Source: Haloprofundus salilacus
Lineage (GTDB): Archaea > Halobacteriota > Halobacteria > Halobacteriales > Haloferacaceae
Assembly (NCBI RefSeq): GCF_020150815.1
Contig: NZ_CP083723.1
Location: 2,108,001 to 2,172,000, forward strand
Direction of reading: 5' to 3'
Length of the DNA stretch: 64,000 nt
Below, piece by piece: positions 1-64,000 of the stretch. The notes beneath the pieces were generated by a model. The model was not told where the DNA came from. It worked only from the letters and a program-made list of their open reading frames with translations, and did no database searches. The position numbers and the translations under genes were made by a program. Position 1 is the first letter of the stretch. The number at the start of each line of letters is the position of its first letter.

Positions 1-101
1 ACGTACCGGGCGTCCATTCCGAGCGAGTCGTACGCTGCCTCGTGCATCGGCGGCGACAACGAGTGACCGATGGGGTTGCCGACGAGTCCGAACACCTGCA
101 T
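1..101 (-). CDS. aroE: Shikimate dehydrogenase, N-terminal fragment
   Basis: The first 33 codons of AroE, reading leftward off the window edge. AroE reduces 3-dehydroshikimate to shikimate with NADPH in the chorismate pathway. The visible protein starts [20 protein letters not shown], which carries the family's shikimate-binding signature (the two serines of the HSLSP segment). The ATG lies at 99-101. The rest of the gene is outside the window, so integrity cannot be judged. It is divergent from the exchanger gene that starts at 287. A link to trpCBA at the other end of the window is only pathway-level. Confidence 0.9.
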
Positions 102-286
102 ACCTCGCGGTGGTCGCGGAACCGGCATAAGCGCCCCGACAGCGGCGGAACTGGCAGCGACGCGAATCGGGATTCGGGCGTTGAGACCGGCGTCTCCGAA
201 ACGCTGCTTCTGATTCGAGAGCGTTATCTCCGGTCGAGCACTTCGAAGCAGAAGAAATAGGTTCATTACCTCGGAAATTTACGACG

Positions 287-1630
287 ATGAGTTCAGTTCT
301 TCGACACCCGCTCGGGGCCGTCGTGGCCGCAACGGGTCTCACCCTTCCGTGGGTCTACATCTGGGCGACCAGGTCGGCGGAGTCGCTGCCGACACTGTGG
401 GTCGTCACCGTCAGTGGCGTCGCCGTCCTCGGCGCGTCGTTTCTCCTCGCGTGGGGGGCCGAGACGGCCGAGAAGGACGTTCCCCGCGCGTTCGCCATCG
501 CGGTCCTCGCAGTGCTGGCCGTCGCTCCCGAGTACGCCGTCGACGCCCTCTACGCGTGGACCGCCGGGGCGAACGTCGGCACCGACCGTGGTGCTGAGGC
601 AGCGAACCTCGCCGTCGCGAACATGACCGGCGCGAACCGCATCCTCATCGGTCTGGGGTGGTCCGGCATCGCGCTGTTCACCCTCTACCGAGTCGGACGT
701 TCCTCGGACCCCGCAGTCGAGTCTCGTCCCGGTCCTCTCGCGGACGTCGTCAACCTCGACCGCGACATCTCGACCGAGATCGCGTTCCTGCTCGCCGCGA
801 CGGCATACGCCTTCTTCGTCCCGCTCAGCGGCGGTATCGGCATCGTCGACACCCTCGTGCTCGTCGGTCTCTACGTGCTCTACATCGCTGTCATCATCCG
901 CGGCGACGTGGAGGAACACGAGGAACAGGTCGGCGTGCCCGCGTACTTCCATGGCTATCCGAGAATCGGACGGGTCGCCGTCGTCATCACGCTTTTCGCG
1001 TACTCCGGCGCGATGATTTACACCGCCGTCCACCCGTTCGCGCACGGACTCGAAACGCTGGGGACGCAGCTCGGCATCCCGCCGTTCTTCATGATCCAGT
1101 GGATTGCGCCGCTGGCAAGCGAGAGTCCGGAACTCATCGTCGTCGCCTACCTCGTCAACAAGGCGCGGTCGACGGCCGGGTTCAACGCGCTCATCTCCTC
1201 GAAGCTCAACCAGTGGACGCTGCTCATCGGGACGCTCGCGGTCGTCTACAGCATCGCGGCGGGCGTGGTCGGCACCCTCCCGTTCGACTTCAAACAGTCG
1301 GCCGAAATCTGGATCACGGCCGCGCAGAGCTTCTTCGCGCTCGCGATACTCGTGAACTTCAACATCAGCGGCCGCGAGGCCGTCGCGCTGCTCGTGTTGT
1401 TCGTCTCGCAGGTCGCAATCGAGTTCCTCCTCGTCCGCGACCTCGTCTCGCTCCCGTTCGGCATCGGGGCTATCGACGTGCTTCTCACGTACACCGTCGT
1501 CTACCTGGTCCTCGGGACAGTGCTGTTCGCCGTGCGCCGCGACGGGCTTCGAGAACTCCTCGACCGGACCGCACACACGGCTCAGGACGCGTTCGGGAGC
1601 GGTCAGACACAGGCCGAGCGCGCCGACTGA
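287..1630 (+). CDS. Sodium/calcium exchanger family (CaCA) membrane protein
   Basis: A 447-residue, highly hydrophobic protein with about ten or more membrane segments, probably a cation:cation exchanger of the cytoplasmic membrane. It shows the two inverted alpha-repeats of the CaCA superfamily. The first has the acidic motif APEYAVD near residues 80-86. The second has SESPEL near 278-283, followed by an Asn/Ser-rich stretch to about 310 that would line the ion path. A short charged loop near 205-220 separates the halves. The first-repeat motif deviates from the usual GTSxPE form, so ion specificity (Ca2+, Na+, H+ or K+) cannot be told. It is transcribed away from aroE and stands alone. Confidence 0.8.
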   Translation: MSSVLRHPLGAVVAATGLTLPWVYIWATRSAESLPTLWVVTVSGVAVLGASFLLAWGAETAEKDVPRAFAIAVLAVLAVAPEYAVDALYAWTAGANVGTDRGAEAANLAVANMTGANRILIGLGWSGIALFTLYRVGRSSDPAVESRPGPLADVVNLDRDISTEIAFLLAATAYAFFVPLSGGIGIVDTLVLVGLYVLYIAVIIRGDVEEHEEQVGVPAYFHGYPRIGRVAVVITLFAYSGAMIYTAVHPFAHGLETLGTQLGIPPFFMIQWIAPLASESPELIVVAYLVNKARSTAGFNALISSKLNQWTLLIGTLAVVYSIAAGVVGTLPFDFKQSAEIWITAAQSFFALAILVNFNISGREAVALLVLFVSQVAIEFLLVRDLVSLPFGIGAIDVLLTYTVVYLVLGTVLFAVRRDGLRELLDRTAHTAQDAFGSGQTQAERAD

Positions 1631-1706
1631 CCGGTCTCCGCTTCGACTACCGCGGACCGAGTCGAATCCCGACTCGTTTTACAACCGCCTCGCCTACGAC
1701 CCGTCA

Positions 1707-3050
1707 GTGATCGCCATCGTCGTCAGTCGGGCCGACTACGCATCGGAACACATCGGCGAGTACCTGCTCGAACTCGCCGACTGGGAGGAACGCGAGGACG
1801 AGAGTCGCCCGGACGCCGACGGTGGGGGCGCCGTCTACCGGACCGAGGGCTTCGAACTCCGGACGTTCGAGGACCTCCACATCTACCTCGACGACCCGGC
1901 CGAGGCGTTCGACGACGCCGACCTGCTCGTCTTCGCCTCCCGGCACTCCGGCGAGACGGGACCGCTTCTCACCGCCCACTTCACCGGGAACTTCGGTCCC
2001 GAGAAGTACGGCGGCGGCGACAGGGAACTCGCCAGAACCTGCCCGGGCGCTCAGAAAGCCGTCGTGAACGCGCTCGCCGAGCACGCGCCCGACGGCTACG
2101 AGGTCGGCATCGAGGCGACCCACCACGGGCCGACCAACCTCTCGCTGCCGTCGATGTTCGTCGAACTCGGCAGCGACGACCCGCAGTGGGAGGACGCGAC
2201 GGCCGCCCGCGCCGTCGCCCGGGCGATTCTCGACCTTCGCGGCGTCTCGGCGGACCTCGGAGGCGAACCCAAACGCCACGTCGTCGGCTTCGGCGGCGGC
2301 CACTACGCGCCGCGGTTCGGCCGAATCGTCCGAGAGACGGCGTGGGCCATCGGCCACGTCGGCGCGGACTGGCAACTCGACGCGATGGGTGCACCCGAGA
2401 CGAACCGCGACGTGCTCGAACGGGCGTTCGAACGGAGCGTCGCCGAGTTCGCACTCGTCGATGGCGAGAAACCGGACCTCGAAGCCGCGCTCTCGGACCT
2501 CGGCTACGAACTCGTCGGCGAAACATGGCTCCGGGAGGTCGGCGACCGCCCGCTCCCGGTCGTCTCGGCGCTCGAAAGCCGGTTGTCGACCGTCGATGAC
2601 GGTCTCCGGTTCGGAAACCGGCGCGTCGACGACCCCGACGGGTTCTCGGTCGTCGAGTTCCCCGCCCAGTTGCTCGCCGAGGCGCAAGGTATCGACGCCG
2701 AGGCAGTTCGAGAGGCGGTCGTCGACGCTGCCGTCGCCTTCGAGACGCAGGAAAGCGGGACGCGGGCGGTCGGAAGAATGGCGGTCGCGGACGACTCCGG
2801 CTACCACGCGCTAGTCGATGCGTTGACTTCGGTTCTCGAACGGAAGTACGACGACGTCGAACGGGACGAGGACGACGGGGTCGTCCGCGCTCGCGAACGG
2901 GCGTTCGACCCCGAGCGCGCGAGGACGCTCGGCATCTCGGAGGGACCGGCGTTCGGCAAACTCGCGGCGGGACGAGCAGTCGAACTCGACGGCGAACGAA
3001 TCGACCCCGAGGTAGTACACGTCGACCGGACGGTCGCGTTCCCCTACTGA
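1707..3050 (+). CDS. dtdA: D-aminoacyl-tRNA deacylase (archaeal DtdA/DTD2 type)
   Basis: Cytosolic proofreading enzyme that hydrolyses D-aminoacyl-tRNAs, releasing the D-amino acid and free tRNA. The 447 residues match the archaeal/plant GEK1 family. Visible motifs are the N-terminal MIAIVVSRAD strand, FASRHSGETG near 78-87, EATHHGPT near 138-145 and VGFGGGHYAPRF near 190-201. The C-terminal half is the longer haloarchaeal extension. Translation starts at a GTG (1707). No ATG lies nearby in frame and the N-terminus aligns with the family from this point. The gene is a single unit before ftsZ1. Confidence 0.92.
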   Translation: MIAIVVSRADYASEHIGEYLLELADWEEREDESRPDADGGGAVYRTEGFELRTFEDLHIYLDDPAEAFDDADLLVFASRHSGETGPLLTAHFTGNFGPEKYGGGDRELARTCPGAQKAVVNALAEHAPDGYEVGIEATHHGPTNLSLPSMFVELGSDDPQWEDATAARAVARAILDLRGVSADLGGEPKRHVVGFGGGHYAPRFGRIVRETAWAIGHVGADWQLDAMGAPETNRDVLERAFERSVAEFALVDGEKPDLEAALSDLGYELVGETWLREVGDRPLPVVSALESRLSTVDDGLRFGNRRVDDPDGFSVVEFPAQLLAEAQGIDAEAVREAVVDAAVAFETQESGTRAVGRMAVADDSGYHALVDALTSVLERKYDDVERDEDDGVVRARERAFDPERARTLGISEGPAFGKLAAGRAVELDGERIDPEVVHVDRTVAFPY

Positions 3051-3159
3051 ACCGCCGGACGGGTTTCCGGCGAGGTTACTGGTCGGCTATCTGTCCGGAT
3101 AAATCGCCGGTTACCCGCTCGGAAAAATCGTCAGACGACTGTCCGACACGAGGGGGAAA

Positions 3160-3172
3160 AGATAATTAAGCC
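3160..3172 (+). promoter_or_regulatory. Probable ftsZ1 promoter (TATA-like)
   Basis: The AT-rich segment GATAATTAAG at 3161-3170, preceded by a purine-rich stretch that could serve as BRE, lies about 30 nt before the preferred ftsZ1 start at 3198. A second AT-rich stretch (CATAAATA) sits immediately before the ATG. Inferred from spacing only. Confidence 0.45.
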
Positions 3173-3197
3173 CGCTCAGCAAGCATTGCGCATAAAT

Positions 3198-4337
3198 ATG
3201 GACTCGATCGTCGACGACGCAATTGACGAGGCCGAACAGTCGGGTGGGACCGGCGGCGAGCAGTTCGACGCCGAACCGAAGCGTTCGGGAACGATGACTG
3301 ACGACGAACTGCAGGACATCCTCAAAGACCTCCAGACGAACATCACCGTCGTCGGCTGCGGCGGGGCCGGTGGGAACACGGTCAACCGCATGGCAGAAGA
3401 AGGGATTCACGGCGCGAGTCTCGTCGCCGCGAACACCGACGTGCAGCATCTCGTCGACACCTCCGCCGACACGAAGATTCTGATGGGCCAGGAGAAGACC
3501 AAAGGACGCGGTGCCGGGTCGCTCCCGCAGGTCGGCGAGGAGGCCGCTATCGAGAGCCAGCAGGAAATTCACGACGCCATCGAGGGCTCGGACATGGTGT
3601 TCGTCACCGCCGGTCTCGGCGGCGGCACCGGCACCGGTTCCGCGCCCGTCGTCGCGAAGGCCGCCCGCGAGTCCGGCGCGCTCACCATCGCCATCGTCAC
3701 CACGCCGTTCACCGCCGAGGGCGAGGTCCGACGGACGAACGCCGAGGCGGGTCTCGAACGGCTCCGCGACGTCGCCGACACGGTCATCGTCGTCCCGAAC
3801 GACCGCCTGCTCGACGCCGTCGGCAAACTGCCCGTGCGGCAGGCGTTCAAAGTCTCTGACGAAGTGCTGATGCGCTCGGTGAAGGGTATCACGGAACTCA
3901 TTACGAAACCCGGCCTCGTCAACCTCGACTTCGCCGACGTTCGCACCGTCATGGAGAAAGGCGGCGTCGCGATGATCGGTCTCGGCGAGTCCGACTCCGA
4001 GCAGAAAGCGCAGGACTCCGTGAAGTCGGCGCTACGCTCGCCGCTTCTCGACGTAGACATATCGGGGGCGAACTCCGCGCTCGTCAACGTCACCGGCGGC
4101 TCGGACATGAGCATCGAGGAGGCCGAGGGCGTCGTCGAGGAGATCTACGACCGTATCGACCCCGACGCGCGCATCATCTGGGGGACCTCCATCGACGAGG
4201 AACTCGAGGGCCAGATGCGGACGATGATCGTCGTCACCGGCGTCGACTCGCCGCAGATCTACGGCCGCTCGGACGAACCGCAGGCCCAGCAGCCCCAATC
4301 GCCGCAGCAGGCCGAGGACATCGACTTCGTCGAGTAG
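3198..4337 (+). CDS. ftsZ1: Cell division protein FtsZ1
   Basis: Tubulin-superfamily GTPase that polymerises at mid-cell and organises the archaeal division ring. The protein shows the nucleotide-binding loop [15 protein letters not shown] (residues 51-65) and the tubulin signature [12 protein letters not shown] (139-150). The start at ATG 3198 ([10 protein letters not shown]) is preferred over an in-frame TTG at 3186, because family members begin with MDSIV. That gives 379 residues, normal for haloarchaeal FtsZ1. The C-terminus is Gln/acidic. It heads the conserved ftsZ1-secE-nusG order, so division, translocation and transcription-elongation genes are neighbours, though a 138-nt gap separates it from secE. 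Confidence 0.97.
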
Positions 4338-4475
4338 TCGAGCGTCGAGTAGCCGATTAGTAGGCGAACCGAGCAACTGAATGCCGGGTCGCGGGTAGCC
4401 GAACGGCCCAACCGTCTACCGGCCGCGTCGGCTATTCAATAGATAGAAAAGGCATCACGCTCTATCGGTGACAAC

Positions 4476-4649
4476 ATGGACGTAAAGTACGATATCGCGA
4501 GTTACGTGCGGGTACTGAAGATGGCGAGTACGCCCGAGTGGGAAGAGTTCAGCCAGATCGCCAAAATCGCTGGTGCTGGCATCTTCCTCGTCGGCTTCCT
4601 CGGCTTCGTCATCTTCGCAGTGATGAGCTTCATCCCCGGGGGCATGTGA
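4476..4649 (+). CDS. secE: Preprotein translocase subunit SecE
   Basis: A 57-residue single-pass membrane protein, the small essential subunit of the SecYE protein-conducting channel. An amphipathic N-terminal part ([20 protein letters not shown], then EWEEF) precedes one hydrophobic helix, about residues 30-52, and a short tail. This is the standard archaeal SecE layout. The ATG is at 4476-4478 and the stop at 4647-4649. The next gene (spt5) starts one base later, so the two are almost certainly co-transcribed, as in other archaea. It was identified by direct translation of the gap between ftsZ1 and spt5. Confidence 0.95.
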
Positions 4650-4650
4650 G

Positions 4651-5088
4651 ATGGGTATCTTCGCCGTGAAGACGACGGCGAGACAGGAGCGGACGGTCGC
4701 CGACATGCTCGCCTCGAAGGAGGAGTCCGAGATTCACGCCGTCATCGCGCCGGACTCGCTGACGAGTTACGTGATGGTCGAAGCCGACAACACGGCGGTG
4801 CTCGAACGCCTGATGGACGAGATTCCGCACGCTCGAAGCATCGTCCCGGGTAACTCCAGCCTCGCCGAGGTCGAGCACTTCCTCTCGCCGACGCCGGACG
4901 TCGAAGGTATCGCCGAAGGCGACATCGTCGAACTCATCGCCGGCCCGTTCAAGGGCGAGAAGGCCCGCGTCCAGCGAATCGACGAGGCCAAAGACCAGGT
5001 GACCGTCGAACTGTACGAGGCGACGGTCCCGATCCCCGTGACGGTGCGCGGCGACCAGATCCGCGTGCTCGATAGCGAGGAACGGTGA
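4651..5088 (+). CDS. spt5: Transcription elongation factor Spt5 (NusG)
   Basis: Archaeal Spt5/NusG, which clamps over the RNA polymerase cleft with Spt4 and promotes processive elongation. The 145 residues comprise an NGN domain (about 1-85, beginning [20 protein letters not shown]) and a C-terminal KOW domain (about 90-145) with the signature [19 protein letters not shown]. The length is normal. It starts one base after the secE stop, and the ftsZ1-secE-spt5 order is conserved in haloarchaea. Confidence 0.96.
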
Positions 5089-5240
5089 GCGAAACGAACC
5101 GTTCCTCGAAAAGCCGAGCAGTGTAGCCGCGAGGCCGAGAAGAGCACTGACGCGACCCGTCTCCGACTGCTGTTCTATTTTCAGGGCACGCCCCCGATAC
5201 AGTAGCGACTCCACCAGATAAGACTCACCGTCGAGACGAG

Positions 5241-5552
5241 TTACTCCGATTCAGCCTGCCCGCCGCTGTCGACCTGTTCGATGATGCGCTGGAGGTCCGC
5301 CTCCTGCTCGATGGCCTCCTGAATCCCTTCGCGCATGCGGACCGCTGCGGAGTCGGCGTTGTACGCGCGGATGTACTCCGCGCGGGAGTGTTCGTCGAAC
5401 GCGTGGCGGATGGCGAAGTAGCCTTCCGGGACGATCGCGCCGCAGACTTTGCACTCGGTGCGTTCGTGTTCGTTGGTCTGGTGGACGACGGCGGTCTCGG
5501 CGTCCTCGAACCGCGCGTCACAGCCTGCGACACCACACGTCCAGAGCGACAT
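5241..5552 (-). CDS. Double C2H2-type zinc-finger protein (DUF7565-like)
   Basis: A 103-residue haloarchaeal protein with two zinc-finger-like modules: C6-x4-C11-x12-H24-x4-H29 and C34-x2-C37-x12-H50-x4-H55. A charged helical tail follows, rich in Glu and Gln. The function is unknown; nucleic-acid or protein binding is plausible from the fingers. The frame is open upstream to 5615, with ATGs at 5564 and 5552. I chose 5552 (MSLWTCGVAG) because a TATA-like box centred 26 nt upstream fits a leaderless transcript from that codon. The DUF number is from memory. Confidence 0.8.
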   Translation of the reverse strand: MSLWTCGVAGCDARFEDAETAVVHQTNEHERTECKVCGAIVPEGYFAIRHAFDEHSRAEYIRAYNADSAAVRMREGIQEAIEQEADLQRIIEQVDSGGQAESE

Positions 5553-5573
5553 ATCCGCCGACATGTAGGGAAG

Positions 5574-5581
5574 TAATAAAA
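5574..5581 (-). promoter_or_regulatory. TATA box of the zinc-finger gene
   Basis: On the minus strand the box reads TTTTATTA and is centred 26 nt before the ATG at 5552. That is the spacing expected for a leaderless haloarchaeal transcript, and it decides the start in favour of 5552 over 5564. Confidence 0.6.
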
Positions 5582-5646
5582 CCGTTTTCCCTGCGGCGTC
5601 GGCGCGGAATAGCAATCCCTAATTAAGTACTCTCGAGAGGGAGACT

Positions 5647-6411
5647 GTGAGTGGAAGCGAACGGACGCGGATCGACATGCACGTCAAGTGCCTCGACGAG
5701 CGCGTCGTCGCCCGAGCGAAACGTCGCGGTATCGACGTACTCGTCTACGCACCGCACTTCACGCGCCTGCCGACGATTCGCGCCCGCGCCGACCGATTCT
5801 CCGACGACGAGCTGCTCGTCGTCCCCGCGCGCGAACTGTTCACCGGCCCGTGGAGCGACCGCAAACACCTCCTCGCCGTCGGTCTCTCCGAACCGGTTCC
5901 GGATTTCATCACCATCGAAGGCGCGCTCGCCGAGTGCCGACGACAGGAGGCGGCGGTGCTCGTTCCCCACCCGTCGCTGCTGAACGTGAGCCTCGGCCGC
6001 GCCGAGATAGCGGCGTTTCGCGACGAACTCCACGGCGTCGAGACGTACAACGGGAAGTGTTTCCCGTACCACAACCGCCGCGCCGCCCGCATCGCCGACG
6101 AGTTCGACAAGCCGGAGTTTGGGTCGTCGTACGCGCACCTTCGCGGCAACGTCGGCGAAGTGTGGACGGAGTTCGACCGTCGGATCGACTCGGAAGCGGG
6201 CCTCGTAGCGGCGCTTCGGGAGGGCGTCGCGCGACAGGTACGCCACCGACCCGGTCTCCGGCACCGACTCCGAACACTCGCCGAGTTCGCCCACCTCGGC
6301 TACGAGAACACGTGGGGGAAGATAGACCGCCTGTTGCTGTCAGGCACCGAGCCGACCCACCCGCGACAGCTCGTCTACGAGGGTCGGTTCGACGACGTGA
6401 CGGTGTACTGA
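5647..6411 (+). CDS. PHP-domain phosphoesterase-like protein
   Basis: A 254-residue protein of the PHP superfamily (metal-dependent phosphoesterases related to histidinol phosphatase and the PolX/PolC PHP domain). Metal-ligand motifs are recognisable: DMHVK near residue 11, APHF near 35, ELF and the following segment near 63, PHPSL near 108 and a late Glu in VETYNG. The substrate is unknown. The start is a GTG at 5647, with an AATTAAG-type AT-rich stretch about 25 nt upstream supporting a leaderless start. The C-terminal third is basic and may bind nucleic acid, which is inference. It is convergent with the next gene. Confidence 0.75.
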   Translation: MSGSERTRIDMHVKCLDERVVARAKRRGIDVLVYAPHFTRLPTIRARADRFSDDELLVVPARELFTGPWSDRKHLLAVGLSEPVPDFITIEGALAECRRQEAAVLVPHPSLLNVSLGRAEIAAFRDELHGVETYNGKCFPYHNRRAARIADEFDKPEFGSSYAHLRGNVGEVWTEFDRRIDSEAGLVAALREGVARQVRHRPGLRHRLRTLAEFAHLGYENTWGKIDRLLLSGTEPTHPRQLVYEGRFDDVTVY

Positions 6412-6433
6412 ACGTCGAGCGTGCCGAGTACCC

Positions 6434-6922
6434 TCAGAAACCGACAAGCGCCGTGACCGTTTCGAGTCCGCCGTCCAGCGGCACCACGTAGTAGTGAACC
6501 GCCGCGAACAGCGCGACTTCGGCGAACGTGATGAGCACCGTCACCAAGTCCGCCCACTTGCTCGTCGTGGTGACGCCGATGGGGAAGCTGTACTCCTTCT
6601 CGTAGGGGTAGAAGAACGCCAACCCTCGCCTGCTGCCGAACAGGTCAAGCACGTAGTGCGTGAGCACCCCGACCCAGACGAAGCGGAGGTTGTCGAAGAG
6701 AAGCGGGAAGGCGAGGAAGATACCGAGGACTAAGAAGTTGTGCAGCGTCTTGCGGTGTTTGCCGAACGCCGTGTCCACGTCGGGAAACAGTGCACCGAGG
6801 ACGACGGGGACGGATATCTCGGCGATGGCGACGAACGTCGGCACGTCACCCGACGGTTCGAGCACGTAGCCGAGACCGATGCTGAGGAGGGCGGCGTTCA
6901 ACACGTGACCTTTTTTATTCAT
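6434..6922 (-). CDS. YdjM-like membrane-bound metal-dependent hydrolase
   Basis: A 162-residue integral membrane protein of the DUF457/YdjM family, annotated elsewhere as membrane-bound metal-dependent hydrolases. Conserved His/Asp motifs are present: KKGHVLNA at the N-terminus, FPDVD and KHRKTLHNF around residues 45-62, and THYVLDLFG near 85. About four membrane segments surround them. The open frame extends upstream to 7051, but that part is Arg-rich and low-complexity. The start at ATG 6922 (MNKKGHV) matches the family. The substrate is unknown. It is convergent with the PHP gene and 22 nt from it. Confidence 0.8.
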   Translation of the reverse strand: MNKKGHVLNAALLSIGLGYVLEPSGDVPTFVAIAEISVPVVLGALFPDVDTAFGKHRKTLHNFLVLGIFLAFPLLFDNLRFVWVGVLTHYVLDLFGSRRGLAFFYPYEKEYSFPIGVTTTSKWADLVTVLITFAEVALFAAVHYYVVPLDGGLETVTALVGF

Positions 6923-7102
6923 CCGACGACGGTCCGTCGAACTGAACCGATACAAACGTTTCCACCTGTCGGCGGGCGGTTCGCCGTCGGGCCGTCGGGT
7001 CGGGCGTGCGCACTCACACCCAGTCGGCCGCGTTCGGTCGGGCGCGTTCAATCGGTTGTGTTCGGGCGTGCGCGTTAGGTCGGCCGCCTCATTCGGCCGC
7101 GC

Positions 7103-7615
7103 TCAGTCCGCGAGCGCGTCCTCCAGCGTCCGCATCGCCGCTCGGGCGAACTGCTCTTTCACGTCGAGTCGCGCGCCATCGAACTCGCGGCGCGTCGCCG
7201 TCGCGTACGACTCACCGGTTCCCCACTCGGCGGCGTAAGCGAGACCGACGTACACCGTCCCGACTGGTTTCTTGTCGCTGCTGCCGTCCGGCCCGGCGAT
7301 GCCCGTCGTCGCGAGACCCCACGTCGTATCGGCGGTGTCTCTGACGCCCTGGGCCATCTCGCGGGCGACGGCGGCGCTCACAGCCCCGTGTTCGTCGAGT
7401 GACTCCCGGGAGACGGCGAGCAGGTCCCGTTTCGCGTCATACGAGTAGGTGACGACCGAGCGGTCGAAGTAGTCGCTCGACCCCGGTACGTCGGTCAAGA
7501 GCGACCCGACGAGGCCGCCCGTGCAGGATTCGGCGACGGCGACGGTGTCGCCGCGTTCGCGAAGCGCGTCGCCGAGGCGTTCTTCGACCGGTGGATCGTC
7601 CACATAGTTTCGCAT
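7103..7615 (-). CDS. CinA family protein (nicotinamide-nucleotide amidase domain)
   Basis: A stand-alone CinA C-terminal (PncC) domain of 170 residues. The family deamidates nicotinamide mononucleotide to nicotinate mononucleotide, salvaging the pyridine nucleotide released by NAD turnover. Diagnostic motifs are AESCTGGLVGSLLTDVPGSS (about 29-48), the TYSYDAKRDLL segment, and TTGIAGPDG with the following GTVYVGLA segment. The start is set at ATG 7615 (MRNYVDDP); an upstream in-frame extension to 7642 is less likely. The N-terminal molybdopterin-binding half of full-length CinA is absent, as in many archaea. Confidence 0.88.
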   Translation of the reverse strand: MRNYVDDPPVEERLGDALRERGDTVAVAESCTGGLVGSLLTDVPGSSDYFDRSVVTYSYDAKRDLLAVSRESLDEHGAVSAAVAREMAQGVRDTADTTWGLATTGIAGPDGSSDKKPVGTVYVGLAYAAEWGTGESYATATRREFDGARLDVKEQFARAAMRTLEDALAD

Positions 7616-7734
7616 GAGCGGGGCTACGGCCCCGGTTCGCAAAAACCTCCCTCGACTACGGTCCGGGTTCGCCGCGGCGCTGCCTCGTCTACCGCGGACG
7701 AAAGAGGCAACTACCCCCCGTCCGACGCCGAACT

Positions 7735-8832
7735 ATGGAGTACGACGAACCGCTGTTCTTCCGAGTGATGCGCTACGCCGAGGCCGCCGACCACGACGTC
7801 ATCGACATGGTGAGCGGCAACCCCGACTGGGAACCGCCCTCGGCGCTGCGGGACGGTCTGCGGGAGTTCGCTGACGCCGACGCCGACGCGTTCCAGTACG
7901 GCCCGAGCGCCGGTCTCACCGAACTGCGCGAGGAGATAGCCGAGCGTCGCAACGTCAACGCCTCCCAAATCGTCATCACGAACGGTGCGGGCGAGGCGAA
8001 CTACCTCGCGATGGCGCGCGCGCTGGAACGAGACGCCGGGGACGGAGTGCTGCTCACCGACCCAGTGTACCCGTACTACCCCGGTAAGGCGCAGATGCTC
8101 GGCGGCGACGTGACACTCGTCCCCGTCGTCGAGGACGGCGGCGCCGACGTGGCGGCGATGCGGGAGGCGGCAACGGAGGAGACGGCGCTCATCGTCGCGA
8201 ACACGCCGAACAACCCAACGGGCGTCGTCTACGACCGCGAGACGATGGAGGAGCTGGTCTCGCTCGCGGAGGAGGTGGACGCCTTGCTCGTCGCCGATGA
8301 AGTGTACGACCACTTCGACCACACCGGCGAGTTCGAGAGCGCGCTCACCATCGACTCCGACCGCCGAATCGTCACCACCGCGTTCTCGAAGTCGATGGCG
8401 ATTACGGGGTTCCGCGTGGGCTACGCCATCTTCCCCGAGTCGCTCGTCGACGCCGCGAAGACGCGCCACATGCTCGTCAACGTCGCCGGGAGCAACCCCG
8501 CGCAGTACGCCGTGTTGCGGGCGCTCCGCGAGACCGATCCGACGTACTACGAGGAGACGCGCGCGATGCTCCGCGACCGCATCGCCGCGTTCACCGACGC
8601 GCTCGACGCCGCCGGGGCGGAGTACACCCGCCCGGAGGGAGCGTTCTACGTGCTCGCGCGGTTCGACGGGTTCCCGGGGACGATGGCGAACGTCGAGCGA
8701 CTCATCGACGAGGCGGGCGTCGCCGGGATGCCCGGTGAGGCGTTCGGTCCCTCGCGCGAGGAGTGGATTCGGTTCGCGCTCGTCACGCCGCGGGCCCAAG
8801 AGGCGGCGAAGCGGTTGGCCGACTACTTCTGA
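7735..8832 (+). CDS. Pyridoxal-phosphate aminotransferase, class I/II
   Basis: A 365-residue fold-type-I aminotransferase. Visible features are GNPDWEPP (substrate region), NGAGEANY in the cofactor loop, DPVYPYYP, NTPNNPTG, the DEVYDHF aspartate pairing with the PLP nitrogen, and the Schiff-base lysine in SKSMAITGFRVGY. Short archaeal members of this family act on aspartate, branched-chain or aromatic substrates, and the sequence does not decide which. It is a single gene, 82 nt before the ArsA/Get3 gene, on the same strand. Confidence 0.9.
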   Translation: MEYDEPLFFRVMRYAEAADHDVIDMVSGNPDWEPPSALRDGLREFADADADAFQYGPSAGLTELREEIAERRNVNASQIVITNGAGEANYLAMARALERDAGDGVLLTDPVYPYYPGKAQMLGGDVTLVPVVEDGGADVAAMREAATEETALIVANTPNNPTGVVYDRETMEELVSLAEEVDALLVADEVYDHFDHTGEFESALTIDSDRRIVTTAFSKSMAITGFRVGYAIFPESLVDAAKTRHMLVNVAGSNPAQYAVLRALRETDPTYYEETRAMLRDRIAAFTDALDAAGAEYTRPEGAFYVLARFDGFPGTMANVERLIDEAGVAGMPGEAFGPSREEWIRFALVTPRAQEAAKRLADYF

Positions 8833-8914
8833 GTCTTCTCCCCTTCTCGACGGTCCGTCGCCCGTTCGAGGATTGGACCGACGGGTACACAAGCGCTCGG
8901 ACGCGAGTAGGGGT

Positions 8915-10147
8915 ATGACAGATCTCGACGTGGAACCCGTCGACGCCGTCGGCGACTCCGAGGCAGGGGGAGAAGACGATTCGGCGGTCGACGACGGGTC
9001 GGCGGCGTCGATAGACGTGGAAGTCGAGACGACGGACGACCTTTCGGACCTCCCGGGCGACGTCGACGCCGCGGAGTTCGTCCTCTACGGCGGGAAGGGC
9101 GGCGTCGGGAAGACGACGATGGCGGCGGCGACGGCGCTGCGAAGCGCCGCCGACGGCGCGACGACGCTCGTCGTCTCCACCGACCCCGCGCACTCGCTGT
9201 CGGACACGCTCGGCGGCGAGATTCCAGCTGAACCGACGCGCATCCGCGAGGACATCCCGCTCTTCGCCGCCGAGATCGACCCCGACGCCGCGATAGACGA
9301 CGGGCTGTTCGGCGAGGGCGGCGACCCGTTCGGCGGGATGGGTGGCATGGGCGATATGTTCGGCGGAATGGGCGGGATGGGCGGCGCTGGGGGTCCCGGC
9401 GGCGCTGGCACAGGTCCCGGCGCGGGCGACCCCTTCGGCGGCGACGAGAATCCCTTTGCGGGAGACGACTCCGAGGGCGGCCACCCGCTACTGGACGGGA
9501 CGATGCCCGGCGCAGACGAGATGGCGGCGATGCGACAGCTGTTGGAGTACATGGACGACCCGCGGTTCGATCGGGTCGTCGTCGACACCGCGCCGACGGG
9601 CCACACGCTTCGGCTGCTCCAACTGCCGGAGATGCTCGACTCGATGGTCGGCCGCCTCGTCAGCTTCCGCGAGCGGATGCGCGGGATGATGGAGAACCTG
9701 AAGGGGATGTTCGGCGCCGGCGACCCCGGTCCGGACGGGATGGAGCAACTGGAGGAGGCGAAGGAGCGAATCGAGCGGCTTCGCGCCGTGCTTCGGGACC
9801 CCGAGCGGACGGATTTCCGCGTCGTGATGATACCCGAAGAGATGAGCGTCGTCGAGTCCGAGCGCCTCGTCGCCCGCCTCGACGAGTTCGGCATCCCGGT
9901 GCGGACGCTCGTCGTCAACCGCGTGATGGAGGACCCAAGCGACGTGGCAGGAATCGACCCCGACTGGGTCGTCGCTCCCGACACGGAACACTGCGAGTTC
10001 TGTCAGCGACGCTGGCAGGTCCAGCAGCGCTCGCTCCGCCGGGCGACGGAACTGTTCCGCGGCCGCGACGTGAAGCGGGTACCGCTGCTCGCCGACGAAG
10101 TTCGCGGAGAAGATGCGTTGCGGGTAGTCGCGGCGTGTCTGGCCTGA
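8915..10147 (+). CDS. Get3/ArsA family ATPase with Gly/Met-rich insert
   Basis: A 410-residue deviant-Walker ATPase of the ArsA/Get3 (TRC40) family. The P-loop is GGKGGVGKTT (residues 59-68), and STDPAHSLSD (88-97) and DTAPTGHTLRLLQLPE (224-239) are also present. A CxxC pair (C360, C363) matches the zinc-binding pair of Get3 dimers, favouring tail-anchored-protein targeting over arsenite export. Residues about 134-185 are a low-complexity Gly/Met/Pro stretch with repeated GGMGGMG units, an unusual insertion. The acidic N-terminal 50 residues precede the core. The ATG at 8915 is chosen; the open frame upstream is antisense-like noise inside the aminotransferase gene. Confidence 0.88.
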   Translation: MTDLDVEPVDAVGDSEAGGEDDSAVDDGSAASIDVEVETTDDLSDLPGDVDAAEFVLYGGKGGVGKTTMAAATALRSAADGATTLVVSTDPAHSLSDTLGGEIPAEPTRIREDIPLFAAEIDPDAAIDDGLFGEGGDPFGGMGGMGDMFGGMGGMGGAGGPGGAGTGPGAGDPFGGDENPFAGDDSEGGHPLLDGTMPGADEMAAMRQLLEYMDDPRFDRVVVDTAPTGHTLRLLQLPEMLDSMVGRLVSFRERMRGMMENLKGMFGAGDPGPDGMEQLEEAKERIERLRAVLRDPERTDFRVVMIPEEMSVVESERLVARLDEFGIPVRTLVVNRVMEDPSDVAGIDPDWVVAPDTEHCEFCQRRWQVQQRSLRRATELFRGRDVKRVPLLADEVRGEDALRVVAACLA

Positions 10148-10172
10148 GACGAACGAATCGACCGTTCTTCCC

Positions 10173-11000
10173 TCACCCGAGTTTCCGCGCGAGACCGTAG
10201 AGACTGTCCCGGATGCCGTCGGGGAGGAAGCGGGCGAACGACCCGATTTCGGCGATAATACCGACCGGGTAGCGTGAGGCGGGTTTCGTCGAACTGGCGG
10301 CGTTGACGATTTCGTCGGCGACGCGTCGCGGCGGCACGGCACCGGGGCCGTCACCGCCGAGCGCCCGCGTGTCCTCGAACAGTTTGTAGAACGATCCGTA
10401 TGCGCCCGAGCGCTCCATCCCGTCGTCGACTTCCTCCTCGGCGCGTTCGGAGAACTGCGTCTCGACCGGCCCAGGTTCGACGAGGACGGCGTCAATCCCG
10501 TACTCGTCGACTTCGGCGCGGAGCGCGTCGGTCATCGCTTCGAGGGCAAACTTCGACCCCGAGTAGACGCCGCTGCCGGGGAACGAGAGGCGTCCGGCGA
10601 CGCTGGAGACGTTGATGATAGTGCCGTCGCCCTCCGCCCGCATGTGCGGCAACACGGCCCGGGTGAGGCGGTGCGGGCCGAACACGTTGACCGCGAACTG
10701 CTTTTCGACCGATTCGACGGGTACGTCTTCGATAGGGCCGAACTGGCCGTAACCCGCGTTGTTGACGAGGCAGTGAATCGCGCCCTGTTCGTCGACGATG
10801 CGGTCGACGACCCGGTCGACGTCGCTCTGGTCGGTTACGTCGAGGGTCGCGAGTTCGCACCCCTCCTCGCCGAGTTGCTGGATGTCAGCGGGGTTGCGCG
10901 CCGTCGCGTACACCACCCAGTCCTCCGCGAGGAAGGCACGGGCAGTGGCGCGGCCGATGCCGGACGAACAGCCAGTGATGAGGACAGTCTCTGGTTTCAC
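10173..11000 (-). CDS. Short-chain dehydrogenase/reductase (SDR)
   Basis: A 275-residue classical SDR oxidoreductase using NAD(P)(H). The cofactor-binding motif is TGCSSGIG near residue 9, followed by NNAGYGQFG near 88 and the catalytic Ser and Tyr-x3-Lys in VSSVAG and YSGSK. The substrate is unknown. It is convergent with the ATPase gene and 53 nt downstream of the endonuclease V stop on the same strand, so a loose transcriptional link to the rhomboid-nfi pair is possible. Confidence 0.9.
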   Translation of the reverse strand: MKPETVLITGCSSGIGRATARAFLAEDWVVYATARNPADIQQLGEEGCELATLDVTDQSDVDRVVDRIVDEQGAIHCLVNNAGYGQFGPIEDVPVESVEKQFAVNVFGPHRLTRAVLPHMRAEGDGTIINVSSVAGRLSFPGSGVYSGSKFALEAMTDALRAEVDEYGIDAVLVEPGPVETQFSERAEEEVDDGMERSGAYGSFYKLFEDTRALGGDGPGAVPPRRVADEIVNAASSTKPASRYPVGIIAEIGSFARFLPDGIRDSLYGLARKLG

Positions 11001-11053
11001 ACCGAAACGTCGTCGGCTGGATAGTTAACTGTACGGCGTTCGACGGGCGGAAC

Positions 11054-11824
11054 TCAGTCGCGGTACTCCCGCTTTACTTCGTCGGCGTAAGCGTCGGCCA
11101 ACCGAGTCGGTTCGGGGAGCTTGTAGCCGCCGCAGAGTCGTTCGATCAGATCGACCGTGGTCTCCGCCGAGACGCGGTGGCCCGGACTGACGTACAGCGG
11201 ATTGATATTCCGACTCGACGCGTACTGCCGCGACTGGAACGCGTAGCCGATGACCGTTCCGTCGGGGGCGTCGACGCGGCGGTTCGCCTCGACGGGCGTC
11301 CGCCAGCCCTCGGGTCGCTCGTCGACGGAATCGCGGGGCGTCCCGCAGAGCAACCCCTTGGCGACGCCGACGCTCGGTACGTCGAGGACGACGCCCATGT
11401 GCGTCGCGAGTCCGGCCTGCCGGAAGTGGATGCGGCCGCTACCGTCGAAGACGACGAGGTCCGGGTCGGTCTCCAGATTCTCGAACGCGTCGAGAATCGG
11501 TCCGCCTTCGCGGAACGAGAGGAGACCGGGAACGTACGGAATCGAGAGCTTCGAGACGGCGTAGGCTTGTTCGACGATTTCGGTGCCGCGGGCTACGACG
11601 ACGGCGCTCACGACCTTCTCGTCGAGAAACGCCTGATCGACGCCGGCGACGAGCGGTCGGTCGGACTGCGGCACGAGCGTCGACTCGGCCGTCGAGACGG
11701 CCGCCGGGTCGAACGCGAACTCGTCTTCGAAGCGGGCGGCGTCGGCGATGTCGCGTTGGAGCGCCTCCATCTCCTCGCGCGAGAGCGTCGGGTCAGGGAT
11801 GAACTCGGGGCGGGCGGGCGACAT
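11054..11824 (-). CDS. nfi: Endonuclease V (deoxyinosine 3' endonuclease)
   Basis: A 256-residue Nfi-family nuclease that nicks DNA (or RNA) at the second bond 3' of inosine, starting repair of deaminated adenine. Active-site motifs are present: AGVDQAF with the first metal-binding Asp (about 60-66), YVPGLLSFREGGPILDAF (about 96-113) with the Glu, and DLVVFDGSGRIHFRQAGLA with the second Asp. The long N-terminal lead is typical of haloarchaea. It begins three bases after the rhomboid gene ends, so the two form a transcription unit. Confidence 0.93.
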   Translation of the reverse strand: MSPARPEFIPDPTLSREEMEALQRDIADAARFEDEFAFDPAAVSTAESTLVPQSDRPLVAGVDQAFLDEKVVSAVVVARGTEIVEQAYAVSKLSIPYVPGLLSFREGGPILDAFENLETDPDLVVFDGSGRIHFRQAGLATHMGVVLDVPSVGVAKGLLCGTPRDSVDERPEGWRTPVEANRRVDAPDGTVIGYAFQSRQYASSRNINPLYVSPGHRVSAETTVDLIERLCGGYKLPEPTRLADAYADEVKREYRD

Positions 11825-11827
11825 CGC

Positions 11828-12754
11828 TCAGAAGCGGCGGCGGCCGCCTCCACCCATCCCGCCGCCCCCGCCGAAGTTGAGGCGGTTGGGGACGTTCCGC
11901 TGTCCCTTCACGTACTGGCCGACCAGCAGTCCGACGAGGAGGCCGGTCAGGTGGGCGTAGTGGGCGATACCGCCGCCGAGAATCGGCGTGATGGCTCCCG
12001 TCAGGTCGAAGACGACGTAGAACCCTGTCAGCGCCCAGATGGGAAGCGGGATCGGCGGAATCAGGAGCATCACCCGAAGTTCGGGGTTGACGATGGTCAA
12101 CAGGCCGAGAATCGCCATCACCGCGCCGCTCGCGCCGAGCACCGCCGACGGCTCGCCGGTGGCGATGGCGGTGCCGATCTGCGCGAGTCCGGCGACCGCG
12201 CCGCTGACGAGAAACAGCGCGGTGAACCGCTTCGCGCCGAGGTAGCGCTCGACCAGCGGGCCGAAGAAGTACAGCGCGATGCTGTTGGCCGCGATGTGGA
12301 AGAACCCACCGTGCGAGAAGATGGACGTGAACCACGTCCAGACGTACTCGGGGTTCTCGGAGGTGAGCAGGAAGATGCTGCGCCACGTCCCGCTAACGGC
12401 ACCGTACGCGGTAACCTGTGGAAAGAGCGTGCCGGTCAGCAGATACCCGACGATGTACTCGGAGATGAACGTGAGCCACATCAGGCCGAGGAAGATGTAC
12501 GTCAGGTTTCCGCGGAAGTAGCCGAGCGGACCGCCGGTGCCGGTCAGGCGGTCGAGAACGCCCTCGGAGCGGCCGCCGGAGCGGACACTGTCGTCGAAGT
12601 CGCTCTCGAAGACGCCGCTCGGGTCGTCCCACGCGTCTAGCCCCGGACAGTCGTGGTTCTCGGGGAGGCGATGTTCGGCGCAGAAGGCGTTTCCGCAGCG
12701 CCGACACTGGTACGGCAAGCTTTCGTACTCGCCGCACTCGTGACATTCTGCCAT
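11828..12754 (-). CDS. Rhomboid intramembrane protease with N-terminal AN1 zinc finger
   Basis: A 308-residue protein. Residues 4-36 form a complete AN1 zinc finger (C4-x2-C7-x9-C17-x2-C20-x4-C25-x2-H28-x5-H34-x-C36). A linker follows, then a six-helix rhomboid domain from about 83. Catalytic residues are visible: Ser209 in GASG, H153/N157 in the HIAANS loop, and His268 in AHYAHLTG. The protein ends in a Gly-rich, Arg-ending tail. Rhomboids cut transmembrane substrates within the membrane; the cytosolic AN1 finger may recruit substrates or ubiquitin-like modifiers, which is inference. It is upstream of and nearly abuts nfi. Confidence 0.93.
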   Translation of the reverse strand: MAECHECGEYESLPYQCRRCGNAFCAEHRLPENHDCPGLDAWDDPSGVFESDFDDSVRSGGRSEGVLDRLTGTGGPLGYFRGNLTYIFLGLMWLTFISEYIVGYLLTGTLFPQVTAYGAVSGTWRSIFLLTSENPEYVWTWFTSIFSHGGFFHIAANSIALYFFGPLVERYLGAKRFTALFLVSGAVAGLAQIGTAIATGEPSAVLGASGAVMAILGLLTIVNPELRVMLLIPPIPLPIWALTGFYVVFDLTGAITPILGGGIAHYAHLTGLLVGLLVGQYVKGQRNVPNRLNFGGGGGMGGGGRRRF

Positions 12755-12884
12755 TGTGACTCCGTAGTCGTGGGGTCGTAAAAGGGGTTTCCTCTCGGGC
12801 GGCGCGACAGGCCAGACGCCGGTCTACGTGCTCGGGTGTCGTGCGGTGGACGAGGCGGCCGCTCGGGGGAAGTGGCTACGGCGG

Positions 12885-13016
12885 CTACTCGGTCGATTCG
12901 CCGTCCGGGTCGTCTGCGTCGTCCTCGTCGGCGGAGTCGAACTTCTCGGGAACCTCGAAGTTCGTCGGAACGACGGTCACGTGGTCAACGCCGAGTCGCG
13001 GTTGTTTCGCTGCCAT
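12885..13016 (-). CDS. Small acidic hypothetical protein, 43 aa
   Basis: Direct translation gives a 43-residue protein beginning MAAKQPRLGVDHVTVVPTNF and ending in an Asp/Glu-rich tail. The composition (acidic, GC-rich third positions) is that of a real haloarchaeal gene, and a CTTTAGTG box about 30 nt before the ATG could be its TATA element. No domain is recognised and the function is unknown. It lies between the rhomboid gene and the pyrophosphatase gene, all on the minus strand. Confidence 0.6.
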   Translation of the reverse strand: MAAKQPRLGVDHVTVVPTNFEVPEKFDSADEDDADDPDGESTE

Positions 13017-13196
13017 CTCGCCCGAACGTAGCCGCCGCGACCACTAAAGATTACCCATGCGCATAATTTATCGGCCGGCGGGCGTCCGATGCGCCCGACG
13101 AATATTCGCACTGAGCGAGGCGTCGTTCGTTCGGTCGAAGCGTCGTTCGAGAGAGCCCGCCCGCCGGATCGCCCTCCAGTTGGAAGGGTCGTCCGC

Positions 13197-13730
13197 TCAG
13201 CCGAAGTGCTCGTTGTAGAGGTTCTGGGCGTGTTCGATGGCGTCCATGGCCGCCTGCTTGTCCTCCCAGCCGAGCGTCTCGACTTCTTTGCCCTTCTCGA
13301 GGTTCTTGTACGTCTTGAAGAACTCGTCAATCTCGTCGAGTCGCTGCTGGGGGATGTCCTCGAGGTCCTCGATGTGGTCGAAGCGCGGGTCCTCCGTCGG
13401 GACGGCGATGACCTTGTCGTCCTTTTCGCCGTCGTCGTCCATCTTCATCAGGGCGACGGGGCGCGCCTCGACGACGCAGCCGGGGAACGTCGCGTCCTCG
13501 ACGAGAACCATTACGTCGAAGGGGTCCTCGTCGTCGTAGTACGACTGCGGGATGAAGCCGTAGTCGCTCGGGTAGTGAACGTTCGAGTGGAGGACGCGGT
13601 CGAGAACGACGCCGGGGATATCCTTGTCGTACTCGTACTTGTTGCGTTCGCCTTTCAGACACTCGACGACAGCGTAGATCGTTTCCGGCGCGTCAGGTCC
13701 CGTTTCGAGGTCTTCCCAGAGATTCGTCAT
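13197..13730 (-). CDS. ppa: Inorganic pyrophosphatase
   Basis: A 177-residue family I soluble pyrophosphatase, which hydrolyses PPi to two phosphates and pulls biosynthetic reactions forward. The family signature with its three metal-binding aspartates is present as DDEDPFDVMV (about 67-76). Other conserved parts are the substrate Lys/Tyr segment ERNKYEY, then HYPSDYGFIPQ, and EDPRFDHIEDL. The length is normal. Just upstream of the start there is a small inverted repeat, TTCCC-N8-GGGAA (13741-13758), which could be regulatory. Confidence 0.96.
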   Translation of the reverse strand: MTNLWEDLETGPDAPETIYAVVECLKGERNKYEYDKDIPGVVLDRVLHSNVHYPSDYGFIPQSYYDDEDPFDVMVLVEDATFPGCVVEARPVALMKMDDDGEKDDKVIAVPTEDPRFDHIEDLEDIPQQRLDEIDEFFKTYKNLEKGKEVETLGWEDKQAAMDAIEHAQNLYNEHFG

Positions 13731-13740
13731 GCGTGCGTAG

Positions 13741-14018
13741 TTCCCCTATCTGAGGGAAATGATTTTCGGGACGACCGCGGGACGCGGAGGCAGTTGGCGG
13801 GGGCTCGACGAATCGGCCACAACCTTCTTTCCTCTGTCCTCGAATGAGTGTCTTGAGGGAGGACCACTGTCAGAGGCGGTACTCGACGAGACGCGCCGGA
13901 AACGTCCGCTTATCGGAAGCAAACAAACGATTTCCGACAGATGCGGGCGCTGTCGAAGAGGTTCCGTAGCGCGCTCGTTCGGGTATCACTAACAGAAACA
14001 AACGGTGAGTTGAGAAGC
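13741..14018. other. Intergenic region between ppa and padR
   Basis: Between the divergent ppa and padR genes there are 318 bases without a convincing gene. The only structure I see, apart from the padR promoter, is a TTCCC-N8-GGGAA inverted repeat next to ppa (13741-13758). A 77-codon open frame at 13759-13992 has the wrong composition for a haloarchaeal protein, and I do not call it. Confidence 0.5.
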
Positions 14019-14026
14019 GTTAAATA
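14019..14026 (+). promoter_or_regulatory. padR TATA box
   Basis: GTTAAATA, centred 27 nt upstream of the padR ATG at 14049. The spacing fits a leaderless transcript initiating at or next to the start codon. Confidence 0.65.
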
Positions 14027-14032
14027 GTAAGA

Positions 14033-14054
14033 TGACATTTTAGTACGTATGTCA
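14033..14054. promoter_or_regulatory. Inverted repeat at padR start, likely PadR operator
   Basis: TGACAT (14033-14038) and its exact reverse complement ATGTCA (14049-14054) are separated by ten bases. They lie between the TATA box and the first codons. Known PadR-family regulators bind ATGT/ACAT half-sites of similar spacing, so this probably mediates autorepression (inference). Confidence 0.55.
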
Positions 14055-14405
14055 GAGGCACAAACAATCAACGACTCCGGCACCGCACGGGACCTGACCG
14101 CGTTCCAACAGAACATCCTCGTCATTCTCGCCGAGGAACCCATGTACGGACTCGCCATCAAGCGCGAACTCGAGTCGTACTACGGGACCGAAGTCAACCA
14201 CGGGCGTCTCTACCCCAACCTCGACGATCTGGTGGAGATGGACCTCGTCGAGAAGAGCGAACTTGACAAGCGGACGAACCAGTACGAACTGACCGACGCC
14301 GGGCACTCGGCAGTGCTGGACCGTCTCGACTGGATGCTCTCGAAGTTCGTCACGGGCACGGACCGGGCAGACGAAGTTCGCGACGTCATCGAGACGTACG
14401 AGTAA
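14049..14405 (+). CDS. PadR family transcriptional regulator
   Basis: A 118-residue winged-helix regulator. The PadR domain starts near residue 18 (LTAFQQNILVILAEEPMYGL) and continues with IKRELESYY, NHGRLYPNLDDLVE and the wing YELTDAGHSAV. The C-terminal helix, about 90-118, would dimerise. PadR proteins usually repress one or a few genes, often including their own. The inverted repeat over its start codon supports self-control. The last 20 bases overlap the 3' end of the convergent gene downstream. Confidence 0.92.
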   Translation: MSEAQTINDSGTARDLTAFQQNILVILAEEPMYGLAIKRELESYYGTEVNHGRLYPNLDDLVEMDLVEKSELDKRTNQYELTDAGHSAVLDRLDWMLSKFVTGTDRADEVRDVIETYE

Positions 14406-14952
14406 CGTCCGGGAGTTCCTCCCCGGCCTGCTCGAACAGCAGTTCGAGCGACTCACGAACCACCATTTTTTGCGCCTCAGTCGGCCACGAGTTGCGCGGA
14501 TAGTACTCCGTGAGAAACTCGCGTAGCTCCGGCGTCCCCGCCGTCTCGACGCGCCGCACATAGTGATTCCCCATGAAGTCGGCGAACGCCCGCGCGTTCG
14601 CGGCGTGGGCCGAGCCTGCGGACTCCTCTACGGCGGCGACCAGACGCGAGTTGTGTTCCTCAACGGCGGTCCACTCGTCTTCCTCGCCGGTCTCCGAGAG
14701 GGAGCGCTCCACCGCCCGCGACGTGTTGTCGATCCGGTCGAGGACGACGGTGCCGTCGTCGTCAAGCCACTCCGTGGGGTAGAGGACGAGCGTGTCGTCG
14801 GCATCGCGGTAGCGAGCGGCGTACCCGTGCTCGTCGAGGGCGGCGTCGCGGCGCTCGAGGTACGCCTCCGCCTCGTTGGGATCCACCGCGTCGCGCGCCA
14901 GTCTGGTGAGTCGCTCCGCCGTCGTCCGCACCCCCTCGGGAAGTTCAGCCAT
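14386..14952 (-). CDS. rnhA operon protein (DUF7108-like)
   Basis: A 188-residue haloarchaeal protein of unknown function, known mainly as the partner of rnhA. It is acidic, predicted mostly helical, with no catalytic motif I recognise; the segment EWLDDDGTVVLDRIDNTSRAVERS is its most regular part. The start codon ATG 14952 overlaps the rnhA stop by eight bases, implying translational coupling. An in-frame ATG seven codons upstream lies inside rnhA and is less likely. Its 3' end overlaps padR on the other strand. The DUF number is from memory. Confidence 0.82.
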   Translation of the reverse strand: MAELPEGVRTTAERLTRLARDAVDPNEAEAYLERRDAALDEHGYAARYRDADDTLVLYPTEWLDDDGTVVLDRIDNTSRAVERSLSETGEEDEWTAVEEHNSRLVAAVEESAGSAHAANARAFADFMGNHYVRRVETAGTPELREFLTEYYPRNSWPTEAQKMVVRESLELLFEQAGEELPDVTRTSR

Positions 14953-15538
14953 CGTCGAGTGCCTCGTTCGCAAGCTTGTCGGCGCGTTCGTTTATCTCCC
15001 GCGGCACGTGTTCGAGCGTCCAGCGGTCGAATCCCATCAACAGTTCGTTCGCCCGGACGCGCCGCTCGCGCAGTCCAGGGTCGTTCGTCTTCCACTCGCC
15101 GCGGACCTGCTTGACGATGAGCTGCGAGTCGCCGCGCACGTCGGCCTCGGCGAGTCCGTAATCTCGCGCCGCTTCCAGCGCCGTTATCAGCGCCTCGTAC
15201 TCCGCGCGGTTGTTCGTCGTCTCGCCGATCCGCTCAGAGCCTTCGGCGACGATGCCGTCGCTCGTCACGATGGCCCATCCGATGGCCGCCGGACCGGGGT
15301 TGCCGCGACTCGCGCCGTCGAAGTAGACGTGGCCGCGTTCGCCTCCCTCGCGCAGCAACAGCGTGAGGTCGGTCGGACTCGCTCCCTGTACGACGACCTT
15401 CGAGTCGTAGGCGACGGCGACGGCGTCCCCGCGCGTCGCGCGCCACCGCTCGTGGTCGGTGTTCCCCGGAGAGACGTCGACACCGGCCGCCTCCAGCCGC
15501 TCTCGCGCCGCGTCGACGTCACACTCGATAGTCGGCAT
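14945..15538 (-). CDS. rnhA: Ribonuclease HI
   Basis: A 197-residue archaeal RNase HI that cuts the RNA strand of RNA/DNA hybrids (R-loops, primers). The catalytic acidic residues are seen in YFDGASRGNPGPAAIGW, NNRAEYEAL, RGDSQLIVKQ and NERADKLANEAL. The first 65 residues form a separate haloarchaeal N-terminal extension. The gene is translationally coupled to the DUF7108-like gene downstream and divergent from tfb. Confidence 0.95.
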   Translation of the reverse strand: MPTIECDVDAARERLEAAGVDVSPGNTDHERWRATRGDAVAVAYDSKVVVQGASPTDLTLLLREGGERGHVYFDGASRGNPGPAAIGWAIVTSDGIVAEGSERIGETTNNRAEYEALITALEAARDYGLAEADVRGDSQLIVKQVRGEWKTNDPGLRERRVRANELLMGFDRWTLEHVPREINERADKLANEALDDG

Positions 15539-15677
15539 CGGCGGAGATGCGAGCGCGCGACTGAAAGTCGATTCGTCTTCGGTTTCGGCGTCCGTCGCGG
15601 CGGACGCGACGCAACCCGTCAGTCGTCCTCACCGTCCCAGATTTTAACAACCTCCAGCGTACTACCACATAAATAGG

Positions 15678-16652
15678 ATGGCAGGACCAACTCGTGAGCG
15701 GCGGCGCGAGCGGCGACGTGCGCGAGGCGAACAGTCGGCCGACGAAGAGAGCAGCGACGCGGACGAGTTGGACGACGTCGACCCCGAGGACCTCGTGCGG
15801 ACGGCGGACGGGGAACTCATCCACGAGGAGACGGGTCTCGTCGTCGAGGAGCAGAACATCGACCGGGGACCGGAGTGGCGAGCGTTCAACCACTCCGAGC
15901 GCCAGTCGAAGTCCCGCGTCGGCGCGCCCATCACCGAGACGATGCACGACAAGGGACTGACGACGACGATCGACTGGAAGGACAAGGACGCTTACGGGCG
16001 TTCGCTCTCGTCCGAAAAACGTAGTCAGATGCACCGATTGCGCAAGTGGCAGGAGCGCATCCGTACCAAGGACGCGGGCGAGCGCAACCTCCAGTTCGCA
16101 CTCTCCGAAATCGACCGCATGTCGTCGGCACTCGGCGTCCCGCGCTCGGTTCGCGAAGTCGCGTCGGTCATCTACCGCCGCGCGCTCAACGAGGACCTCA
16201 TCCGCGGCCGCTCCATCGAGGGCGTCGCCACGAGCGCGCTGTACGCCGCCTGCCGACAGGAGGGGATTCCGCGGAGCCTCGAAGAGGTCTCGGAGGTCTC
16301 CCGCGTCGACCGAAAGGAGATCGGACGAACGTACCGCTACGTCTCACAGGAGTTGAGCCTCGAACTCGAACCGGTCGATCCCAAGCAGTACGTCCCTCGA
16401 TTCGCCTCCGCGCTCGACCTCTCCGAGGAGGTGCAGGGGAAGGCCAACGAGATAATCGACGAGACGGCCGAACAGGGGCTTCTCTCCGGGAAGTCACCAA
16501 CTGGATTCGCCGCCGCCGCCATCTACGCGGCGTCGCTGCTGTGCAACGAGAAGAAGACCCAGCGCGAAGTCGCCGACGTCGCGCAGGTGACCGAGGTCAC
16601 CATCCGAAACCGCTACCAAGAGCAGATTGAAGCGATGGGAATTCCGAGCTAG
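15678..16652 (+). CDS. tfb: TFIIB-type transcription initiation factor lacking zinc-ribbon cysteines
   Basis: A 324-residue TFB that recruits RNA polymerase to TBP-bound promoters. The B-reader/linker (RGPEWRAF, about 63-70, then a Ser/Arg segment) and both cyclin-like repeats are intact ([39 protein letters not shown]). The N-terminal zinc-ribbon position, about 34-60, keeps the usual strand pattern ([14 protein letters not shown]) but has no cysteine at all; the whole protein contains only two, both in the cyclin repeats. Haloarchaea carry several TFB paralogues, some with degenerate ribbons. It may serve a promoter subset. The AT-rich TAAATAGG just before the ATG marks the promoter region. 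Confidence 0.93.
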
Positions 16653-16861
16653 TGAGGCGTTAAACGCGTAGGCGGAAGCGACATCACCGCGCGCGCTGAC
16701 CCGCGCTCAAGGGCCGAAGGCTGTTGCGCGATTCGACGGTCGTCGGCGGAGCGGTGTTCCTCGTCGCCGCCCTCGTGTCGCCGTTCCGAATCGCCCGTTC
16801 GCGACCGCCCGCAGTGGGGACATGCCGAAGCTTCTTACCCGCTGCGCGGCTATCGCAGTCG

Positions 16862-18160
16862 ATGCGGCTCGACGACTACATCGAGTTCGAGGAGAACGAA
16901 CGCGCCGAACGACGGCGCCTGGCGATGGAGAAGTCCTACGCCATCGTCGACCACCTCGAATCCTTCCAACACCGGTTCGACGAGCGGGTGCAGGGCGACT
17001 CGCTGTTCGGGAGCGTCTCACCGTCTATCTTCGTCGGTCGCGCGAACTACCCGAACGTCTCGACTGGCATCCTCTCGCCGGTCGGGTTCGAGGACGACGC
17101 CGCAACGTTCGAGACTAGCGGCGCGTGGTACGACGAGGGCGTCGGCATCGAGGACGTGTTCCAGCGCCGGACGAGCCTGCTCAACTCGAATCAGTCCGCC
17201 GGGGTGAAGGTTGGCGCGGACGCCAACGTCAACGACGCGTGGGACGGCTTTCTCGGCGTCCAGCGGGAGGTCGCCATCGCCGACCGCCCGGTGTCGGTCG
17301 AGATCGGTCTCGACGGCCGTCCCGACCTCGACTTCGACGTGGGCCGAAACGACGTGGCGACGCCGACGGGACCGCGAGCCAGAGCGCAGTCGGCAAATTT
17401 AGCCGAGAATCCGCACGTTCCGCGCCCGGTGAAGAAGACGCTCGAAGACGACGACTGGCAGGCGCAGGGTGCGATGACCTACCTCTACCGCCGAGGTCTC
17501 GACGTGTACGACATCAACACCGTGCTCTCGGCGGGCGCGCTCGGCGAGTCCGCGAGCCGTCGCCTCGTCCCGACGCGGTGGTCTATCACCGCCGTCGACG
17601 ACACTGTGAGCCAGTATCTTCGGGGGACGATTCGCGACGCGCCCAGCGTCGATACGGTGCAGGTGTGGCGCAACGAGTACCTCGGTAACGCGTTCTGGGT
17701 GATTCTCGCACCCGGGCAGTGGGAGTACGAACTAGTCGAGATGAAAGCGCCTGGCAGCATCTGGAACCCCGACCCCAAGTCGGGCATGTGGGTGTCGAGC
17801 GACCGTGAGGGGTTCGAGGGCCGGACGCGGTACGTCGACGAAACGGCGGGCGCGTACTACGCCGCTCGACTCGGCGTCCTCGAACATCTCTCGAACATCG
17901 GGCGACAGGCGAAAGTGCTCGTCCTCCGGCACGTTTCCGACGACTACTGGGGACCCGTCGGTGTCTGGCAAGTGCGCGAGTCGGTGCGCCACGCCTTCGA
18001 GGGCGAGCACGGCGAGAGCGAGACGTTCGCCGACGCGGTTCGGGAAGTCACGAACCTGCTTCCGGTGTCGATGGCCGACCTCCGGCGGAAGTCGGCAATG
18101 GTCGCCGGGTTGCAGACGAACCTCGCGGATTTCGGCGCGGGTAGCCTGAACGACGACTAA
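16862..18160 (+). CDS. nreA: DNA repair protein NreA
   Basis: A 432-residue member of the archaeal Nre family, which genetic work in Haloferax links to repair of mitomycin-type DNA damage together with PCNA. It starts MRLDDYIEFEENERAERRRL. A conserved central region has GILSPVG and VGADANVNDAWDGFLG. The C-terminus carries a perfect PCNA-interacting (PIP) box, QTNLADF, at residues 418-424 (pattern QxxLxxF). The N-terminal CxxC zinc module of some Nre proteins is not seen here. ATG 16862 is chosen over an open-frame extension to 16724. A small membrane protein gene follows after eight bases. Confidence 0.92.
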   Translation: MRLDDYIEFEENERAERRRLAMEKSYAIVDHLESFQHRFDERVQGDSLFGSVSPSIFVGRANYPNVSTGILSPVGFEDDAATFETSGAWYDEGVGIEDVFQRRTSLLNSNQSAGVKVGADANVNDAWDGFLGVQREVAIADRPVSVEIGLDGRPDLDFDVGRNDVATPTGPRARAQSANLAENPHVPRPVKKTLEDDDWQAQGAMTYLYRRGLDVYDINTVLSAGALGESASRRLVPTRWSITAVDDTVSQYLRGTIRDAPSVDTVQVWRNEYLGNAFWVILAPGQWEYELVEMKAPGSIWNPDPKSGMWVSSDREGFEGRTRYVDETAGAYYAARLGVLEHLSNIGRQAKVLVLRHVSDDYWGPVGVWQVRESVRHAFEGEHGESETFADAVREVTNLLPVSMADLRRKSAMVAGLQTNLADFGAGSLNDD

Positions 18161-18168
18161 TTACTTGT

Positions 18169-18375
18169 ATGACCACTGAGTGGTTGAGGGCGATGTTTCC
18201 GCTACAGATGTTCCCCGGTGGACCGGAACTGTTGATTCTCGCGTTCTTCGGCGTCTTCTACTTACTGATGGCGCTCGTCCCGCTCATCGCGCTGTACCTG
18301 CTGTACAAAATCCGCAAAGACACCGCGTCGATGGCCGAGTCGCTGGAGCGAATCGCCGTGGAAAATCGGCCGTAG
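18169..18375 (+). CDS. Small single-pass membrane protein, 68 aa
   Basis: A short protein with one strong hydrophobic segment (about residues 20-46, rich in Leu, Phe and Ala) followed by a basic and then acidic amphipathic tail (KIRKDTASMAESLERIAVE). It starts eight bases after nreA and is probably in the same transcript. No function is known. The N-terminal Met/Phe-rich part, which has two FP turns, could be a short re-entrant or signal-anchor region. It converges on the DUF302 gene with five bases between. Confidence 0.75.
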   Translation: MTTEWLRAMFPLQMFPGGPELLILAFFGVFYLLMALVPLIALYLLYKIRKDTASMAESLERIAVENRP

Positions 18376-18380
18376 TCCGA

Positions 18381-18830
18381 CTACGCGGTGTCGAGGTTTG
18401 CGTACGCCTCGTCGACCAACTCGCCCGTTTCGGCGACGATATCGGCCATCTCCTCGTCGTCGGGCACGATGCCCGTGAGGCGGGCGACGCGCATGATGCT
18501 CAAGTGGTACACCGTCTGGACGCCCGGTTCCTCCTCCCAGAGGACGACGTTGCAGGGGAACAGCGCGCCCATCTTGTTGTCGGAGGCGTCGAGCACCCTG
18601 TCGGCGATGGCCGGATTGCACGCGCCGAGCACATAGTACGGGTCGCGATCGGCGTCGACCTTCTCGTTGAGCAACTCTGAGGGCGAAAACTCCGCCGGGA
18701 TACCGAATCCGGCGTCGAGAAACGTCTCTCGGATGTGTTCGATGGCTTCCTCGTGGTCCATGTGGAGCGTCGCGCGCTTCTCGCCGATGTCGCCGGCGTC
18801 GAGCGCCGACGGGTCGATTGGCAGAGCCAT
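18381..18830 (-). CDS. DUF302 family protein
   Basis: A 149-residue cytosolic protein of the DUF302 family, small alpha/beta-fold proteins of uncertain role seen across bacteria and archaea. The core motif runs from EAIEHIRETFLDAGFGIPAE through VLGACNPAIADRVL to FPCNVVLWE. Those two cysteines (in GACNP and FPCN) are a conserved pair that could bind a metal or be redox active, which is inference. It is followed, in transcription, only by the converging small membrane gene. Confidence 0.88.
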   Translation of the reverse strand: MALPIDPSALDAGDIGEKRATLHMDHEEAIEHIRETFLDAGFGIPAEFSPSELLNEKVDADRDPYYVLGACNPAIADRVLDASDNKMGALFPCNVVLWEEEPGVQTVYHLSIMRVARLTGIVPDDEEMADIVAETGELVDEAYANLDTA

Positions 18831-18875
18831 AGCTCACACTCCGGGCGTCGACGCAAAAAGCGAGGCGGTCGTCGC

Positions 18876-19163
18876 TCAGTTCGAGGTCTCGACCGGACCG
18901 TCGCCGACGACGGCGTGGATCTCGCGCACGAACGTTTGCCGCGTGTCGAAGTACGTCTCGTCGACGCGGTCCAACACGTCCGAGAGCGTCTGCGCGCCGT
19001 TCGGCGTCCGAACGACGGCGTCGCCTTCCTTCTGTCGGATGCTACTCGCCTGCTGCGGCCAGGTCAGTCGCGACGCGACGCGCGCCACCGGTGCGCCGTC
19101 GACCGGTTCGCCGTCACCGAGTTCGACGACTGGACCCTCGTCTTCCGCATCGTCGTCAGCCAT
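18876..19163 (-). CDS. Conserved haloarchaeal protein, 95 aa (probably DUF5789)
   Basis: A small acidic protein starting MADDDAEDEGPVVELGDGEP. The conserved core RLTWPQQASSIRQKEGD-AVVRTPNGAQTL-SDVLDRVDETYF-DTRQTFVREI is split here at natural segments. The ATG at 19163 fits the composition change; the frame upstream to 19487 is spurious. The family is common in haloarchaea and its function is unknown. It sits upstream of the DUF302 gene on the same strand with a 45-nt gap, so they may be co-transcribed. Confidence 0.78.
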   Translation of the reverse strand: MADDDAEDEGPVVELGDGEPVDGAPVARVASRLTWPQQASSIRQKEGDAVVRTPNGAQTLSDVLDRVDETYFDTRQTFVREIHAVVGDGPVETSN

Positions 19164-19339
19164 ACCCGGCGGTTTGCCACCGCCGACATTAATCTCTTCG
19201 ACCCGTCCCGGGTCGTCGTCGAGGACGAAGACGACGAGGTGGATTGCCGAGTCGACCGGGGCAGAAACGACGAGAAGGCTAGCGGAGTCGACGCCGATTT
19301 CGGCCGTCTCGCTCCGCGTTCGGCCCGTCGAGCGCGCGT

Positions 19340-19359
19340 CGTCAGACGCACGTCTGACG
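19340..19359. promoter_or_regulatory. Perfect 9-bp inverted repeat, candidate operator
   Basis: CGTCAGACG, two bases (CA), then CGTCTGACG: an exact palindrome of 20 bp, 34-54 nt upstream of the DUF7139 start codon and between divergent genes. Its position just before an ATCGTTTTGTG promoter-like stretch suggests a regulator-binding site rather than a terminator. Confidence 0.5.
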
Positions 19360-19393
19360 TATCGTTTTGTGGGGTGGTTACGTAGCCGCGGCC

Positions 19394-20398
19394 ATGACGA
19401 GTCTCTCGGAGGCGTACAGGGCGGGAACGAGACACGCGAGCGACCGTCGACTGTACGCCGGCGTCGGGCTGTTTCTGACCGGCGCACTGCTCGTCGTTCT
19501 CGGTATCGTTGCCGCGACGACGAATCTCCTCGTCGGTCCGGAGGCGCCGCTCTGGCAGGCGCGGGAGCTCGGGATAACGCTCGGTGGCCTCGGCGTCCCG
19601 GCGGTGTTCCTCGGCATCTTCGCCATCCTCCCCGCCGGGCGGCGAACCCGCCTCGCCGCCGTCCTCGGCGCGCTCATCACGCTCGCCGGAGTCGCGCTGT
19701 TCTGGGAGGCGTACCCGTGTCAGTGGTCCGGTGCGTCCTGCGGCGGCGGACAGATGGAACTCACTCTTCCCACGCTGGGCCTCTACTTCCTCGGCAGCGC
19801 CACCACCTTCTGGTGTCTGTTCGTCGGCGTCGCGAACTTCAAGACGCGAAACGACCCCGGCGGCACCGTCCGCATGGAGGTCACCCGCCAGGGCGAGACG
19901 AAGATCGTCGAGGTCGAACGCTCGGCCGTGAAGGGTCTCGGCGGCGTCGGACTGCTCGGCGCGACGCCTGACGGCGAGGTGGAGACGCAGACCAATCAAC
20001 CGACGAACGTGAGTTCGGTCGACTCGGTCGGGGGTACCTCGGAGAACCCGTCGCGAGGCAGTTTCGGCAGCTCTCGCTCGAACCACTCCTCCGCCTCGGA
20101 CGGTTCCCCCAGTTGGAGCAGCACCTCCAACTCGACCGTCAGCGACGGCGGCGCGGCGGACTCGGACATCTACTCGCCGCTGGACGACCCTGTCCCCGGC
20201 GACGCGGAGGTACTGTCGTCGGAGACGCCGAGTCAGCCCCGGCAACCGAAAGGCGACAGCTACTGCGGAAGCTGTGCGCACTTCGAGTACGTTCGGACCG
20301 AACACGGCATGCAGCCGTACTGCCACTACCACAGCGAACTGATGGACAACATGGCCGCCTGCGACGAGTGGAGCAGTCGGAGCGAGAACCGCCACTGA
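19394..20398 (+). CDS. DUF7139-like membrane protein with C-terminal zinc-binding motif
   Basis: A 334-residue haloarchaeal protein. The first 160 residues contain four membrane segments, in two pairs. A cytosolic domain follows (VRMEVTRQGETKIVEVE, about 165-185), then a long Ser/Asn/Gly-rich low-complexity linker (about 205-260), and a small C-terminal Cys/His module (CGSCAHFEY, then CHYH and AACDEW) that probably binds zinc. The start is ATG 19394; an upstream in-frame codon at 19367 would overlap the promoter. The function is unknown. The layout suggests a membrane-anchored scaffold or sensor (inference). The DUF number is from memory. Confidence 0.8.
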   Translation: MTSLSEAYRAGTRHASDRRLYAGVGLFLTGALLVVLGIVAATTNLLVGPEAPLWQARELGITLGGLGVPAVFLGIFAILPAGRRTRLAAVLGALITLAGVALFWEAYPCQWSGASCGGGQMELTLPTLGLYFLGSATTFWCLFVGVANFKTRNDPGGTVRMEVTRQGETKIVEVERSAVKGLGGVGLLGATPDGEVETQTNQPTNVSSVDSVGGTSENPSRGSFGSSRSNHSSASDGSPSWSSTSNSTVSDGGAADSDIYSPLDDPVPGDAEVLSSETPSQPRQPKGDSYCGSCAHFEYVRTEHGMQPYCHYHSELMDNMAACDEWSSRSENRH

Positions 20399-20411
20399 GC
20401 GGCCGTCGGAA

Positions 20412-20909
20412 TCAGAGCGACGCGAGCGCCTCTTCGACTGCGTCCCAGTGACTCCCCTTCCAGAAGTGCTGCCCGCAGCGAGTGCACCGAAACACCGCCC
20501 GCTCGCTCGGGTTGGGGGCGTACTCGGGGACTTTTTCGTCGCCGCCGACCCGTTCGACAGGACCGTTGCACCGCCCGCAGCGAACGGGCTGATCGTTAAG
20601 GGAGAGCTCGAAGCCCGCTTCTTCGAGCTCCCGTAACTGGTCGGTGACATCGCGCGATTCGAGGAGGACGCCGTCGCTCGTGCGCTGTGCGAGTTGCACG
20701 TCGCGGGTGAGGAGCCGACGACCTCCCTCATCGGCGAGTACCAGCAGTCGGTCGTCGGCTTCTATTCCCCGGTCGAGCGCGTAAACGGCGTCGTAGCCGC
20801 ACATCCGGAGGTACACCGCGAGTTTGCCGAGCATCACGTCGAGCAACAACGCCGCGTTCTCGGGGTCTGTGGAGTGCTTCGGCGTTTCAGCGTTCTCGTC
20901 TTTGCCCAT
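20412..20909 (-). CDS. Mut7-C RNase domain protein with zinc ribbon
   Basis: A 165-residue protein of the Mut7-C family, a PIN-like RNase domain followed by a zinc ribbon. The PIN-type part starts near residue 20 (LLLDVMLGKLAVYLRMCGYD) with further acidic residues in EADDRLL and LLTRDVQL. The ribbon uses C111/C114 and C142/C145. It starts one base after the polX stop, so the two are co-translated in one operon. The RNA substrate is unknown. Confidence 0.88.
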   Translation of the reverse strand: MGKDENAETPKHSTDPENAALLLDVMLGKLAVYLRMCGYDAVYALDRGIEADDRLLVLADEGGRRLLTRDVQLAQRTSDGVLLESRDVTDQLRELEEAGFELSLNDQPVRCGRCNGPVERVGGDEKVPEYAPNPSERAVFRCTRCGQHFWKGSHWDAVEEALASL

Positions 20910-20910
20910 C

Positions 20911-22668
20911 TCAGTCGACGAACTCGCGGACGCCCGCCGCGTCGCGCGCGTTGAGTACGTCCGCGGTCTCGGCCCATCCGCGACGGGCGGTGTGGACGCC
21001 GTAGCGCACGTTCTCGAACTCGCCGGGGCTGTGCGCGTCGGTGTTGATAGCGATGGTCGCGCCGGCGTCGACGGCGACTTTGACGACCTCGCCCCAGAGG
21101 TCAAGCCGCGCCGGGTTCGCGTTGATTTCGAGCGCGGTGTCGTGCTCGGCGGCGGCCGCCGCAAGTCGGTCGAAATCTGGGTCGAGGCCCGCGCGTTGGT
21201 TGATGAGACGACCCGTGGGATGACCGATGATATCGACCGACGGATGCTCGATAGCAGCGACGAGGCGGTCGGTTGCGTCTTCACGCCCCTGGTCGAGGGC
21301 GCTGTGCGGCGAGGCGACGACGACATCAAGTTCGGCGAGCAGGTCGTCGTCGACGGAGATGTCGCCGTCGGCGTTGACGTTCGCCTCGACGCCGTGGAAC
21401 ACCTCGATGTCGGCGCTCTCGCGGACTACTTCGATTTCGTCCATCTGTTCTCTGAGGTCGTCGTCGTCGAGCCCGACGCCGCCGACCATCCCCGGACCGG
21501 TCGCGTGGTCGGTGACGCAGTGGTAGTCGTAGCCTCGCTCGGCGGCAGCGGCGACCATCTCCTCGACGCTGTGCTTTCCGTCGGACCAGTCGGTGTGCGT
21601 GTGGAGGTCGCCGCGAATCTTGTCCTCCCCGACGAGGTCCGGAAGCGTGCCGTTCTGCGCCGCCTGAATCTCGCCGTTGTCTTCGCGGAGTTCGGGCGGG
21701 ATGACGGGGAGGTCGAGCACCTCGTAGATCTCGGCCTCCGTGCGCCCGCCAATTCGGTCGCCGACGCGCTGGCCCGCGTCGGGGTCTTCGACCGCCGAAA
21801 TATCGAAGATACCGTACTCGTTTATCTTCAGGTCGCGGTCAATGGCGACGTTCCGCAATTGGATGTTGTGGTCGCGACTCCCGGTGAAGTACTGCAGCGC
21901 GGAGCCGAACTCGTCGGGGACGACGATGCGGAGGTCGACTCGGATGCCGTTCGCGCGGAGACTCGCCTTGCTCTCGCCCGCCTCGATGACGCCGTCGGCG
22001 CTCGGCCAGCCGGTGAACGTCGAGACGACGGCCTCGCTGTCGGCGCTGCCGACGAGCACGTCCACGTCGCCGATGGTGTCGCGCCAGCGGCGAATCGATC
22101 CGGCGACCTCCGCGGATTCGACGTCGTCAACGTCGCGGAGGTAGGCGAGCAGTTCGTCGGCCACCGGGCGAGCGTCGCCGAGCAGTTCGCGCGCCTGCGA
22201 CTGGCGGGCGAACGGGATGTTGTCGAGGATGTTCCGCTCGGTCTTCGCGCCGAATCCCTTCACGTCCTGTATCTCGCCCGCCTCCGCCGCGGCTTCCAAC
22301 TCGTCGAGCGTCGTTATTCCCAGCGCCTCGTAGAGGTCACCGACCGTCTTGGGACCGACGCCCTCGACGCTTGTCAGCGCGAACATGTCGACCGGGAGTT
22401 CGGCGCGGAGTTCTTCGAGCTCCTCGATTTCGCCGGTTTCGACGTACTCGACGATTTTGCTGGAGATGGCGTCGCCGACGCCGTCTATCTCCTCGACGGC
22501 GTCCTGCCCCTCTCTGGCGAGGTCGGCGACCGACCGCGGGTGGCTTCTGATGTTCTCGGCGGCGCGGCGGTAGCTCTGCGGTTTGTAGTCGACGCCCTGG
22601 GCTTCGAGGAACTCCGCGAACTCCTCGAAGCGGTGGGCGAGTTCGGCGTTCGTCGTCACGCGGACCAC
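20911..22668 (-). CDS. polX: Family X DNA polymerase with PHP domain (PolX)
   Basis: A 585-residue repair polymerase. Order of parts: a helix-hairpin-helix 8-kDa-like domain (GVDYKPQSYRRAAENIRS; EIDGVGDAISSKI; EGVGPKTV), a nucleotidyltransferase palm with the catalytic pair in GDVDVLVG (about 203-210) and a third acid in VDLRIVV, then a C-terminal PHP domain starting DLHTHTDWSDG (about 350) with the 3'-5' exonuclease or AP-site-processing metal ligands. Bacterial relatives act in base-excision repair. Translation starts at one of two GTGs (22668 or 22659). Between DUF5788 (34 nt before) and the Mut7-C RNase (1 nt after), it forms a nucleic-acid-processing operon. Confidence 0.95.
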   Translation of the reverse strand: MVRVTTNAELAHRFEEFAEFLEAQGVDYKPQSYRRAAENIRSHPRSVADLAREGQDAVEEIDGVGDAISSKIVEYVETGEIEELEELRAELPVDMFALTSVEGVGPKTVGDLYEALGITTLDELEAAAEAGEIQDVKGFGAKTERNILDNIPFARQSQARELLGDARPVADELLAYLRDVDDVESAEVAGSIRRWRDTIGDVDVLVGSADSEAVVSTFTGWPSADGVIEAGESKASLRANGIRVDLRIVVPDEFGSALQYFTGSRDHNIQLRNVAIDRDLKINEYGIFDISAVEDPDAGQRVGDRIGGRTEAEIYEVLDLPVIPPELREDNGEIQAAQNGTLPDLVGEDKIRGDLHTHTDWSDGKHSVEEMVAAAAERGYDYHCVTDHATGPGMVGGVGLDDDDLREQMDEIEVVRESADIEVFHGVEANVNADGDISVDDDLLAELDVVVASPHSALDQGREDATDRLVAAIEHPSVDIIGHPTGRLINQRAGLDPDFDRLAAAAAEHDTALEINANPARLDLWGEVVKVAVDAGATIAINTDAHSPGEFENVRYGVHTARRGWAETADVLNARDAAGVREFVD

Positions 22669-22702
22669 CTCACGGAAACGAGAGCGGCAGTGTGTCGGAC
22701 GC

Positions 22703-23140
22703 TCATCGGCCCATCCGCCCCGCGGAGTCGTCGCGGCCGAGCGCCTGTCGGAGGAACTTCATCCACCGCTTCTTGTCGGCGGCCTCCTGTAGCTCCGCCT
22801 CCTGATTCAGGTCGGTCGGTTGGAGCGATTCGAGGGCGTTCAGCGCCCGGTCGATGCCGACGATGCTCTCGACGAGTCGCTCGCCCTCCTCGTAGCTCAC
22901 CTCGTTGTTCTCGATTCGCTGGAATCGCTGGAGTCGCTCGCGGCGGAGATTCTTCTTCGCCTGGTCGACGCGCTTTCTCTCGCCGGGCGGGATGGTATCG
23001 CGCCGCTTGATCTCAAAGACGAACTGGCGGAGGTCTATCTCCTCTCCCTGCACGTCGATGCGGTCGGGGATGTCCGCGCCGATCGTCGCGCCCTCGCGGT
23101 TGACCCGCTCCAACAACCGCTTTCGCTCGAACTGCTTCAT
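22703..23140 (-). CDS. DUF5788 family protein
   Basis: A 145-residue, highly charged helical protein (MKQFERKRLLERVNREGATI; ERKRVDQAKKNLRRERLQR) ending in a basic tail. It is haloarchaea-specific with unknown function; its basic helices suggest nucleic-acid or ribosome contact (inference). It is the first gene of the operon with polX and the Mut7-C RNase. The open frame extends upstream to 23317 across a 42-bp tandem repeat, producing a Val/Ile/Thr-rich leader. I reject that extension and start at ATG 23140. The DUF number is from memory. Confidence 0.8.
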   Translation of the reverse strand: MKQFERKRLLERVNREGATIGADIPDRIDVQGEEIDLRQFVFEIKRRDTIPPGERKRVDQAKKNLRRERLQRFQRIENNEVSYEEGERLVESIVGIDRALNALESLQPTDLNQEAELQEAADKKRWMKFLRQALGRDDSAGRMGR

Positions 23141-23206
23141 ACCGTTCCTTGCTTCGCTCGGCACTTCGCTCCTTCGCCCCGGAACGGGTGCAACGACGGC
23201 GATAGC

Positions 23207-23303
23207 GACGACGGTGATGGTGACGGCGACGATGGCGATGGTGATGACGACGACGGTGATGGTGACGGCGACGATGGCGATGGTGGTGACGACGACGGCG
23301 GTA
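23207..23303. repeat. 42-bp tandem repeat, about 2.3 copies
   Basis: The unit starting GACGACGGTGATGGTGACGG at 23207 recurs at 23249, with a partial third copy from 23291. The copies differ by about one base at the end of the unit. The wider stretch 23190-23310 is a mix of GAC, GAT, GGC and GGT triplets. One strand can be read as an Asp/Gly-rich peptide, the other as a Val/Ile/Thr-rich peptide, but it lies upstream of both flanking start codons. Confidence 0.75.
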
Positions 23304-23386
23304 ATCCGTCGATACACCGACCGCGTCGATTTCGAGCGTTGCGACTAAGGGAAGACTCTTTACGCTCTTCGACAGTATCCGGGGGT

Positions 23387-24730
23387 ATGGGTTTGTTCGA
23401 CCGACTGCGCGGTAACGACAATCCGCGTGTCGCTTTCATCGGTATCGACGGCGTTCCTTTCAGTCTTCTCGACGAACACCGCGACGAGTTCCCAAACTTC
23501 GCGCGTCTGGCCGACGAGGGGACCGCCGGAGCGATAGACAGCATCGTCCCGCCGGAGTCGAGCGCCTGCTGGCCCGCGTTGACGACGGGCGTCAACCCCG
23601 GCGAAACGGGCGTCTACGGCTTCCAGGACCGCGAGGTCGGCTCCTACGACACCTACGTTCCGATGGGTCGCGACGTGCAGGCGACGCGCCTCTGGGACCG
23701 CGTCAGCGAGGCCGGGATGGACGCGACGGTGATGAACGTCCCCGTCACGTTCCCGCCGCAGCGGAACGTCCAGCGGATGGTCTCGGGGTTCCTCTCGCCA
23801 GGCGTCGACAAGGCGGCGCAACCGGACGAACTCCGCGACACGCTCAACTCGATGGGCTACCGCATCGACGTGGACGCGAAACTCGGCCACCAGGAGGACA
23901 AGACCGAGTTCGTCGAGGACGCCCACGACACCATCGAAAAGCGGTTCGAGGCGTTCTCACACTACATCCAGAAGGACGACTGGGACCTCTTCTTCGGCGT
24001 GTTCATGACGACCGACCGCCTCAACCACTTCCTGTTCAAGGACTACGAGCGCGACGGCCCGAACAAGCAGGCGTTCTTCGACTTCTACAGGAAAGTCGAC
24101 GACTACATCGGGCAGATTCGCGAGATGCTCCCCGACGACGTGACGCTCATCGTCGCCTCCGACCACGGCTTCACCTCGCTGGACTACGAGGTCCACTTCA
24201 ACACGTGGCTCGAACAGGAGGGGTGGCTCAGCTACGAGAGCGACGACCACTCCGAACTCGGCGACATCGCCGACGAGACAACGGCGTACTCGCTCATCCC
24301 GGGCCGGTTCTACCTCAACCTCGAAGGCCGCGAACCGCGTGGCAGCGTCCCCGAAGACGAGTACGAAGACGTCCGCGCCGAACTGAAAGAGCAGTTGGAG
24401 AGCCTCGAAGGTCCCGACGGCCGGAAGGTGTGCGACCGCGTCGTCGAGTGCGAGGAGGCGTTCCGCGGCGACCACGAGGACATCGCGCCAGACCTCGTCG
24501 CCATCCCCGCGCACGGGTTCGACCTGAAAGCCGGGTTCAAAGGTCACGACGACGTGTTCGGTACCGGCCCGCGGAACGGGATGCACAGCTTCGACAACGC
24601 GACGCTGTTCATCGACGACGCCGAGGCGAACATCGGCGAAGCCGACCTCTTCGACATCGCGCCGACCATCCTCGATCTGATGGAGATAGAGTACTCCCGC
24701 GCAGAACTCGACGGCGCGAGCCTCGTTTAG
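23387..24730 (+). CDS. Alkaline phosphatase superfamily (phosphodiesterase/pyrophosphatase) protein
   Basis: A 447-residue hydrolase of the type I phosphodiesterase / nucleotide pyrophosphatase branch of the alkaline-phosphatase superfamily. Metal-site motifs are visible: FIGIDGVPF (first Asp), PPESSACWPALTTG with the nucleophile region, VFMTTDRLNHF, then ASDHGFTSL and KGHDDVFGTG with further ligands. There is no signal peptide, so it acts inside the cell; related archaeal genes often accompany glycan or lipid-linked pathways. The substrate is unknown. ATG 23387 is chosen; the much longer upstream open frame runs through the repeat and the antisense of DUF5788. Confidence 0.88.
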   Translation: MGLFDRLRGNDNPRVAFIGIDGVPFSLLDEHRDEFPNFARLADEGTAGAIDSIVPPESSACWPALTTGVNPGETGVYGFQDREVGSYDTYVPMGRDVQATRLWDRVSEAGMDATVMNVPVTFPPQRNVQRMVSGFLSPGVDKAAQPDELRDTLNSMGYRIDVDAKLGHQEDKTEFVEDAHDTIEKRFEAFSHYIQKDDWDLFFGVFMTTDRLNHFLFKDYERDGPNKQAFFDFYRKVDDYIGQIREMLPDDVTLIVASDHGFTSLDYEVHFNTWLEQEGWLSYESDDHSELGDIADETTAYSLIPGRFYLNLEGREPRGSVPEDEYEDVRAELKEQLESLEGPDGRKVCDRVVECEEAFRGDHEDIAPDLVAIPAHGFDLKAGFKGHDDVFGTGPRNGMHSFDNATLFIDDAEANIGEADLFDIAPTILDLMEIEYSRAELDGASLV

Positions 24731-24779
24731 GGGAACGATTCCGCCCGTCCCGCTGTTCGGCAGTCCGCCCGACGGGTCG

Positions 24780-24938
24780 GTGCTGACGGTTCTCGTTTTG
24801 TTTCTGCTGATAGCTGGGGCGATACCAGTCGCCGCGGCGGTGTGGGTGTACCGGGACGCGCGGACGCGCGTCGAGACGAATCCGGTTCCGTGGAGTCTTG
24901 CCGCGTTCCTCTCGGGTGGAATCGGCGCGAGACTGTAA
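24780..24938 (+). CDS. Possible small membrane protein, start uncertain
   Basis: A GTG-initiated frame of 52 codons: one hydrophobic helix (LTVLVLFLLIAGAIPVAAAVW), a basic patch (YRDARTRVE), then PVPWSLAAFLSGGIG. This is the layout of small haloarchaeal membrane proteins. The same frame upstream of the GTG encodes a plausible N-terminus (IPPVPLFGSPPDGS), but no ATG, GTG or TTG is available there before a stop in the frame. Either initiation is non-canonical or the gene is decayed. A second 34-codon frame follows at 24945-25049 and may be its shifted remnant. Confidence 0.35.
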   Translation: MLTVLVLFLLIAGAIPVAAAVWVYRDARTRVETNPVPWSLAAFLSGGIGARL

Positions 24939-25055
24939 ACGCAGATGCGTGGAGCGAAGTCGTCACGTGCAGTGTGTGGAGCGGAGTCGACGGCCGAATC
25001 GGCTGAGTCGACCGACTCAGAAGACGACGGCGAACGAAACGCCTTGTAACGTCGC

Positions 25056-26135
25056 CTACAACAGCGAATCGATCTGGTCGTTGTCCCACATCCCGACCGG
25101 GTCGGGTTTCTCCTCTCCGGTCTCCTGTTGGGCCTGCTTCGCGCGCTCCATGAACTGCTGGAGTCGGTCGGAGCGCTCGACGCCGCCGAGCAGGACGAGC
25201 GCCGCGAGGCGGCCGCTCTCCAGCGGGAAGTCGCCGCCGCGGACCTGCAGGCTGCCGGTTTCCTCCTCAACCCAGCGCCGCGCCCGCTCGACGCCTTTCC
25301 GCGAAATCGTCTCGGCCTTGCCGGCGACGACGACGAGCGCCGAGTCAGCCTCCGTCGCCTCCGGGAGACTCGTCCCGGTGAGAAGCGCCCGACGGACGGT
25401 GCTCATGACGGTGTTGATGTTCTCCTCCGCCTCCTCGCTGGCCTCGGAACTGGCGTAGCCGAGCGCCGCGACGCCACCCGAGCGGAGGGTGTTGATGATC
25501 TCGGAGGAGTCGACCACGCTTTCGCCGACGTCCTCGGTCGCCTCGCCGGAGGCCAGAAGGAGACCGATGCGTTGGGCGATTGCCTGGTTGATGGCGTCGA
25601 ACCCCTCCTCCATGCTCTCGCCGGAGGAGCGCCATGCGTCGTTGTCGACGAGCAGCACCGAATCGGCTTCGCGAGCGACGGTTTTCAGCGAGCGACCCGC
25701 GTTCACCTGGTACATCGATCCTTCGTCGCGGCCGGGGAGGATGCCGAGACCGTAGACGGGGACGTCGTAGACGCGCTTCAGTTCCTTCACGAGGACGGGC
25801 ATTCCGCCGCTGCCAGTGCCGCCGCCGAGACCCGCGACGACGAAGATGGCTTCTGCCTCGGCGGTGATTCGGCCGTCGAGTTCGCCCATCACCTCGCGGG
25901 CGTCCGACTGCATCACTTCCGCGCCGAGTTCGTTGTCGCCGCCGACGCCGTGGCCCTTGACGCGGTCCTGACCGACGAGGACCGTATCGAGCGGGAGGGG
26001 CTGGAGGTCTGCTTTCGCGCTGTTGACTGCAAGTGCGCCTCGGACCGCACCGAAGCCCATCCGTGAGTCGAACTCGGCCAACGCCGTGGCGAGTTTCCCG
26101 CCAGCCTGTCCGACACCTATCAGGACGGTTTTCAT
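25056..26135 (-). CDS. cetZ: Tubulin-like protein CetZ
   Basis: A 359-residue CetZ-family GTPase. These cytoskeletal tubulin homologues control cell shape and rod or motile cell development in haloarchaea and are distinct from FtsZ. The GTP-binding parts are VLIGVGQAGGKLA (4-16) and the tubulin signature [11 protein letters not shown] (101-111), with LLVDNDAW and a short acidic C-terminal tail. The length is at the short end of the family. It faces away from a frameshifted gene; the spacer 26136-26240 holds its promoter. With ftsZ1 at 3.2 kb, the window carries both branches of the archaeal tubulin family. Confidence 0.94.
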   Translation of the reverse strand: MKTVLIGVGQAGGKLATALAEFDSRMGFGAVRGALAVNSAKADLQPLPLDTVLVGQDRVKGHGVGGDNELGAEVMQSDAREVMGELDGRITAEAEAIFVVAGLGGGTGSGGMPVLVKELKRVYDVPVYGLGILPGRDEGSMYQVNAGRSLKTVAREADSVLLVDNDAWRSSGESMEEGFDAINQAIAQRIGLLLASGEATEDVGESVVDSSEIINTLRSGGVAALGYASSEASEEAEENINTVMSTVRRALLTGTSLPEATEADSALVVVAGKAETISRKGVERARRWVEEETGSLQVRGGDFPLESGRLAALVLLGGVERSDRLQQFMERAKQAQQETGEEKPDPVGMWDNDQIDSLL

Positions 26136-26240
26136 ATCTCATTCTATCAGGGTCACGTCTTCAAACTTCCCCCAGAGGTTTATGAGAGAAAACGAGTCTG
26201 CGATATTACACGATGGGCGACGAAACCGCACGCCGACGGG

Positions 26241-27244
26241 GTGCCGACGAACACGACGAACACGGCGAGAACGACGAGCGACTCGACCTCTCGTTGGTCG
26301 AACGCGGTGGCCGACCGGGCGCGTCTCGCGGCGCGAGCAGCGTATTTCGAGCGCGTCCTCGCACGTCCCGATTCGCGGGCTGTTTGGACGGCGGAGCGGT
26401 ACGACCGACTGGGGGAGACGCTGGCCGACCGCGGAGCGACGGCGTCGTCGCCGTCGGAACTCGGTCGACTCGTCGAAACTGCCGAGGGAGCGGTCGTTCC
26501 CGAACCGCGGACGTTCGGCGACGACGCACCCGCCAGCGACGTTGCCCTTCACCCAGACGGCTCGCCCGCGTACCTCACGCTCGGGAGCGTCGAGCGGACC
26601 CACGCGCCGATGATTCTGCCGAACGCGAGCTATCGACCGCTGGCTGCGCGGAACACGAACCTCGTGACGGTTCCGTACGGCGACGTCGTCGACCACGCGC
26701 TGAAGGGATCGAAGCGGGTGAGCCTCCGGACCGGCGGGCAGGTCCTCGTCGTGGCGAACCGAACCGCCGCCGCGACCGGCAACGAGACCCTCGACGAGAG
26801 ACGGCAGCGACTTGGCAGCGAGGTCGCCGACGGTGTCGACGTGACGAAGGACGTAGCTCGGACGACGCTCGAACGGGAGACGGCGCTCTCGGCGACGGAA
26901 CACCGCGCAGCCGTCGAGCGCGGATTCGACCGCTGGGACGGCCACGGGCAGCGCGCGCTCGCCGCCGTCAACGGCTCTGCGGCGACGGCGATTGCCGAGG
27001 AAGTCGGAAAGCGCCGCGACTGGACGTCTGGACCGTCGAGATTCGCGGGGTATACGCGCAGTTCGTTGTCACCGCGCGGCGCGGCCCGGCTGGATCGGCC
27101 GACCTCCGGTACGTCCGTGACGGCGACGCGGTGACGCTCGACGACGACGCCGAGCGGTTGGGTCGGAGCGATCGCATCTCGTTCGAGGCGCAGACGACCG
27201 TCGTCGTGGCCGTCCCCCCGACGCCGCCGGCGTCGACGACGTGA
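26241..27244 (+). pseudogene. Frameshifted haloarchaeal protein (DUF7286-like)
   Basis: A coherent haloarchaeal coding signature runs in one frame from about 26241 to 27020 (segments ARLAARAAYFERVLARPDS, NASYRPLAARNTNLVTVPYG and EVGKRRD). It then jumps to another frame from 27020 to a TGA at 27242 (LDVWTVEIRGVYAQFVVTA, then a Thr-rich end). Restoring one C after GAC at 27020 would give RRDLDVWTVE and join both parts. The N-terminus is unclear: GTG 26241 is the only start in frame and the expected membrane anchor is missing. It looks like a decayed relative of pilus-operon-type surface proteins. A sequencing error at a single base is the alternative. Confidence 0.6.
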
Positions 27245-27382
27245 ACGGAAATGCCGACGAACGGTCCGGCAGGTGGCCGGAGCCGGGATGCGAACCGGAG
27301 CGACGCTGTTGAACCTGTCGCCGCTCGCCACCCCTGCGTTCGGAGTGGCAACCGTTTTGCCCGCCGCCGGGCGACTTCCTGT

Positions 27383-27814
27383 ATGCTCTACGACGCTGCG
27401 GAGAACCCCGGGTCGCTGACGCCAGACGAGTTGCGCGCCGCCTACGACTCGCAGCTGGCCGCCGTCGTCGACGCCGCCGGCGTCGAAACGGTCGCCGCCG
27501 AGTCGGGCGTCGACCGCGATCGTATTTCGGCGCTCGCCGGCGGCGAGTCGCCGGACCTCACGCTCGAAGAGGCCGCCGGCATCCTCGCCGTCGGCGACGG
27601 CTACCCCGACCGGGAGGCCATCGTCCTCGAACTGCGCGACCACCTGCTGATGGGGATGACGACGGGCGTCCTCGACGTGGACACCATCGCCGCGAACATC
27701 GACGCTGACCTCACTGGCCAGGAGGTCCAGCAGGCGCTCGAAGGCCGCATCCGGTTCCCGCTCGACGACCTCGCGGCGGTCCACAGCTTCATCGCCGGGC
27801 GGAACGATCGCTGA
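27383..27814 (+). CDS. DUF5791 family protein
   Basis: A 143-residue acidic haloarchaeal protein (MLYDAAENPGSLTPDELRAA; IAANIDADLTGQEVQQALEG). It appears to contain a helix-turn-helix-like early region (ETVAAESGVDRDRISALAGG) of the sort used to read DNA, followed by helical repeats; regulatory function is only a possibility. ATG 27383 is chosen. The stop overlaps the next start by one base, so it is coupled to the epimerase gene. The DUF number is from memory. Confidence 0.82.
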   Translation: MLYDAAENPGSLTPDELRAAYDSQLAAVVDAAGVETVAAESGVDRDRISALAGGESPDLTLEEAAGILAVGDGYPDREAIVLELRDHLLMGMTTGVLDVDTIAANIDADLTGQEVQQALEGRIRFPLDDLAAVHSFIAGRNDR

Positions 27815-28746
27815 TGGCGTCGGTCGCACCGGACGCCGGCGGTGAGGGTGAGCGAGTGGTCATCCTCGGCTGCGGCTACGTCGGTCTCGAACTCGGCCGT
27901 CAGCTGACGGCTGCGGGTCACGACGCGGTCGGCGTCCGGCGCTCCGACGACGGGCTGGACGCCATCGAGTCGGCGGGGTTCGAGGCCGTGCGCGCGGACG
28001 TGACCGACGCGGCGTCGCTCGCTTCGGTGCCGGACGCCGACTGGCTCGTCTTCGCCGCGAGTTCCGGCGGACGCGCCGCGGACGCCGCTCGCGAGGTGTT
28101 CGTGGAGGGACAGCAGACGGCGCTCGCCGCGTTCTTCGAGCGTGACGACCCGCCGGAGCGGTACGTCTACACGTCGAGTACCGGCGTCTACGGCGACCAC
28201 GACGGCGACTGGGTGGACGAAGAGACGGAGATACGCCCGACGACGGAGAAAACGCGCGTGTTGGCCGAAGCCGAGCGCGTCGCCCGCGAGACGCCGTGCG
28301 AGCACGGTTTCGACGGCACCGTCACACGGTTCGCGGGGCTGTACGGCCCGAACCGCTACCGGTTGGAGCGGTATCTCGAAGGCCCGGTCACCGAGGGCTA
28401 CCTCAACATGGTCCACCGCGACGACGCCGCCGGGACCATCGCGTACCTGCTGGAGACCGACCGGGGGCGCGACGAGGTGGTGTTGGTCGTCGACGACGAA
28501 CCGGCCGAGAAGTGGACGTTCGCCGATTGGCTCGCCGACGAGTGCGGTGTCGAGCGACCGCCGAAACGAACGAAGCAGGAGCGACTCGAGGCGGGCGACC
28601 TCTCGGAGGCGGCGCGGCGACGGATTCTGACGAGCAAGCGCTGCTCGAACGCCCGACTGCGCGAACTCGGTTACGAGTTTCGGTATTCCGACTACCGCGA
28701 AGGGTACGCGGCCGCGGTCGAACGGTACCGGAGCGAAGAGCGGTAA
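27814..28746 (+). CDS. NAD-dependent epimerase/dehydratase-like SDR
   Basis: A 310-residue extended SDR. The Rossmann motif is ILGCGYVGLELG (about 19-30), and the active-site region is YTSSTGVYGDHDGDW, where Ser/Thr and Tyr are visible though the usual YxxxK spacing is replaced. The C-terminal part (VHRDDAAGTI) is the substrate-binding lobe. Related proteins (YeeZ/WcaG-like) act on nucleotide sugars or have unknown substrates. It overlaps the DUF5791 stop by one base. Confidence 0.82.
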   Translation: MASVAPDAGGEGERVVILGCGYVGLELGRQLTAAGHDAVGVRRSDDGLDAIESAGFEAVRADVTDAASLASVPDADWLVFAASSGGRAADAAREVFVEGQQTALAAFFERDDPPERYVYTSSTGVYGDHDGDWVDEETEIRPTTEKTRVLAEAERVARETPCEHGFDGTVTRFAGLYGPNRYRLERYLEGPVTEGYLNMVHRDDAAGTIAYLLETDRGRDEVVLVVDDEPAEKWTFADWLADECGVERPPKRTKQERLEAGDLSEAARRRILTSKRCSNARLRELGYEFRYSDYREGYAAAVERYRSEER

Positions 28747-28833
28747 GGCCGCTGAAATCTCGTTTGTGTCCGTCGAAATCCGCACGAATATATTTGGGGA
28801 ACCTTCTTACTGGTCGCGTTTGACAGACGGAGT

Positions 28834-30006
28834 ATGCCGAGTAGGGTCGCCGCGACGGAGGCGCTCTCCGACGCGGAGGTGTTCGTCCGCGATAACCCCG
28901 AGATAGCGACGGTGCTGGCCGTCGGTCTCGTCGCGCTGTTCGGCGTCAGCTACGCGCTCCGCTGGTTTCGCCGTCCGATGGGGGTGCAGTTCAAGCGAGC
29001 GCTGTCGGATTTAGACGAAATCGCGGTGTTGATGCATCCGAACCCGGACCCCGACGCGATGGCGGCGGCCATCGGCGTCGCCTGCCTCGCCGACCAGGTC
29101 GACACGGTGGCGCGCATCCAGTTCACCGGGCAGATACGCCATCAGGAGAACCGCGCCTTTCGGACCGTCCTCGATCTGGATCTCGAACAGATAGACCACG
29201 TCTCCGAAATCGCCGCCGAGAACGTCGTCCTCGTCGACCACAACACGCCCCGCGGGTTCGCGGGCGCCGAGAGCGTGCTCCCCTTCGCCGTCGTCGACCA
29301 CCACCCCGGTGACGGCGCGGGCGAGGAGTTCACCGACGTGCGGACGAACTACGGCGCGAGCGCCAGCATCGTCGCCGAGTACTTCCGCGACATCGGCGCG
29401 AAACCCGTCCCGCCGGACCAGCACGCCAGCGAGATAAACGCCCGTTACACGATGCCGTCAACGGTAGCGACCGGGCTGCTCTACGGTATCCTCTCCGACA
29501 CGAAGCGGCTCACCGCCGGGTGCGTCGCCGCCGACTTCACTGCCAGCGGTTACCTCTACCCCGGCGTCGACGAGGACCTCCTCGACCGCATCGCCAACCC
29601 GCAGGTCGGCGCGGAGGTGTTGGAAGTGAAAGCCCGCGCCATCGCGGGCCGGAAGATAAAAGGCTCGTTCGCCGTCAGCGACGTGGGTCCGGTCTCGAAC
29701 GTCGACGCCATCCCGCAGGCGGCGGACGAACTAATGCACCTCGAAGGCGTGACGGCCGTCGTCGTCTGCGGCGAGCGCGACGGCACGGTGTATCTCTCGG
29801 GTCGCTCCCGCGACGACCGGGTCCACATGGGCCGAGCGCTGGAGGCGGCAGTCTCGGACATCCCGAGCGCCTCGGCGGGCGGCCACGCCCGGATGGGCGG
29901 CGGTCAGATTCCGCAGGTCGACCCCACCGGCGGCGACGTGCCGAGCCCGGTGCCCCGAAACGGACTGGTCGACCGATTGTTCCAGACGCTCACCGGCGAC
30001 GTGTAA
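28834..30006 (+). CDS. DHH family phosphoesterase with N-terminal membrane anchor
   Basis: A 390-residue protein. Residues 24-43 form one membrane helix (VLAVGLVALFGVSYAL). The DHH domain follows with metal-site motifs LMHPNPDPDAMAAA (about 67-80), VLVDHNTP and VVDHHPGD. The C-terminal DHHA1 domain has the GGHARMGGGQ loop that grips the substrate phosphate. Relatives include nanoRNases (NrnA) and cyclic di-AMP phosphodiesterases (GdpP); the membrane anchor is closer to the latter, but no PAS or GGDEF part is present. The substrate is unresolved (oligoribonucleotide or cyclic dinucleotide). Confidence 0.88.
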   Translation: MPSRVAATEALSDAEVFVRDNPEIATVLAVGLVALFGVSYALRWFRRPMGVQFKRALSDLDEIAVLMHPNPDPDAMAAAIGVACLADQVDTVARIQFTGQIRHQENRAFRTVLDLDLEQIDHVSEIAAENVVLVDHNTPRGFAGAESVLPFAVVDHHPGDGAGEEFTDVRTNYGASASIVAEYFRDIGAKPVPPDQHASEINARYTMPSTVATGLLYGILSDTKRLTAGCVAADFTASGYLYPGVDEDLLDRIANPQVGAEVLEVKARAIAGRKIKGSFAVSDVGPVSNVDAIPQAADELMHLEGVTAVVVCGERDGTVYLSGRSRDDRVHMGRALEAAVSDIPSASAGGHARMGGGQIPQVDPTGGDVPSPVPRNGLVDRLFQTLTGDV

Positions 30007-30037
30007 CGCTTTTTCACCGGCCGCTCGTATCGCACCT

Positions 30038-31126
30038 ATGGCTACCGCGAGCGGCACGTGGGGATATCGGGACCGCTTCGGCGACAGTTTCGGTCGGACC
30101 TACTTCCGCCGGTTCGGTCCCGGCGTGGTGTCGAGCATCGGCGTCGGCACGTACCTCGGCGACCCGACCGACGCCGTCGACGACCGCTACCGCGAGGCGC
30201 TCGTCGAAGCGTTCGAAAGCGGCATCAACCTCGTCGACACGGCGATTAACTACCGCTGTCAGCGGAGCGAGCGCGTCGTCGGCCGCGCGCTCGGCGAGGC
30301 CGCGGTGGAGAGAGACGAAGTTGTCGTCGCCACGAAAGGCGGCTTTCTCCCGTTCGACGGCGAGCGTCCGAGCGACCCGAGCGCGTACGTCCGCGAGCAG
30401 TTCGTCGAGCCAGGTCTCGTCGACGTCGACGACCTCGCCCGCGGCAGTCACTGCATCAGTCCCGATTTCCTCGACACGATGCTGGACCGGTCGCTCGAAA
30501 ATCTCGGCGTCGACAGCGTCGACTGCTACTACGTCCACAACCCCGAGACGCAGCTGACCGTCCGCGACGCCGACGCCGTCTACGACCAATTAGAAGCCGC
30601 ATTCGAGGGACTCGAAGAACGGCGAAAAGCGGGCGATATCGGCGGTTACGGCGTCGCGACGTGGGAGGCGTTCCGCGTGCCGCCGGAGCATCCGAACCAC
30701 CTGTCGCTGCCCGAGGTCGCGGCGCGCGCCGACTGCGCCGCCGACGCCGCCGGCAACGAGGAGTCGGGACTGCTCGCGGTGCAACTGCCGTTCAACGTCG
30801 AGATGGCCGACGCGTTCACCGCGGCGGTCCACAAACGCGAAGGCGAGCGGGTGAGCGCGCTGGAGTTCGCCCACGACGTCGGACTCTCTGTGTTCGCCAG
30901 CGCCAGTCTCAAGCAGGGCAACCTCGTCACCGGGATTCCCGAGGCGGTCGCCGCGGAGGTAGAAGGAGACTCGACGACGCAGCGCGCGCTCAACTTCGCG
31001 CGGAGCGCGCCCGCGGTGACGGCGGCGCTCGTCGGGACACGGAGTCGAAAGCACGTCGCCGAGAACGTCGCCGCCGGAACGTTCGACCCACTGGGCGCGA
31101 AGGCGTTCGACGCCGTCTTCGAGTAG
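30038..31126 (+). CDS. Aldo/keto reductase
   Basis: A 362-residue TIM-barrel NADPH-dependent reductase. The catalytic tetrad is visible: Asp in NLVDTAINY, Tyr in the same segment, Lys in VVATKGGFLP, and His in YYVHNPETQ. The C-terminal cofactor pocket is in VTAALVGTRSRKHVAENVAA. The protein is somewhat longer than the common 320 residues. The substrate is unknown. It is 31 nt after the DHH gene on the same strand and converges on the small zinc protein gene with no gap. Confidence 0.9.
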   Translation: MATASGTWGYRDRFGDSFGRTYFRRFGPGVVSSIGVGTYLGDPTDAVDDRYREALVEAFESGINLVDTAINYRCQRSERVVGRALGEAAVERDEVVVATKGGFLPFDGERPSDPSAYVREQFVEPGLVDVDDLARGSHCISPDFLDTMLDRSLENLGVDSVDCYYVHNPETQLTVRDADAVYDQLEAAFEGLEERRKAGDIGGYGVATWEAFRVPPEHPNHLSLPEVAARADCAADAAGNEESGLLAVQLPFNVEMADAFTAAVHKREGERVSALEFAHDVGLSVFASASLKQGNLVTGIPEAVAAEVEGDSTTQRALNFARSAPAVTAALVGTRSRKHVAENVAAGTFDPLGAKAFDAVFE

Positions 31127-31294
31127 TTACAGCTCTTTCCACTCGCGGCCGCAGTCGGGGCACGTGCGGACCGAAAACACCTCGTCGGGGTCGTTACGCT
31201 TCTTCAACGTCTCCTCGCACTCCTCGCACGCGAGACGCCCGTACGTGTCTTTGCCGAGTTCTCCCTCGCGCAGACCCTTCCGGGTGGATTTCAT
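31127..31294 (-). CDS. HVO_0758-type zinc-ribbon small protein
   Basis: A 55-residue protein with two CxxC pairs (C23/C26 and C45/C48) in a compact ribbon, starting MKSTRKGLREGELGKDTYGR and ending CPDCGREWKEL. It matches the haloarchaeal HVO_0758-type small zinc-finger family (family name recalled from memory). Function is unknown; small CxxC proteins of haloarchaea are suspected regulators. ATG 31294 is preferred over an upstream in-frame ATG at 31384, because a TATA-like box lies 29 nt upstream. Confidence 0.85.
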   Translation of the reverse strand: MKSTRKGLREGELGKDTYGRLACEECEETLKKRNDPDEVFSVRTCPDCGREWKEL

Positions 31295-31319
31295 GGTCCG
31301 CCATTGTATCTCACCCCAC

Positions 31320-31327
31320 AAAAATAG
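31320..31327 (-). promoter_or_regulatory. TATA-like box of the zinc-ribbon gene
   Basis: On the minus strand it reads CTATTTTT and is centred about 29 nt before the ATG at 31294. It fits a near-leaderless transcript and supports the short form of the protein. Confidence 0.5.
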
Positions 31328-31407
31328 TGCGGCGAAAGTAGTTGCAAATAGCGAACGTTCGGGAGCGACCGGCTTGTTTTTCACCTATCAGTTCTCAGAA
31401 GGAAGCG

Positions 31408-32505
31408 ATGGAGTACGTCCAGGAGCGAATCGCGACGCTCCACGACCTGACCGACCCCGCGCCTTCGGCCCCAACCGACCGCGCGGCCGTCGTGTTGCCG
31501 ATGACCGAGCGCGAGTACGCCGGTCTCGCCGCCGAACGCGTCCTCACGGAATTGGAACGCGTCGACCCCGCCCGCGTCGTCGTCGCGCTTCGCGCGTCGG
31601 CCGACCGGGTCGGCCCGTTCGCCGAGTGGCTGTCCGAGTACGATCTGTCGCTGTCGGTGTTGTGGTGCGACGGCCCGAGGCTCTCGTCGCTTTTAGCCGA
31701 CGAAGGACTGAACGGCAGGCGCGGGAAAGGTCGCGACGTCTGGCTGGCGCTCGGCCAGGCGCTCGAAGAGGAGTTCGTCGTCGTCCACGACGCCGACACA
31801 AAGACGTACTCGCGGACGTACGTCTCGCGGTTGCTGTTCCCGCTCGCGCACGGCTACGAGTTCTCGAAAGGCTACTACGCCCGCGTCGAGAACGGCCGTC
31901 TCTACGGGCGGCTGTTTCGGCTGTTCTACGCGCCGCTGGTCGCCGCGCTCGCCGAGGAACACCGAGACGCGCCGATTCTCGACTACCTCTCGGCATTCCG
32001 CTACGCGCTCGCCGGGGAGTTCGCGGCGACGACCGACGTGGCGCGCCGTCTGCGCGTCCAGCGAACGTGGGGGCTCGAAGTCGGAACGCTCGGCGACGCG
32101 TTCTCGCTCGCCGGGTTCGACAACAGCGCCCAGGTCGACCTGGGGTCGTACGAACACGACCACCGAGCGGTCGGCGGTCCGACCGGTCTCTCCGAGATGA
32201 GTCAGTCGGTCGGCGCGGCGCTGTTGCTGGCAGTCGAGGACCACGGCGTCGAACCGGTGTACGGGACGCTCCCGGAGCGGTACCGGGAGACCGCTCGCCG
32301 ATTCGTCCGACAGTACGCGGCCGACGCGGCGTTCAACGGTCTCGGCTACGACCGGAGTGCCGAGAGCGAACAGGTCGAATGCTACGCGGACGCCATCGTC
32401 GCACCCTGCGACGACGACCGACTGCCCGCGTGGGCGGACGCTCCGGTTTCGCCCGGGACGGTCGCCGACCTCGCCGAGGCCGACCTGCGGGAGGTGACGG
32501 GATGA
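31408..32505 (+). CDS. Glycosyltransferase related to glucosyl-3-phosphoglycerate synthases
   Basis: A 365-residue GT-A-fold glycosyltransferase. The nucleotide-sugar/metal site is VVVHDADTKTYSRTYVSRLL (about 131-150), and the acceptor-side segment has FSKGYYARVENGRLYGRLFR, typical of the GT81 and mannosyl-3-phosphoglycerate synthase group. That suggests synthesis of a phosphoglycerate-glycoside (compatible solute or lipid precursor), but substrate assignment is inference. ATG 31408 is chosen; the frame upstream to 31342 lacks support. The stop overlaps the next start (ATGA), and a NUDIX gene follows. Confidence 0.82.
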   Translation: MEYVQERIATLHDLTDPAPSAPTDRAAVVLPMTEREYAGLAAERVLTELERVDPARVVVALRASADRVGPFAEWLSEYDLSLSVLWCDGPRLSSLLADEGLNGRRGKGRDVWLALGQALEEEFVVVHDADTKTYSRTYVSRLLFPLAHGYEFSKGYYARVENGRLYGRLFRLFYAPLVAALAEEHRDAPILDYLSAFRYALAGEFAATTDVARRLRVQRTWGLEVGTLGDAFSLAGFDNSAQVDLGSYEHDHRAVGGPTGLSEMSQSVGAALLLAVEDHGVEPVYGTLPERYRETARRFVRQYAADAAFNGLGYDRSAESEQVECYADAIVAPCDDDRLPAWADAPVSPGTVADLAEADLREVTG

Positions 32506-33020
32506 GTCGAACGTACGACGAGCTCGCGGGTGTCGTCGACCTGTTCGGCGCGCTGACGCACGCGGAACTGGCGGCCGCGCTCGACGAACTCGCGTACAAA
32601 CAGGGCTCGGAAACGGACGTAGAGGCGCTCTCGGAGGCTGTCGACGCTGCCATCGAGGAGTACTACCTCGTCGAGTACGTCGCGACCGCCGACGACCGGA
32701 GCGTCGAGACGAGCGACCCGGGACGGCGCGCCGGCGAGGAGGAGACGTTCGTCACGGTCGGTCCCGCGGCGTTCCCCTCGATACCGACGAACGCCGAGGA
32801 CCTCCCGCACATTCTCGACGTTCCGCGGCGCGAAGTCGACCGGACCGCGCTCGGCGAACAGGTCCGCGAACGCCTCGCCGCCGAAGTCGAGGCGGCAGCC
32901 GAGGACGACGACGAGGAGCGCCTCGAACGCCTCTACGACGTGACGTACGACCTCGACGCGTGGGCGTCGGTCGAGACCGACGCGATACGTGAGCAACTCG
33001 TCACGCTTCTTCAAGACTAA
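32502..33020 (+). CDS. DUF7109-like conserved protein
   Basis: A 172-residue acidic protein (MSRTYDELAGVVDLFGALTH) with a winged-helix-like N-terminal part (LTHAELAAALDELAYKQG) and a long Glu/Ala-rich C-terminal helix (QVRERLAAEVEAAAEDDDEE). It is haloarchaeal and functionally unknown. The ATG overlaps the glycosyltransferase stop by four bases, and 24 bases separate it from the NUDIX gene, so the three form an operon. The DUF number is from memory. Confidence 0.82.
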   Translation: MSRTYDELAGVVDLFGALTHAELAAALDELAYKQGSETDVEALSEAVDAAIEEYYLVEYVATADDRSVETSDPGRRAGEEETFVTVGPAAFPSIPTNAEDLPHILDVPRREVDRTALGEQVRERLAAEVEAAAEDDDEERLERLYDVTYDLDAWASVETDAIREQLVTLLQD

Positions 33021-33044
33021 GGCCGTCGAACGATACCAAGATAC

Positions 33045-33644
33045 ATGGATCTGAGTGGGGTGGCGCGGCACGAGGCGACCGCCGTGGAGGGAGCGACGCG
33101 GCAGGCGGCGGTCGTCGCCCCCGTGCTGTTCCGGAACGGCGACCCGCATCTACTGTTCACGAAGCGGGCCGATCACCTCGGCGAGCATCCCGGGCAGATG
33201 AGCTTTCCCGGCGGCGGCCGCGAACCGAGCGACGCCGACCTCACGGCGACGGCGCTACGCGAGGCCCGGGAGGAGATCGGACTGCGCCCCGAGGAGGTCG
33301 AACTCGTCGGCCGACTGGACGACATCGAGACGAGCACGGACTACTCGGTCCGGCCGTTCGTCGGGCGCGTGCCGGACCGCGAATACGTCCCCGACGAGCG
33401 GGAAGTCGCCGAAATCGCGGTGCTGTCGGTCGCCGACCTGACGGACCTCGGCAACTACGAGTCCGAACACCGCGAACATCCGACGTACGGGCCGATTCGC
33501 GTCCACTTCTTCCGCGTCGAGGGGTACACGGTCTGGGGGGCGACCGGTCGGATGGTCGTCCAACTGCTGGAACTGACGACCGACTGGCGAGCGCCCGCCG
33601 AACCCGACCGGGTCGTCGACCCCGACGCCGACTACCCCGTATAA
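33045..33644 (+). CDS. NUDIX hydrolase, coenzyme A pyrophosphatase type
   Basis: A 199-residue NUDIX enzyme. The box runs from G57 to L80 (GGREPSDADLTATALREARE, then EIGL), matching GX5EX7REUXEEXGU in its second half with the usual spacing. Just before it, HPGQMSFPGGG is the extra signature of CoA pyrophosphatases (NudL/NUDT7), which split CoA or its derivatives into 4'-phosphopantetheine and ADP. It is the third gene of the glycosyltransferase operon and converges on the transporter-Usp gene. Confidence 0.9.
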   Translation: MDLSGVARHEATAVEGATRQAAVVAPVLFRNGDPHLLFTKRADHLGEHPGQMSFPGGGREPSDADLTATALREAREEIGLRPEEVELVGRLDDIETSTDYSVRPFVGRVPDREYVPDEREVAEIAVLSVADLTDLGNYESEHREHPTYGPIRVHFFRVEGYTVWGATGRMVVQLLELTTDWRAPAEPDRVVDPDADYPV

Positions 33645-33759
33645 CTCGCCTCCCCTTCCGGGCCGATTTCTCGTCCAAGCCAATATCTCGACCGGGCCGA
33701 CTATTCTGTCTGCGTCGACTCGACGGTCGCCGCAGGCACGAGGGAAGAAAGAGTGGGAA

Positions 33760-35580
33760 CTACCGACCGAACAGTCGCTTGAGGATGCTGCGCTCGCTCG
33801 GCCGTTCGGCAAGCAACACGGAGCAGTCGAGGTTGCTGAGCACGTCGAGATTGAGCGACCCGGCGACGAGCCGCGAGAGCAGGCCGCGCTCGGTCGCGCC
33901 GACGATAACGAGCGTGTGGTCAGCGGCCTCGCGAGCGATAGCGCCCTCGATGTCGCCGGAGTCGTCGACGATGAGTTCGGCGTCGCCGAGGTCGTGTTCG
34001 GCGGCCCACCGGTCGAGGAACTGCTGGCCCTTCTCGCGTTCGTCTTCGCCGTCGACGACGTGCAGCAAGCTCGCCTCGGAGCCGTCGGTCGTGCGAAGCT
34101 TCCGCGCGACTTCGGCGCTCAGGTCGGAGTCCGGTCCGCCCGCGGTCGGCAGGAGGACGCGCGAGGTGTCGAGGTCGCGGTCAGAGAGGATGAGGAAGTC
34201 GCAGGGGAGTTTGTTGGCCAGCTCGTCGAGCGGGCGCTCTGCGCGAGCGGCGCTCCAGAGCTCGTTGCCCCCCCAGCCCATCAGGACGAGGTCAGCGCGC
34301 GTGCGGGCGGCGATGGAGAATATCTCCTCGAAGGAGCGGTGCGAGACGACGGTCGACGTCTCGCAGCCGACGTCGTACCGCTCGACCGTCTCGCGGGCCT
34401 CCGCGAGTTGCGCTTCGGACTCCGCGGCGATTCGCTCGCGTTGGTTGCGCCCGTAGCCGCGGGCCGCCCGTCCCGGCATCTGGACGATGTGGACGAGGTG
34501 GACGGTCGCGGAGTCGTTCCGGCTGGCGAGTTTGCAGGCGAACTCCACGAGTCGCAACTCGGTGCGCGGGTTCGCGATGGGTACCATCAGCCGGTAGTCG
34601 TCGCCCTCGCCGAGCGCCGGGGCCGTGGCGGTGTTGATGAGCGGGACGTAGGAGCGCCCGACCAGTCCGCCGAACATCCACTCACGAATCGAGAGTTGGC
34701 GGTTCGCCCCCTCGAACCGGGCCGATTCGAGGCGATGCTCGCTCGTCTGGAAGTAGTTGACGACGGTCACCAGCGCGATACCGCCGATGGTGTTGCCGAG
34801 AAGTACCGGGAGGACGAACTGGGTGAAGCCGGTGAAGACGGCGAGTTCGCCGCCGAAGACGAGATACATCATCTCGGTGAAGGAGACGACTACGTGGAAC
34901 AGGCCGCCGAGCGGGACCGAGAGAAACGCCATGTAGACGACGACGAGTCGGGATATCGTGTCGCGGGAGGCGTAGACGACCCAGACGACGCCGGCGACGA
35001 TGAGTCCGGCGAAGATGGCTTTGAAGAACAGGTCCCACCACGGCGTCTGGAGACCGTGCTCGGAGATGTGCGTCGCCACCGTCGCCGCCTCCGGCGAGAA
35101 GACGCCGCTCCAGGTGAGCACCGCCGCGCCGATTGCGGCGCCGGCGAAGTTGCCCGTGAGGACGATGAGCCAGTGGCGTAACAGCGCCGGGACGCTGGCG
35201 AGGCGTTCGAGCGTCAGTGCGACCGGCGGGAGGGTGTTCTCCGTGTAGAGTTGGTAGCCGCCGATGATGATGTAGATGAAGCCGAGCGGGTAGAGCAGCG
35301 CGCTCAGAATCGGATCCTCGCCCGTCGCCGTCGACACGGAGACGTACAACAGAAACGTGATCGTGATGGCGAACCCCGCCGCGAGACCGCTGAAGAACAG
35401 TTCTCGTTTCCCCGAGGTTATCTCCTCGTCGGCCGCGGCGACGATTCGCTGGAACACTTCGTCGGAAGAAAAGCGGTCCCGCATGACCGCGCCGGCAGCA
35501 GGTGCGCCGCTCTTGGAACGGTCGACCGCCTCTCGCACCGAGTCCGTCCGGTCGGACCTCTCGGAGTCGGAGTCGTTCAT
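33760..35580 (-). CDS. Formate/nitrite transporter fused to two universal stress domains
   Basis: A 606-residue fusion. After a hydrophilic 40-residue lead, residues about 50-310 form the six-helix FocA/NirC fold (SGLAAGFAITITFLLYVSV; LTGNFAGAAIGA; a re-entrant segment near GLFHVVVSF). Then two UspA modules follow: about 325-470, with the MGWGGNELW ATP-loop-like segment, and 475-595, with VIVGATERGLLSRLVAGSLNL matching the G-x2-G-x9-G(S/T) nucleotide motif. It probably moves formate, nitrite or another small anion across the membrane, with the cytosolic Usp part sensing ATP or stress (inference). It is divergent from the DUF7388-like gene. Confidence 0.92.
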   Translation of the reverse strand: MNDSDSERSDRTDSVREAVDRSKSGAPAAGAVMRDRFSSDEVFQRIVAAADEEITSGKRELFFSGLAAGFAITITFLLYVSVSTATGEDPILSALLYPLGFIYIIIGGYQLYTENTLPPVALTLERLASVPALLRHWLIVLTGNFAGAAIGAAVLTWSGVFSPEAATVATHISEHGLQTPWWDLFFKAIFAGLIVAGVVWVVYASRDTISRLVVVYMAFLSVPLGGLFHVVVSFTEMMYLVFGGELAVFTGFTQFVLPVLLGNTIGGIALVTVVNYFQTSEHRLESARFEGANRQLSIREWMFGGLVGRSYVPLINTATAPALGEGDDYRLMVPIANPRTELRLVEFACKLASRNDSATVHLVHIVQMPGRAARGYGRNQRERIAAESEAQLAEARETVERYDVGCETSTVVSHRSFEEIFSIAARTRADLVLMGWGGNELWSAARAERPLDELANKLPCDFLILSDRDLDTSRVLLPTAGGPDSDLSAEVARKLRTTDGSEASLLHVVDGEDEREKGQQFLDRWAAEHDLGDAELIVDDSGDIEGAIAREAADHTLVIVGATERGLLSRLVAGSLNLDVLSNLDCSVLLAERPSERSILKRLFGR

Positions 35581-35810
35581 TGTCGAATCGAACTGCCAGA
35601 ACTACAAAGCGTTTAACCCTTAAAACCGCCGTCGACCGCAACTTCCGTGATACCCCGTGTCACGAAGTGACGCGGCGTCAATACTGACCGGAACGGAATC
35701 CTTTTCACTGCCACGGGGGTACTGCGGAGCACATGGTCGCACAGACGATGGATCGAGTTCCGCGACGATGAATCGACGTTTCTGAACAGCGGTCGCCCTG
35801 GAGTGAACCG
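35581..35810. promoter_or_regulatory. Divergent intergenic region with short inverted repeat
   Basis: The 230-bp spacer contains AT-rich GCGTTTAACCCTTAAAA (about 35607-35623), which on the minus strand gives a TTTTAAGGGTTAAA promoter for the transporter gene. It also has a GTCAC-GAA-GTGAC inverted repeat (about 35658-35670) that could bind a regulator. CTTTTCAC near 35702 is a weaker candidate for the rightward gene. Confidence 0.4.
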
Positions 35811-36596
35811 ATGAAAGCGCTCACCGACGAGTCTGTACTCTCGCACACTGGCATCGACGCCGTCGCACTGAAACCCGCCGAGTGCGACGTGCGCCGCGCC
35901 GCCGATCTCTCGGCGGCGACGGTCGCAATCGACTACGAAGGGGCCGACCACCTGCCCGAGACCGAGATTCTCGAAACGCTCGCCGAGACGGCCGACGTTC
36001 GACTCACGACGCCGGTCCGCGCCGACGGCTTCGACCCCCTCGGCGACGACTCACGCGTCGCCGACCTCCCAGAGAGCGTCGGCCGCGTCCTCGTCGCCGG
36101 CCACGCCGCCTACCTCTCCGAGGACGAGCGGCGCAGAGCGGTCGCCCCCCGACTGAAGGCGGCCCGCGAGACGGCCCCCAAGGCGTGGGTCGGCACCGAG
36201 GGCATCGAGCGCATCGCGCTCGCCGCCGGCGGAACGCAGTACGAACTGCTCTCGCGGACGACCGACCGCGACGTGCGGGCGCTGCGCGCCGCGGGCTACG
36301 ACGGCGAGATCGCGCTGTACGCGCCGACCGTCCTCGCCGACGACGAGGACGAGATTCTCGACGCCGTCGGGGGCTACGTCGCCCGCCGCCGTCCCGTCGC
36401 GCGGGCGCTACCCGAGGGCTGCGAGACGGATTCGCGCGCGACGGGGCGCGCTAGAGAGGTCCTCTCGAAAGCCAGTCGCGACTACGCGCTCGTCGGCGCG
36501 CCCGAAACTGTTCGCGAGCGGGTCGCCGCGCTCGAATCGCTCGGCGTCGACACCGTCGTCGGCTACCCCGCCCGCGGCATCGGCGAGTTCCTGTAG
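35811..36596 (+). CDS. DUF7388-like conserved protein
   Basis: A 261-residue haloarchaeal protein of unknown function with alternating alpha/beta character. The C-terminal part (VGAPETVRERVAALESLGVD, then TVVGYPARGI) resembles the end of luciferase-like flavin/F420 monooxygenases, so a degenerate TIM-barrel is possible. I do not assign an activity. The gene stands alone, divergent from the FocA-UspA fusion. The DUF number is from memory. Confidence 0.78.
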   Translation: MKALTDESVLSHTGIDAVALKPAECDVRRAADLSAATVAIDYEGADHLPETEILETLAETADVRLTTPVRADGFDPLGDDSRVADLPESVGRVLVAGHAAYLSEDERRRAVAPRLKAARETAPKAWVGTEGIERIALAAGGTQYELLSRTTDRDVRALRAAGYDGEIALYAPTVLADDEDEILDAVGGYVARRRPVARALPEGCETDSRATGRAREVLSKASRDYALVGAPETVRERVAALESLGVDTVVGYPARGIGEFL

Positions 36597-36753
36597 TCGC
36601 CACCCTCGTTTCTCCGTTCACCCGCCGGACGAACTGCTAAGTGCGACGACCGTGAATTCGGGGCATGCAACCGCTCACCTCCGGGTTCCGCCGGCGCGTC
36701 GTCCACCGATTCTCGTACCACACATCGCACCGATTCTCGGAGGGGCGCCGCTG

Positions 36754-37920
36754 ATGCGCGTCGCCGTCGTCGGCGGCGGCGCGGTCGGTCTCACCGCCGC
36801 GTACGACCTTGCGGCACGCGATATCGACGTGACGCTGTTCGAGCGCGGCGAGTACGACGCCGCGCGTTCCGACGCGTCGGCGACGCCCGCCGACGGCAGT
36901 TCGGCGCGCGCGGCGGGCGTCCTCTACGACGCCTACGCCGAGGATATCGACGCCGAAATCGGCGGGCGGGCGCTGGAGCGCTTCCGCGAGTTCTCCGGCG
37001 ACGACGGCTTCGAGTTCCGACAGTGCCCGTACGTGATGGTCGCCCGCGAGGGTGATGAGGCGGCGGCCGACGCGATGGCGACAAGCGTCGAGCGGATGCG
37101 CGTCCACGGCCGGGAGGTGTCGGTCGTCGACCCGGAGGAACTCGGCGACCGCTTCCCGCTCCGGACAGACGACATGCTTGCGGCCGCCGTCGCCGAGAAC
37201 GCGGGGTGGACGGATCCGGCGAGTTACGTCTCGGCGATGGCCGCGAAAGCCCGGCACGCGGGTGTGGCGTTCGAGACGGGGCGTTCCGTCGGCCTCAGCG
37301 TCGACCCGCCGGGCGTCGTCGACAGCGGCGGTCGGCGGACAGAACGACGCGACGACGGGGCGACGAGGGAGTTCGACGCCGTCCTCGTCGCCACCGGGGC
37401 ACAGACGAAACGGCTGTTCGCGGAGGCTGGCGTCGCCGTTCCTATGAAGCCGTATCGCGTACAGGCGCTCACCGGGCGCGAGGCGTACGACGGCCCGATG
37501 GTGTACGACGCGACGGCGGGCGTCTACTTCCGCCCGCACCCGATCGGAGTGCTGGCGGGCGACGGCACCGTCCCGGTCGAAGCCAACCTGGACGAGTGGA
37601 ACCGCGACGCCGACGACTGGTTCGTCGACGACATCCGGGCCGCACTGACCGAACGCGCCGACTACGACCTCGACGTGGCGCAGGCGTGGGCGGGACTCTG
37701 TGCGGCGACGCCCGACGGCGACCCGCTGCTCGGCGAACTGAGAGAGGGCGTGTTCGTCGCCGCCGGGTGGCAGGGTCACGGGTTCATGCGCGCGCCGGCG
37801 ACCGGCGAGGCGATTGCGAAGCAGATACTCGGCGAAGACGGTGGAATTGCGTCGTTCGACCCGAGGCGCTTTTCGGGCGACGAGACGTTCGAGGTTCGAG
37901 AAGGGATGGCGCTCGACTGA
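36754..37920 (+). CDS. FAD-dependent oxidoreductase (D-amino-acid oxidase-like)
   Basis: A 388-residue flavoprotein of the DAO superfamily. The N-terminal FAD-binding motif is VAVVGGGAVGLTAAYDLA (residues 3-20), a second dinucleotide-fold motif is FDAVLVATGAQTKRLF, and the C-terminal GWQGHGFMRAPATGEAIA contacts the isoalloxazine. Family members oxidise amine substrates such as glycine, sarcosine or D-amino acids. The substrate here is unknown. ATG 36754 (MRVAVVGGG) is chosen; a 34-codon upstream extension lacks the motif context. It converges on the Hsp20 gene. Confidence 0.9.
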   Translation: MRVAVVGGGAVGLTAAYDLAARDIDVTLFERGEYDAARSDASATPADGSSARAAGVLYDAYAEDIDAEIGGRALERFREFSGDDGFEFRQCPYVMVAREGDEAAADAMATSVERMRVHGREVSVVDPEELGDRFPLRTDDMLAAAVAENAGWTDPASYVSAMAAKARHAGVAFETGRSVGLSVDPPGVVDSGGRRTERRDDGATREFDAVLVATGAQTKRLFAEAGVAVPMKPYRVQALTGREAYDGPMVYDATAGVYFRPHPIGVLAGDGTVPVEANLDEWNRDADDWFVDDIRAALTERADYDLDVAQAWAGLCAATPDGDPLLGELREGVFVAAGWQGHGFMRAPATGEAIAKQILGEDGGIASFDPRRFSGDETFEVREGMALD

Positions 37921-37944
37921 CGCGAGAGTCGAAGGACGGTCGGT

Positions 37945-38712
37945 TCAGTTACGGTTCTCGTCGTCTTCGTCCTCGTCGCGGGCTTCGGCCTGTTCGACGA
38001 ACTCGTCGTCGATTTCGTCCATCGACTCGTCGGTCGGTTGACCCGCCGCCTCGGCGGGTTCGAGTCGCGCGTCGGGGTCTTCGGCCGCCGCCTCCTCGTC
38101 GAGCATCGACTCGGTGGAGGCCGTCGCGTCGGTCCCTGCGGCAGAGGCGTCGTCCTCGTCGTCGGTATCATCGGTGCCGGCGGCGTCGCTCTCGTCCGCC
38201 GACTGCGCGGTCGCCGCCTCCTTCGCCTCCTCCTCGGTCGGTTTCTCCTCGACGACGTTCGTCTCACCACCGGTCGCGCGGGCGTCGACGCCCGTGGCCG
38301 CCGTTTCTTCCTCGACGGCGACGTTCTTGCCCTCCTCGGCCTTCGGGATGTAGACGCGGAGCGTGCCGTGTTTCGTCACCGTCGCCGTTGCTGACTCGGC
38401 GTCGACGGTGGCGTCGTTTGGGAGTTTTGCCTTCCCGTCAAGCGAAAGACCGCGGCCGGGGAATCGCATCTCGTAGCCGTCGTGGAACTCGCGGAACCGG
38501 TCGATTCGGACCTGGACCTCGGTGTCAACGAAGCGGACCTGCACGTCGCTCTTGCTCGCACCGGCTGCGTCGAAGACGACGAGATAGCTGTCGTCGCTCT
38601 CGAGCAGGTCGTACGAGAGCGGTTTTCGTTCCTGGACGTGGCCGAATCCGCGGCCGACCCGTTCGACGACGGCGTTGGCCACCGACTCGCCGATTTCTCG
38701 CAGATCGTTCAT
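37945..38712 (-). CDS. Hsp20/alpha-crystallin family protein with long acidic tail
   Basis: A 255-residue protein. The alpha-crystallin-like domain lies at about 30-130 (KPLSYDLLESDDSYLVVFD; GTLRVYIPKAEE). The C-terminal 120 residues are low-complexity, dominated by Asp, Glu, Ala and Thr. Hsp20 proteins hold unfolded proteins in a refoldable state. The unstructured tail may keep oligomers soluble at high salt, which is inference. The N-terminal DLREIGESVANAVVERV helix is amphipathic. It overlaps the upstream zinc-protein gene by four bases and is co-transcribed with it. Confidence 0.85.
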   Translation of the reverse strand: MNDLREIGESVANAVVERVGRGFGHVQERKPLSYDLLESDDSYLVVFDAAGASKSDVQVRFVDTEVQVRIDRFREFHDGYEMRFPGRGLSLDGKAKLPNDATVDAESATATVTKHGTLRVYIPKAEEGKNVAVEEETAATGVDARATGGETNVVEEKPTEEEAKEAATAQSADESDAAGTDDTDDEDDASAAGTDATASTESMLDEEAAAEDPDARLEPAEAAGQPTDESMDEIDDEFVEQAEARDEDEDDENRN

Positions 38713-38867
38713 AGTTCGATGGCATCGAGGCAGTCGGTCTGCTGGCAGTACGGACAGACAAAGTCACTGACGCCGACGTCGTTGGGCATGTCGTACGTGT
38801 AGTGGAGTTCGAACATGTCCATCTCACAGTCGGGACTGGTGCAGGCTACTTCGAGCGTCGCGGGCAT
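38709..38867 (-). CDS. Cys-rich small protein (DUF7559-like)
   Basis: A 52-residue protein with C9 and C14 near the N-terminus and C38, C41 and C46 near the C-terminus (VCPYCQQTDCLDAIEL), a likely zinc ribbon. Family members are widespread small proteins in haloarchaea, function unknown. ATG 38867 (MPATLEVACT) is chosen; the upstream open frame is Arg-rich noise. The stop overlaps the Hsp20 start (ATGA), so the pair is translationally coupled. The DUF number is from memory. Confidence 0.85.
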   Translation of the reverse strand: MPATLEVACTSPDCEMDMFELHYTYDMPNDVGVSDFVCPYCQQTDCLDAIEL

Positions 38868-39029
38868 GGTGACAGATAACAGTCCCATCCAAATAAACGC
38901 GCTGGGTCGAACAGACCGTCGGCGGCGCGATACGGACATAGGTTGTCTACGATACGACGCCGGTCGCGCGGGATACGGGCGCCGGTTATAAGGTCGCGGG
39001 CTAGTTTGGGTCAGCTAACTAAACACTGT

Positions 39030-39860
39030 ATGAACGACGGGTATCAGCTTCCCGAGCGCGTGTACGGCGTCGTGTTCGACGCGCACGCCCGAGAGGCGGG
39101 GGAACGGAGTTGGTTCGTCGAAGCGAACGTGACGGAGCAGTCGTTGCGCATCGTCGACTGCGCCCCGGTAGCAGAGCGGTTCGGCGTCTCCCCATACCGA
39201 CCCGACACCGTCGCCGCGCTCGTCTCGTTCGTCGCCGGTCTCGACGGCCGGTGCGCCGTCGGACTCGACTTCCCGTTCGGACTTCCGAAGGCGGTGGTCC
39301 CTGAGCGACGGTGGCGACGCTTCGTCGACCAACTCCCCGACTGGTTCTCCGGGCCCGAGGACATGGCCAAGCGCTGTCGAATGCACGCTCGCCTCGTCAC
39401 CGACGGCGCGGAGTCGAGCGTGCTCCGCGCGACCGAGGAACCGCTGAGCGCCGTTGCCGCCTACGACGAGCGACTCTGTGCGGAGACGTTCTACGGCATC
39501 CGCGACCTGTTGCGACCGCTCGTGCTGACCGACACCGCGCGAATCGTCCCGATGCAACTGCCGCGCGAAGGCCGCCCGCTGGTCCTGGAGACGTACCCGG
39601 CCGGAACGCTCGACACGCTCCGGTATCGCGAGCGAGAAGAATCAGCCGACGACGCTCCGACGCCGGCGTTCGTGTTGGACAACCTCGCCGACCGAGCCGT
39701 CGAGTTGTCCTCGTCGGTTCGAGAACGCGTCCGCGACGGCGGCGACGGCGCCCTCGAAGCGGTCGTCGCCGCGTTCGCGACGTTCCGCAACGCCGTCGAC
39801 CCCGCGAACCTCCGGATGACCGACGAGCTCCCGTCGGTCGAAGGCTACATCTACGTTTGA
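39030..39860 (+). CDS. DUF429 family protein (RNase H-fold, predicted nuclease)
   Basis: A 276-residue protein of the DUF429 family, predicted from fold to be RNase H-like nucleases. Acidic motifs are GVVFDAHARE (about 13-22), VGLDFPFGLP (about 77-86) and LETYPAGTLDTLR. The C-terminal FATFRNAVDPANLRM, then EGYIYV, is typical. No activity has been assigned to the family. A TCAGCTAACTAAACAC AT-rich box precedes the ATG at 39030, supporting this start over the in-frame upstream codon at 38943. Confidence 0.85.
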   Translation: MNDGYQLPERVYGVVFDAHAREAGERSWFVEANVTEQSLRIVDCAPVAERFGVSPYRPDTVAALVSFVAGLDGRCAVGLDFPFGLPKAVVPERRWRRFVDQLPDWFSGPEDMAKRCRMHARLVTDGAESSVLRATEEPLSAVAAYDERLCAETFYGIRDLLRPLVLTDTARIVPMQLPREGRPLVLETYPAGTLDTLRYREREESADDAPTPAFVLDNLADRAVELSSSVRERVRDGGDGALEAVVAAFATFRNAVDPANLRMTDELPSVEGYIYV

Positions 39861-39967
39861 GCACCGAGGCGCAACGCCCGCCCGACCGCAGGAACGACTC
39901 CCGACTCCGGTAGTCGGCAGAGCACCGGAACCGCACCGTTTTACCCGTCGCCCGACAACCCGGGTCT

Positions 39968-41689
39968 ATGACCGACCCCGCCGACCTCAGGGTGACGCTC
40001 GTCGACGGATACGTCGACGAACCGGCGCACTTCGGCGTGCCGCCGTACATCTCGACGTACCCGCGCTTCACCGCCGGTGCGATGGTCGACGCCGGGGTGC
40101 CCGAGGAGCAGATCACGTACCACACCATCGACGAACTCCGCGACGACAGGCGAAAGTGGGCCGACGTCGCCGACGCGGACCTGTTCGTCTACATCGGCGG
40201 GATGACCGTTCCCGGCAGCTACGTCGGTGGGACGCCCGCCGAACCCGACGAGGTGAAAGAACTCGCGTGGACCGCCGACGGGACAACGCTCATGGGCGGT
40301 CCCATCCGCTTCGGCGTCGGCGAGGAGAACGCGGGCGGCCAAGACATGGAACGGAAAGATCTCGACTACGACTTCGTCGCGAAGGGCGACGTCGAGGCGG
40401 CCGCCTACGACCTCGTCGACAGCGGCCTAGAGGGGTTCGGAAACCGGATGCGCGACAACGAGGAACTCGACCGCTGGGCCGCCAAGGGCGCGTTCGTCGT
40501 CGAACAGCATCCGAACCATCCGCACTATCTGATCTGCGAGATGGAGACCTCCCGCGGCTGCGCCTACCGCTGTTCATTCTGCACGGAGCCGCTCTACGGG
40601 AATCCGTCCTTCCGGACCGCCGACTCCGTCGTCAAGGAGGTCGGGAACCTCTACAACCGCGGGGCGCGACATTTCCGCCTCGGCCGCCAGGCCGACATCC
40701 TCGCGTTCGGCGGTGACGGCGAAGCGCCGAACCCGGACGCGCTCCGCCGACTCTACGGCGGCATCCGCGAGGTAGCTCCCGATCTGGGGACACTCCACCT
40801 CGACAACATGAACCCCATCACCATCGCGCGGTGGCCCGAGGAGTCCAGAGAGTGCATCCGCATTATCGCCGAGCACAACACGCCGGGCGATACTGCTGCA
40901 TTCGGCCTCGAATCGGCCGACCCCGTCGTCCAGGAGGAGAACAACCTCAACGTGAGCGCCGACGAGTGCTTCGAGGCGGTGAAAATCGTCAACGAGGAGG
41001 GCGGGTGGCGACCCGGCGAAGACCCCGCGGACGCACCGACGTTCGGCGACGAAGCCGCGAGCCGCCTCCCCAAACTGCTCCCCGGCATCAACCTCCTGCA
41101 CGGACTGATGGGCGAGCGCGAGGAAACGTTCGCGCACAATAAGCGGTTCCTCCATCGGGTGTACGACGAGGGGCTGATGGTCCGCCGCATCAACATCCGA
41201 CAAGTGATGGCGTTCGACGGCACCGAGATGTCGTCGACCGGGTCGCAGATCGCGAAGGAGCACAAGAAACTGTTCAAGAAGTACAAACGGGAGGTCCGCG
41301 AGGAGATAGACCGGCCGATGCTCAAGCGCGTCGCGCCGCCCGGGACGGTGCTGGAGAACGTCCACCTCGAATACCATCAGGACGGCACGACGTTCGGCCG
41401 CCAACTCGGGACGTACCCCCTCCTCGTCGGCATCCCCGGCGAGCGCGAACTCGGCCGAACCGTCGACGCGGCCATCGTCGACTACGGCTACCGCTCGGTG
41501 ACGGGCGTGCCGCACCCGCTCGACGTCAACACTGCGTCGATGGACGAACTCACCGCGATTCCCGGTCTCGGCAGGTCGAAAGCGGGCGACGTCATCGTCA
41601 ACCGACCGTACGAGTCGGCGGACGACGTGGACGACGCCCTCGCGAAGTTCGTCAGCGTCGGCGACGGCGACGTGGGAAGCGCCGACTGA
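39968..41689 (+). CDS. Radical SAM protein with B12-binding-like N-terminus and helix-hairpin-helix tail
   Basis: A 573-residue enzyme. Residues 8-110 resemble a degenerate cobalamin-binding domain. The radical SAM cluster is C198-x3-C202-x2-C205 (SRGCAYRCSFC), followed by the barrel with strands such as LGTLHLDNMNP and AAFGLESADP. The last 60 residues carry a ComEA-type helix-hairpin-helix (DVNTASMDELTAIPGLGRSK) that usually binds nucleic acid. RNA or DNA modification is therefore a reasonable guess, but no substrate is known. Its stop overlaps the MBL gene start by one base. Confidence 0.9.
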   Translation: MTDPADLRVTLVDGYVDEPAHFGVPPYISTYPRFTAGAMVDAGVPEEQITYHTIDELRDDRRKWADVADADLFVYIGGMTVPGSYVGGTPAEPDEVKELAWTADGTTLMGGPIRFGVGEENAGGQDMERKDLDYDFVAKGDVEAAAYDLVDSGLEGFGNRMRDNEELDRWAAKGAFVVEQHPNHPHYLICEMETSRGCAYRCSFCTEPLYGNPSFRTADSVVKEVGNLYNRGARHFRLGRQADILAFGGDGEAPNPDALRRLYGGIREVAPDLGTLHLDNMNPITIARWPEESRECIRIIAEHNTPGDTAAFGLESADPVVQEENNLNVSADECFEAVKIVNEEGGWRPGEDPADAPTFGDEAASRLPKLLPGINLLHGLMGEREETFAHNKRFLHRVYDEGLMVRRINIRQVMAFDGTEMSSTGSQIAKEHKKLFKKYKREVREEIDRPMLKRVAPPGTVLENVHLEYHQDGTTFGRQLGTYPLLVGIPGERELGRTVDAAIVDYGYRSVTGVPHPLDVNTASMDELTAIPGLGRSKAGDVIVNRPYESADDVDDALAKFVSVGDGDVGSAD

Positions 41690-42489
41690 TGGAGTCGAGC
41701 GTTCGCCGGGTCTCCGTCTCCGTCGCCACCCGCGCGCCGACCGGCGCGACGAACGCGTACCTCGTCGGCGACGACCCCGCAGTTCTGGTCGACCCCGCCG
41801 CGCGGACCAGCGCGCTCGACGCCTTCGTCGCCCAGGCGAACGTCAAGCACGTCGCCGTCACACACACCCACCCGGATCACGTGGGCGCGGTCGCCGACTA
41901 CGCCGAGGAGACCGGCGCGACGGTGTGGGCGCGTCGCTGGCGCGAAGAGCGATTCGAACGAGCGACCGGCGTCGAACCTGACCGGACGTTCGCCGAGGGG
42001 ACCGAGATAGCGACCGACGCCGGGCCGGTCACCGTCTTCGACGCGCCGGGCCACGCCGTCGACCACGTCGCGTTCGGTGTCGGCGAGGGACGCCAGCGGA
42101 TTCTCTGCGGTGATTTGGCCGTCGTCGAGGGGAGCGTCGTCGTCGGCGCGCCCGAAGGCGACGTGCGCGCGTACCTGACAGCGCTCCGTCGATTGCGCGC
42201 GAAGCGTCCGGTGCGGCTCCTGCCGGGGCACGGACCGGAGATCGCCGACCCGAGCGCGACGCTCGAACGACTGATTCGGCACCGACTCGACAGGGAGCGA
42301 GCGGTAGAAACGGCGATTCGGGGCGGCGCATCGACTGTCGACGACGTGGTCAACGCGGCCTACGAGAAGGACCTCACTGGGGTCGAGGATCTCGCGAAGG
42401 CGACGGTGGCGGCCCACGTCGAGAAGCTGGCGCGCGCAGGGCGGGTCGGGTGGGACCCCGAAGGCGGGACGGTTCGGCCGGCGGACTGA
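41689..42489 (+). CDS. Metallo-beta-lactamase fold hydrolase
   Basis: A 266-residue MBL-fold protein. The metal-binding motif THTHPDH is at residues 58-64, followed by APGHAVDH and LCGDLAV with further ligands and LLPGHGPEI with the last histidine. A C-terminal winged-helix-like part (about 205-260) makes it similar to LACTB2-type single-strand RNases, but hydrolysis of another ester or thioester is equally possible. It is co-translated with the radical SAM gene, so the two may act on the same nucleic-acid or cofactor substrate (inference). Confidence 0.87.
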   Translation: MESSVRRVSVSVATRAPTGATNAYLVGDDPAVLVDPAARTSALDAFVAQANVKHVAVTHTHPDHVGAVADYAEETGATVWARRWREERFERATGVEPDRTFAEGTEIATDAGPVTVFDAPGHAVDHVAFGVGEGRQRILCGDLAVVEGSVVVGAPEGDVRAYLTALRRLRAKRPVRLLPGHGPEIADPSATLERLIRHRLDRERAVETAIRGGASTVDDVVNAAYEKDLTGVEDLAKATVAAHVEKLARAGRVGWDPEGGTVRPAD

Positions 42490-42595
42490 GACCGACGCGA
42501 CGCGAGGATCGCCGTATCGTCGGCGCTACGGAGATCGCGTTCGGATCTCAGCATCCGGTACGACCGACGTTGGCGGTGAGGGCCGCTCGGAGCGG

Positions 42596-43048
42596 TCACT
42601 CGGCGAACGGCTCGGGGAGTCGCCCGGAGTCGACGAACTCGGCGATCGCCTCCGCGAGCGAGACGAACGAAGACGGGTCGACCGGCTTCGAAAGGTACGC
42701 GCTCGCGCCGCGTTCGAGACTCGTGGCGCGGTCGTCTTCGGACTGTGAACTAGTCAGTACGACCACCGGAACCGATCGGAGTTTGGAGCGGGACTGCATC
42801 CTCTCGAGGACTTCGATACCGTTCAGCTTCGGCAGGTTCAGGTCCAATAGAACGACGTCCGGGTGCGACGCCGACTCGTAGCCGTCGCGTCGGAACAGAA
42901 AATCCAGCGCCTCCTCGCCGTCCGTGGCGACGTGGAACGTCTCGTCGATGTTGGTCTGGTCGAACCCCATTTCGAGTAGACGGACGTCGCCGAGGTTGTC
43001 CTCCACTAACAGTATCTCGAGCGTTCGGTCGTCTGCGTCGTGTGTCAT
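42596..43048 (-). CDS. Response regulator, single receiver domain
   Basis: A 150-residue Rcp1-like stand-alone receiver domain. The acidic pocket is in LLVEDN (E16, D17), the phosphoacceptor is D69 in VVLLDLNLP, Thr/Ser is in VVLTSSQ and Lys121 is in LSKP. There is no output domain, so it acts by protein-protein contact or as a phosphate shuttle. It is 57 bases downstream of the histidine kinase on the same strand and is its likely partner. Confidence 0.93.
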   Translation of the reverse strand: MTHDADDRTLEILLVEDNLGDVRLLEMGFDQTNIDETFHVATDGEEALDFLFRRDGYESASHPDVVLLDLNLPKLNGIEVLERMQSRSKLRSVPVVVLTSSQSEDDRATSLERGASAYLSKPVDPSSFVSLAEAIAEFVDSGRLPEPFAE

Positions 43049-43105
43049 GTGCGCGAAAGCGAAGTCGTCGTCAGTCTATCGTCGGCGGGAGCCGGCGGCG
43101 AGCGG

Positions 43106-44602
43106 TCACTCCGACTGGCCCTCCGTGTCGGCGCCGGGGAGCGTGAAGTAGAACGTCGACCCCTCGCCGGGGTCGGACTCGACCCAGATGCGGCCGCCGT
43201 GGTGGGCGAGGATCTTCTGACAGAGCGAGAGGCCGATTCCCGTCCCTTGGTACTCGTCGTTCGAGTGGAGCCGGTTGAAGACCTCGAATATCTGGTCGGC
43301 GTACGCCGGGTCGATGCCGATGCCGTTGTCCGCGACCGAGAACCGCCAGCCCTCGTCGACGCGTTCCGCCGTGACTTCCACGCGTGGCGTATCGTCGCCG
43401 CTGTACTTGATAGCGTTCGAGAGGAGGTTGCTGAACACCTGCTCGAGCTGGTTCGGGTCGCCGACGACCGCCGGAAGCGAGTCGGCGATGATCTCGGCGC
43501 CGCTCTCCTCGATCTTCAACTGGAGGTCGTTCGCGGCGTTCTCGAGGATGACGTCGGTCTCGACCCGTTGGAACGACGACTCCTGCATGTCGATCCGCGA
43601 GTACTCCAGCAGTCCTTCAACCATATCCCGCATGCGGTCGGAGCCTTCGACGGCGAACCCGATGTACTCGTTCGCCTCCTCGTCGAGCTCGTCACCGTAC
43701 TGCAGTTCGAGGAGTTGAAGGTAGCTCGAGATCATCCGCAGCGGCTCCTGGAGGTCGTGGCTGGCGATGTAGGCGAACCGCTTCAGCCGCTCGTTCGACT
43801 CCTCGAGCTCCTCGACTTTCTCGCTCAGTTCCACCTTCGCGTTCGTCCGCTCCACGAGCGTGCGGAGCATCCGGTCGGCCTCCCGGTTCGGCTGGTCGGG
43901 TTCGAAGAACTCGCTCGGCGGCGTGTAGTAGAAGTTGTGACAGACGGTGTTCTGGTAGATGAGATGCGGGTGCGTGCGGATGATGTCGCAGATGACGTCC
44001 GACGGCACTGCGTTCAGATCGTACTGACAGAGCGCGGTGGCGGGCTCCTCGTCGAAGAGAGTGTTCACCTTGCTCTCGTACTCCATAAACTTCGAGATCG
44101 TCGTGTCGTTGTGGAGAATCCACGACGTTTCGGCGGTCACGCGCAGGGCCGTGTACTCCGCGGTCGTCTCCTCGATGAAGGAGGCGTAGAAATCGATCAT
44201 GTCGTCGGGGTCGAACGACCCGGTCCGGAGGTACGTCTCGCCGATCGTGTAGAACTCCAGAGCGCCGGATTCGAGGGCCGCCTCGACGTCGATATCGTAG
44301 TCGCGCATCGCCTCGACGACTGTCTCCGTCGAGACCTCGTCGACGACGTAGATGCACCGTTCGTCCTGTTCGAGACCCTGGCGGATGAACGGCACCGTCA
44401 CGGAGAGCTGGTCGTCAAGACTCTCGTAGAAGAGCGCGATGTGTTCGTTGAGCGCCTGTCCGTCGAGCGGTTCGACGGGGCCGCGGAACTCGGGGCTTGA
44501 CCGCAGCGCGTCGAGTCCGTTCACCAACCCGAACGACTCGGGGCGGGAGTCCTCATCCGGAATCGAACTCGACCACTCGCCGGTGTTCGCCTCGTTACTC
44601 AT
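43106..44602 (-). CDS. MEDS-domain histidine kinase
   Basis: A 498-residue soluble kinase. Residues about 45-225 form a MEDS (DcmR-type) sensor domain (HIALFYESLDDQ; FIRQGLEQDERCIYVV). A coiled linker follows (about 240-272), then HisKA with the phosphorylated His282 (IASHDLQEPLRM) and a HATPase domain (LLSNAIKYS; DNGIGID; GTGIGLSLCQ). MEDS domains are linked to sensing of methanogen/methylotroph-type or hydrocarbon signals; the ligand is unknown. ATG 44602 is chosen, as the open frame upstream runs through the promoter region and the divergent gene. It is paired with the response regulator downstream. Confidence 0.92.
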   Translation of the reverse strand: MSNEANTGEWSSSIPDEDSRPESFGLVNGLDALRSSPEFRGPVEPLDGQALNEHIALFYESLDDQLSVTVPFIRQGLEQDERCIYVVDEVSTETVVEAMRDYDIDVEAALESGALEFYTIGETYLRTGSFDPDDMIDFYASFIEETTAEYTALRVTAETSWILHNDTTISKFMEYESKVNTLFDEEPATALCQYDLNAVPSDVICDIIRTHPHLIYQNTVCHNFYYTPPSEFFEPDQPNREADRMLRTLVERTNAKVELSEKVEELEESNERLKRFAYIASHDLQEPLRMISSYLQLLELQYGDELDEEANEYIGFAVEGSDRMRDMVEGLLEYSRIDMQESSFQRVETDVILENAANDLQLKIEESGAEIIADSLPAVVGDPNQLEQVFSNLLSNAIKYSGDDTPRVEVTAERVDEGWRFSVADNGIGIDPAYADQIFEVFNRLHSNDEYQGTGIGLSLCQKILAHHGGRIWVESDPGEGSTFYFTLPGADTEGQSE

Positions 44603-44699
44603 TGATTCATCCAATCGCAGCACCCCTATTAATTCACCGGTAGTGTACGTCGGTTCGCCGACGAGCCCCGATGTCGTTTTCACCCTCCAACCCTGATCC

Positions 44700-45434
44700 G
44701 TGCTCGTGCAATCGCTCGAAGCAGAACTCGAACGCGCGACCGACCTCGACACCGACGAGTTAGCCGACGCTATCGAGTCGATCGGCTTCGAGTGCACGCG
44801 CTGCGGAGCCTGTTGTAAAGGGTACACCGCCGAGGACGGCGACGAGGAACCGCACACGGCGACCGTGTTTCCCGACGAAATTCGGGAGCTCAACGCGAAG
44901 ACCCCGAAAGAGTACGACCACCGAAGCGACGATGTCACTTCGAGCCCCCGCTCGGTCCCCTCGCGGGAATGGCGCGACGTCGCCCGGCCGATGCCGTACG
45001 GACTCGCCCAGAGCGAAGACGGCGACGCGGAGGGCGAAACGTTCGAGTGGGCGCTACAGACCGACGCCTGCGGCGACTGCACGTTCTACGAGGAAGACGA
45101 GAACGGCACGGGCGCGTGTTCAGTCCACGAGAACCGCCCGATCATCTGTCGGACGTATCCGTTCTCCGTCGACCTCGGCGGGACGACCCAGCCGATGGGC
45201 GAGGCCGTCGACGGCGAGGGGATGGTCCGCGCCCACGAGTGCGAAGGGCTCGGCCGCGACATCGCTCGCGAGGACGCCGAGGAACTCGCAGCGGCGCTCA
45301 AGGCGCGCGCCGTCCGGGAACTCGAGGAGGCGATAGGCGTTCGAGACAACTATGCGCCGACGGAGCGAGCGTCTGGCGAGGTCGTCGTCCACGACTCCGA
45401 AGGGGCGAAACGACCGGACGGGACGCCGCGCTGA
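44700..45434 (+). CDS. YkgJ family cysteine-cluster protein
   Basis: A 244-residue protein with the eight-cysteine YkgJ cluster. It includes ECTRCGACCKGY (about 31-42), ACGDCTFYE, a CSVHENRPIICRTYPF segment near 140-155, and AHECEGLG. The cluster is thought to bind zinc or iron; several YkgJ proteins accompany metal or iron-sulfur handling. It starts with a GTG at 44700. The C-terminal 40 residues are helical and acidic. It is divergent from the kinase. Confidence 0.88.
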   Translation: MLVQSLEAELERATDLDTDELADAIESIGFECTRCGACCKGYTAEDGDEEPHTATVFPDEIRELNAKTPKEYDHRSDDVTSSPRSVPSREWRDVARPMPYGLAQSEDGDAEGETFEWALQTDACGDCTFYEEDENGTGACSVHENRPIICRTYPFSVDLGGTTQPMGEAVDGEGMVRAHECEGLGRDIAREDAEELAAALKARAVRELEEAIGVRDNYAPTERASGEVVVHDSEGAKRPDGTPR

Positions 45435-45492
45435 ACCGGCCGCTCAGAGGCGCTCGCGTATCAGGAGTCGGAACAGTGTTGGCGGCGGTACA

Positions 45493-45500
45493 TCTTTAAC
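45493..45500 (+). promoter_or_regulatory. TATA box of the TRAM gene
   Basis: TCTTTAAC, centred about 24-25 nt before the GTG at 45521. The spacing favours a leaderless GTG start over the TTG at 45536, which would otherwise give the family's usual MEISDKLLC start. Confidence 0.5.
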
Positions 45501-45520
45501 GACGGACACCGACCCACACG

Positions 45521-45940
45521 GTGGAGGCCTCTCCCTTGGAAATCTCAGATAAACTCCTGTGTCTGTTCAGCGCGGAAGTGCGCAGCGACGGCGACTCTTA
45601 CACGGTCGAAATCCCGCGTCGGGAGGTCGAAACCGGATCTATCGAGGCGGGCGAGACGTACCGCGTCGCGCTCATCTCCCGCGAGGCGAACTCCGGCGCG
45701 TCGACCGGAGAGTCGGCGTCGGCGACCGACGCCGACGAACCGCAACCGCCGGTCGAAATCGGCGAACTGCGTTACGTCGAAATCGAAGATATCGGCAAGC
45801 AGGGCGACGGCATCGCCCGCGTCGAGCGCGGCTACGTCATCATCGTCCCGGACGCGGACGTCGGTGAACGGGTGAAGATAGAGATCACTGAAGTGAAATC
45901 GAACTTCGCCGTCGGCGAAGTCATCGAAGACGAGTTCTGA
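45521..45940 (+). CDS. TRAM domain protein
   Basis: A 139-residue protein ending in a TRAM domain (about 75-139: EIGELRYVEIEDIGKQGDGI; KSNFAVGEVIEDEF). TRAM is an RNA-binding OB-fold used by tRNA-modifying enzymes and, stand-alone in archaea, by small RNA chaperone-like proteins. The N-terminal 60 residues (LLCLFSAEVRSDGDSYTVEI) form a second beta-rich part, then a short Ala/Ser/Glu linker. The start is GTG 45521 from the TATA spacing; TTG 45536 is the alternative. An RNA chaperone role is inferred from the family. Confidence 0.88.
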   Translation: MEASPLEISDKLLCLFSAEVRSDGDSYTVEIPRREVETGSIEAGETYRVALISREANSGASTGESASATDADEPQPPVEIGELRYVEIEDIGKQGDGIARVERGYVIIVPDADVGERVKIEITEVKSNFAVGEVIEDEF

Positions 45941-45969
45941 TCCGTCGGGCGCTCCCGATACGGGAGTCG

Positions 45970-46677
45970 CTACACGACTTCCGCGTTCCAGTACGACACC
46001 GACGCGAGCTTCTCGCCGAGCGCATTGTTTCGAATTGTCTCGTCTAACTCCCGGAGTTCTCCGGCGATACCGTTGGGGATCTTCCGGTAGAGACCGTACG
46101 GGAGGATGAAGTCGTGCGACTCGTCGGCCAAGCGGAGACCCGCGCCTTCGAGTAGGCGCTCGACGTCCTCGCGCGAGTAGAGGTGCGACCCCATCGGCAA
46201 CAGCCAGTTGTAGACGACGCGCGTGCTGAAACTGTTGAACGTGTCGAAAAACACCTGTTCTTTGGAGACGCGACACATTTCCGCGAGGAACTTCGCGGGG
46301 GTGTCCGCGAGGTGGAAAAATCGCATCGCCATTACGGCGTCGAAATGGTCGTCGGGAAACGGCAGTCGGGCGGCGTCGCCGCGGATGAACTCGATGCGGT
46401 CGCCGACGCCCGCGCTCCGCGCTTTCTGTCGGCCCTGCGCCATCATCGCCGCCGAGATGTCGAGTCCGACGACGTTGGCTCCGCGTTCGGCGAGCGCGAC
46501 GGTGAAACGACCGGTTCCGCACGCGATTTCGAGCACGTTCTTCTCTTCGACCGGTCCGAGCGCCGACAGCACCGCCTTCTTCTCGCGGCGGTCGATGAGT
46601 CTCCCGCCCTTCGAGAACCGCTTCGAGTCGTACTCGCGGGCTACGTCGTCGGCCTGGTACCACTCCTGTCCTTTCAC
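45970..46677 (-). CDS. Class I SAM-dependent methyltransferase
   Basis: A 235-residue methyltransferase. The SAM-binding motif I is VLEIACGTGRF (about 49-59), followed by VVGLDISAAMM, IRGDAARLPFPDDHFDAV and the typical FFHLAD segment. Substrate unknown; related proteins methylate small molecules (quinone or lipid precursors). The start is a GTG at 46677 (KGQEWYQADD), which fits family alignment better than the in-frame GTG ten codons upstream. It is divergent from the small zinc protein gene. Confidence 0.87.
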   Translation of the reverse strand: MKGQEWYQADDVAREYDSKRFSKGGRLIDRREKKAVLSALGPVEEKNVLEIACGTGRFTVALAERGANVVGLDISAAMMAQGRQKARSAGVGDRIEFIRGDAARLPFPDDHFDAVMAMRFFHLADTPAKFLAEMCRVSKEQVFFDTFNSFSTRVVYNWLLPMGSHLYSREDVERLLEGAGLRLADESHDFILPYGLYRKIPNGIAGELRELDETIRNNALGEKLASVSYWNAEVV

Positions 46678-46775
46678 GCTACTTCCGACTGCACACCGAA
46701 ACACCAAAACCGTACTGGATGACAGGTCGGAATCCGCGAACTGTGCCTTATGCTCGCACGCGACATAGATCCGGT

Positions 46776-46937
46776 ATGGCCACCTGTAGACACTGCCACG
46801 CCGACAATCCGCCCGAGGAGTTGGTTCGTCACGAGCTCCCGGGGCTGACGCTGGTGCACTGTCCGAACTGCGAGGCGTTCATGGGTCGCTACCGGCGACA
46901 CGGCGATGCGCCGCGGACCGACCACTTCCGCGGCTGA
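46776..46937 (+). CDS. Small zinc-ribbon protein, 53 aa
   Basis: A short protein starting MATCRHCHADNPPEELVRHE with two CxxC pairs (C4/C7 and C29/C32) that should bind one zinc ion, followed by a basic-acidic tail. It is one of the CxxC mini-proteins common in haloarchaea; function unknown. The ATG at 46776 is chosen; the frame upstream to 46719 overlaps the promoter region of the methyltransferase. Confidence 0.75.
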   Translation: MATCRHCHADNPPEELVRHELPGLTLVHCPNCEAFMGRYRRHGDAPRTDHFRG

Positions 46938-46952
46938 ACGTCGACGACCGGC

Positions 46953-47345
46953 TCAGCCGCTGGTGACGACGTGGTCGACGGGGATGCGCACGATGACGCG
47001 CGGGCCGGACTCGTCGCCGAGGTGGGGGTACTCGTCGACGTCCATATACTTCTTCGCGAGTTTGTTGATGTGGTCGACGGCCCCTTCTTCGGTGAGCGTC
47101 GCCTCCCCGCGCACCGAGATGTAGCGGTACGGGTCCTCGGGATCGAGCACCGAGACGCTCACGTTCGGGTTCTGTTTGATGTTCTTCTCCTTACGACGAC
47201 CGCGGGCGGTGTTTATCAGGATCGCCTCTCTGTCGTCGTGGTCGACCCAGACCGGCGTCACCTGCGGCGTTCCGTCGGGCAGTATCGTGGCGACGTGGGC
47301 GAACGACTCCTTCTCCAGAATGTCGACGTGCGACGATGGAATCAC
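46953..47345 (-). CDS. PPOX-class (F420/FMN-dependent) oxidoreductase
   Basis: A 130-residue pyridoxamine-phosphate-oxidase-fold protein. The motif SFAHVATILPDGTPQVTPVW (about 14-33) is followed by RRKEKNIKQNPNVSVSVLDP and RYISVRGEATL, typical of TIGR03618-like F420-dependent reductases. It probably reduces a small substrate with F420H2 or FMN. The start is GTG 47345 (VIPSSHVDIL), with a TATA-like GTTTTGAC box on the minus strand 26 nt upstream. The open frame further upstream crosses the AT-rich divergent region and is rejected. Confidence 0.85.
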   Translation of the reverse strand: MIPSSHVDILEKESFAHVATILPDGTPQVTPVWVDHDDREAILINTARGRRKEKNIKQNPNVSVSVLDPEDPYRYISVRGEATLTEEGAVDHINKLAKKYMDVDEYPHLGDESGPRVIVRIPVDHVVTSG

Positions 47346-47483
47346 GCTCGAACCATCGGCGTGTGGCGTCAAAACCCTTCTCAAAGGGGTGACATATATA
47401 TTGATATTAGGAACTAATACTGTCTGGATACGTATGCCGCATATGTAGCCAAGCTTTACCACGGACCGAGGGAAGAAGTCGGT
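47346..47483. promoter_or_regulatory. AT-rich divergent promoter region with palindromes
   Basis: It serves the leftward PPOX gene (GTTTTGAC on the minus strand, 47368-47375) and the rightward HTH gene (CTTTACC, 47454-47460, centred 27 nt before its ATG). Between them lies an AT-rich core with TATTAG-GAA-CTAATA (47405-47419), ATACGTAT (47428-47435) and CATATG palindromes. These may be binding sites for the adjacent HTH protein. Confidence 0.5.
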
Positions 47484-47756
47484 ATGAGCACCACGACCGC
47501 AGAGACCAACCAGCAAGACCGCCTCTCGAACACCGAATTTCGCGACCGCCTTCGTGAACTTCCGCCGAGCGCTAAACTCGTCGCCAAGGTTCTGGAGGGT
47601 GACGCGCCACTGTCGCAGGGGCAACTCGCCGAGGAATCGCTGCTCCCCGACCGGACCGTCCGCTACGCGCTGAACCGCCTCGAAGAGTCCGACCTCGTGG
47701 GGTCGCGCTACAGCTTCAAGGACGCTCGCAAGCAGGTGTACTTCCTCAACACGTAA
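47484..47756 (+). CDS. Winged-helix (MarR/TrmB-like) transcription regulator
   Basis: A 90-residue protein that is essentially a winged helix-turn-helix domain. The recognition helix lies around LLPDRTVRYALNRLEESDLV, with the wing SRYSFKDARKQVYFL. There is no ligand domain. It is leaderless with its TATA box 27 nt upstream. Its palindrome-rich upstream region, shared with the redox gene, suggests that it controls itself and that gene (inference). Confidence 0.85.
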   Translation: MSTTTAETNQQDRLSNTEFRDRLRELPPSAKLVAKVLEGDAPLSQGQLAEESLLPDRTVRYALNRLEESDLVGSRYSFKDARKQVYFLNT

Positions 47757-48018
47757 GCGACCGACAGCGACCGACTACCCCGAACAGTTCTCCGCCGACG
47801 TGACTCCGCCGACGTAACTCTGCCCAGGGGCGTCACACGTTCTCCGCTCCCGACCATATCGGCTCCGACCGTCCTCGAACACCGTCGTTGACGAGCGCCG
47901 TATCGACGTACGCTGTCGCCGATATCTATCGGCCACGTCACGCGTTCAGACGAGAACGCGCTCGTCCGACTTCTTGCGTGGCAGTGACTGACATCTCTCG
48001 CAGTTGGATGGTAACGAA
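47757..48018. other. Non-coding stretch between HTH and GT2 genes
   Basis: About 260 bases with no convincing gene. It contains a short tandem repeat (TCCGCCGACGTGAC followed by a near copy, TCCGCCGACGTAAC, around 47796-47823) and otherwise unremarkable GC-rich sequence. Confidence 0.4.
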
Positions 48019-48026
48019 ATTTAAGT
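48019..48026 (+). promoter_or_regulatory. TATA box of the GT2 gene
   Basis: ATTTAAGT, centred 27 nt before the ATG at 48049; it fits a leaderless transcript. Confidence 0.6.
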
Positions 48027-48048
48027 ACTTCGTCGCATACTGAGGGGT

Positions 48049-48957
48049 ATGGAACTCTCGGTCGTCGTCCCGACGCTCAACAGTCGGGACCAACTCGCCG
48101 CCAGCCTCGACGCGCTGGCGGCGGCCGCGCCGGACGCAGAGGTGATCGTCGTCAACGGTCCCTCGGCGGACGGGACGACCGGGATGGTCCGCGACCGAGA
48201 CGACGTGGACGTGCTCGTCGAAGTGTCGGCGCGGACGCTGAACGTCGCCCGCAACGCGGGCATCGAAGTCGCCTCCGGCGACGCCGTCGCCTTCGTCGGT
48301 CAAGACCTGCTCGTCGAGGAGACGTGGCGCGACGCCGTCGTCGAGGGACTGGCCGAGGCCGACGCGGTCACCGGCCCGACCCACCGAACGCTACGCGCGG
48401 GAATGACGACCGAGACGCCGGAACACCGTCGAATCCGTGACCGCGAGGTGACGTACTTTAGCGGCGGCAACGTCGCCTTCCGGAGCGAGACGCTGACCAA
48501 ACTGGACGGCTTCGACGAATACCTCGAAACCGGCGGCGCGCGCGACGCGGCCCACCGCCTCGCCGGACTCGGCGGCACCGTCTCGTGGCAGGCCGACGCG
48601 TGCGTCCGCCGCGAGTACGAGACGGAAGCCGACGGCGGGACCGACCGTCGAGACCTCTACTGGAAGTACCGCGCGCTGGCGTACCGCCTCGCGAAGAACT
48701 ACGGTCTCCGCCCAACCACCGTCCGACGAACGATATCGCACGCGGGCAGCGACGCGTACGCCGCCGCCCGCGACGTGGCCCGCGGCGAGGCGACGCCGAC
48801 CGGATGGGTCGGCAACGGCCGAGACGTCGTCGTCGGCATCTCGATGGGTGCGTCCGACGGGTTGGTCGCCCGCGCCCGCGACCGCTCGATCACCCGCAAC
48901 CCCCACGGCGTCTCCAAGCGCGCTGACCGCGCCGTCGCACGATACGACTGGCGGTGA
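48049..48957 (+). CDS. Family 2 glycosyltransferase
   Basis: A 302-residue GT2 enzyme. The opening strand LSVVVPTLNSRDQL (3-16), VIVVNGPSADGT (34-45), NVARNAGIEVASGDAVAFVGQD (64-86, with the VGQD metal-binding turn in place of the usual DxD) and FSGGNVAFRSE are the standard GT-A motifs. It has no membrane segment and is probably cytosolic or peripheral. The donor and acceptor are unknown; protein N-glycosylation or polysaccharide synthesis are the usual haloarchaeal uses. It is a single transcription unit. Confidence 0.88.
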   Translation: MELSVVVPTLNSRDQLAASLDALAAAAPDAEVIVVNGPSADGTTGMVRDRDDVDVLVEVSARTLNVARNAGIEVASGDAVAFVGQDLLVEETWRDAVVEGLAEADAVTGPTHRTLRAGMTTETPEHRRIRDREVTYFSGGNVAFRSETLTKLDGFDEYLETGGARDAAHRLAGLGGTVSWQADACVRREYETEADGGTDRRDLYWKYRALAYRLAKNYGLRPTTVRRTISHAGSDAYAAARDVARGEATPTGWVGNGRDVVVGISMGASDGLVARARDRSITRNPHGVSKRADRAVARYDWR

Positions 48958-49116
48958 GCCGAGTAAAACGAGACGAATCTCGACACGGGTGAAGCGAGTG
49001 TCGGCGGTAAGTCGAGCGAAGCGAGACGAGTTTCGTCGCTCACTGCCCTCGCCTCTCTCGCTGGCTTCACATCATCGCAGCGGAACGTACCGTTTGAAAT
49101 AATACACGGTCGTCTA
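48958..49116. other. Intergenic stretch before the sugar transporter
   Basis: No gene is seen in the 240 bases between the GT2 and MFS genes. The left part is GC-rich, with repeated GAGACGAAT/GAGACGAGT-type segments. The right part, from 49091, becomes distinctly AT-rich and belongs to the transporter promoter. Confidence 0.4.
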
Positions 49117-49197
49117 CTATCTATAATTATTTTCTCAAGTAATTAAGCCAATACGTTTGTAATACTGTGTTTGTAATATGTAACACTGATAGATAGC
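49117..49197 (+). promoter_or_regulatory. AT-rich transporter promoter with direct repeats
   Basis: Two adjacent 14-bp direct repeats, GTTTGTAATACTGT (49155-49168) and GTTTGTAATATGTA (49169-49182), sit just before the MFS start. The second overlaps the expected TATA position. CTATCTA (49117-49123) and its reverse complement TAGATAG (49190-49196) bracket the region. This looks like a regulated promoter. Confidence 0.5.
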
Positions 49198-50643
49198 ATG
49201 AGCGCACGAGCTAGCGACGGGTCGGGATTCGGCGACTACGACCGATTCGTCTACGTGACCGCAGCTCTGGCGGCGTTGAACGGACTCCTGTTCGGCTTCG
49301 ATACAGGCATCATCTCCGGGGCGTTTCTCTACATCGAGCGCTCGTTCCAGATGACGACGCTGTTCGGGGTACGGCTCGGGACGGCGTGGGTCGAGGGACT
49401 GGTCGTGAGCGGGGCGCTCGTCGGTGCCGTCGCGGGCGCGGCCGTCGGCGGTCGCCTCGCGGACCGAATCGGCCGCCGTCGACTCATCCTCGTCGGAGCG
49501 GTGGTGTTCTTCGTCGGGTCGCTCCTGATGGCCGTCGCACCGACGGTCGAGATACTGGTCATCGGGCGTATCATCGACGGCCTCGCCATCGGCTTCGCCT
49601 CGATGGTCGGGCCGCTGTACATCTCCGAGATATCCCCGCCGAAGATTCGCGGGTCGCTCGTCTCGCTGAACCAGTTGGCGGTGACCAGCGGCATCCTCGT
49701 CTCGTACTTCGTCAACTACGCGTTCGCCGACTCCGGGGCGTGGCGCGTCATGCTCGGCGCCGGGATGGTTCCCGCCGTGGTTCTCGGCGTCGGGATGCTG
49801 TTCATGCCCGAGAGTCCCCGGTGGCTCGTCGAACAGGGTAGAGAAGACGACGCCCGAGAGGTGCTGTCGAAGACGCGCGACGAGACGACGGTGTCCGAGG
49901 AGATCGCCGAGATAAAGGAGACCGTCGCCGTCGAGTCCAACAACCTCCGCGAACTGCTCGAACCGTGGGTCCGCCCGATGCTCGTCGTCGGTATCGGACT
50001 CGCGGCGTTCCAGCAGGTGACCGGCATCAACACGGTCATCTACTATGCGCCGACCATCCTCTCGTCGACCGGGTTCGGCGACTCAGCGTCCATCCTCGCG
50101 ACGGTCGGCATCGGCGTCGTCAACGTCGTGATGACCGTCGTCGCTATCTCGCTCATCGACCGGGTCGGCCGTCGACCCCTCCTGCTCGTCGGTCTCGGCG
50201 GGATGTCGCTGACGCTCGTCGTATTGGGCGCGGTGTTCTACCTCCCGGGTCTTTCCGGAATTCTGGGGTGGGTGGCGACGGGGAGCCTGATGCTCTACGT
50301 CGCCTTCTTCGCCATCGGTCTCGGCCCGGTGTTCTGGCTGCTCATCTCCGAAATCTACCCGCTGTCGGTCCGCGGGTCGGCGGCGGGCGTGGCGACGGTC
50401 GTCAACTGGGCAGCGAACCTCGCCGTCGCGCTCACGTTCCTGCAGGTCGTCGAGCTGCTGGGGCAGAGCGGAACGTTCTGGCTCTACGCGGCGCTGAGTC
50501 TCGCCGGACTCGCGTTCTGTTACTTCCTCGTACCGGAGACGAAAGGTCGTTCGCTGGAGGAGATCGAGGCCGACTTCCGCGAGAGCGCGGTCGGCAGCAA
50601 CGCGGTGACCACGACCGGCGACGGGACGCCCGAGGACGACTGA
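49198..50643 (+). CDS. MFS sugar porter (sugar:H+ symporter family)
   Basis: A 481-residue, 12-helix major facilitator of the sugar porter family. Signatures are present in order: GFDTGIISGAF in helix 1, GGRLADRIGRRR after helix 2, PESPRWLVEQGR before the central loop, QQVTGINTVIYYAPTI in helix 7, DRVGRRPLLL and PETKGRSLEEIE at the end. It imports a monosaccharide such as glucose, galactose or xylose; the sugar is not evident. The AT-rich, repeat-bearing promoter suggests substrate-responsive control. No catabolic genes accompany it. Confidence 0.92.
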   Translation: MSARASDGSGFGDYDRFVYVTAALAALNGLLFGFDTGIISGAFLYIERSFQMTTLFGVRLGTAWVEGLVVSGALVGAVAGAAVGGRLADRIGRRRLILVGAVVFFVGSLLMAVAPTVEILVIGRIIDGLAIGFASMVGPLYISEISPPKIRGSLVSLNQLAVTSGILVSYFVNYAFADSGAWRVMLGAGMVPAVVLGVGMLFMPESPRWLVEQGREDDAREVLSKTRDETTVSEEIAEIKETVAVESNNLRELLEPWVRPMLVVGIGLAAFQQVTGINTVIYYAPTILSSTGFGDSASILATVGIGVVNVVMTVVAISLIDRVGRRPLLLVGLGGMSLTLVVLGAVFYLPGLSGILGWVATGSLMLYVAFFAIGLGPVFWLLISEIYPLSVRGSAAGVATVVNWAANLAVALTFLQVVELLGQSGTFWLYAALSLAGLAFCYFLVPETKGRSLEEIEADFRESAVGSNAVTTTGDGTPEDD

Positions 50644-50683
50644 CGGCGTCGGTCGAGACGCCGCCGCCCCCGCACTCTGAGCG

Positions 50684-51511
50684 TCACTCTCCGCCGGGTG
50701 CGAGCGACGGAACGACGCGGGCGGGATTCTTCGAGAACGCGCGGATCATCGCGTCCTCGGAGACGTCGAGCGTCAGCAGTTCCATGACCGCGACGTTCGG
50801 GTGGACCGTCGGCGCGCCGCTGCCGAACAGAATCCGGTCGGGGTGTTCGAGCAGTCCGCGTTCGAGCAGCGAGCGGTATCGGACGGCGCTGGTGTCGAGA
50901 TACAGTTGGTCGTAGTCGTCCAGGAGTTCGAGCGCCGCTTCCATCCGAGCGAAGTCGAGCGGAAAGCCGCCGAAACTCGTCAGCACGACGGGAAACGACC
51001 GCCGGAGAACCGTCTCGGCGGCTGTCGACGGCGCGAACGCCGCGGAACCGTGGACGAGCACCGGCAATCCCACGTCGTCGAGCACGTCGAGCACGTCCTC
51101 GTCGGGGAGTCCGTCCGTCGACGGGTCGAGGACGAACCCGTGGAATCGGTCGTCGTAGCTGTACTGTTCGACGTCGCCCGGCGAACTGTGGTGGTCCCGA
51201 CGCGACGCCGCGAGGTTGCGGAGTTTCGCCCCCGTCGTCGGCGTCGGGTCGCGCGGCCCGTTGAGGCGGGCGAACGCCGAGAACGGGCGGTCGACGCTCA
51301 GTCGCGCGACGGCGTTGTTCGCCCGGAGGTAGCTCTCGTCGCCGGGGCGGCGTCCCGCGGCCACGACGGCGTGGACGACGCCCGCCTGGTGCATCTCCCG
51401 TTCGAGGCGCTCGGGCGAGACGTCACGTCCGCGCGTCGCGACGTCGCTCGCGTCGGGGTCGAGACGCGTGTGTACGTCGACGACGCGAAATCCGTGCTCC
51501 AGTTCCAGCAT
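50684..51511 (-). CDS. Amidohydrolase-fold protein with altered metal site
   Basis: A 275-residue protein of the amidohydrolase-2 (TIM barrel) family. The expected DxHxH motif reads DVHTR (D12, H14, R16), so the second histidine is arginine. The next histidine survives in VLVHGS (H154). Where relatives have a barrel histidine and the final catalytic Asp, this protein has LTSFGGF (S179) and FGSGAP (G232). A catalytic metal site seems lost, so it may be a binding protein or a diverged enzyme. Convergent with the MFS gene. Confidence 0.75.
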   Translation of the reverse strand: MLELEHGFRVVDVHTRLDPDASDVATRGRDVSPERLEREMHQAGVVHAVVAAGRRPGDESYLRANNAVARLSVDRPFSAFARLNGPRDPTPTTGAKLRNLAASRRDHHSSPGDVEQYSYDDRFHGFVLDPSTDGLPDEDVLDVLDDVGLPVLVHGSAAFAPSTAAETVLRRSFPVVLTSFGGFPLDFARMEAALELLDDYDQLYLDTSAVRYRSLLERGLLEHPDRILFGSGAPTVHPNVAVMELLTLDVSEDAMIRAFSKNPARVVPSLAPGGE

Positions 51512-51704
51512 CGTGCGTCCGGTTTTCTCCCGACGTTATTAGCGTTGCGAGCACCCGACGGCGAAACACTATGGTAGTCGACGGCATAATACCGTCTACG
51601 GCGCGTGAAGACGCGCGAAGTGTGTGGCGAACGAGGTAGTGACGGAGAGAGAGAGACGCGACAGGCGAATCAACAAGGAATCAATCGCGAGCGACGACGA
51701 GAGA

Positions 51705-52016
51705 ATGTCTTACGAAACGACAGATACGAAACCGACGAGCAAACCCGTGCTGCGGGACGGGGCCAGAGTACAGTACTTCTCGTACGACCCGACGAGCGAC
51801 GAGTGGGTGACCGTCGCCGTCGTGGACGCGGTAGCGGCGGCGAAGTACGCGGATTTGAACGATCTTCCGCCGTTGTACGAAAGCGGCGTCGACCCGGACG
51901 CGTTAGAGGAACTGTTCGACGGCGAAACCCCCTGGTCGTTTGCCTTCTCGTACGCCGGTCGGTCCGTTCTCATAGAGGGCGACGGAACGGTCTGCGTCGA
52001 GGATCCGACGAACTGA
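51705..52016 (+). CDS. HalOD1 output-domain protein
   Basis: A 103-residue single HalOD1 domain, a haloarchaeal output module usually linked to sensory and two-component proteins. The motifs are [20 protein letters not shown] (about 59-78) and the final [20 protein letters not shown]. It occurs stand-alone here, so it probably acts as a partner protein. ATG 51705 is chosen over an upstream GTG-initiated frame (51624), since the domain begins at [14 protein letters not shown] small hairpin (GCGCGT-GAAG-ACGCGC, about 51601-51616) lies upstream. Confidence 0.8.
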
Positions 52017-52097
52017 CGCTCCCCGGACGACTTTCTGCGTGACACTATCTGACAGAGCGCCGTCTCCGCAGCCGTTTTTCGACCAGATCTGCGAAAA

Positions 52098-52106
52098 TTA
52101 TATATA
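52098..52106 (+). promoter_or_regulatory. Thermosome TATA box
   Basis: TTATATATA, the strongest TATA match in the window, centred at 52102. Transcription should start near 52128, which lies after the ATG at 52119, so translation most likely begins at 52143 with a UTR of about 15 nt. Confidence 0.65.
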
Positions 52107-52142
52107 GAACTGCAAACCATGGACCTGCTGAGGTTCACCACC

Positions 52143-53711
52143 ATGGCATCACGCATGCAGCAACCGATGTTTATTCTGGCAGAGGGCAACGAGCGAACGC
52201 ACGGACAGGCGGCCCAGGACTCGAACATTCGAGCGGGGAAAGCCGTCGCCAACGCCGTCCGAACGACGCTCGGGCCGCGCGGCATGGACAAGATGCTCGT
52301 CGACTCCTCGGGCGACGTCGTCATCACCAACGATGGGGCGACGATTCTCAAGGAGATGGACATCGAACATCCCGCCGCGCAGATGATCGTCGAAGTGTCC
52401 CAGACCCAGGAGGACGAAGTCGGCGACGGCACAACGACGGCCGCCGTCCTGACCGGTGAGCTGCTCGCGCAGGCCGAGGATCTCCTCGAGGCCGACCTCC
52501 ACCCGACGGTCATCGTCGAGGGCTACCACGAGGCCGCCCGTCTCGCTCAGGAGGCCATCGACGCCGAACTGCTCGACATCGACCTCGATGACGAGATTCT
52601 CGAACAGGTCGCCGAGTCTTCGATGACCGGCAAGGGCACCGGCGACGTGACCGCCGACGTACTGGCCAAGCAGGTCGTCAAGGCGGTGCGACAGGTCGCG
52701 AACGGCGAGCGCATCGACCGCGACGACATCCACGTCCACACCAAGACGGGCGCGAGTTCCAGCGCGACCGAACTTGTCGAGGGTGTCGTCATCGACAAGG
52801 AACCCGTCAGCGAGAACATGCCCCGGACGGTCGAGGACGCCACCGCTGTCGTCCTCGACATGAAACTCGACGTACGCAAAGCCGAGGCCGACACCGAGTA
52901 CAACATCACGAACGTCGACCAGCTCAACGCGGCCATCGAAGCGGAGGACTCCGAACTCCGCGGCTACGCGAAAACCCTCAAGGACGCCGGCGTCGACGTC
53001 GTGTTCTGCACGAAATCTATCGACGACCGCGTCGCGGGCTACCTCGCCGACGCGGGCATCCTCGCGTTCAAGAGCGTGAAGAAGTCCGACGCCAAAGCGC
53101 TCGCCCGCGCGACCGGCGCGAAGCGTCTCGGCTCGCTGTCGGACCTCGACGAGGGCGACTTCGGTCACACCGAGCGCGTCAGTGTGAAGAAGTACAGCGA
53201 CGACGAACTCACCTTCATCGAAGGCGGCGAGGCGTCGAAGGCCGTCACGCTGTTCCTCCGCGGCGGCACCGAGCACGTCGTCGACGAACTCGAACGCGCG
53301 ATGAACGACGCTGTCGACGTGGTCATCGCCGCGCTCGACAAGGGTGGCGTCGTCCCCGGCGCGGGCGCGACCGAGATCGCCATCGCCGACTACATCCGCT
53401 CGGAGTCGGCAGGCATCGAGGGTCGCAAGCAACTGGCCGTCACCGCCTTCGCCGACGCCGTCGACAGCCTCCCGCGCACGCTCGCGGAGAACACCGGGAT
53501 GGACTCCATCGACGCGCTCGTCGACCTCCGCGCTGCCCACGAGAAAGAGGGCCGCGCCGGAATCATCTCCTCGGGGCGCGCCGGCGTAATCGGCGACCCT
53601 GTCGAACACGGCATCATCGACCCCGCCGCGGTCAAGCGCGAGGCCGTCGAGTCCGCCACCGAGGCCGCGACGATGATCGTCCGCATCGACGACGTCATCG
53701 CCGCCGAGTAA
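52143..53711 (+). CDS. Thermosome subunit (group II chaperonin)
   Basis: A 522-residue CCT/thermosome subunit that forms double-ring ATP-driven folding chambers. ATP-site motifs are NDGATIL (63-69), GDGTTTA (94-100) and GAGATEI. The start at ATG 52143 ([10 protein letters not shown]) is preferred over 52119 because the TATA box places the transcript start between them. The protein ends at IDDVIAAE and lacks the Gly-Gly-Met-rich C-terminal tail that many archaeal subunits have, resembling the shorter third-type haloarchaeal subunit. The strong promoter implies high expression. Confidence 0.95.
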
Positions 53712-53788
53712 GCCGACCAACCGCGACTTTTTCGGATTCGGCTCGCACATCCGCAAACATATTTCTCGGAGACGGGCGTCTCTCGCTC

Positions 53789-54280
53789 ATGTCCGAAGAA
53801 CCGGGTGAATCGCGCGAGCCGCAGGTCGTCCGTGCGACCGACGACTGGACCGGAGAGAGTGACGACGGGAGTCGGTGGAAGCGACTCGGGCGACTGGCGG
53901 ATGGCGACCGCCTCGGCTGCACGCTCGAAGAACTGCTCCCGGGCCACGACCCGCTCCCGTACCATTACCACACTGCCAACGAGGAGGCAATGTACGTTCT
54001 CGACGGCTGCGGAACGCTTCGAACGCCAGCGGGCAAGTTCGATATCGGCGCAGGTGACTACGTCTCGTTCCCCGTCGGCGAGGAGGGCGCGCACACCGTC
54101 GAGAACGCGTCGGACGTGCCCTTCAGATACCTCGTCGTCTCGACGATGGTCGACCCGGACGTGGTCGTCTACCCCGACGAGGGGACGCTGTGCGTAAACG
54201 TGGGTGCAGCACCCGGTCGAGCCCGTGGGGAGTTCACCCTGAGACGTTCGTTTTCGTTGAGCGACGGCTCAGACGTGTAG
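53789..54280 (+). CDS. Cupin-domain protein
   Basis: A 163-residue single-cupin protein. The metal-binding cupin motif 1 is PYHYHTANEEAMYVLDGCGT (about 57-76), with motif 2 VGEEGAHTVENAS. Such proteins bind Mn, Fe or Zn and act as isomerases, oxygenases or sugar-binding modules; nothing here fixes the substrate. Convergent with the TRIC gene, 64 nt apart. Confidence 0.87.
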   Translation: MSEEPGESREPQVVRATDDWTGESDDGSRWKRLGRLADGDRLGCTLEELLPGHDPLPYHYHTANEEAMYVLDGCGTLRTPAGKFDIGAGDYVSFPVGEEGAHTVENASDVPFRYLVVSTMVDPDVVVYPDEGTLCVNVGAAPGRARGEFTLRRSFSLSDGSDV

Positions 54281-54344
54281 CTAATTCGCCTCTCTCATCA
54301 TCGGCTCACACCCGCTGTCAGCGCGACGGGGCGACGACGGCGAC

Positions 54345-54953
54345 TCACACCCTCGGCAGCGACCAGTCGCGCCGAAGCGCAACGAGTCGGACAACGAGGA
54401 CGAACGCGGCGCACGCGACGGCCGCGAAATCAGCGGACGCACCGCCCGTCACGAGCGCCCAGAACACGACACCGCCGAGAAGCGCGGGCGTCGCGTAGAA
54501 ATCCTCGCGGAGCACTATCGGCACTCTGGTCAACAGCAGGTCGGCTAGACTCCCGCCGCCGACAGCGGTCAGCGTCGCGAGTACGACGACGCCGTACGGC
54601 GACAGGCCTGCCTCGAATCCGACGAGCGCGCCGGTCGCCGCGAACGCGGCCAGGCCGACCGCGTCGGGCAACTGTACCGCCGCGTGGTCGCGGAGTCGTC
54701 CCGACACCAGAGAGGAGAGCGCGACCGCGAGGCCGACCCCCACGAACGCGACGCTCATCTCGGTGATCGACTGGAGCGACTCGGGCGTCCGGCCCACGAG
54801 CACGTCGCGCATCGTCCCGCCGCCGAGCGCCGTCAACACGCCGAGAACTGTGACGCCGAAGAAGTCGAGATCCGCGTCGGCGGCTTTCAGCGACCCGACG
54901 ACGGCGAAGGCGACGAGGCCGACGAGATTCATCGCGGTGAACGCGTCAATCAT
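54345..54953 (-). CDS. TRIC-type (UPF0126) trimeric intracellular cation channel
   Basis: A 202-residue, seven-helix membrane protein. The two repeated glycine motifs GGGTMRDVL (about 44-52) and GGGSLADLLL (about 131-140) mark the kinked pore helices of the prokaryotic TRIC family, which conducts K+ and Na+. The start overlaps the SAM-hydrolase stop by eight bases, so it is translationally coupled as the last gene of the nadM operon. Confidence 0.9.
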   Translation of the reverse strand: MIDAFTAMNLVGLVAFAVVGSLKAADADLDFFGVTVLGVLTALGGGTMRDVLVGRTPESLQSITEMSVAFVGVGLAVALSSLVSGRLRDHAAVQLPDAVGLAAFAATGALVGFEAGLSPYGVVVLATLTAVGGGSLADLLLTRVPIVLREDFYATPALLGGVVFWALVTGGASADFAAVACAAFVLVVRLVALRRDWSLPRV

Positions 54954-55734
54954 CGAACCCGAGTCGAACCTCGTCGCCGACCGCGACGCCGAACGCGTCG
55001 TCGCCGCGACCGCGGTTGACCGCCAGTTCTGCGTTTCCGTGACTTCCGACCGTCAGCAGACGCTCGCCGGGATCGACCGCGGCGAACGACGCGCCGACGG
55101 GGACGCGCTCGCCGTCGACGGTCGCGGCGTCTCGGCCGTCGAGAAGGGCGCCGGGGAGGTTGGTGACGGCGTTACCGAAGTCGTCGACGACGAGGATTTC
55201 ACCCGTCGCGCCGCCGTCTCGAACGTTGGGGTCGGGGAACCGGAGGTCGACGTACTCGTCGGTCGGTGAGACGGTGTCGAGCGTCTCGACGGCGTCGACG
55301 CCGACTTCGTGCACGGCGGCGGCGGCGGGCGCGAACACGTCCCGGCCGTGGAACGTCGCGGAGTCAGGGTTCTCGTAGGCGTAGTCGAACACCTCGACGG
55401 CGACTTCGTCGGCCCCCGCCCGGTTCCGCTGCCGTTCGGCGAGTCGTCGCGTCGCCGGGAGCAATAGACCGTTGTCCGGGCCGACGAGCGCGTGATCGCC
55501 CGCGCGGACGACGACGGCGGCGCGGTCGGTGCCGACACCGGGGTCGACGACGGCGAGGTGGACCGACGGCGGAAAGTACGGCAGCACCTCGCGGAGCCAG
55601 AAGGCGGCCGTCCGCACGTCCTGTCTCGGAAAGTCGTGTGCGACGTCGACGAGACGGGCGTCGCTCTCCGCGAGGATGACCCCTTTCATCGCGGCGGGGT
55701 AGGGCGTGCCGAAATCGGAGGCGAGCGTGATCAT
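54946..55734 (-). CDS. SAM hydrolase (SAM hydroxide adenosyltransferase, DUF62)
   Basis: A 262-residue member of the SAM hydrolase/halogenase superfamily that cleaves S-adenosylmethionine to adenosine and methionine using water. Motifs are SDFGTPYPAAMKG (about 6-18), VVDPGVG (about 62-68), VGPDNGLLL, FHGRDVFAPAAA and the C-terminal VGSHGNAELAVN. The catalytic Asp-Arg-His set of hydrolases appears in the FHGRD segment and nearby. It is one base after nadM and overlaps the TRIC gene. Linking SAM breakdown, NAD synthesis and a cation channel in one transcript is unexplained. Confidence 0.93.
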   Translation of the reverse strand: MITLASDFGTPYPAAMKGVILAESDARLVDVAHDFPRQDVRTAAFWLREVLPYFPPSVHLAVVDPGVGTDRAAVVVRAGDHALVGPDNGLLLPATRRLAERQRNRAGADEVAVEVFDYAYENPDSATFHGRDVFAPAAAAVHEVGVDAVETLDTVSPTDEYVDLRFPDPNVRDGGATGEILVVDDFGNAVTNLPGALLDGRDAATVDGERVPVGASFAAVDPGERLLTVGSHGNAELAVNRGRGDDAFGVAVGDEVRLGFDD

Positions 55735-55735
55735 C

Positions 55736-56269
55736 TCACTCGGGGTCGGTGTTGTCGTCGCCGTTGGCGTCGGAGTCGCTGACGCGCTGGATGCGTTCGA
55801 TACCGTTGATCTCGTCGACGACGTCGACGACCGCCGGCGGGACGAGATGTTGCCAGTCGTCGTCCTCTATCATCCGCTGGCGGAGTTCCGTCCCTTCGAG
55901 CACTTCGCGCCGGAACATCGGCGACTGGCGCACCTCGACGCCCGCCTCGTCGAACAGTTGGACGACGAGCGGGTTGTTCGAGTACGCGACGTCGAAACTC
56001 GGCGACATGCTCTGGACGTGGCTCACCCAGACGGAGTTGCGCTCGAGGTCCTCGATGGGGACGACGTAGGTGGTGATGTCGAAGTCGGCGAGCGACTTCG
56101 TCAGCATCAGCACGCGCTCGCCCGCGGTGAACGGGTTGCGCGGACTGTGCGAGTCGCCCGCGCTCCCGATGCCGAGGACGAGTTCGTCCACCTCGGCTGC
56201 GATCTCTTCGACCATGTGGTGGTGACCGTTGTGGTATGGCTGGAACCGCCCAATGTAGAACCCCCGCAT
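55736..56269 (-). CDS. nadM: Nicotinamide-nucleotide adenylyltransferase
   Basis: A 177-residue archaeal NMNAT that joins NMN and ATP to make NAD+. The adenylyl-transfer signature is GRFQPYHNGHHH (residues 6-17); the ISxxxx-type second motif is replaced by the haloarchaeal GSAGDSHSPRNPFTAGER. The C-terminal 20 residues are an acidic Asn/Asp tail. The start is ATG 56269 (MRGFYIGRFQ), since a TATA box lies 26 nt upstream and the alternative upstream ATG has no support. It is the first gene of the nadM-SAM hydrolase-TRIC operon. Confidence 0.95.
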   Translation of the reverse strand: MRGFYIGRFQPYHNGHHHMVEEIAAEVDELVLGIGSAGDSHSPRNPFTAGERVLMLTKSLADFDITTYVVPIEDLERNSVWVSHVQSMSPSFDVAYSNNPLVVQLFDEAGVEVRQSPMFRREVLEGTELRQRMIEDDDWQHLVPPAVVDVVDEINGIERIQRVSDSDANGDDNTDPE

Positions 56270-56289
56270 AGTCGAACTGTACTGTCGCA

Positions 56290-56300
56290 TTATTTATAAA
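56290..56300 (-). promoter_or_regulatory. nadM TATA box
   Basis: The minus strand reads TTTATAAATAA, centred 26 nt before the nadM ATG at 56269. A leaderless start is expected. It also fixes the start against the ATG at 56290, which lies within the box. Confidence 0.65.
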
Positions 56301-56436
56301 CACGGCGAGTCGCCCTAACTGCCGAAAACGGCCTCGAGACGCCTATAAGGTGGCAGACTGGTTCGAACAGCAACAGGCGCTCGGGGAGAAAGTATATCAA
56401 GCGAGCGACCCTCCGGACAGGTAGCGACACAGTTCT

Positions 56437-58500
56437 ATGAGCAACGACATGGACAAAGACGACAGCCTCCCGGAACAGGGGGCAGACGAGTCCGCGCCGG
56501 CGTCCGAAGAGGACGTCTCCGACCCCGTCAGCGACGGGACCGACGAGCGGACCATCGACGACCTCGGCAGTGAAGTCGAAGTGTCAGCCGAGGTGGCCGA
56601 CGACGTCGACGACGACGACCTCCTCGGCGGCCTCAAAATCGGGTCGACCGAGGATATCGAGGTCCCCGACCGCCTCGTCGACCAAGTCATCGGACAGGAA
56701 CACGCTCGTGACGTCATCCTGAAAGCGGCCAAGCAGCGCCGTCACGTCATGATGATCGGCTCTCCGGGCACTGGGAAGTCGATGTTGGCGAAGGCGATGA
56801 GTGAACTCTTGCCGAAGGAGGAACTCCAGGACGTTCTCGTCTACCACAACCCCGACGACGGCAACGAACCGAAGGTCCGGACCGTCCCCGCCGGGAAAGG
56901 CGAACAGATCGTCGAGGCCCACAAAGAGGAAGCCAGGAAGCGCAACCAGATGCGCTCGTTCCTCATGTGGATCATCATCGCGGTGGTCGTGGGCTACTCG
57001 CTTATCATCGCCCAGCAGGTGCTTCTAGGTATCCTCGCGGCCGGTATCATCTTCCTCGCGTTCCGCTACGGTTCCCGCGGCAGCGACGCGATGATTCCGA
57101 ACCTCCTCGTGAACAACGCAGACACGTCGACGGCCCCCTTCGAGGACTCCACCGGCGCGCACGCCGGTGCACTGCTCGGCGACGTCCGCCACGACCCGTT
57201 CCAGTCTGGCGGGATGGAGACGCCGAGTCACGACCGCGTCGAAGCGGGCGCGATTCACAAGGCGAACAAAGGCGTGCTGTTCATCGACGAGATAAACACG
57301 CTCGACATCCGCAGCCAGCAGCACCTGATGACGGCGATTCAGGAGCGTGAGTTCTCCATCACCGGCCAGTCCGAGCGCTCCTCGGGCGCAATGGTCCAGA
57401 CGGAACCGGTCCCGACGGACTTCGTGATGGTCGCGGCGGGGAACCTCGACGCGATGGAGAACATGCACCCGGCGCTTCGCTCCCGCATCAAGGGGTACGG
57501 CTACGAGGTGTACATGGACGACACCATCGAGGACACCCCCGAGATGCGCCGCAAGTACGCGCGCTTCGTCGCCCAGGAGGTCGCCAAAGACGGTCGCCTC
57601 CCCTCGTTCGACGACGAGGCCATTGAGGAGATAATTCTCGAAGCGCGCCGCCGCGCGGGTCGAAAAGGCCACCTCACGCTCGAACTGCGCAACCTCGGCG
57701 GGTTGGTCCGAGTCGCGGGCGACATGGCCCGCGCCGAGGACGCCGAGTTCACCACGCGCGAGCACGTGCTCCAAGCGAAAGGGCGCTCCCGCAGCATCGA
57801 ACAACAGCTCGCGGACGACTTCATCCAGCGGCGCAAGGATTACGAGCTCTCGGTCAGCGAGGGGTACGTTGTCGGTCGCGTCAACGGACTCGCGGTTATG
57901 GGCGAGGACTCCGGTATCGTTCTCCCCGTGATGGCCGAGGTTACGCCCTCGCAGGGCCCCGGCACGGTCATCGCGACCGGGCAGCTCAAGGAGATGGCAC
58001 AGGAGGCGGTCGACAACGTCTCGGCCATCATCAAGAAGTTCTCCGACGAGAACATCTCCGAGAAGGACATCCACATCCAGTTCGTCCAGGCCGGACAGGG
58101 CGGCGTCGACGGCGACTCCGCTTCGATCACCGTCGCGGCCGCCGTCATCAGCGCGCTGGAGAACGTCGGCGTCGACCAGTCGCTGGCGATGACCGGGTCG
58201 CTGTCGGTCCGCGGCGACGTGCTCCCGGTCGGCGGAGTCACCCACAAGATAGAGGCCGCAGCCAAGGCGGGTATGGACCGCGTCATCATCCCCGCGGCGA
58301 ACGAGCAGGACGTGATGATAGAGGACGAGTACAAGGAGATGATCGAGATCATCCCCGTCAGCCACATCAGCGAAGTACTCGACGTGGCGCTCGAAGGCGA
58401 ACCCGAGAAAGATTCGCTCGTCGCCCGCCTCAAGAGCATCACCGGCTCCGCGTTCGAGAAGCAGGGTACTCCGAACCCCTCGAACCCCAGCCCGCAGTAG
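56437..58500 (+). CDS. lonB: Membrane-bound ATP-dependent Lon protease (LonB)
   Basis: A 687-residue archaeal LonB, an essential membrane-anchored AAA+ protease. Order: an acidic N-terminal 70 residues, Walker A GSPGTGKS (108-115), an inserted pair of membrane helices (about 177-209), the rest of the AAA+ domain with FIDEINTLD (Walker B), and the protease domain with the Ser-Lys dyad S561 (GDSA) and K604 (THKIEA), 43 residues apart as in other Lon proteins. In haloarchaea LonB degrades regulators including a carotenoid-synthesis enzyme. Two CPBP proteases and membrane proteins follow. A near-consensus AGTATATC box about 40 nt upstream suggests a short UTR. Confidence 0.96.
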   Translation: MSNDMDKDDSLPEQGADESAPASEEDVSDPVSDGTDERTIDDLGSEVEVSAEVADDVDDDDLLGGLKIGSTEDIEVPDRLVDQVIGQEHARDVILKAAKQRRHVMMIGSPGTGKSMLAKAMSELLPKEELQDVLVYHNPDDGNEPKVRTVPAGKGEQIVEAHKEEARKRNQMRSFLMWIIIAVVVGYSLIIAQQVLLGILAAGIIFLAFRYGSRGSDAMIPNLLVNNADTSTAPFEDSTGAHAGALLGDVRHDPFQSGGMETPSHDRVEAGAIHKANKGVLFIDEINTLDIRSQQHLMTAIQEREFSITGQSERSSGAMVQTEPVPTDFVMVAAGNLDAMENMHPALRSRIKGYGYEVYMDDTIEDTPEMRRKYARFVAQEVAKDGRLPSFDDEAIEEIILEARRRAGRKGHLTLELRNLGGLVRVAGDMARAEDAEFTTREHVLQAKGRSRSIEQQLADDFIQRRKDYELSVSEGYVVGRVNGLAVMGEDSGIVLPVMAEVTPSQGPGTVIATGQLKEMAQEAVDNVSAIIKKFSDENISEKDIHIQFVQAGQGGVDGDSASITVAAAVISALENVGVDQSLAMTGSLSVRGDVLPVGGVTHKIEAAAKAGMDRVIIPAANEQDVMIEDEYKEMIEIIPVSHISEVLDVALEGEPEKDSLVARLKSITGSAFEKQGTPNPSNPSPQ

Positions 58501-58505
58501 CGTAG

Positions 58506-59447
58506 ATGGCGGACTGGACGACGTTCGCGGGGTTCGCGGGCGTCGTCCTCGTTCTTCTACTTTTGTTGGCGCGCGCGTCGCAAGAAGTCGTGAGCGACGC
58601 GCCCGTCGCCGACGAGGCTGCCGACCGGACGGCCGAATCCGACGCTCCCGAGCGTCCGAGACACCTCGAAGACGTGCAGTTCCCCGGGCGGGTCCAGTAC
58701 GGTCCCGTTCCCGACCGTCGGCCCGCCGGTGCCGAAGACGGCGAAGGCGAGACGGTCGACGGTGGAGCCGAGACGGTCGACGGCGGAGAGAGGGCGGTGA
58801 GCGGCGTCGACGAGTCCGACGATAGGACGGCGCTCGGCGAACTCTCCACGGGGGCGCTGTTGGCGAACGTCGCCCTTTCGCAGGGGCTATTCGCCGGACT
58901 GCTGCTCGCCGGCGCGTGGTATGCGCAGATTCCGGCATCGGCGTTCGGCGTCACCGCGTCGACGACAACCCTCCGCGTGCTCGGCGTCGGCGTCGCCGTC
59001 GGCGTCGTCCTCTACGTCGCGAACGAGGCGGCGGCGACGGTCGGCGAGCGGTTCGGTCTGGGCGGCGGCGAGGCGCTCCGGGAGGCGCTGGCACCCGACT
59101 CCGCGGGCGGGTGGGTCGTGCTGCTTCTCGTCGTGCTCCCCGTCGTCGCCGGATTCGAGGAACTGCTGTTTCGCGGGGCGCTCGTCGGCGTCCTCGCCGA
59201 GGGGTTCGGCGTCTCCCCGTGGCTCCTCGCCCTCCTCTCCTCGGTCGCCTTCGGTCTCGGCCACGGCGCGCAGGGACCGGTCGGCGTCGTCGTCACCGGC
59301 GCGCTCGGGTTCGCGCTCGCGGCGGCGTTCGTCCTCACGGAGAGTCTGCTCGTCGTCGTCGTCGCCCACTATCTGGTGAACGCGCTGGAGTTCGCCGTCC
59401 ACGAGGGACTCGGTTGGGAGTGGACGGGCCGGGAACGAACGAGTTAG
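58506..59447 (+). CDS. CPBP-family intramembrane metalloprotease
   Basis: A 313-residue CAAX-prenyl-endopeptidase-like (ABI/CPBP) membrane protease. After one N-terminal helix and an acidic, repeat-rich stretch (ETVDGG occurs twice, about 82-93), the catalytic core has EELLFR (218-223), HGAQG (253-257) and HYLVN. It starts five bases after lonB, so both belong to one transcript. The substrate is unknown. Co-expression with LonB suggests a role in membrane-protein turnover or processing (inference). Confidence 0.88.
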   Translation: MADWTTFAGFAGVVLVLLLLLARASQEVVSDAPVADEAADRTAESDAPERPRHLEDVQFPGRVQYGPVPDRRPAGAEDGEGETVDGGAETVDGGERAVSGVDESDDRTALGELSTGALLANVALSQGLFAGLLLAGAWYAQIPASAFGVTASTTTLRVLGVGVAVGVVLYVANEAAATVGERFGLGGGEALREALAPDSAGGWVVLLLVVLPVVAGFEELLFRGALVGVLAEGFGVSPWLLALLSSVAFGLGHGAQGPVGVVVTGALGFALAAAFVLTESLLVVVVAHYLVNALEFAVHEGLGWEWTGRERTS

Positions 59448-59474
59448 GGTCCCGGAGTCGAAATCGCGGAGCGA

Positions 59475-59849
59475 ATGGCTACCCTCGAATCGCTGCCGCG
59501 AAGCGTTCGCGTCCTCCTCGCCGTCGTCGTCGTCGTCGTCGCCGTCGCCGCGATGTACGGCACTGCAACGGGCGACGCGGCGCTGTCGTCGCTGTGGACG
59601 CTCGTCTACGCGACGCTGTTTTTTGTCTGGGCGGTACAGCTGTGGGAGGGCCGCGGCGACGGGTCGGCACTGCGCGTCGTCGGCGCGGGTGCGCTCTTCG
59701 TCGCAGCGTTCGTCTGGACGCTGGAGTTCGCCGGCCTGTTCCGGAGCGGGGCCGTAGGTGCCGTCGTCGACGTGGTCACGCTTCTGGCCGTCGTCCTCGG
59801 CGTCGGCGCGTACCTCAAACTGGAGACGTTCGGCGACGAACAGGGCTGA
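59475..59849 (+). CDS. Hypothetical membrane protein, 124 aa
   Basis: A small protein with four predicted membrane helices and no recognised domain; the N-terminal helix is an uninterrupted Val-rich stretch (LLAVVVVVVAVAAMY). It follows the first CPBP gene by 27 bases on the same strand and probably shares its transcript with lonB. Function unknown. Confidence 0.7.
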   Translation: MATLESLPRSVRVLLAVVVVVVAVAAMYGTATGDAALSSLWTLVYATLFFVWAVQLWEGRGDGSALRVVGAGALFVAAFVWTLEFAGLFRSGAVGAVVDVVTLLAVVLGVGAYLKLETFGDEQG

Positions 59850-59998
59850 ACCACCATATTCGAGACTCAGCCATCCTCGCTTCCCATCGTCGCCACGATG
59901 GGCTTCATCGGTGATGACGGGGTCGGTGATATCGGTGCTGAACGTGTGGTCGATCAGCTGACAGGAAATTACTTAGCTACTAACTGAACAGTGTGCTC

Positions 59999-60760
59999 AT
60001 GAGTAAAGTCGTGCTGTCGGACGGTGCGCGTCTCGCGTTGGTTTTTCTGAGTTCGGTATCAGTTCTAATCGCCGTTCTCACCGTGTACGAGGCGTTCGCA
60101 GTACGGTCCTTCGACGCCTCCGGTAACGAGTTGAGCGAAGCGTCGGACTCAAGAGAATACTGGGATACCGTTCGTCCGATTTTGGTACGAGGTGCGCTCG
60201 GAATCGCCGGTATCGGTTGCGTTGTGTATCTCACCGGACTACCGGTCGAGTTTCTGCTCTTAGAGACCACGCTCGATGCCGTTTTGGCCGCGCTGGGAAT
60301 CGGTGTCCTCGTCGGCGTTGGGCTTATGGCCGCACAGAAGCTGTTCTTCGGCGTCACCTACCGGTTCGGGTACGAACACGACATGACGACTTTCGAGTTG
60401 CTCTCCCCGGACACGAGTGACGAGTGGGTGTTGCATCTCGGACTGTTCTTGCCGGTGGTTGCGGTGTACGAAGAACTCGTGTTCAGGGTCGGACTCATCG
60501 CGCTCGGATACAGTGCCTTCGGGGTCGACACGTGGACCCTTGTCGCGGTGAGCGCAGTCTTGTTTGGTCTGGCACACCGGCAACAAGAGTGGGGTGGCGT
60601 CGTCATTATGGGTATCTCCGGTATCGCCTTTGGGGCCGTCTACCTCTGGACGGCGAGTCTCTTGACCGTCGTCATCGCCCACTACTCAATGAACGTCCTC
60701 GCGTTCGCTGTCTACGCATACGAAGAGACCGACCCATCGATGGAGATACAACCGACGTGA
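59999..60760 (+). CDS. Second CPBP-family intramembrane protease, lower GC
   Basis: A 253-residue CPBP protease. The active-site motifs EELVFR (158-163), AHRQ (192-195) and HYSMN (228-232) are intact, with about eight membrane helices. It resembles the first CPBP protein only in these motifs. Codon use is less GC-biased than its neighbours (many T/A third positions), suggesting recent acquisition or a different expression class. A TTACTTAGC box about 29 nt upstream makes it its own transcription unit. ATG 59999 is chosen over GTG 59993. Convergent with the MGMT-like gene. Confidence 0.85.
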   Translation: MSKVVLSDGARLALVFLSSVSVLIAVLTVYEAFAVRSFDASGNELSEASDSREYWDTVRPILVRGALGIAGIGCVVYLTGLPVEFLLLETTLDAVLAALGIGVLVGVGLMAAQKLFFGVTYRFGYEHDMTTFELLSPDTSDEWVLHLGLFLPVVAVYEELVFRVGLIALGYSAFGVDTWTLVAVSAVLFGLAHRQQEWGGVVIMGISGIAFGAVYLWTASLLTVVIAHYSMNVLAFAVYAYEETDPSMEIQPT

Positions 60761-60762
60761 CG

Positions 60763-61215
60763 CTACCCCTGCTCGACCCGCCGAAGCGCGGCGGCCACGT
60801 CCTCCGGCGTAGCGCCCGTCGCCTCGATTCGGTGGTCGGGAATGAGAAGCGGCACCGGGTTCGAACGGAGCGCCTCCTCGACGAGTCGAACGTCCTTCGC
60901 CTCGTCGTCGTCCAGACCCGCCAGCCGCGCCAGTCGCTCGACGGAAATCGTCTCGCCGTACGGGACGTTCCGCGCTGCCTCGAGCACTTTCCGCTGGTCG
61001 GTCGGCACCGTCAGCGCGACGGGCGCGTCGTCGAAGTGGTCCTTCGCGCCGTCGAGGTAGTCGAAGATGCGGTTCAAAAGCGGGTGGTCGGTCTCGGCGT
61101 CGTCGGGCATCGAGTCGGGGAAGGAGACGTTGATGACGCGACCCCCGACGACGCCGAGTTGAACGACGGCGCCGAGCGTCGGCGACTCACGCGCGTAGAT
61201 TCCTGCGTCTTCCAT
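60763..61215 (-). CDS. MGMT-like protein lacking the acceptor cysteine
   Basis: A 150-residue protein with the DNA-binding domain of methylated-DNA-cysteine methyltransferases. The family's NPxPxxIPCHRV motif appears as NPVPLLIPDHRI, so the alkyl-accepting cysteine is aspartate (D127). NVPYGETISVERLARLAG is intact. It cannot repair O6-alkylguanine by direct transfer. Alkyltransferase-like (ATL) proteins, which bind the lesion and hand it to nucleotide-excision repair, lack the cysteine too (usually Trp). That is the closest known analogy. ATG 61215 is chosen. It is divergent from trpC. Confidence 0.83.
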   Translation of the reverse strand: MEDAGIYARESPTLGAVVQLGVVGGRVINVSFPDSMPDDAETDHPLLNRIFDYLDGAKDHFDDAPVALTVPTDQRKVLEAARNVPYGETISVERLARLAGLDDDEAKDVRLVEEALRSNPVPLLIPDHRIEATGATPEDVAAALRRVEQG

Positions 61216-61271
61216 GGTCGAACCGAGGGCGGGGCCGCTCTTCAAAGGGCCGCTCGCGGTTCCACAGACAC

Positions 61272-61305
61272 AATACTTATGAACAGATTAGTGCATTAGT
61301 GTACA
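61272..61305 (+). promoter_or_regulatory. trpCBA promoter region
   Basis: AATACTTATG (about 61272-61281) is a TATA-like element roughly 30 nt before the trpC start. It is followed by ATTAGTGCATTAGTGTAC, containing the direct repeat ATTAGTG twice, which could be an operator or part of the tryptophan response. Confidence 0.5.
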
Positions 61306-61308
61306 GTG

Positions 61309-62073
61309 ATGAACGACACAGAGGAGGTCGCCCCGGCGGTGCAGTCGATACTCGCCGCCGCGCGCGACCGAGACGGCGGGAGCGAGCGGCTCTCGGTCGA
61401 CGCGCGGTCGTTGCCCGAGGCGTTCGCCGCCGCCGAGGCCGACGGCCGAATTCCGGTTATCGCGGAGGTAAAGCCGACGAGTCCGACGACCGATGGGACG
61501 CGCGACGACGACCCGGTCGAACTCGCCCGCGAGATGGTCGACGGCGGCGCGGCGGCGCTGTCGGTACTGACCGAACCCGACCACTTCGGCGGATCGACGG
61601 AGAATCTCCGGCAGATTCGTGAGGCCGTCGACGTGCCCGTGCTGCGGAAGGATTTCGTCGTCCGCGAGGACCAGTTGGACGTCGTCGAATCGGACGTCGT
61701 GTTGCTCATTGCGCGGTTCGTCGACGACCTCTCTGGCCTCCTCGACGCGGCCGAGGCCCGCGGTTTTCAGGCACTCGTCGAAGTTCACGACGGCGACGAA
61801 CTCGCCGAAGCCGTCGAGGCGGGGGCCTCCATCGTTGGCGTCAACAACCGCGACCTGGCGAAACTTGAGGTCGACCTCTCCACGTTCGAGTCCGTCGCGC
61901 CCGCGGTTCCCAAGGACGTAGTGCTCGTCGCCGAGAGCGGCGTGACCACGCCCGAAGACGTCTGGCGGATGCGCGAAGCGGGCGCCGACGGTCTGCTCGT
62001 CGGGTCGGCCATCATGGACGGAGACGTTCGGACGAACACCGAGAGGTTCGTGAAGGCGGAGGCCCACGAGTAA
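61309..62073 (+). CDS. trpC: Indole-3-glycerol-phosphate synthase
   Basis: A 254-residue TIM-barrel enzyme that decarboxylates and cyclises carboxyphenylamino-deoxyribulose phosphate in tryptophan synthesis. Characteristic parts are [11 protein letters not shown] (catalytic Lys and Glu region), VLRKDFVV (second catalytic Lys), [19 protein letters not shown] and [12 protein letters not shown]. The start may be the ATG at 61309 or the GTG immediately before it (61306). It opens the trpCBA operon; trpB starts two bases after its stop. Confidence 0.97.
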
Positions 62074-62075
62074 CC

Positions 62076-63320
62076 ATGAGCACGAGCGACGGGAAGTTCG
62101 GTCGGTACGGCGGACAGTACGTCCCCGAGGCGCTGATGCCCGCCATCGAGGAACTGGAGGAGGCCTACGAGCGCTACGTCCTCGAAAATGGGGACGGGTT
62201 CATGGACGAGTTCCGGCAGCGACTTCGCGACTTCGGCGGGCGACCGACGCCGACGCAGTACGCCGAGCGACTGTCGGAGCGCTACGGCCGCGACGTGTAC
62301 ATGAAGCGTGAGGACCTCGTCCACGGCGGCGCGCACAAACTCAACAACGCACTCGGGCAGGTGCTGCTGGCGAAGTACATGGGCAAAGAGCGCATCATCG
62401 CCGAGACCGGCGCGGGTCAGCACGGCACCGCGACGGCGATGGCGTGCGCGCACCTCGACTTCGACTGCGAGGTGTACATGGGCGAGCGCGACATCAACCG
62501 CCAACGCTCGAACGTCTTCCGGATGAAGATAAACGGTGCGGAGGTCACGCCCGTGACCGTCGGCCGCGGCACGCTCAAGGAGGCCATCTCGGAGACGATG
62601 CGCGACTGGGCGACGAACGTCGAGGACACCCACTACGTCATCGGGTCGGTCGTCGGCCCGCACCCGTTCCCGGCGATGGTCCGTGATTTCCAGTCCGTGA
62701 TTTCGGAGGAGGCCCGCGAGCAGATGCGAGAGCGGGCGGGGACGCTTCCCGACTCCGTGCTCGCGTGCGCGGGCGGCGGGTCGAACACGATGGGCGCGTT
62801 CGCCGAGTTCGTCGACGACGAGGACGTGGGTCTCTACGCCGTCGAGGCCGGCGGGTCGTCGCTCGCAGTCGACGAGGAGAACGGCGTCGCGCCCAACTCC
62901 GCCTCCTTATCGACCGGCGGCGAGGGCGTGCTCCACGGCGCGCGCACCAAACTGTTGCAGGACCGCGACGGCCAGATCATGGAGTCGCACAGCGTCTCCT
63001 CGGGATTGGACTACGCGGGCGTCGGTCCGGAACTCGCCTATCTCGTCGACGGAGGGCGCGTGACGCCGGTCACCGTCGACGACGACGCGGCGCTGGAGGC
63101 ATTCCACCGGCTCTCGCGGATGGAGGGCGTCATCCCGGCGCTGGAGACGGCGCACGCGTTCGCGTATCTCGAGGAAAACCACGAAGACCTCGGCGAAACA
63201 GTTCTCGTGAACGTCTCCGGCCGCGGCGACAAGGATCTGGAGTCAGTCATTGAGGAGACCGAGAAGCGGGGCATCGAGAACGCGCCGGACATGTCGATGT
63301 TCTCAGGAGGATTGCGATGA
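62076..63320 (+). CDS. trpB: Tryptophan synthase beta subunit
   Basis: A 414-residue PLP enzyme (TrpB1 type) that condenses indole with serine. The Schiff-base lysine is in [13 protein letters not shown], followed by [12 protein letters not shown], the phosphate-binding [12 protein letters not shown], and [13 protein letters not shown]. The length is normal. Its stop overlaps the trpA start (ATGA). Confidence 0.97.
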
Positions 63321-64000
63321 GTCGGATTCCCGAGGCGTTCGCGAACGGACCCGCGTTCATCCCGTATCTCGCCGTCGGCGACCCCGATTACGAGTCGTCG
63401 CTGGCGTACGTCGAGGCGCTCGAACGCGGCGGTGCGGACATCATCGAACTCGGCCTCCCCTTCTCGGAACCGGTCGCGGAGGGGCCGACGATTCAGAACG
63501 CCGTCGTCCGCGCGCTCGAAGGCGGGATGACGCCGACGCGCTTCTTCGAGTTCGTCGAGGAACTCGACGTCGACGTGCCGCTCGTCTGCATGACGTACTA
63601 CAATCTCATCTACCGATACGGAGACGAGGACGCCAATCGTCCACGGGCCTTCGTCGAGAGGGCCGCCGAGGTCGGACTCGACGGCTTCGTCGTCCCCGAT
63701 CTCCCCGCCGAGGAGGCCGACCCACTCCGGGAGGCGTGCGACGAGTTCGACCTCGACCTCGTCTTCATCGTCGCGCCGACGACGGAGGGCGAGCGACTGG
63801 AGCGAATCATGGAGCAGGTCTCGGGCTACGTCTACGTCCAGGCACGCCTCGGCGTCACGGGCGCGCGAAGCGACGTGTCGGCGCAGACCGACGAGAGTCT
63901 CGCTCGACTCGACGACTGGGACGTGCCGAAAGCTGTCGGCTTCGGCATCAAGACCGGCGACCACGCTGAGCGCATTGTCGCCGGCGGCGCCGACGGCATC
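63317..64000 (+). CDS. trpA: Tryptophan synthase alpha subunit, C-terminally cut by window end
   Basis: The first 228 codons of TrpA, which splits indole-3-glycerol phosphate to indole and glyceraldehyde 3-phosphate. Visible: [10 protein letters not shown], the catalytic Glu/Asp region [43 protein letters not shown] and [12 protein letters not shown]. It reads GVTGAR where the bacterial norm has GVTG. The open frame continues past 64000. ATG 63317 overlaps the trpB stop by four bases. Confidence 0.96.

Follow-up and report, generated by a model that had tools for sequence, protein, structure and literature searches.

We consider it an evenly balanced proposition that the radical SAM (rSAM) protein encoded in the window (the whole stretch of 64,000 nucleotides of Haloprofundus salilacus DNA analysed here) is a stand-alone enzyme directed to RNA or to the ribosome, carrying out radical modification of C-H bonds on a MiaB/RimO scaffold, and that the MBL-fold hydrolase encoded behind it is separable from this function. 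The rSAM gene is found in 59 of the 60 genomes of the family sample (its own included), at 72-95% identity in the others, so that its open reading frame is no chance frame; it is also present in 243 of the 295 genomes of the phylum sample. If the protein does modify RNA, it would explain one unassigned archaeal modification, and it would link cobalamin rSAM methylases and methylthiotransferases in one scaffold. The features of the locus are collected in Table 1.

Table 1. Features of the rSAM and MBL genes in the window
Feature	Position	Strand	Basis
rSAM protein, 573 aa, ATG start, helix-hairpin-helix (HhH) tail	39968..41689	+	ORF list and Pfam
N-domain of rSAM, residues 1-186, Rossmann/flavodoxin-like	39968..40525	+	fold comparison
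Radical SAM core, residues 192-345, CX3CX2C	40541..41002	+	Pfam Radical_SAM above cut-off
TRAM-like five-stranded barrel, residues 461-515	41348..41512	+	fold alone
ComEA-like HhH tail, residues 517-552	41516..41623	+	Pfam HHH and profile
LACTB2-like MBL-fold hydrolase, 266 aa, ATG start, winged-helix-like tail	41689..42489	+	
TGATG stop/start overlap between rSAM and MBL genes	41687..41691	+	sequence read
TTTTA element, probable TATA of a leaderless transcript, 25 nt 5' of rSAM ATG	39939..39943	+	

The protein is presumably of the COG1031 kind, "radical SAM enzyme with C-terminal helix-hairpin-helix", an archaeal group whose description agrees with the architecture seen here. Literature searches under COG1031, MJ1155, six arCOG identifiers and motif terms yielded neither a substrate nor a product or phenotype that could be tied to it. 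When named genomes were searched by sequence, the best 80 of the 179 matching stretches all came from haloarchaeal or halophilic-archaeon records. Conservation was assessed on 61 of 69 non-redundant rows; L068, L103, L111, L122, L133, L134, L168 and L178 were left out, some because of an extension or a stop, others merely to shorten the list.

The initial annotation had described a radical SAM protein with a ComEA-like HhH tail, and both parts are recognised by Pfam above cut-off (Radical_SAM at 192-345, HHH at 520-542). The tail, taken as a family profile, matches the ComEA-related PDB entry 2duy with an E-value of 2.4e-5; HHH_3 is detected in 47 of the 61 members, and the tail is missing in five of the six genomes of one genus. 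The three cysteines of the CX3CX2C motif (C198, C202, C205) are invariant in all 61 rows and no other cysteine is, from which the absence of a sulphur-donor cluster follows. The window protein has cysteines at 190, 198, 202, 205, 296 and 334 only. Outside the motif, the commonest cysteine columns among the 61 rows are 190 (46 rows), 21 (33) and 334 (26); the frequency of cysteine at 190, though not invariant, counts against the reading preferred here. At position 21, the 25 halobacterial rows all carry His, and 33 of the 36 others Cys; L, V or Q is found there in three of the 61, which also weighs against that reading.

A structure model of the protein (pLDDT 88, pTM 0.89) retrieves MiaB, MgmA, RimO and MtaB as top Foldseek matches, with E-values from 8e-17 to 5e-16. 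Aligned with VIA-align, RimO reaches a Z-score of 25.1 (406 residues aligned at 4.3 A, model residues 9-517), MiaB 23.9-24.7 and MgmA 23.5; of the ten best rows, it is MgmA that superposes with the lowest rmsd (363 residues at 3.3 A). The barrel is covered by the alignment to 2qgq (TM_1862), which we take to be RimO minus its N-domain, since 266 of its 272 residues align to residues 182-516 of the model. The predicted fold thus appears to be the layout of the methylthiotransferases MiaB and RimO, that is an N-domain, an rSAM core and a TRAM-like barrel, to which an HhH tail is added. At the sequence level, no Pfam TRAM domain was detected in the 61 members, and a profile comparison of TRAM with the barrel gave a probability of 2.4%, out of register.

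For the N-domain by itself, the first VIA-align matches are TsrM (Z 10.3), MgmA (9.7), OxsB (9.5), CysS (9.3) and TokK (8.9), and the model therefore suggests, by a slim margin, a likeness to the cobalamin domains of rSAM methylases. The next fold is LarB, which is no rSAM enzyme, at Z 8.7, so that the lead of the cobalamin enzymes is at most 1.6, and for several of the five there is no real lead over LarB. No clear cobalamin match for this domain emerged from Foldseek alone, the Pfam B12-binding domain had no match in the 61 members, and a profile comparison with the MTTase domain of e-MtaB detected no sequence similarity (probability 0.1%). MiaB and RimO are missing from the VIA-align list for the N-domain, which carries no weight against them. 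The window protein has the rSAM core in common with TsrM, MgmA, OxsB, CysS and TokK, and perhaps, by the slim margin given above, the N-domain fold; the invariance of the three rSAM cysteines alone is a feature found also in cobalamin-dependent rSAM methylases; it differs from these enzymes by the addition of the TRAM-like barrel and the HhH tail, and by having no Pfam cobalamin signature.

In the mechanism that we propose, the barrel and the HhH tail would hold a structured RNA (a tRNA or an rRNA), whether by itself or as part of a ribosomal particle. The enzyme, with a single [4Fe-4S] cluster, would make a 5'-deoxyadenosyl radical or use a cobalamin-bound methyl, and it would functionalise an unactivated carbon, of which methylation is the simplest case. 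RimO has the same layout yet acts on protein, and the fold is thus no proof of an RNA substrate. That the protein is a cobalamin-type radical enzyme writing a carbon-linked rRNA modification, with the orphan nucleoside N330 as candidate, is a long shot; the link to N330 is a guess, chosen from the literature on orphan modifications and not from the sequence. N330 (330.117 Da) lies at C1352 of the H. volcanii 16S rRNA (1404 in E. coli numbering), in h44; its enzyme was still lacking in 2008, and the counterpart in P. abyssi was modelled only tentatively. Among bacteria, N330 is reported from Thermotoga maritima, and Escherichia coli has an unmodified C at this site (PMC2584109).

Three other readings of the rSAM protein have to be weighed against an RNA-directed enzyme of this kind. 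A methylthiotransferase still making a methylthio nucleoside after loss or replacement of the sulphur-donor cluster would fit the closest overall fold: MiaB, RimO and e-MtaB have the domain order in common with the window protein and are its best structural matches (Z 23-25), and a profile match to the e-MtaB of the same genome is detectable (E 2e-7, columns 191-498). It is nevertheless very unlikely, because the protein is without the N-terminal cysteine triad for that cluster (C11, C47 and C76 in the genome's own e-MtaB); the HhH tail also sets it apart from those enzymes. The NCBIfam MTTase models stay far below cut-off (TIGR00089 at 19.8 of 251 bits, TIGR01578 at 21.7 of 314.7 bits), and the presence of the genome's own e-MtaB also speaks against it. 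A role as replacement for the normal e-MtaB was rejected for the latter reason and because e-MtaB is the more widespread of the two, occurring in 281 of the 295 genomes of the phylum sample. It is unlikely, to a much lesser degree, that the enzyme modifies a ribosomal or other protein in the manner of RimO or MgmA, with the barrel and the HhH tail docking on a ribonucleoprotein. The protein-acting RimO and MgmA are among its closest folds, and MgmA stands out both for its rmsd and for its place among the first N-domain matches; on the other hand, HhH tails ordinarily bind nucleic acid and argue against a protein substrate. Moreover MgmA acts on MCR, which is not known to occur in haloarchaea, so that this substrate at least is excluded.

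An enzyme acting on a small molecule (a cofactor), with the HhH tail and the barrel as structural leftovers, is improbable. In its favour, some cobalamin-domain rSAM enzymes retrieved by fold, OxsB and TsrM, have small-molecule substrates, and some neighbours of the rSAM gene outside haloarchaea point the same way: among 33 clustered non-haloarchaeal loci, an MptE-like gene is found near it in nine, and a sugar nucleotidyltransferase gene lies near it or overlaps it in seven. Yet the neighbours vary by lineage, such clusters were unseen beside the haloarchaeal copies in an unsystematic look, and retention of the HHH_3 signature by most members also argues against this role. An orthologue with an established small-molecule substrate, which the initial annotation had set against its own reading, was found neither by sequence searches of NCBIfam, Pfam and PDB nor in the literature. 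A gene of the Thg1 family (tRNA guanylyltransferase) is near rSAM in nine of the same 33 loci, recognised by Pfam in one of them, and favours the RNA-directed reading. An operon partner was also sought among conserved neighbours: a TrkA-DHH gene and the MptE-like gene are close to rSAM in 9-10 of these loci, for the most part upstream and in its direction. The idea was dropped as the non-haloarchaeal loci have no theme in common.

The MBL protein is, judging from its sequence, a LACTB2-like metal hydrolase and possibly a ribonuclease. It matches Pfam Lactamase_B with 65 bits and PDB 4ad9, a LACTB2-like protein, with an E-value of 9.6e-20 over residues 20-254; Lactamase_B and, probably, a winged-helix-like tail are what the two have in common. 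In an alignment of 20 of the 52 orthologues with the window copy, the seven metal-ligand positions (HxHxDH and others: H59, H61, D63, H64, H122, D142, H181) are invariant in all 21 sequences. The C-terminal winged helix that had been assigned to this protein holds at the level of the family, BLACT_WH (PF17778) being detected with E-values of 0.01 or lower (1.7e-5 at best) in 16 of the 21; the window's own protein is not listed among them. Since LACTB2-like proteins usually carry BLACT_WH, the helix says little in favour of a joint role in RNA metabolism. Of the nucleic-acid-binding extensions that had been assigned to both proteins, those of rSAM are supported: beside the HhH tail, it has a MiaB-type fold with a TRAM-like barrel at 461-515, which the initial annotation did not mention.

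A single pathway, in which an RNA modified by rSAM would be cleaved or matured by the MBL, is rather improbable. It is favoured by the report of LACTB2 as an endoribonuclease (PMC4770246) and by the TGATG overlap at this locus, where the junction reads GAC TGA TGG. The rSAM stop occupies 41687-41689 and the MBL start 41689-41691, so that base 41689 belongs to both genes and the overlap of one base was correctly described; MBL is probably co-transcribed and translationally coupled with rSAM in H. salilacus. The overlap is not general, the alignment edges being 3-213 nt apart in the 33 family genomes where MBL follows closely on the same strand. Gene order also lends it some support, since the MBL gene lies behind rSAM in the same direction in 37 of the 59 family genomes with rSAM (directly downstream in 33, within 1 kb in four more) and nearby on the opposite strand in 14; co-directional order is hence the majority state in the family, and a shared pathway there is possible. 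In four more genomes MBL lies elsewhere, and in the last four a recognisable orthologue was not found, which counts against one pathway. The pair is thus not confined to this genome, and it is conserved in part: the genes are not adjacent and co-directional wherever both occur.

In the named-genome set (the best 80 of the 179 loci), 42 loci have an MBL on the opposite strand and 10 a co-directional one; matches below 40% identity were excluded from this count (L053 has one at 28%), and the flank was too short in five of the 80. The other main haloarchaeal branch, with 47 rows, is entirely without the co-directional order, and on the rSAM tree this order needs at least six changes; both facts argue against one pathway. 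The tree was built from 75 named-genome rows and 29 of the 59 family genomes, two sets that overlap, and certain genomes are therefore represented by two rows. One species contributes both a chromosome and a plasmid, as L090 and L091. Outside haloarchaea, rSAM of locus L160 is likewise followed at once, in the same direction, by an MBL-fold gene, which would favour one pathway. The product of that gene is however shorter and of another kind (222 aa, no tail, 32% over 78 residues), and in L158, from the same genus, a different gene takes its place. No further MBL match at E 1e-3 was found in loci L137-L181, of which L137-L156 alone have long flanks. With MBL often on the opposite strand, its order changed at least six times and the orthologue missing in four of 59 genomes, the modification-plus-processing pair of the initial annotation is not well supported. 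In some halophilic archaea MBL often lies beside rSAM, but it is probably no more than a neighbour there and not bound to it as a partner; in the reading that we prefer, of a stand-alone RNA- or ribosome-directed enzyme, it would drift in and out of position behind rSAM within one family and be dispensable for rSAM function.

Whatever gene follows it, rSAM of haloarchaea is preceded by a conserved promoter element of its own, which favours the stand-alone reading. In 128 of the 134 haloarchaeal loci, with near-copies counted, a TATA-like 4-mer falls within -32..-21, against 11, 3, 0 and 6 of the 134 in four shifted control windows.

The locus, from a 3.73-Mb haloarchaeal genome, carries two adjacent genes, encoding a 573-aa radical SAM protein with a helix-hairpin-helix (HhH) tail (rSAM) and a 266-aa metallo-beta-lactamase-fold protein (MBL). 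Open reading frames, Pfam domains (Lactamase_B being confirmed in MBL) and the TGATG junction, where base 41689 is read as common to both genes, place them as in the initial annotation, one-base overlap included. The rSAM protein is a real, strongly conserved archaeal enzyme with an unusual domain combination, for which we found no function. Its family as such, which we take to be COG1031, was already known; what is new is the reading of its architecture.

Features of the rSAM-MBL locus (genes in window positions, domains in rSAM residues)
Feature	Position	Strand	Source
rSAM gene	39968-41689	+	ORF
MBL gene	41689-42489	+	ORF
Radical_SAM domain of rSAM	residues 192-345		Pfam
HHH domain of rSAM	residues 520-542		Pfam

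In a family sample drawn evenly the rSAM gene is present as a single match in 59 of 60 genomes, own included, the others being 72-95% identical; the only genome without it is 56% complete. The Haloprofundus marisrubri protein is 95% identical to that of the window. In the phylum sample (E 1e-10), 243 of 295 genomes have a match and 52 have none, with no match in families f10, f15, f16, f20, f22, f23 and f24 (handles are given for 20 of the 52); the non-halobacterial copies examined are 36-54% identical. The methylthiotransferase e-MtaB, of which the window genome has its own copy, occurs in 281 of the same 295 genomes, including genomes without rSAM. Thus rSAM is widely retained, yet losable, and the idea that it stands in for e-MtaB was rejected.

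An AlphaFold model of rSAM, built with 61 alignment rows (36-84% identical to the first), reached pLDDT 88 and pTM 0.89. Its best Foldseek matches in the PDB are MiaB, MgmA, RimO and MtaB (E 8e-17 to 5e-16), and VIA-align gave Z 25.1 for RimO (406 residues, 4.3 A, model 9-517), 23.9-24.7 for MiaB and 23.5 for MgmA (363 residues, 3.3 A). Similarity to the e-MtaB of the window genome extends over columns 191-498 in a profile comparison (E 2e-7). Since 266 of the 272 residues of 2qgq (TM_1862), presumably RimO without its N-domain, align to model residues 182-516, a five-stranded barrel at residues 461-515 occupies the TRAM position in the model; no Pfam TRAM match was obtained in the 61 members, and comparison of the barrel with the TRAM profile gave a probability of 2.4%, out of register. 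The tail is ComEA-like by sequence comparison, as first proposed, and HHH_3 is recognised in 47 of the 61 members. It is missing in five of the six genomes of genus g64 (G071, G130, G135, G207 and G331), judging from rSAM matches that end at residue 513, and its absence is seen directly at L150, the locus from G071.

Methylthiolation, the chemistry of several of these structural relatives, has to be weighed against the cysteines. Only C198, C202 and C205 are invariant in the rSAM alignment; of its 61 rows, 46 have Cys at position 190. The N-domain of the genome's own e-MtaB has C11, C47 and C76, which we take to be the cysteines of the second cluster. According to the available part of PMC10702137, methylthiotransferases require a second, N-domain cluster to insert sulphur. 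With only three invariant cysteines, rSAM is very unlikely to carry out methylthiolation of the usual kind. Modelled alone (pLDDT 83), its N-domain is closest in VIA-align to those of five cobalamin-dependent radical SAM enzymes, TsrM (Z 10.3), MgmA (9.7), OxsB (9.5), CysS (9.3) and TokK (8.9), with LarB next at 8.7, rows less than 1 apart being ties. Foldseek alone returned weak, mixed Rossmann matches to this domain, and Pfam no cobalamin match in the 61 members. In classical cobalamin domains the His ligand sits in the loop that follows the first strand. In rSAM that loop is nearly invariant except for position 21 (codon 40028-40030), which is His in all 25 halobacterial rows, Cys in 33 of the 36 others and L, V or Q in the rest. 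Because the spacing departs from the classical motif, His/Cys 21 as a cobalamin ligand is only a hint.

The layout of rSAM is that of enzymes bringing a radical SAM centre to nucleic acid or to a ribosomal protein. Its two accessory parts, the barrel and the HhH, have relatives that bind nucleic acids and, together with a single cluster and possibly a cobalamin-type N-domain, point to an enzyme that would functionalise C-H bonds by a radical route, C-methylation being the simplest case, on a structured RNA or ribosomal particle. We give this reading an even chance. Within it, and as judgements instead of measurements, we are quite confident that rSAM is no methylthiotransferase, lean slightly towards an RNA substrate, and regard the predicted use of cobalamin as slightly less likely than not. 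Haloferax volcanii has unassigned modifications, among which the accessible part of PMC2584109 gives an unidentified wobble uridine and N330, located at position 1352 of the 16S rRNA, for which it names no enzyme. In the P. abyssi 30S the corresponding cytidine was tentatively modelled as hm5C (PMC7005279, in the part available), and N330, at 330.117 Da, is by our arithmetic about 87 Da above cytidine; that rSAM makes it is a guess, and a very improbable one. No literature on the protein was found under COG1031, MJ1155 or arCOG01355-01360, and the accessible portions of work on archaeal radical SAM proteins with helix-hairpin-helix domains held nothing attributable to it: unannotated radical SAM proteins of Methanococcus voltae are mentioned in PMC9431491, none matched to rSAM, and the available part of PMC8305020 does not mention it. 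The window genome also encodes another radical SAM protein (331 aa, L190:1444-2436), which no NCBIfam model matched at E 1e-20.

The initial annotation regarded rSAM and MBL as a modification-plus-processing pair, and its conservation is partial. Of the 59 rSAM-bearing family genomes, 33 have MBL immediately after rSAM on the same strand, no more than 250 nt away, and four others have it co-directional within 1 kb. Another 14 carry it on the opposite strand, 1.2-2.7 kb downstream, and in four it is far off or on another contig; in the remaining four no orthologue was found at E 1e-20. Among the best 80 of 179 loci it is on the same strand in 10, on the opposite strand in 42 and not within the flank in 23, the flank being too short to judge in five. 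A FastTree tree of 104 labelled haloarchaeal rSAM rows has two main branches: one contains all 25 of the same-strand rows (with 21 opposite, 11 none), and the other, of 47 rows, contains not one (30 opposite, 17 none). At least six changes of the same-strand label are required, three of them forced by well-supported branches. The usual arrangement is a block of TRAM, CxxCxxCC and MBL genes behind rSAM in either orientation. The one-base overlap is thus what rearrangement has produced locally. Against this, the co-directional order is the majority state in the window genome's own family, and at the non-haloarchaeal locus L160 an MBL-fold gene lies directly behind rSAM on the same strand (L160:628-1296); its 222-aa product is 32% identical over only 78 residues and lacks the winged-helix tail, and in L158, a locus of that genus, another gene takes this place. 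In the window the two genes are likely co-transcribed and translationally coupled, from which a common pathway does not follow.

The haloarchaeal rSAM gene appears, from its upstream sequence, to have its own promoter. A TTTTA element precedes its ATG by 25 nt in the window, and a TATA-like 4-mer occurs at -32..-21 in 128 of 134 loci (near-copies and the own genome included), against 11, 3, 0 and 6 in four shifted windows; examples come from all three MBL arrangements. Such TATA-to-ATG spacing fits a leaderless archaeal transcript.

MBL itself is an ordinary hydrolase and a frequent yet replaceable neighbour of rSAM. Seven metal-ligand positions do not vary among 21 orthologues, and the nearest relative of known structure is 4ad9 (E 9.6e-20), deposited as beta-lactamase-like protein 2. 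The winged helix ascribed to it is supported at family level, BLACT_WH being matched in 16 of 21 members, the window's own copy not among them. Human LACTB2 is reported to be a mitochondrial endoribonuclease (PMC4770246). RNase activity of MBL is possible, though related MBL proteins also hydrolyse small molecules.

Just past MBL, 44700-46707 holds three genes, one for a CxxCxxCC (PF03692) protein, one for a TRAM-domain protein and one whose product, judged by eye, is methyltransferase-like; this block accompanies the rSAM region across many haloarchaea and is inverted in different lineages. At L140, from a tentatively Methanocella-like genome, a CxxCxxCC homologue (L140:5706-6284; E 1.7e-35, 36% over 242 alignment columns) is found on the opposite strand some 2.9 kb past rSAM, so that this linkage may be older than that with MBL. 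Upstream, a DUF429-like gene (39018-39860, same strand; E 9e-5, just under the cut-off) ends 107 bases before rSAM, with copies near rSAM in several genera (29-41% identity, 81% in Haloprofundus). Long antisense open frames opposite rSAM and other genes (e.g. 40574-41515, minus strand) are probably an effect of high G+C. Natronorubrum bangense carries rSAM and its neighbours on both chromosome and plasmid (L090, L091), with identical protein.
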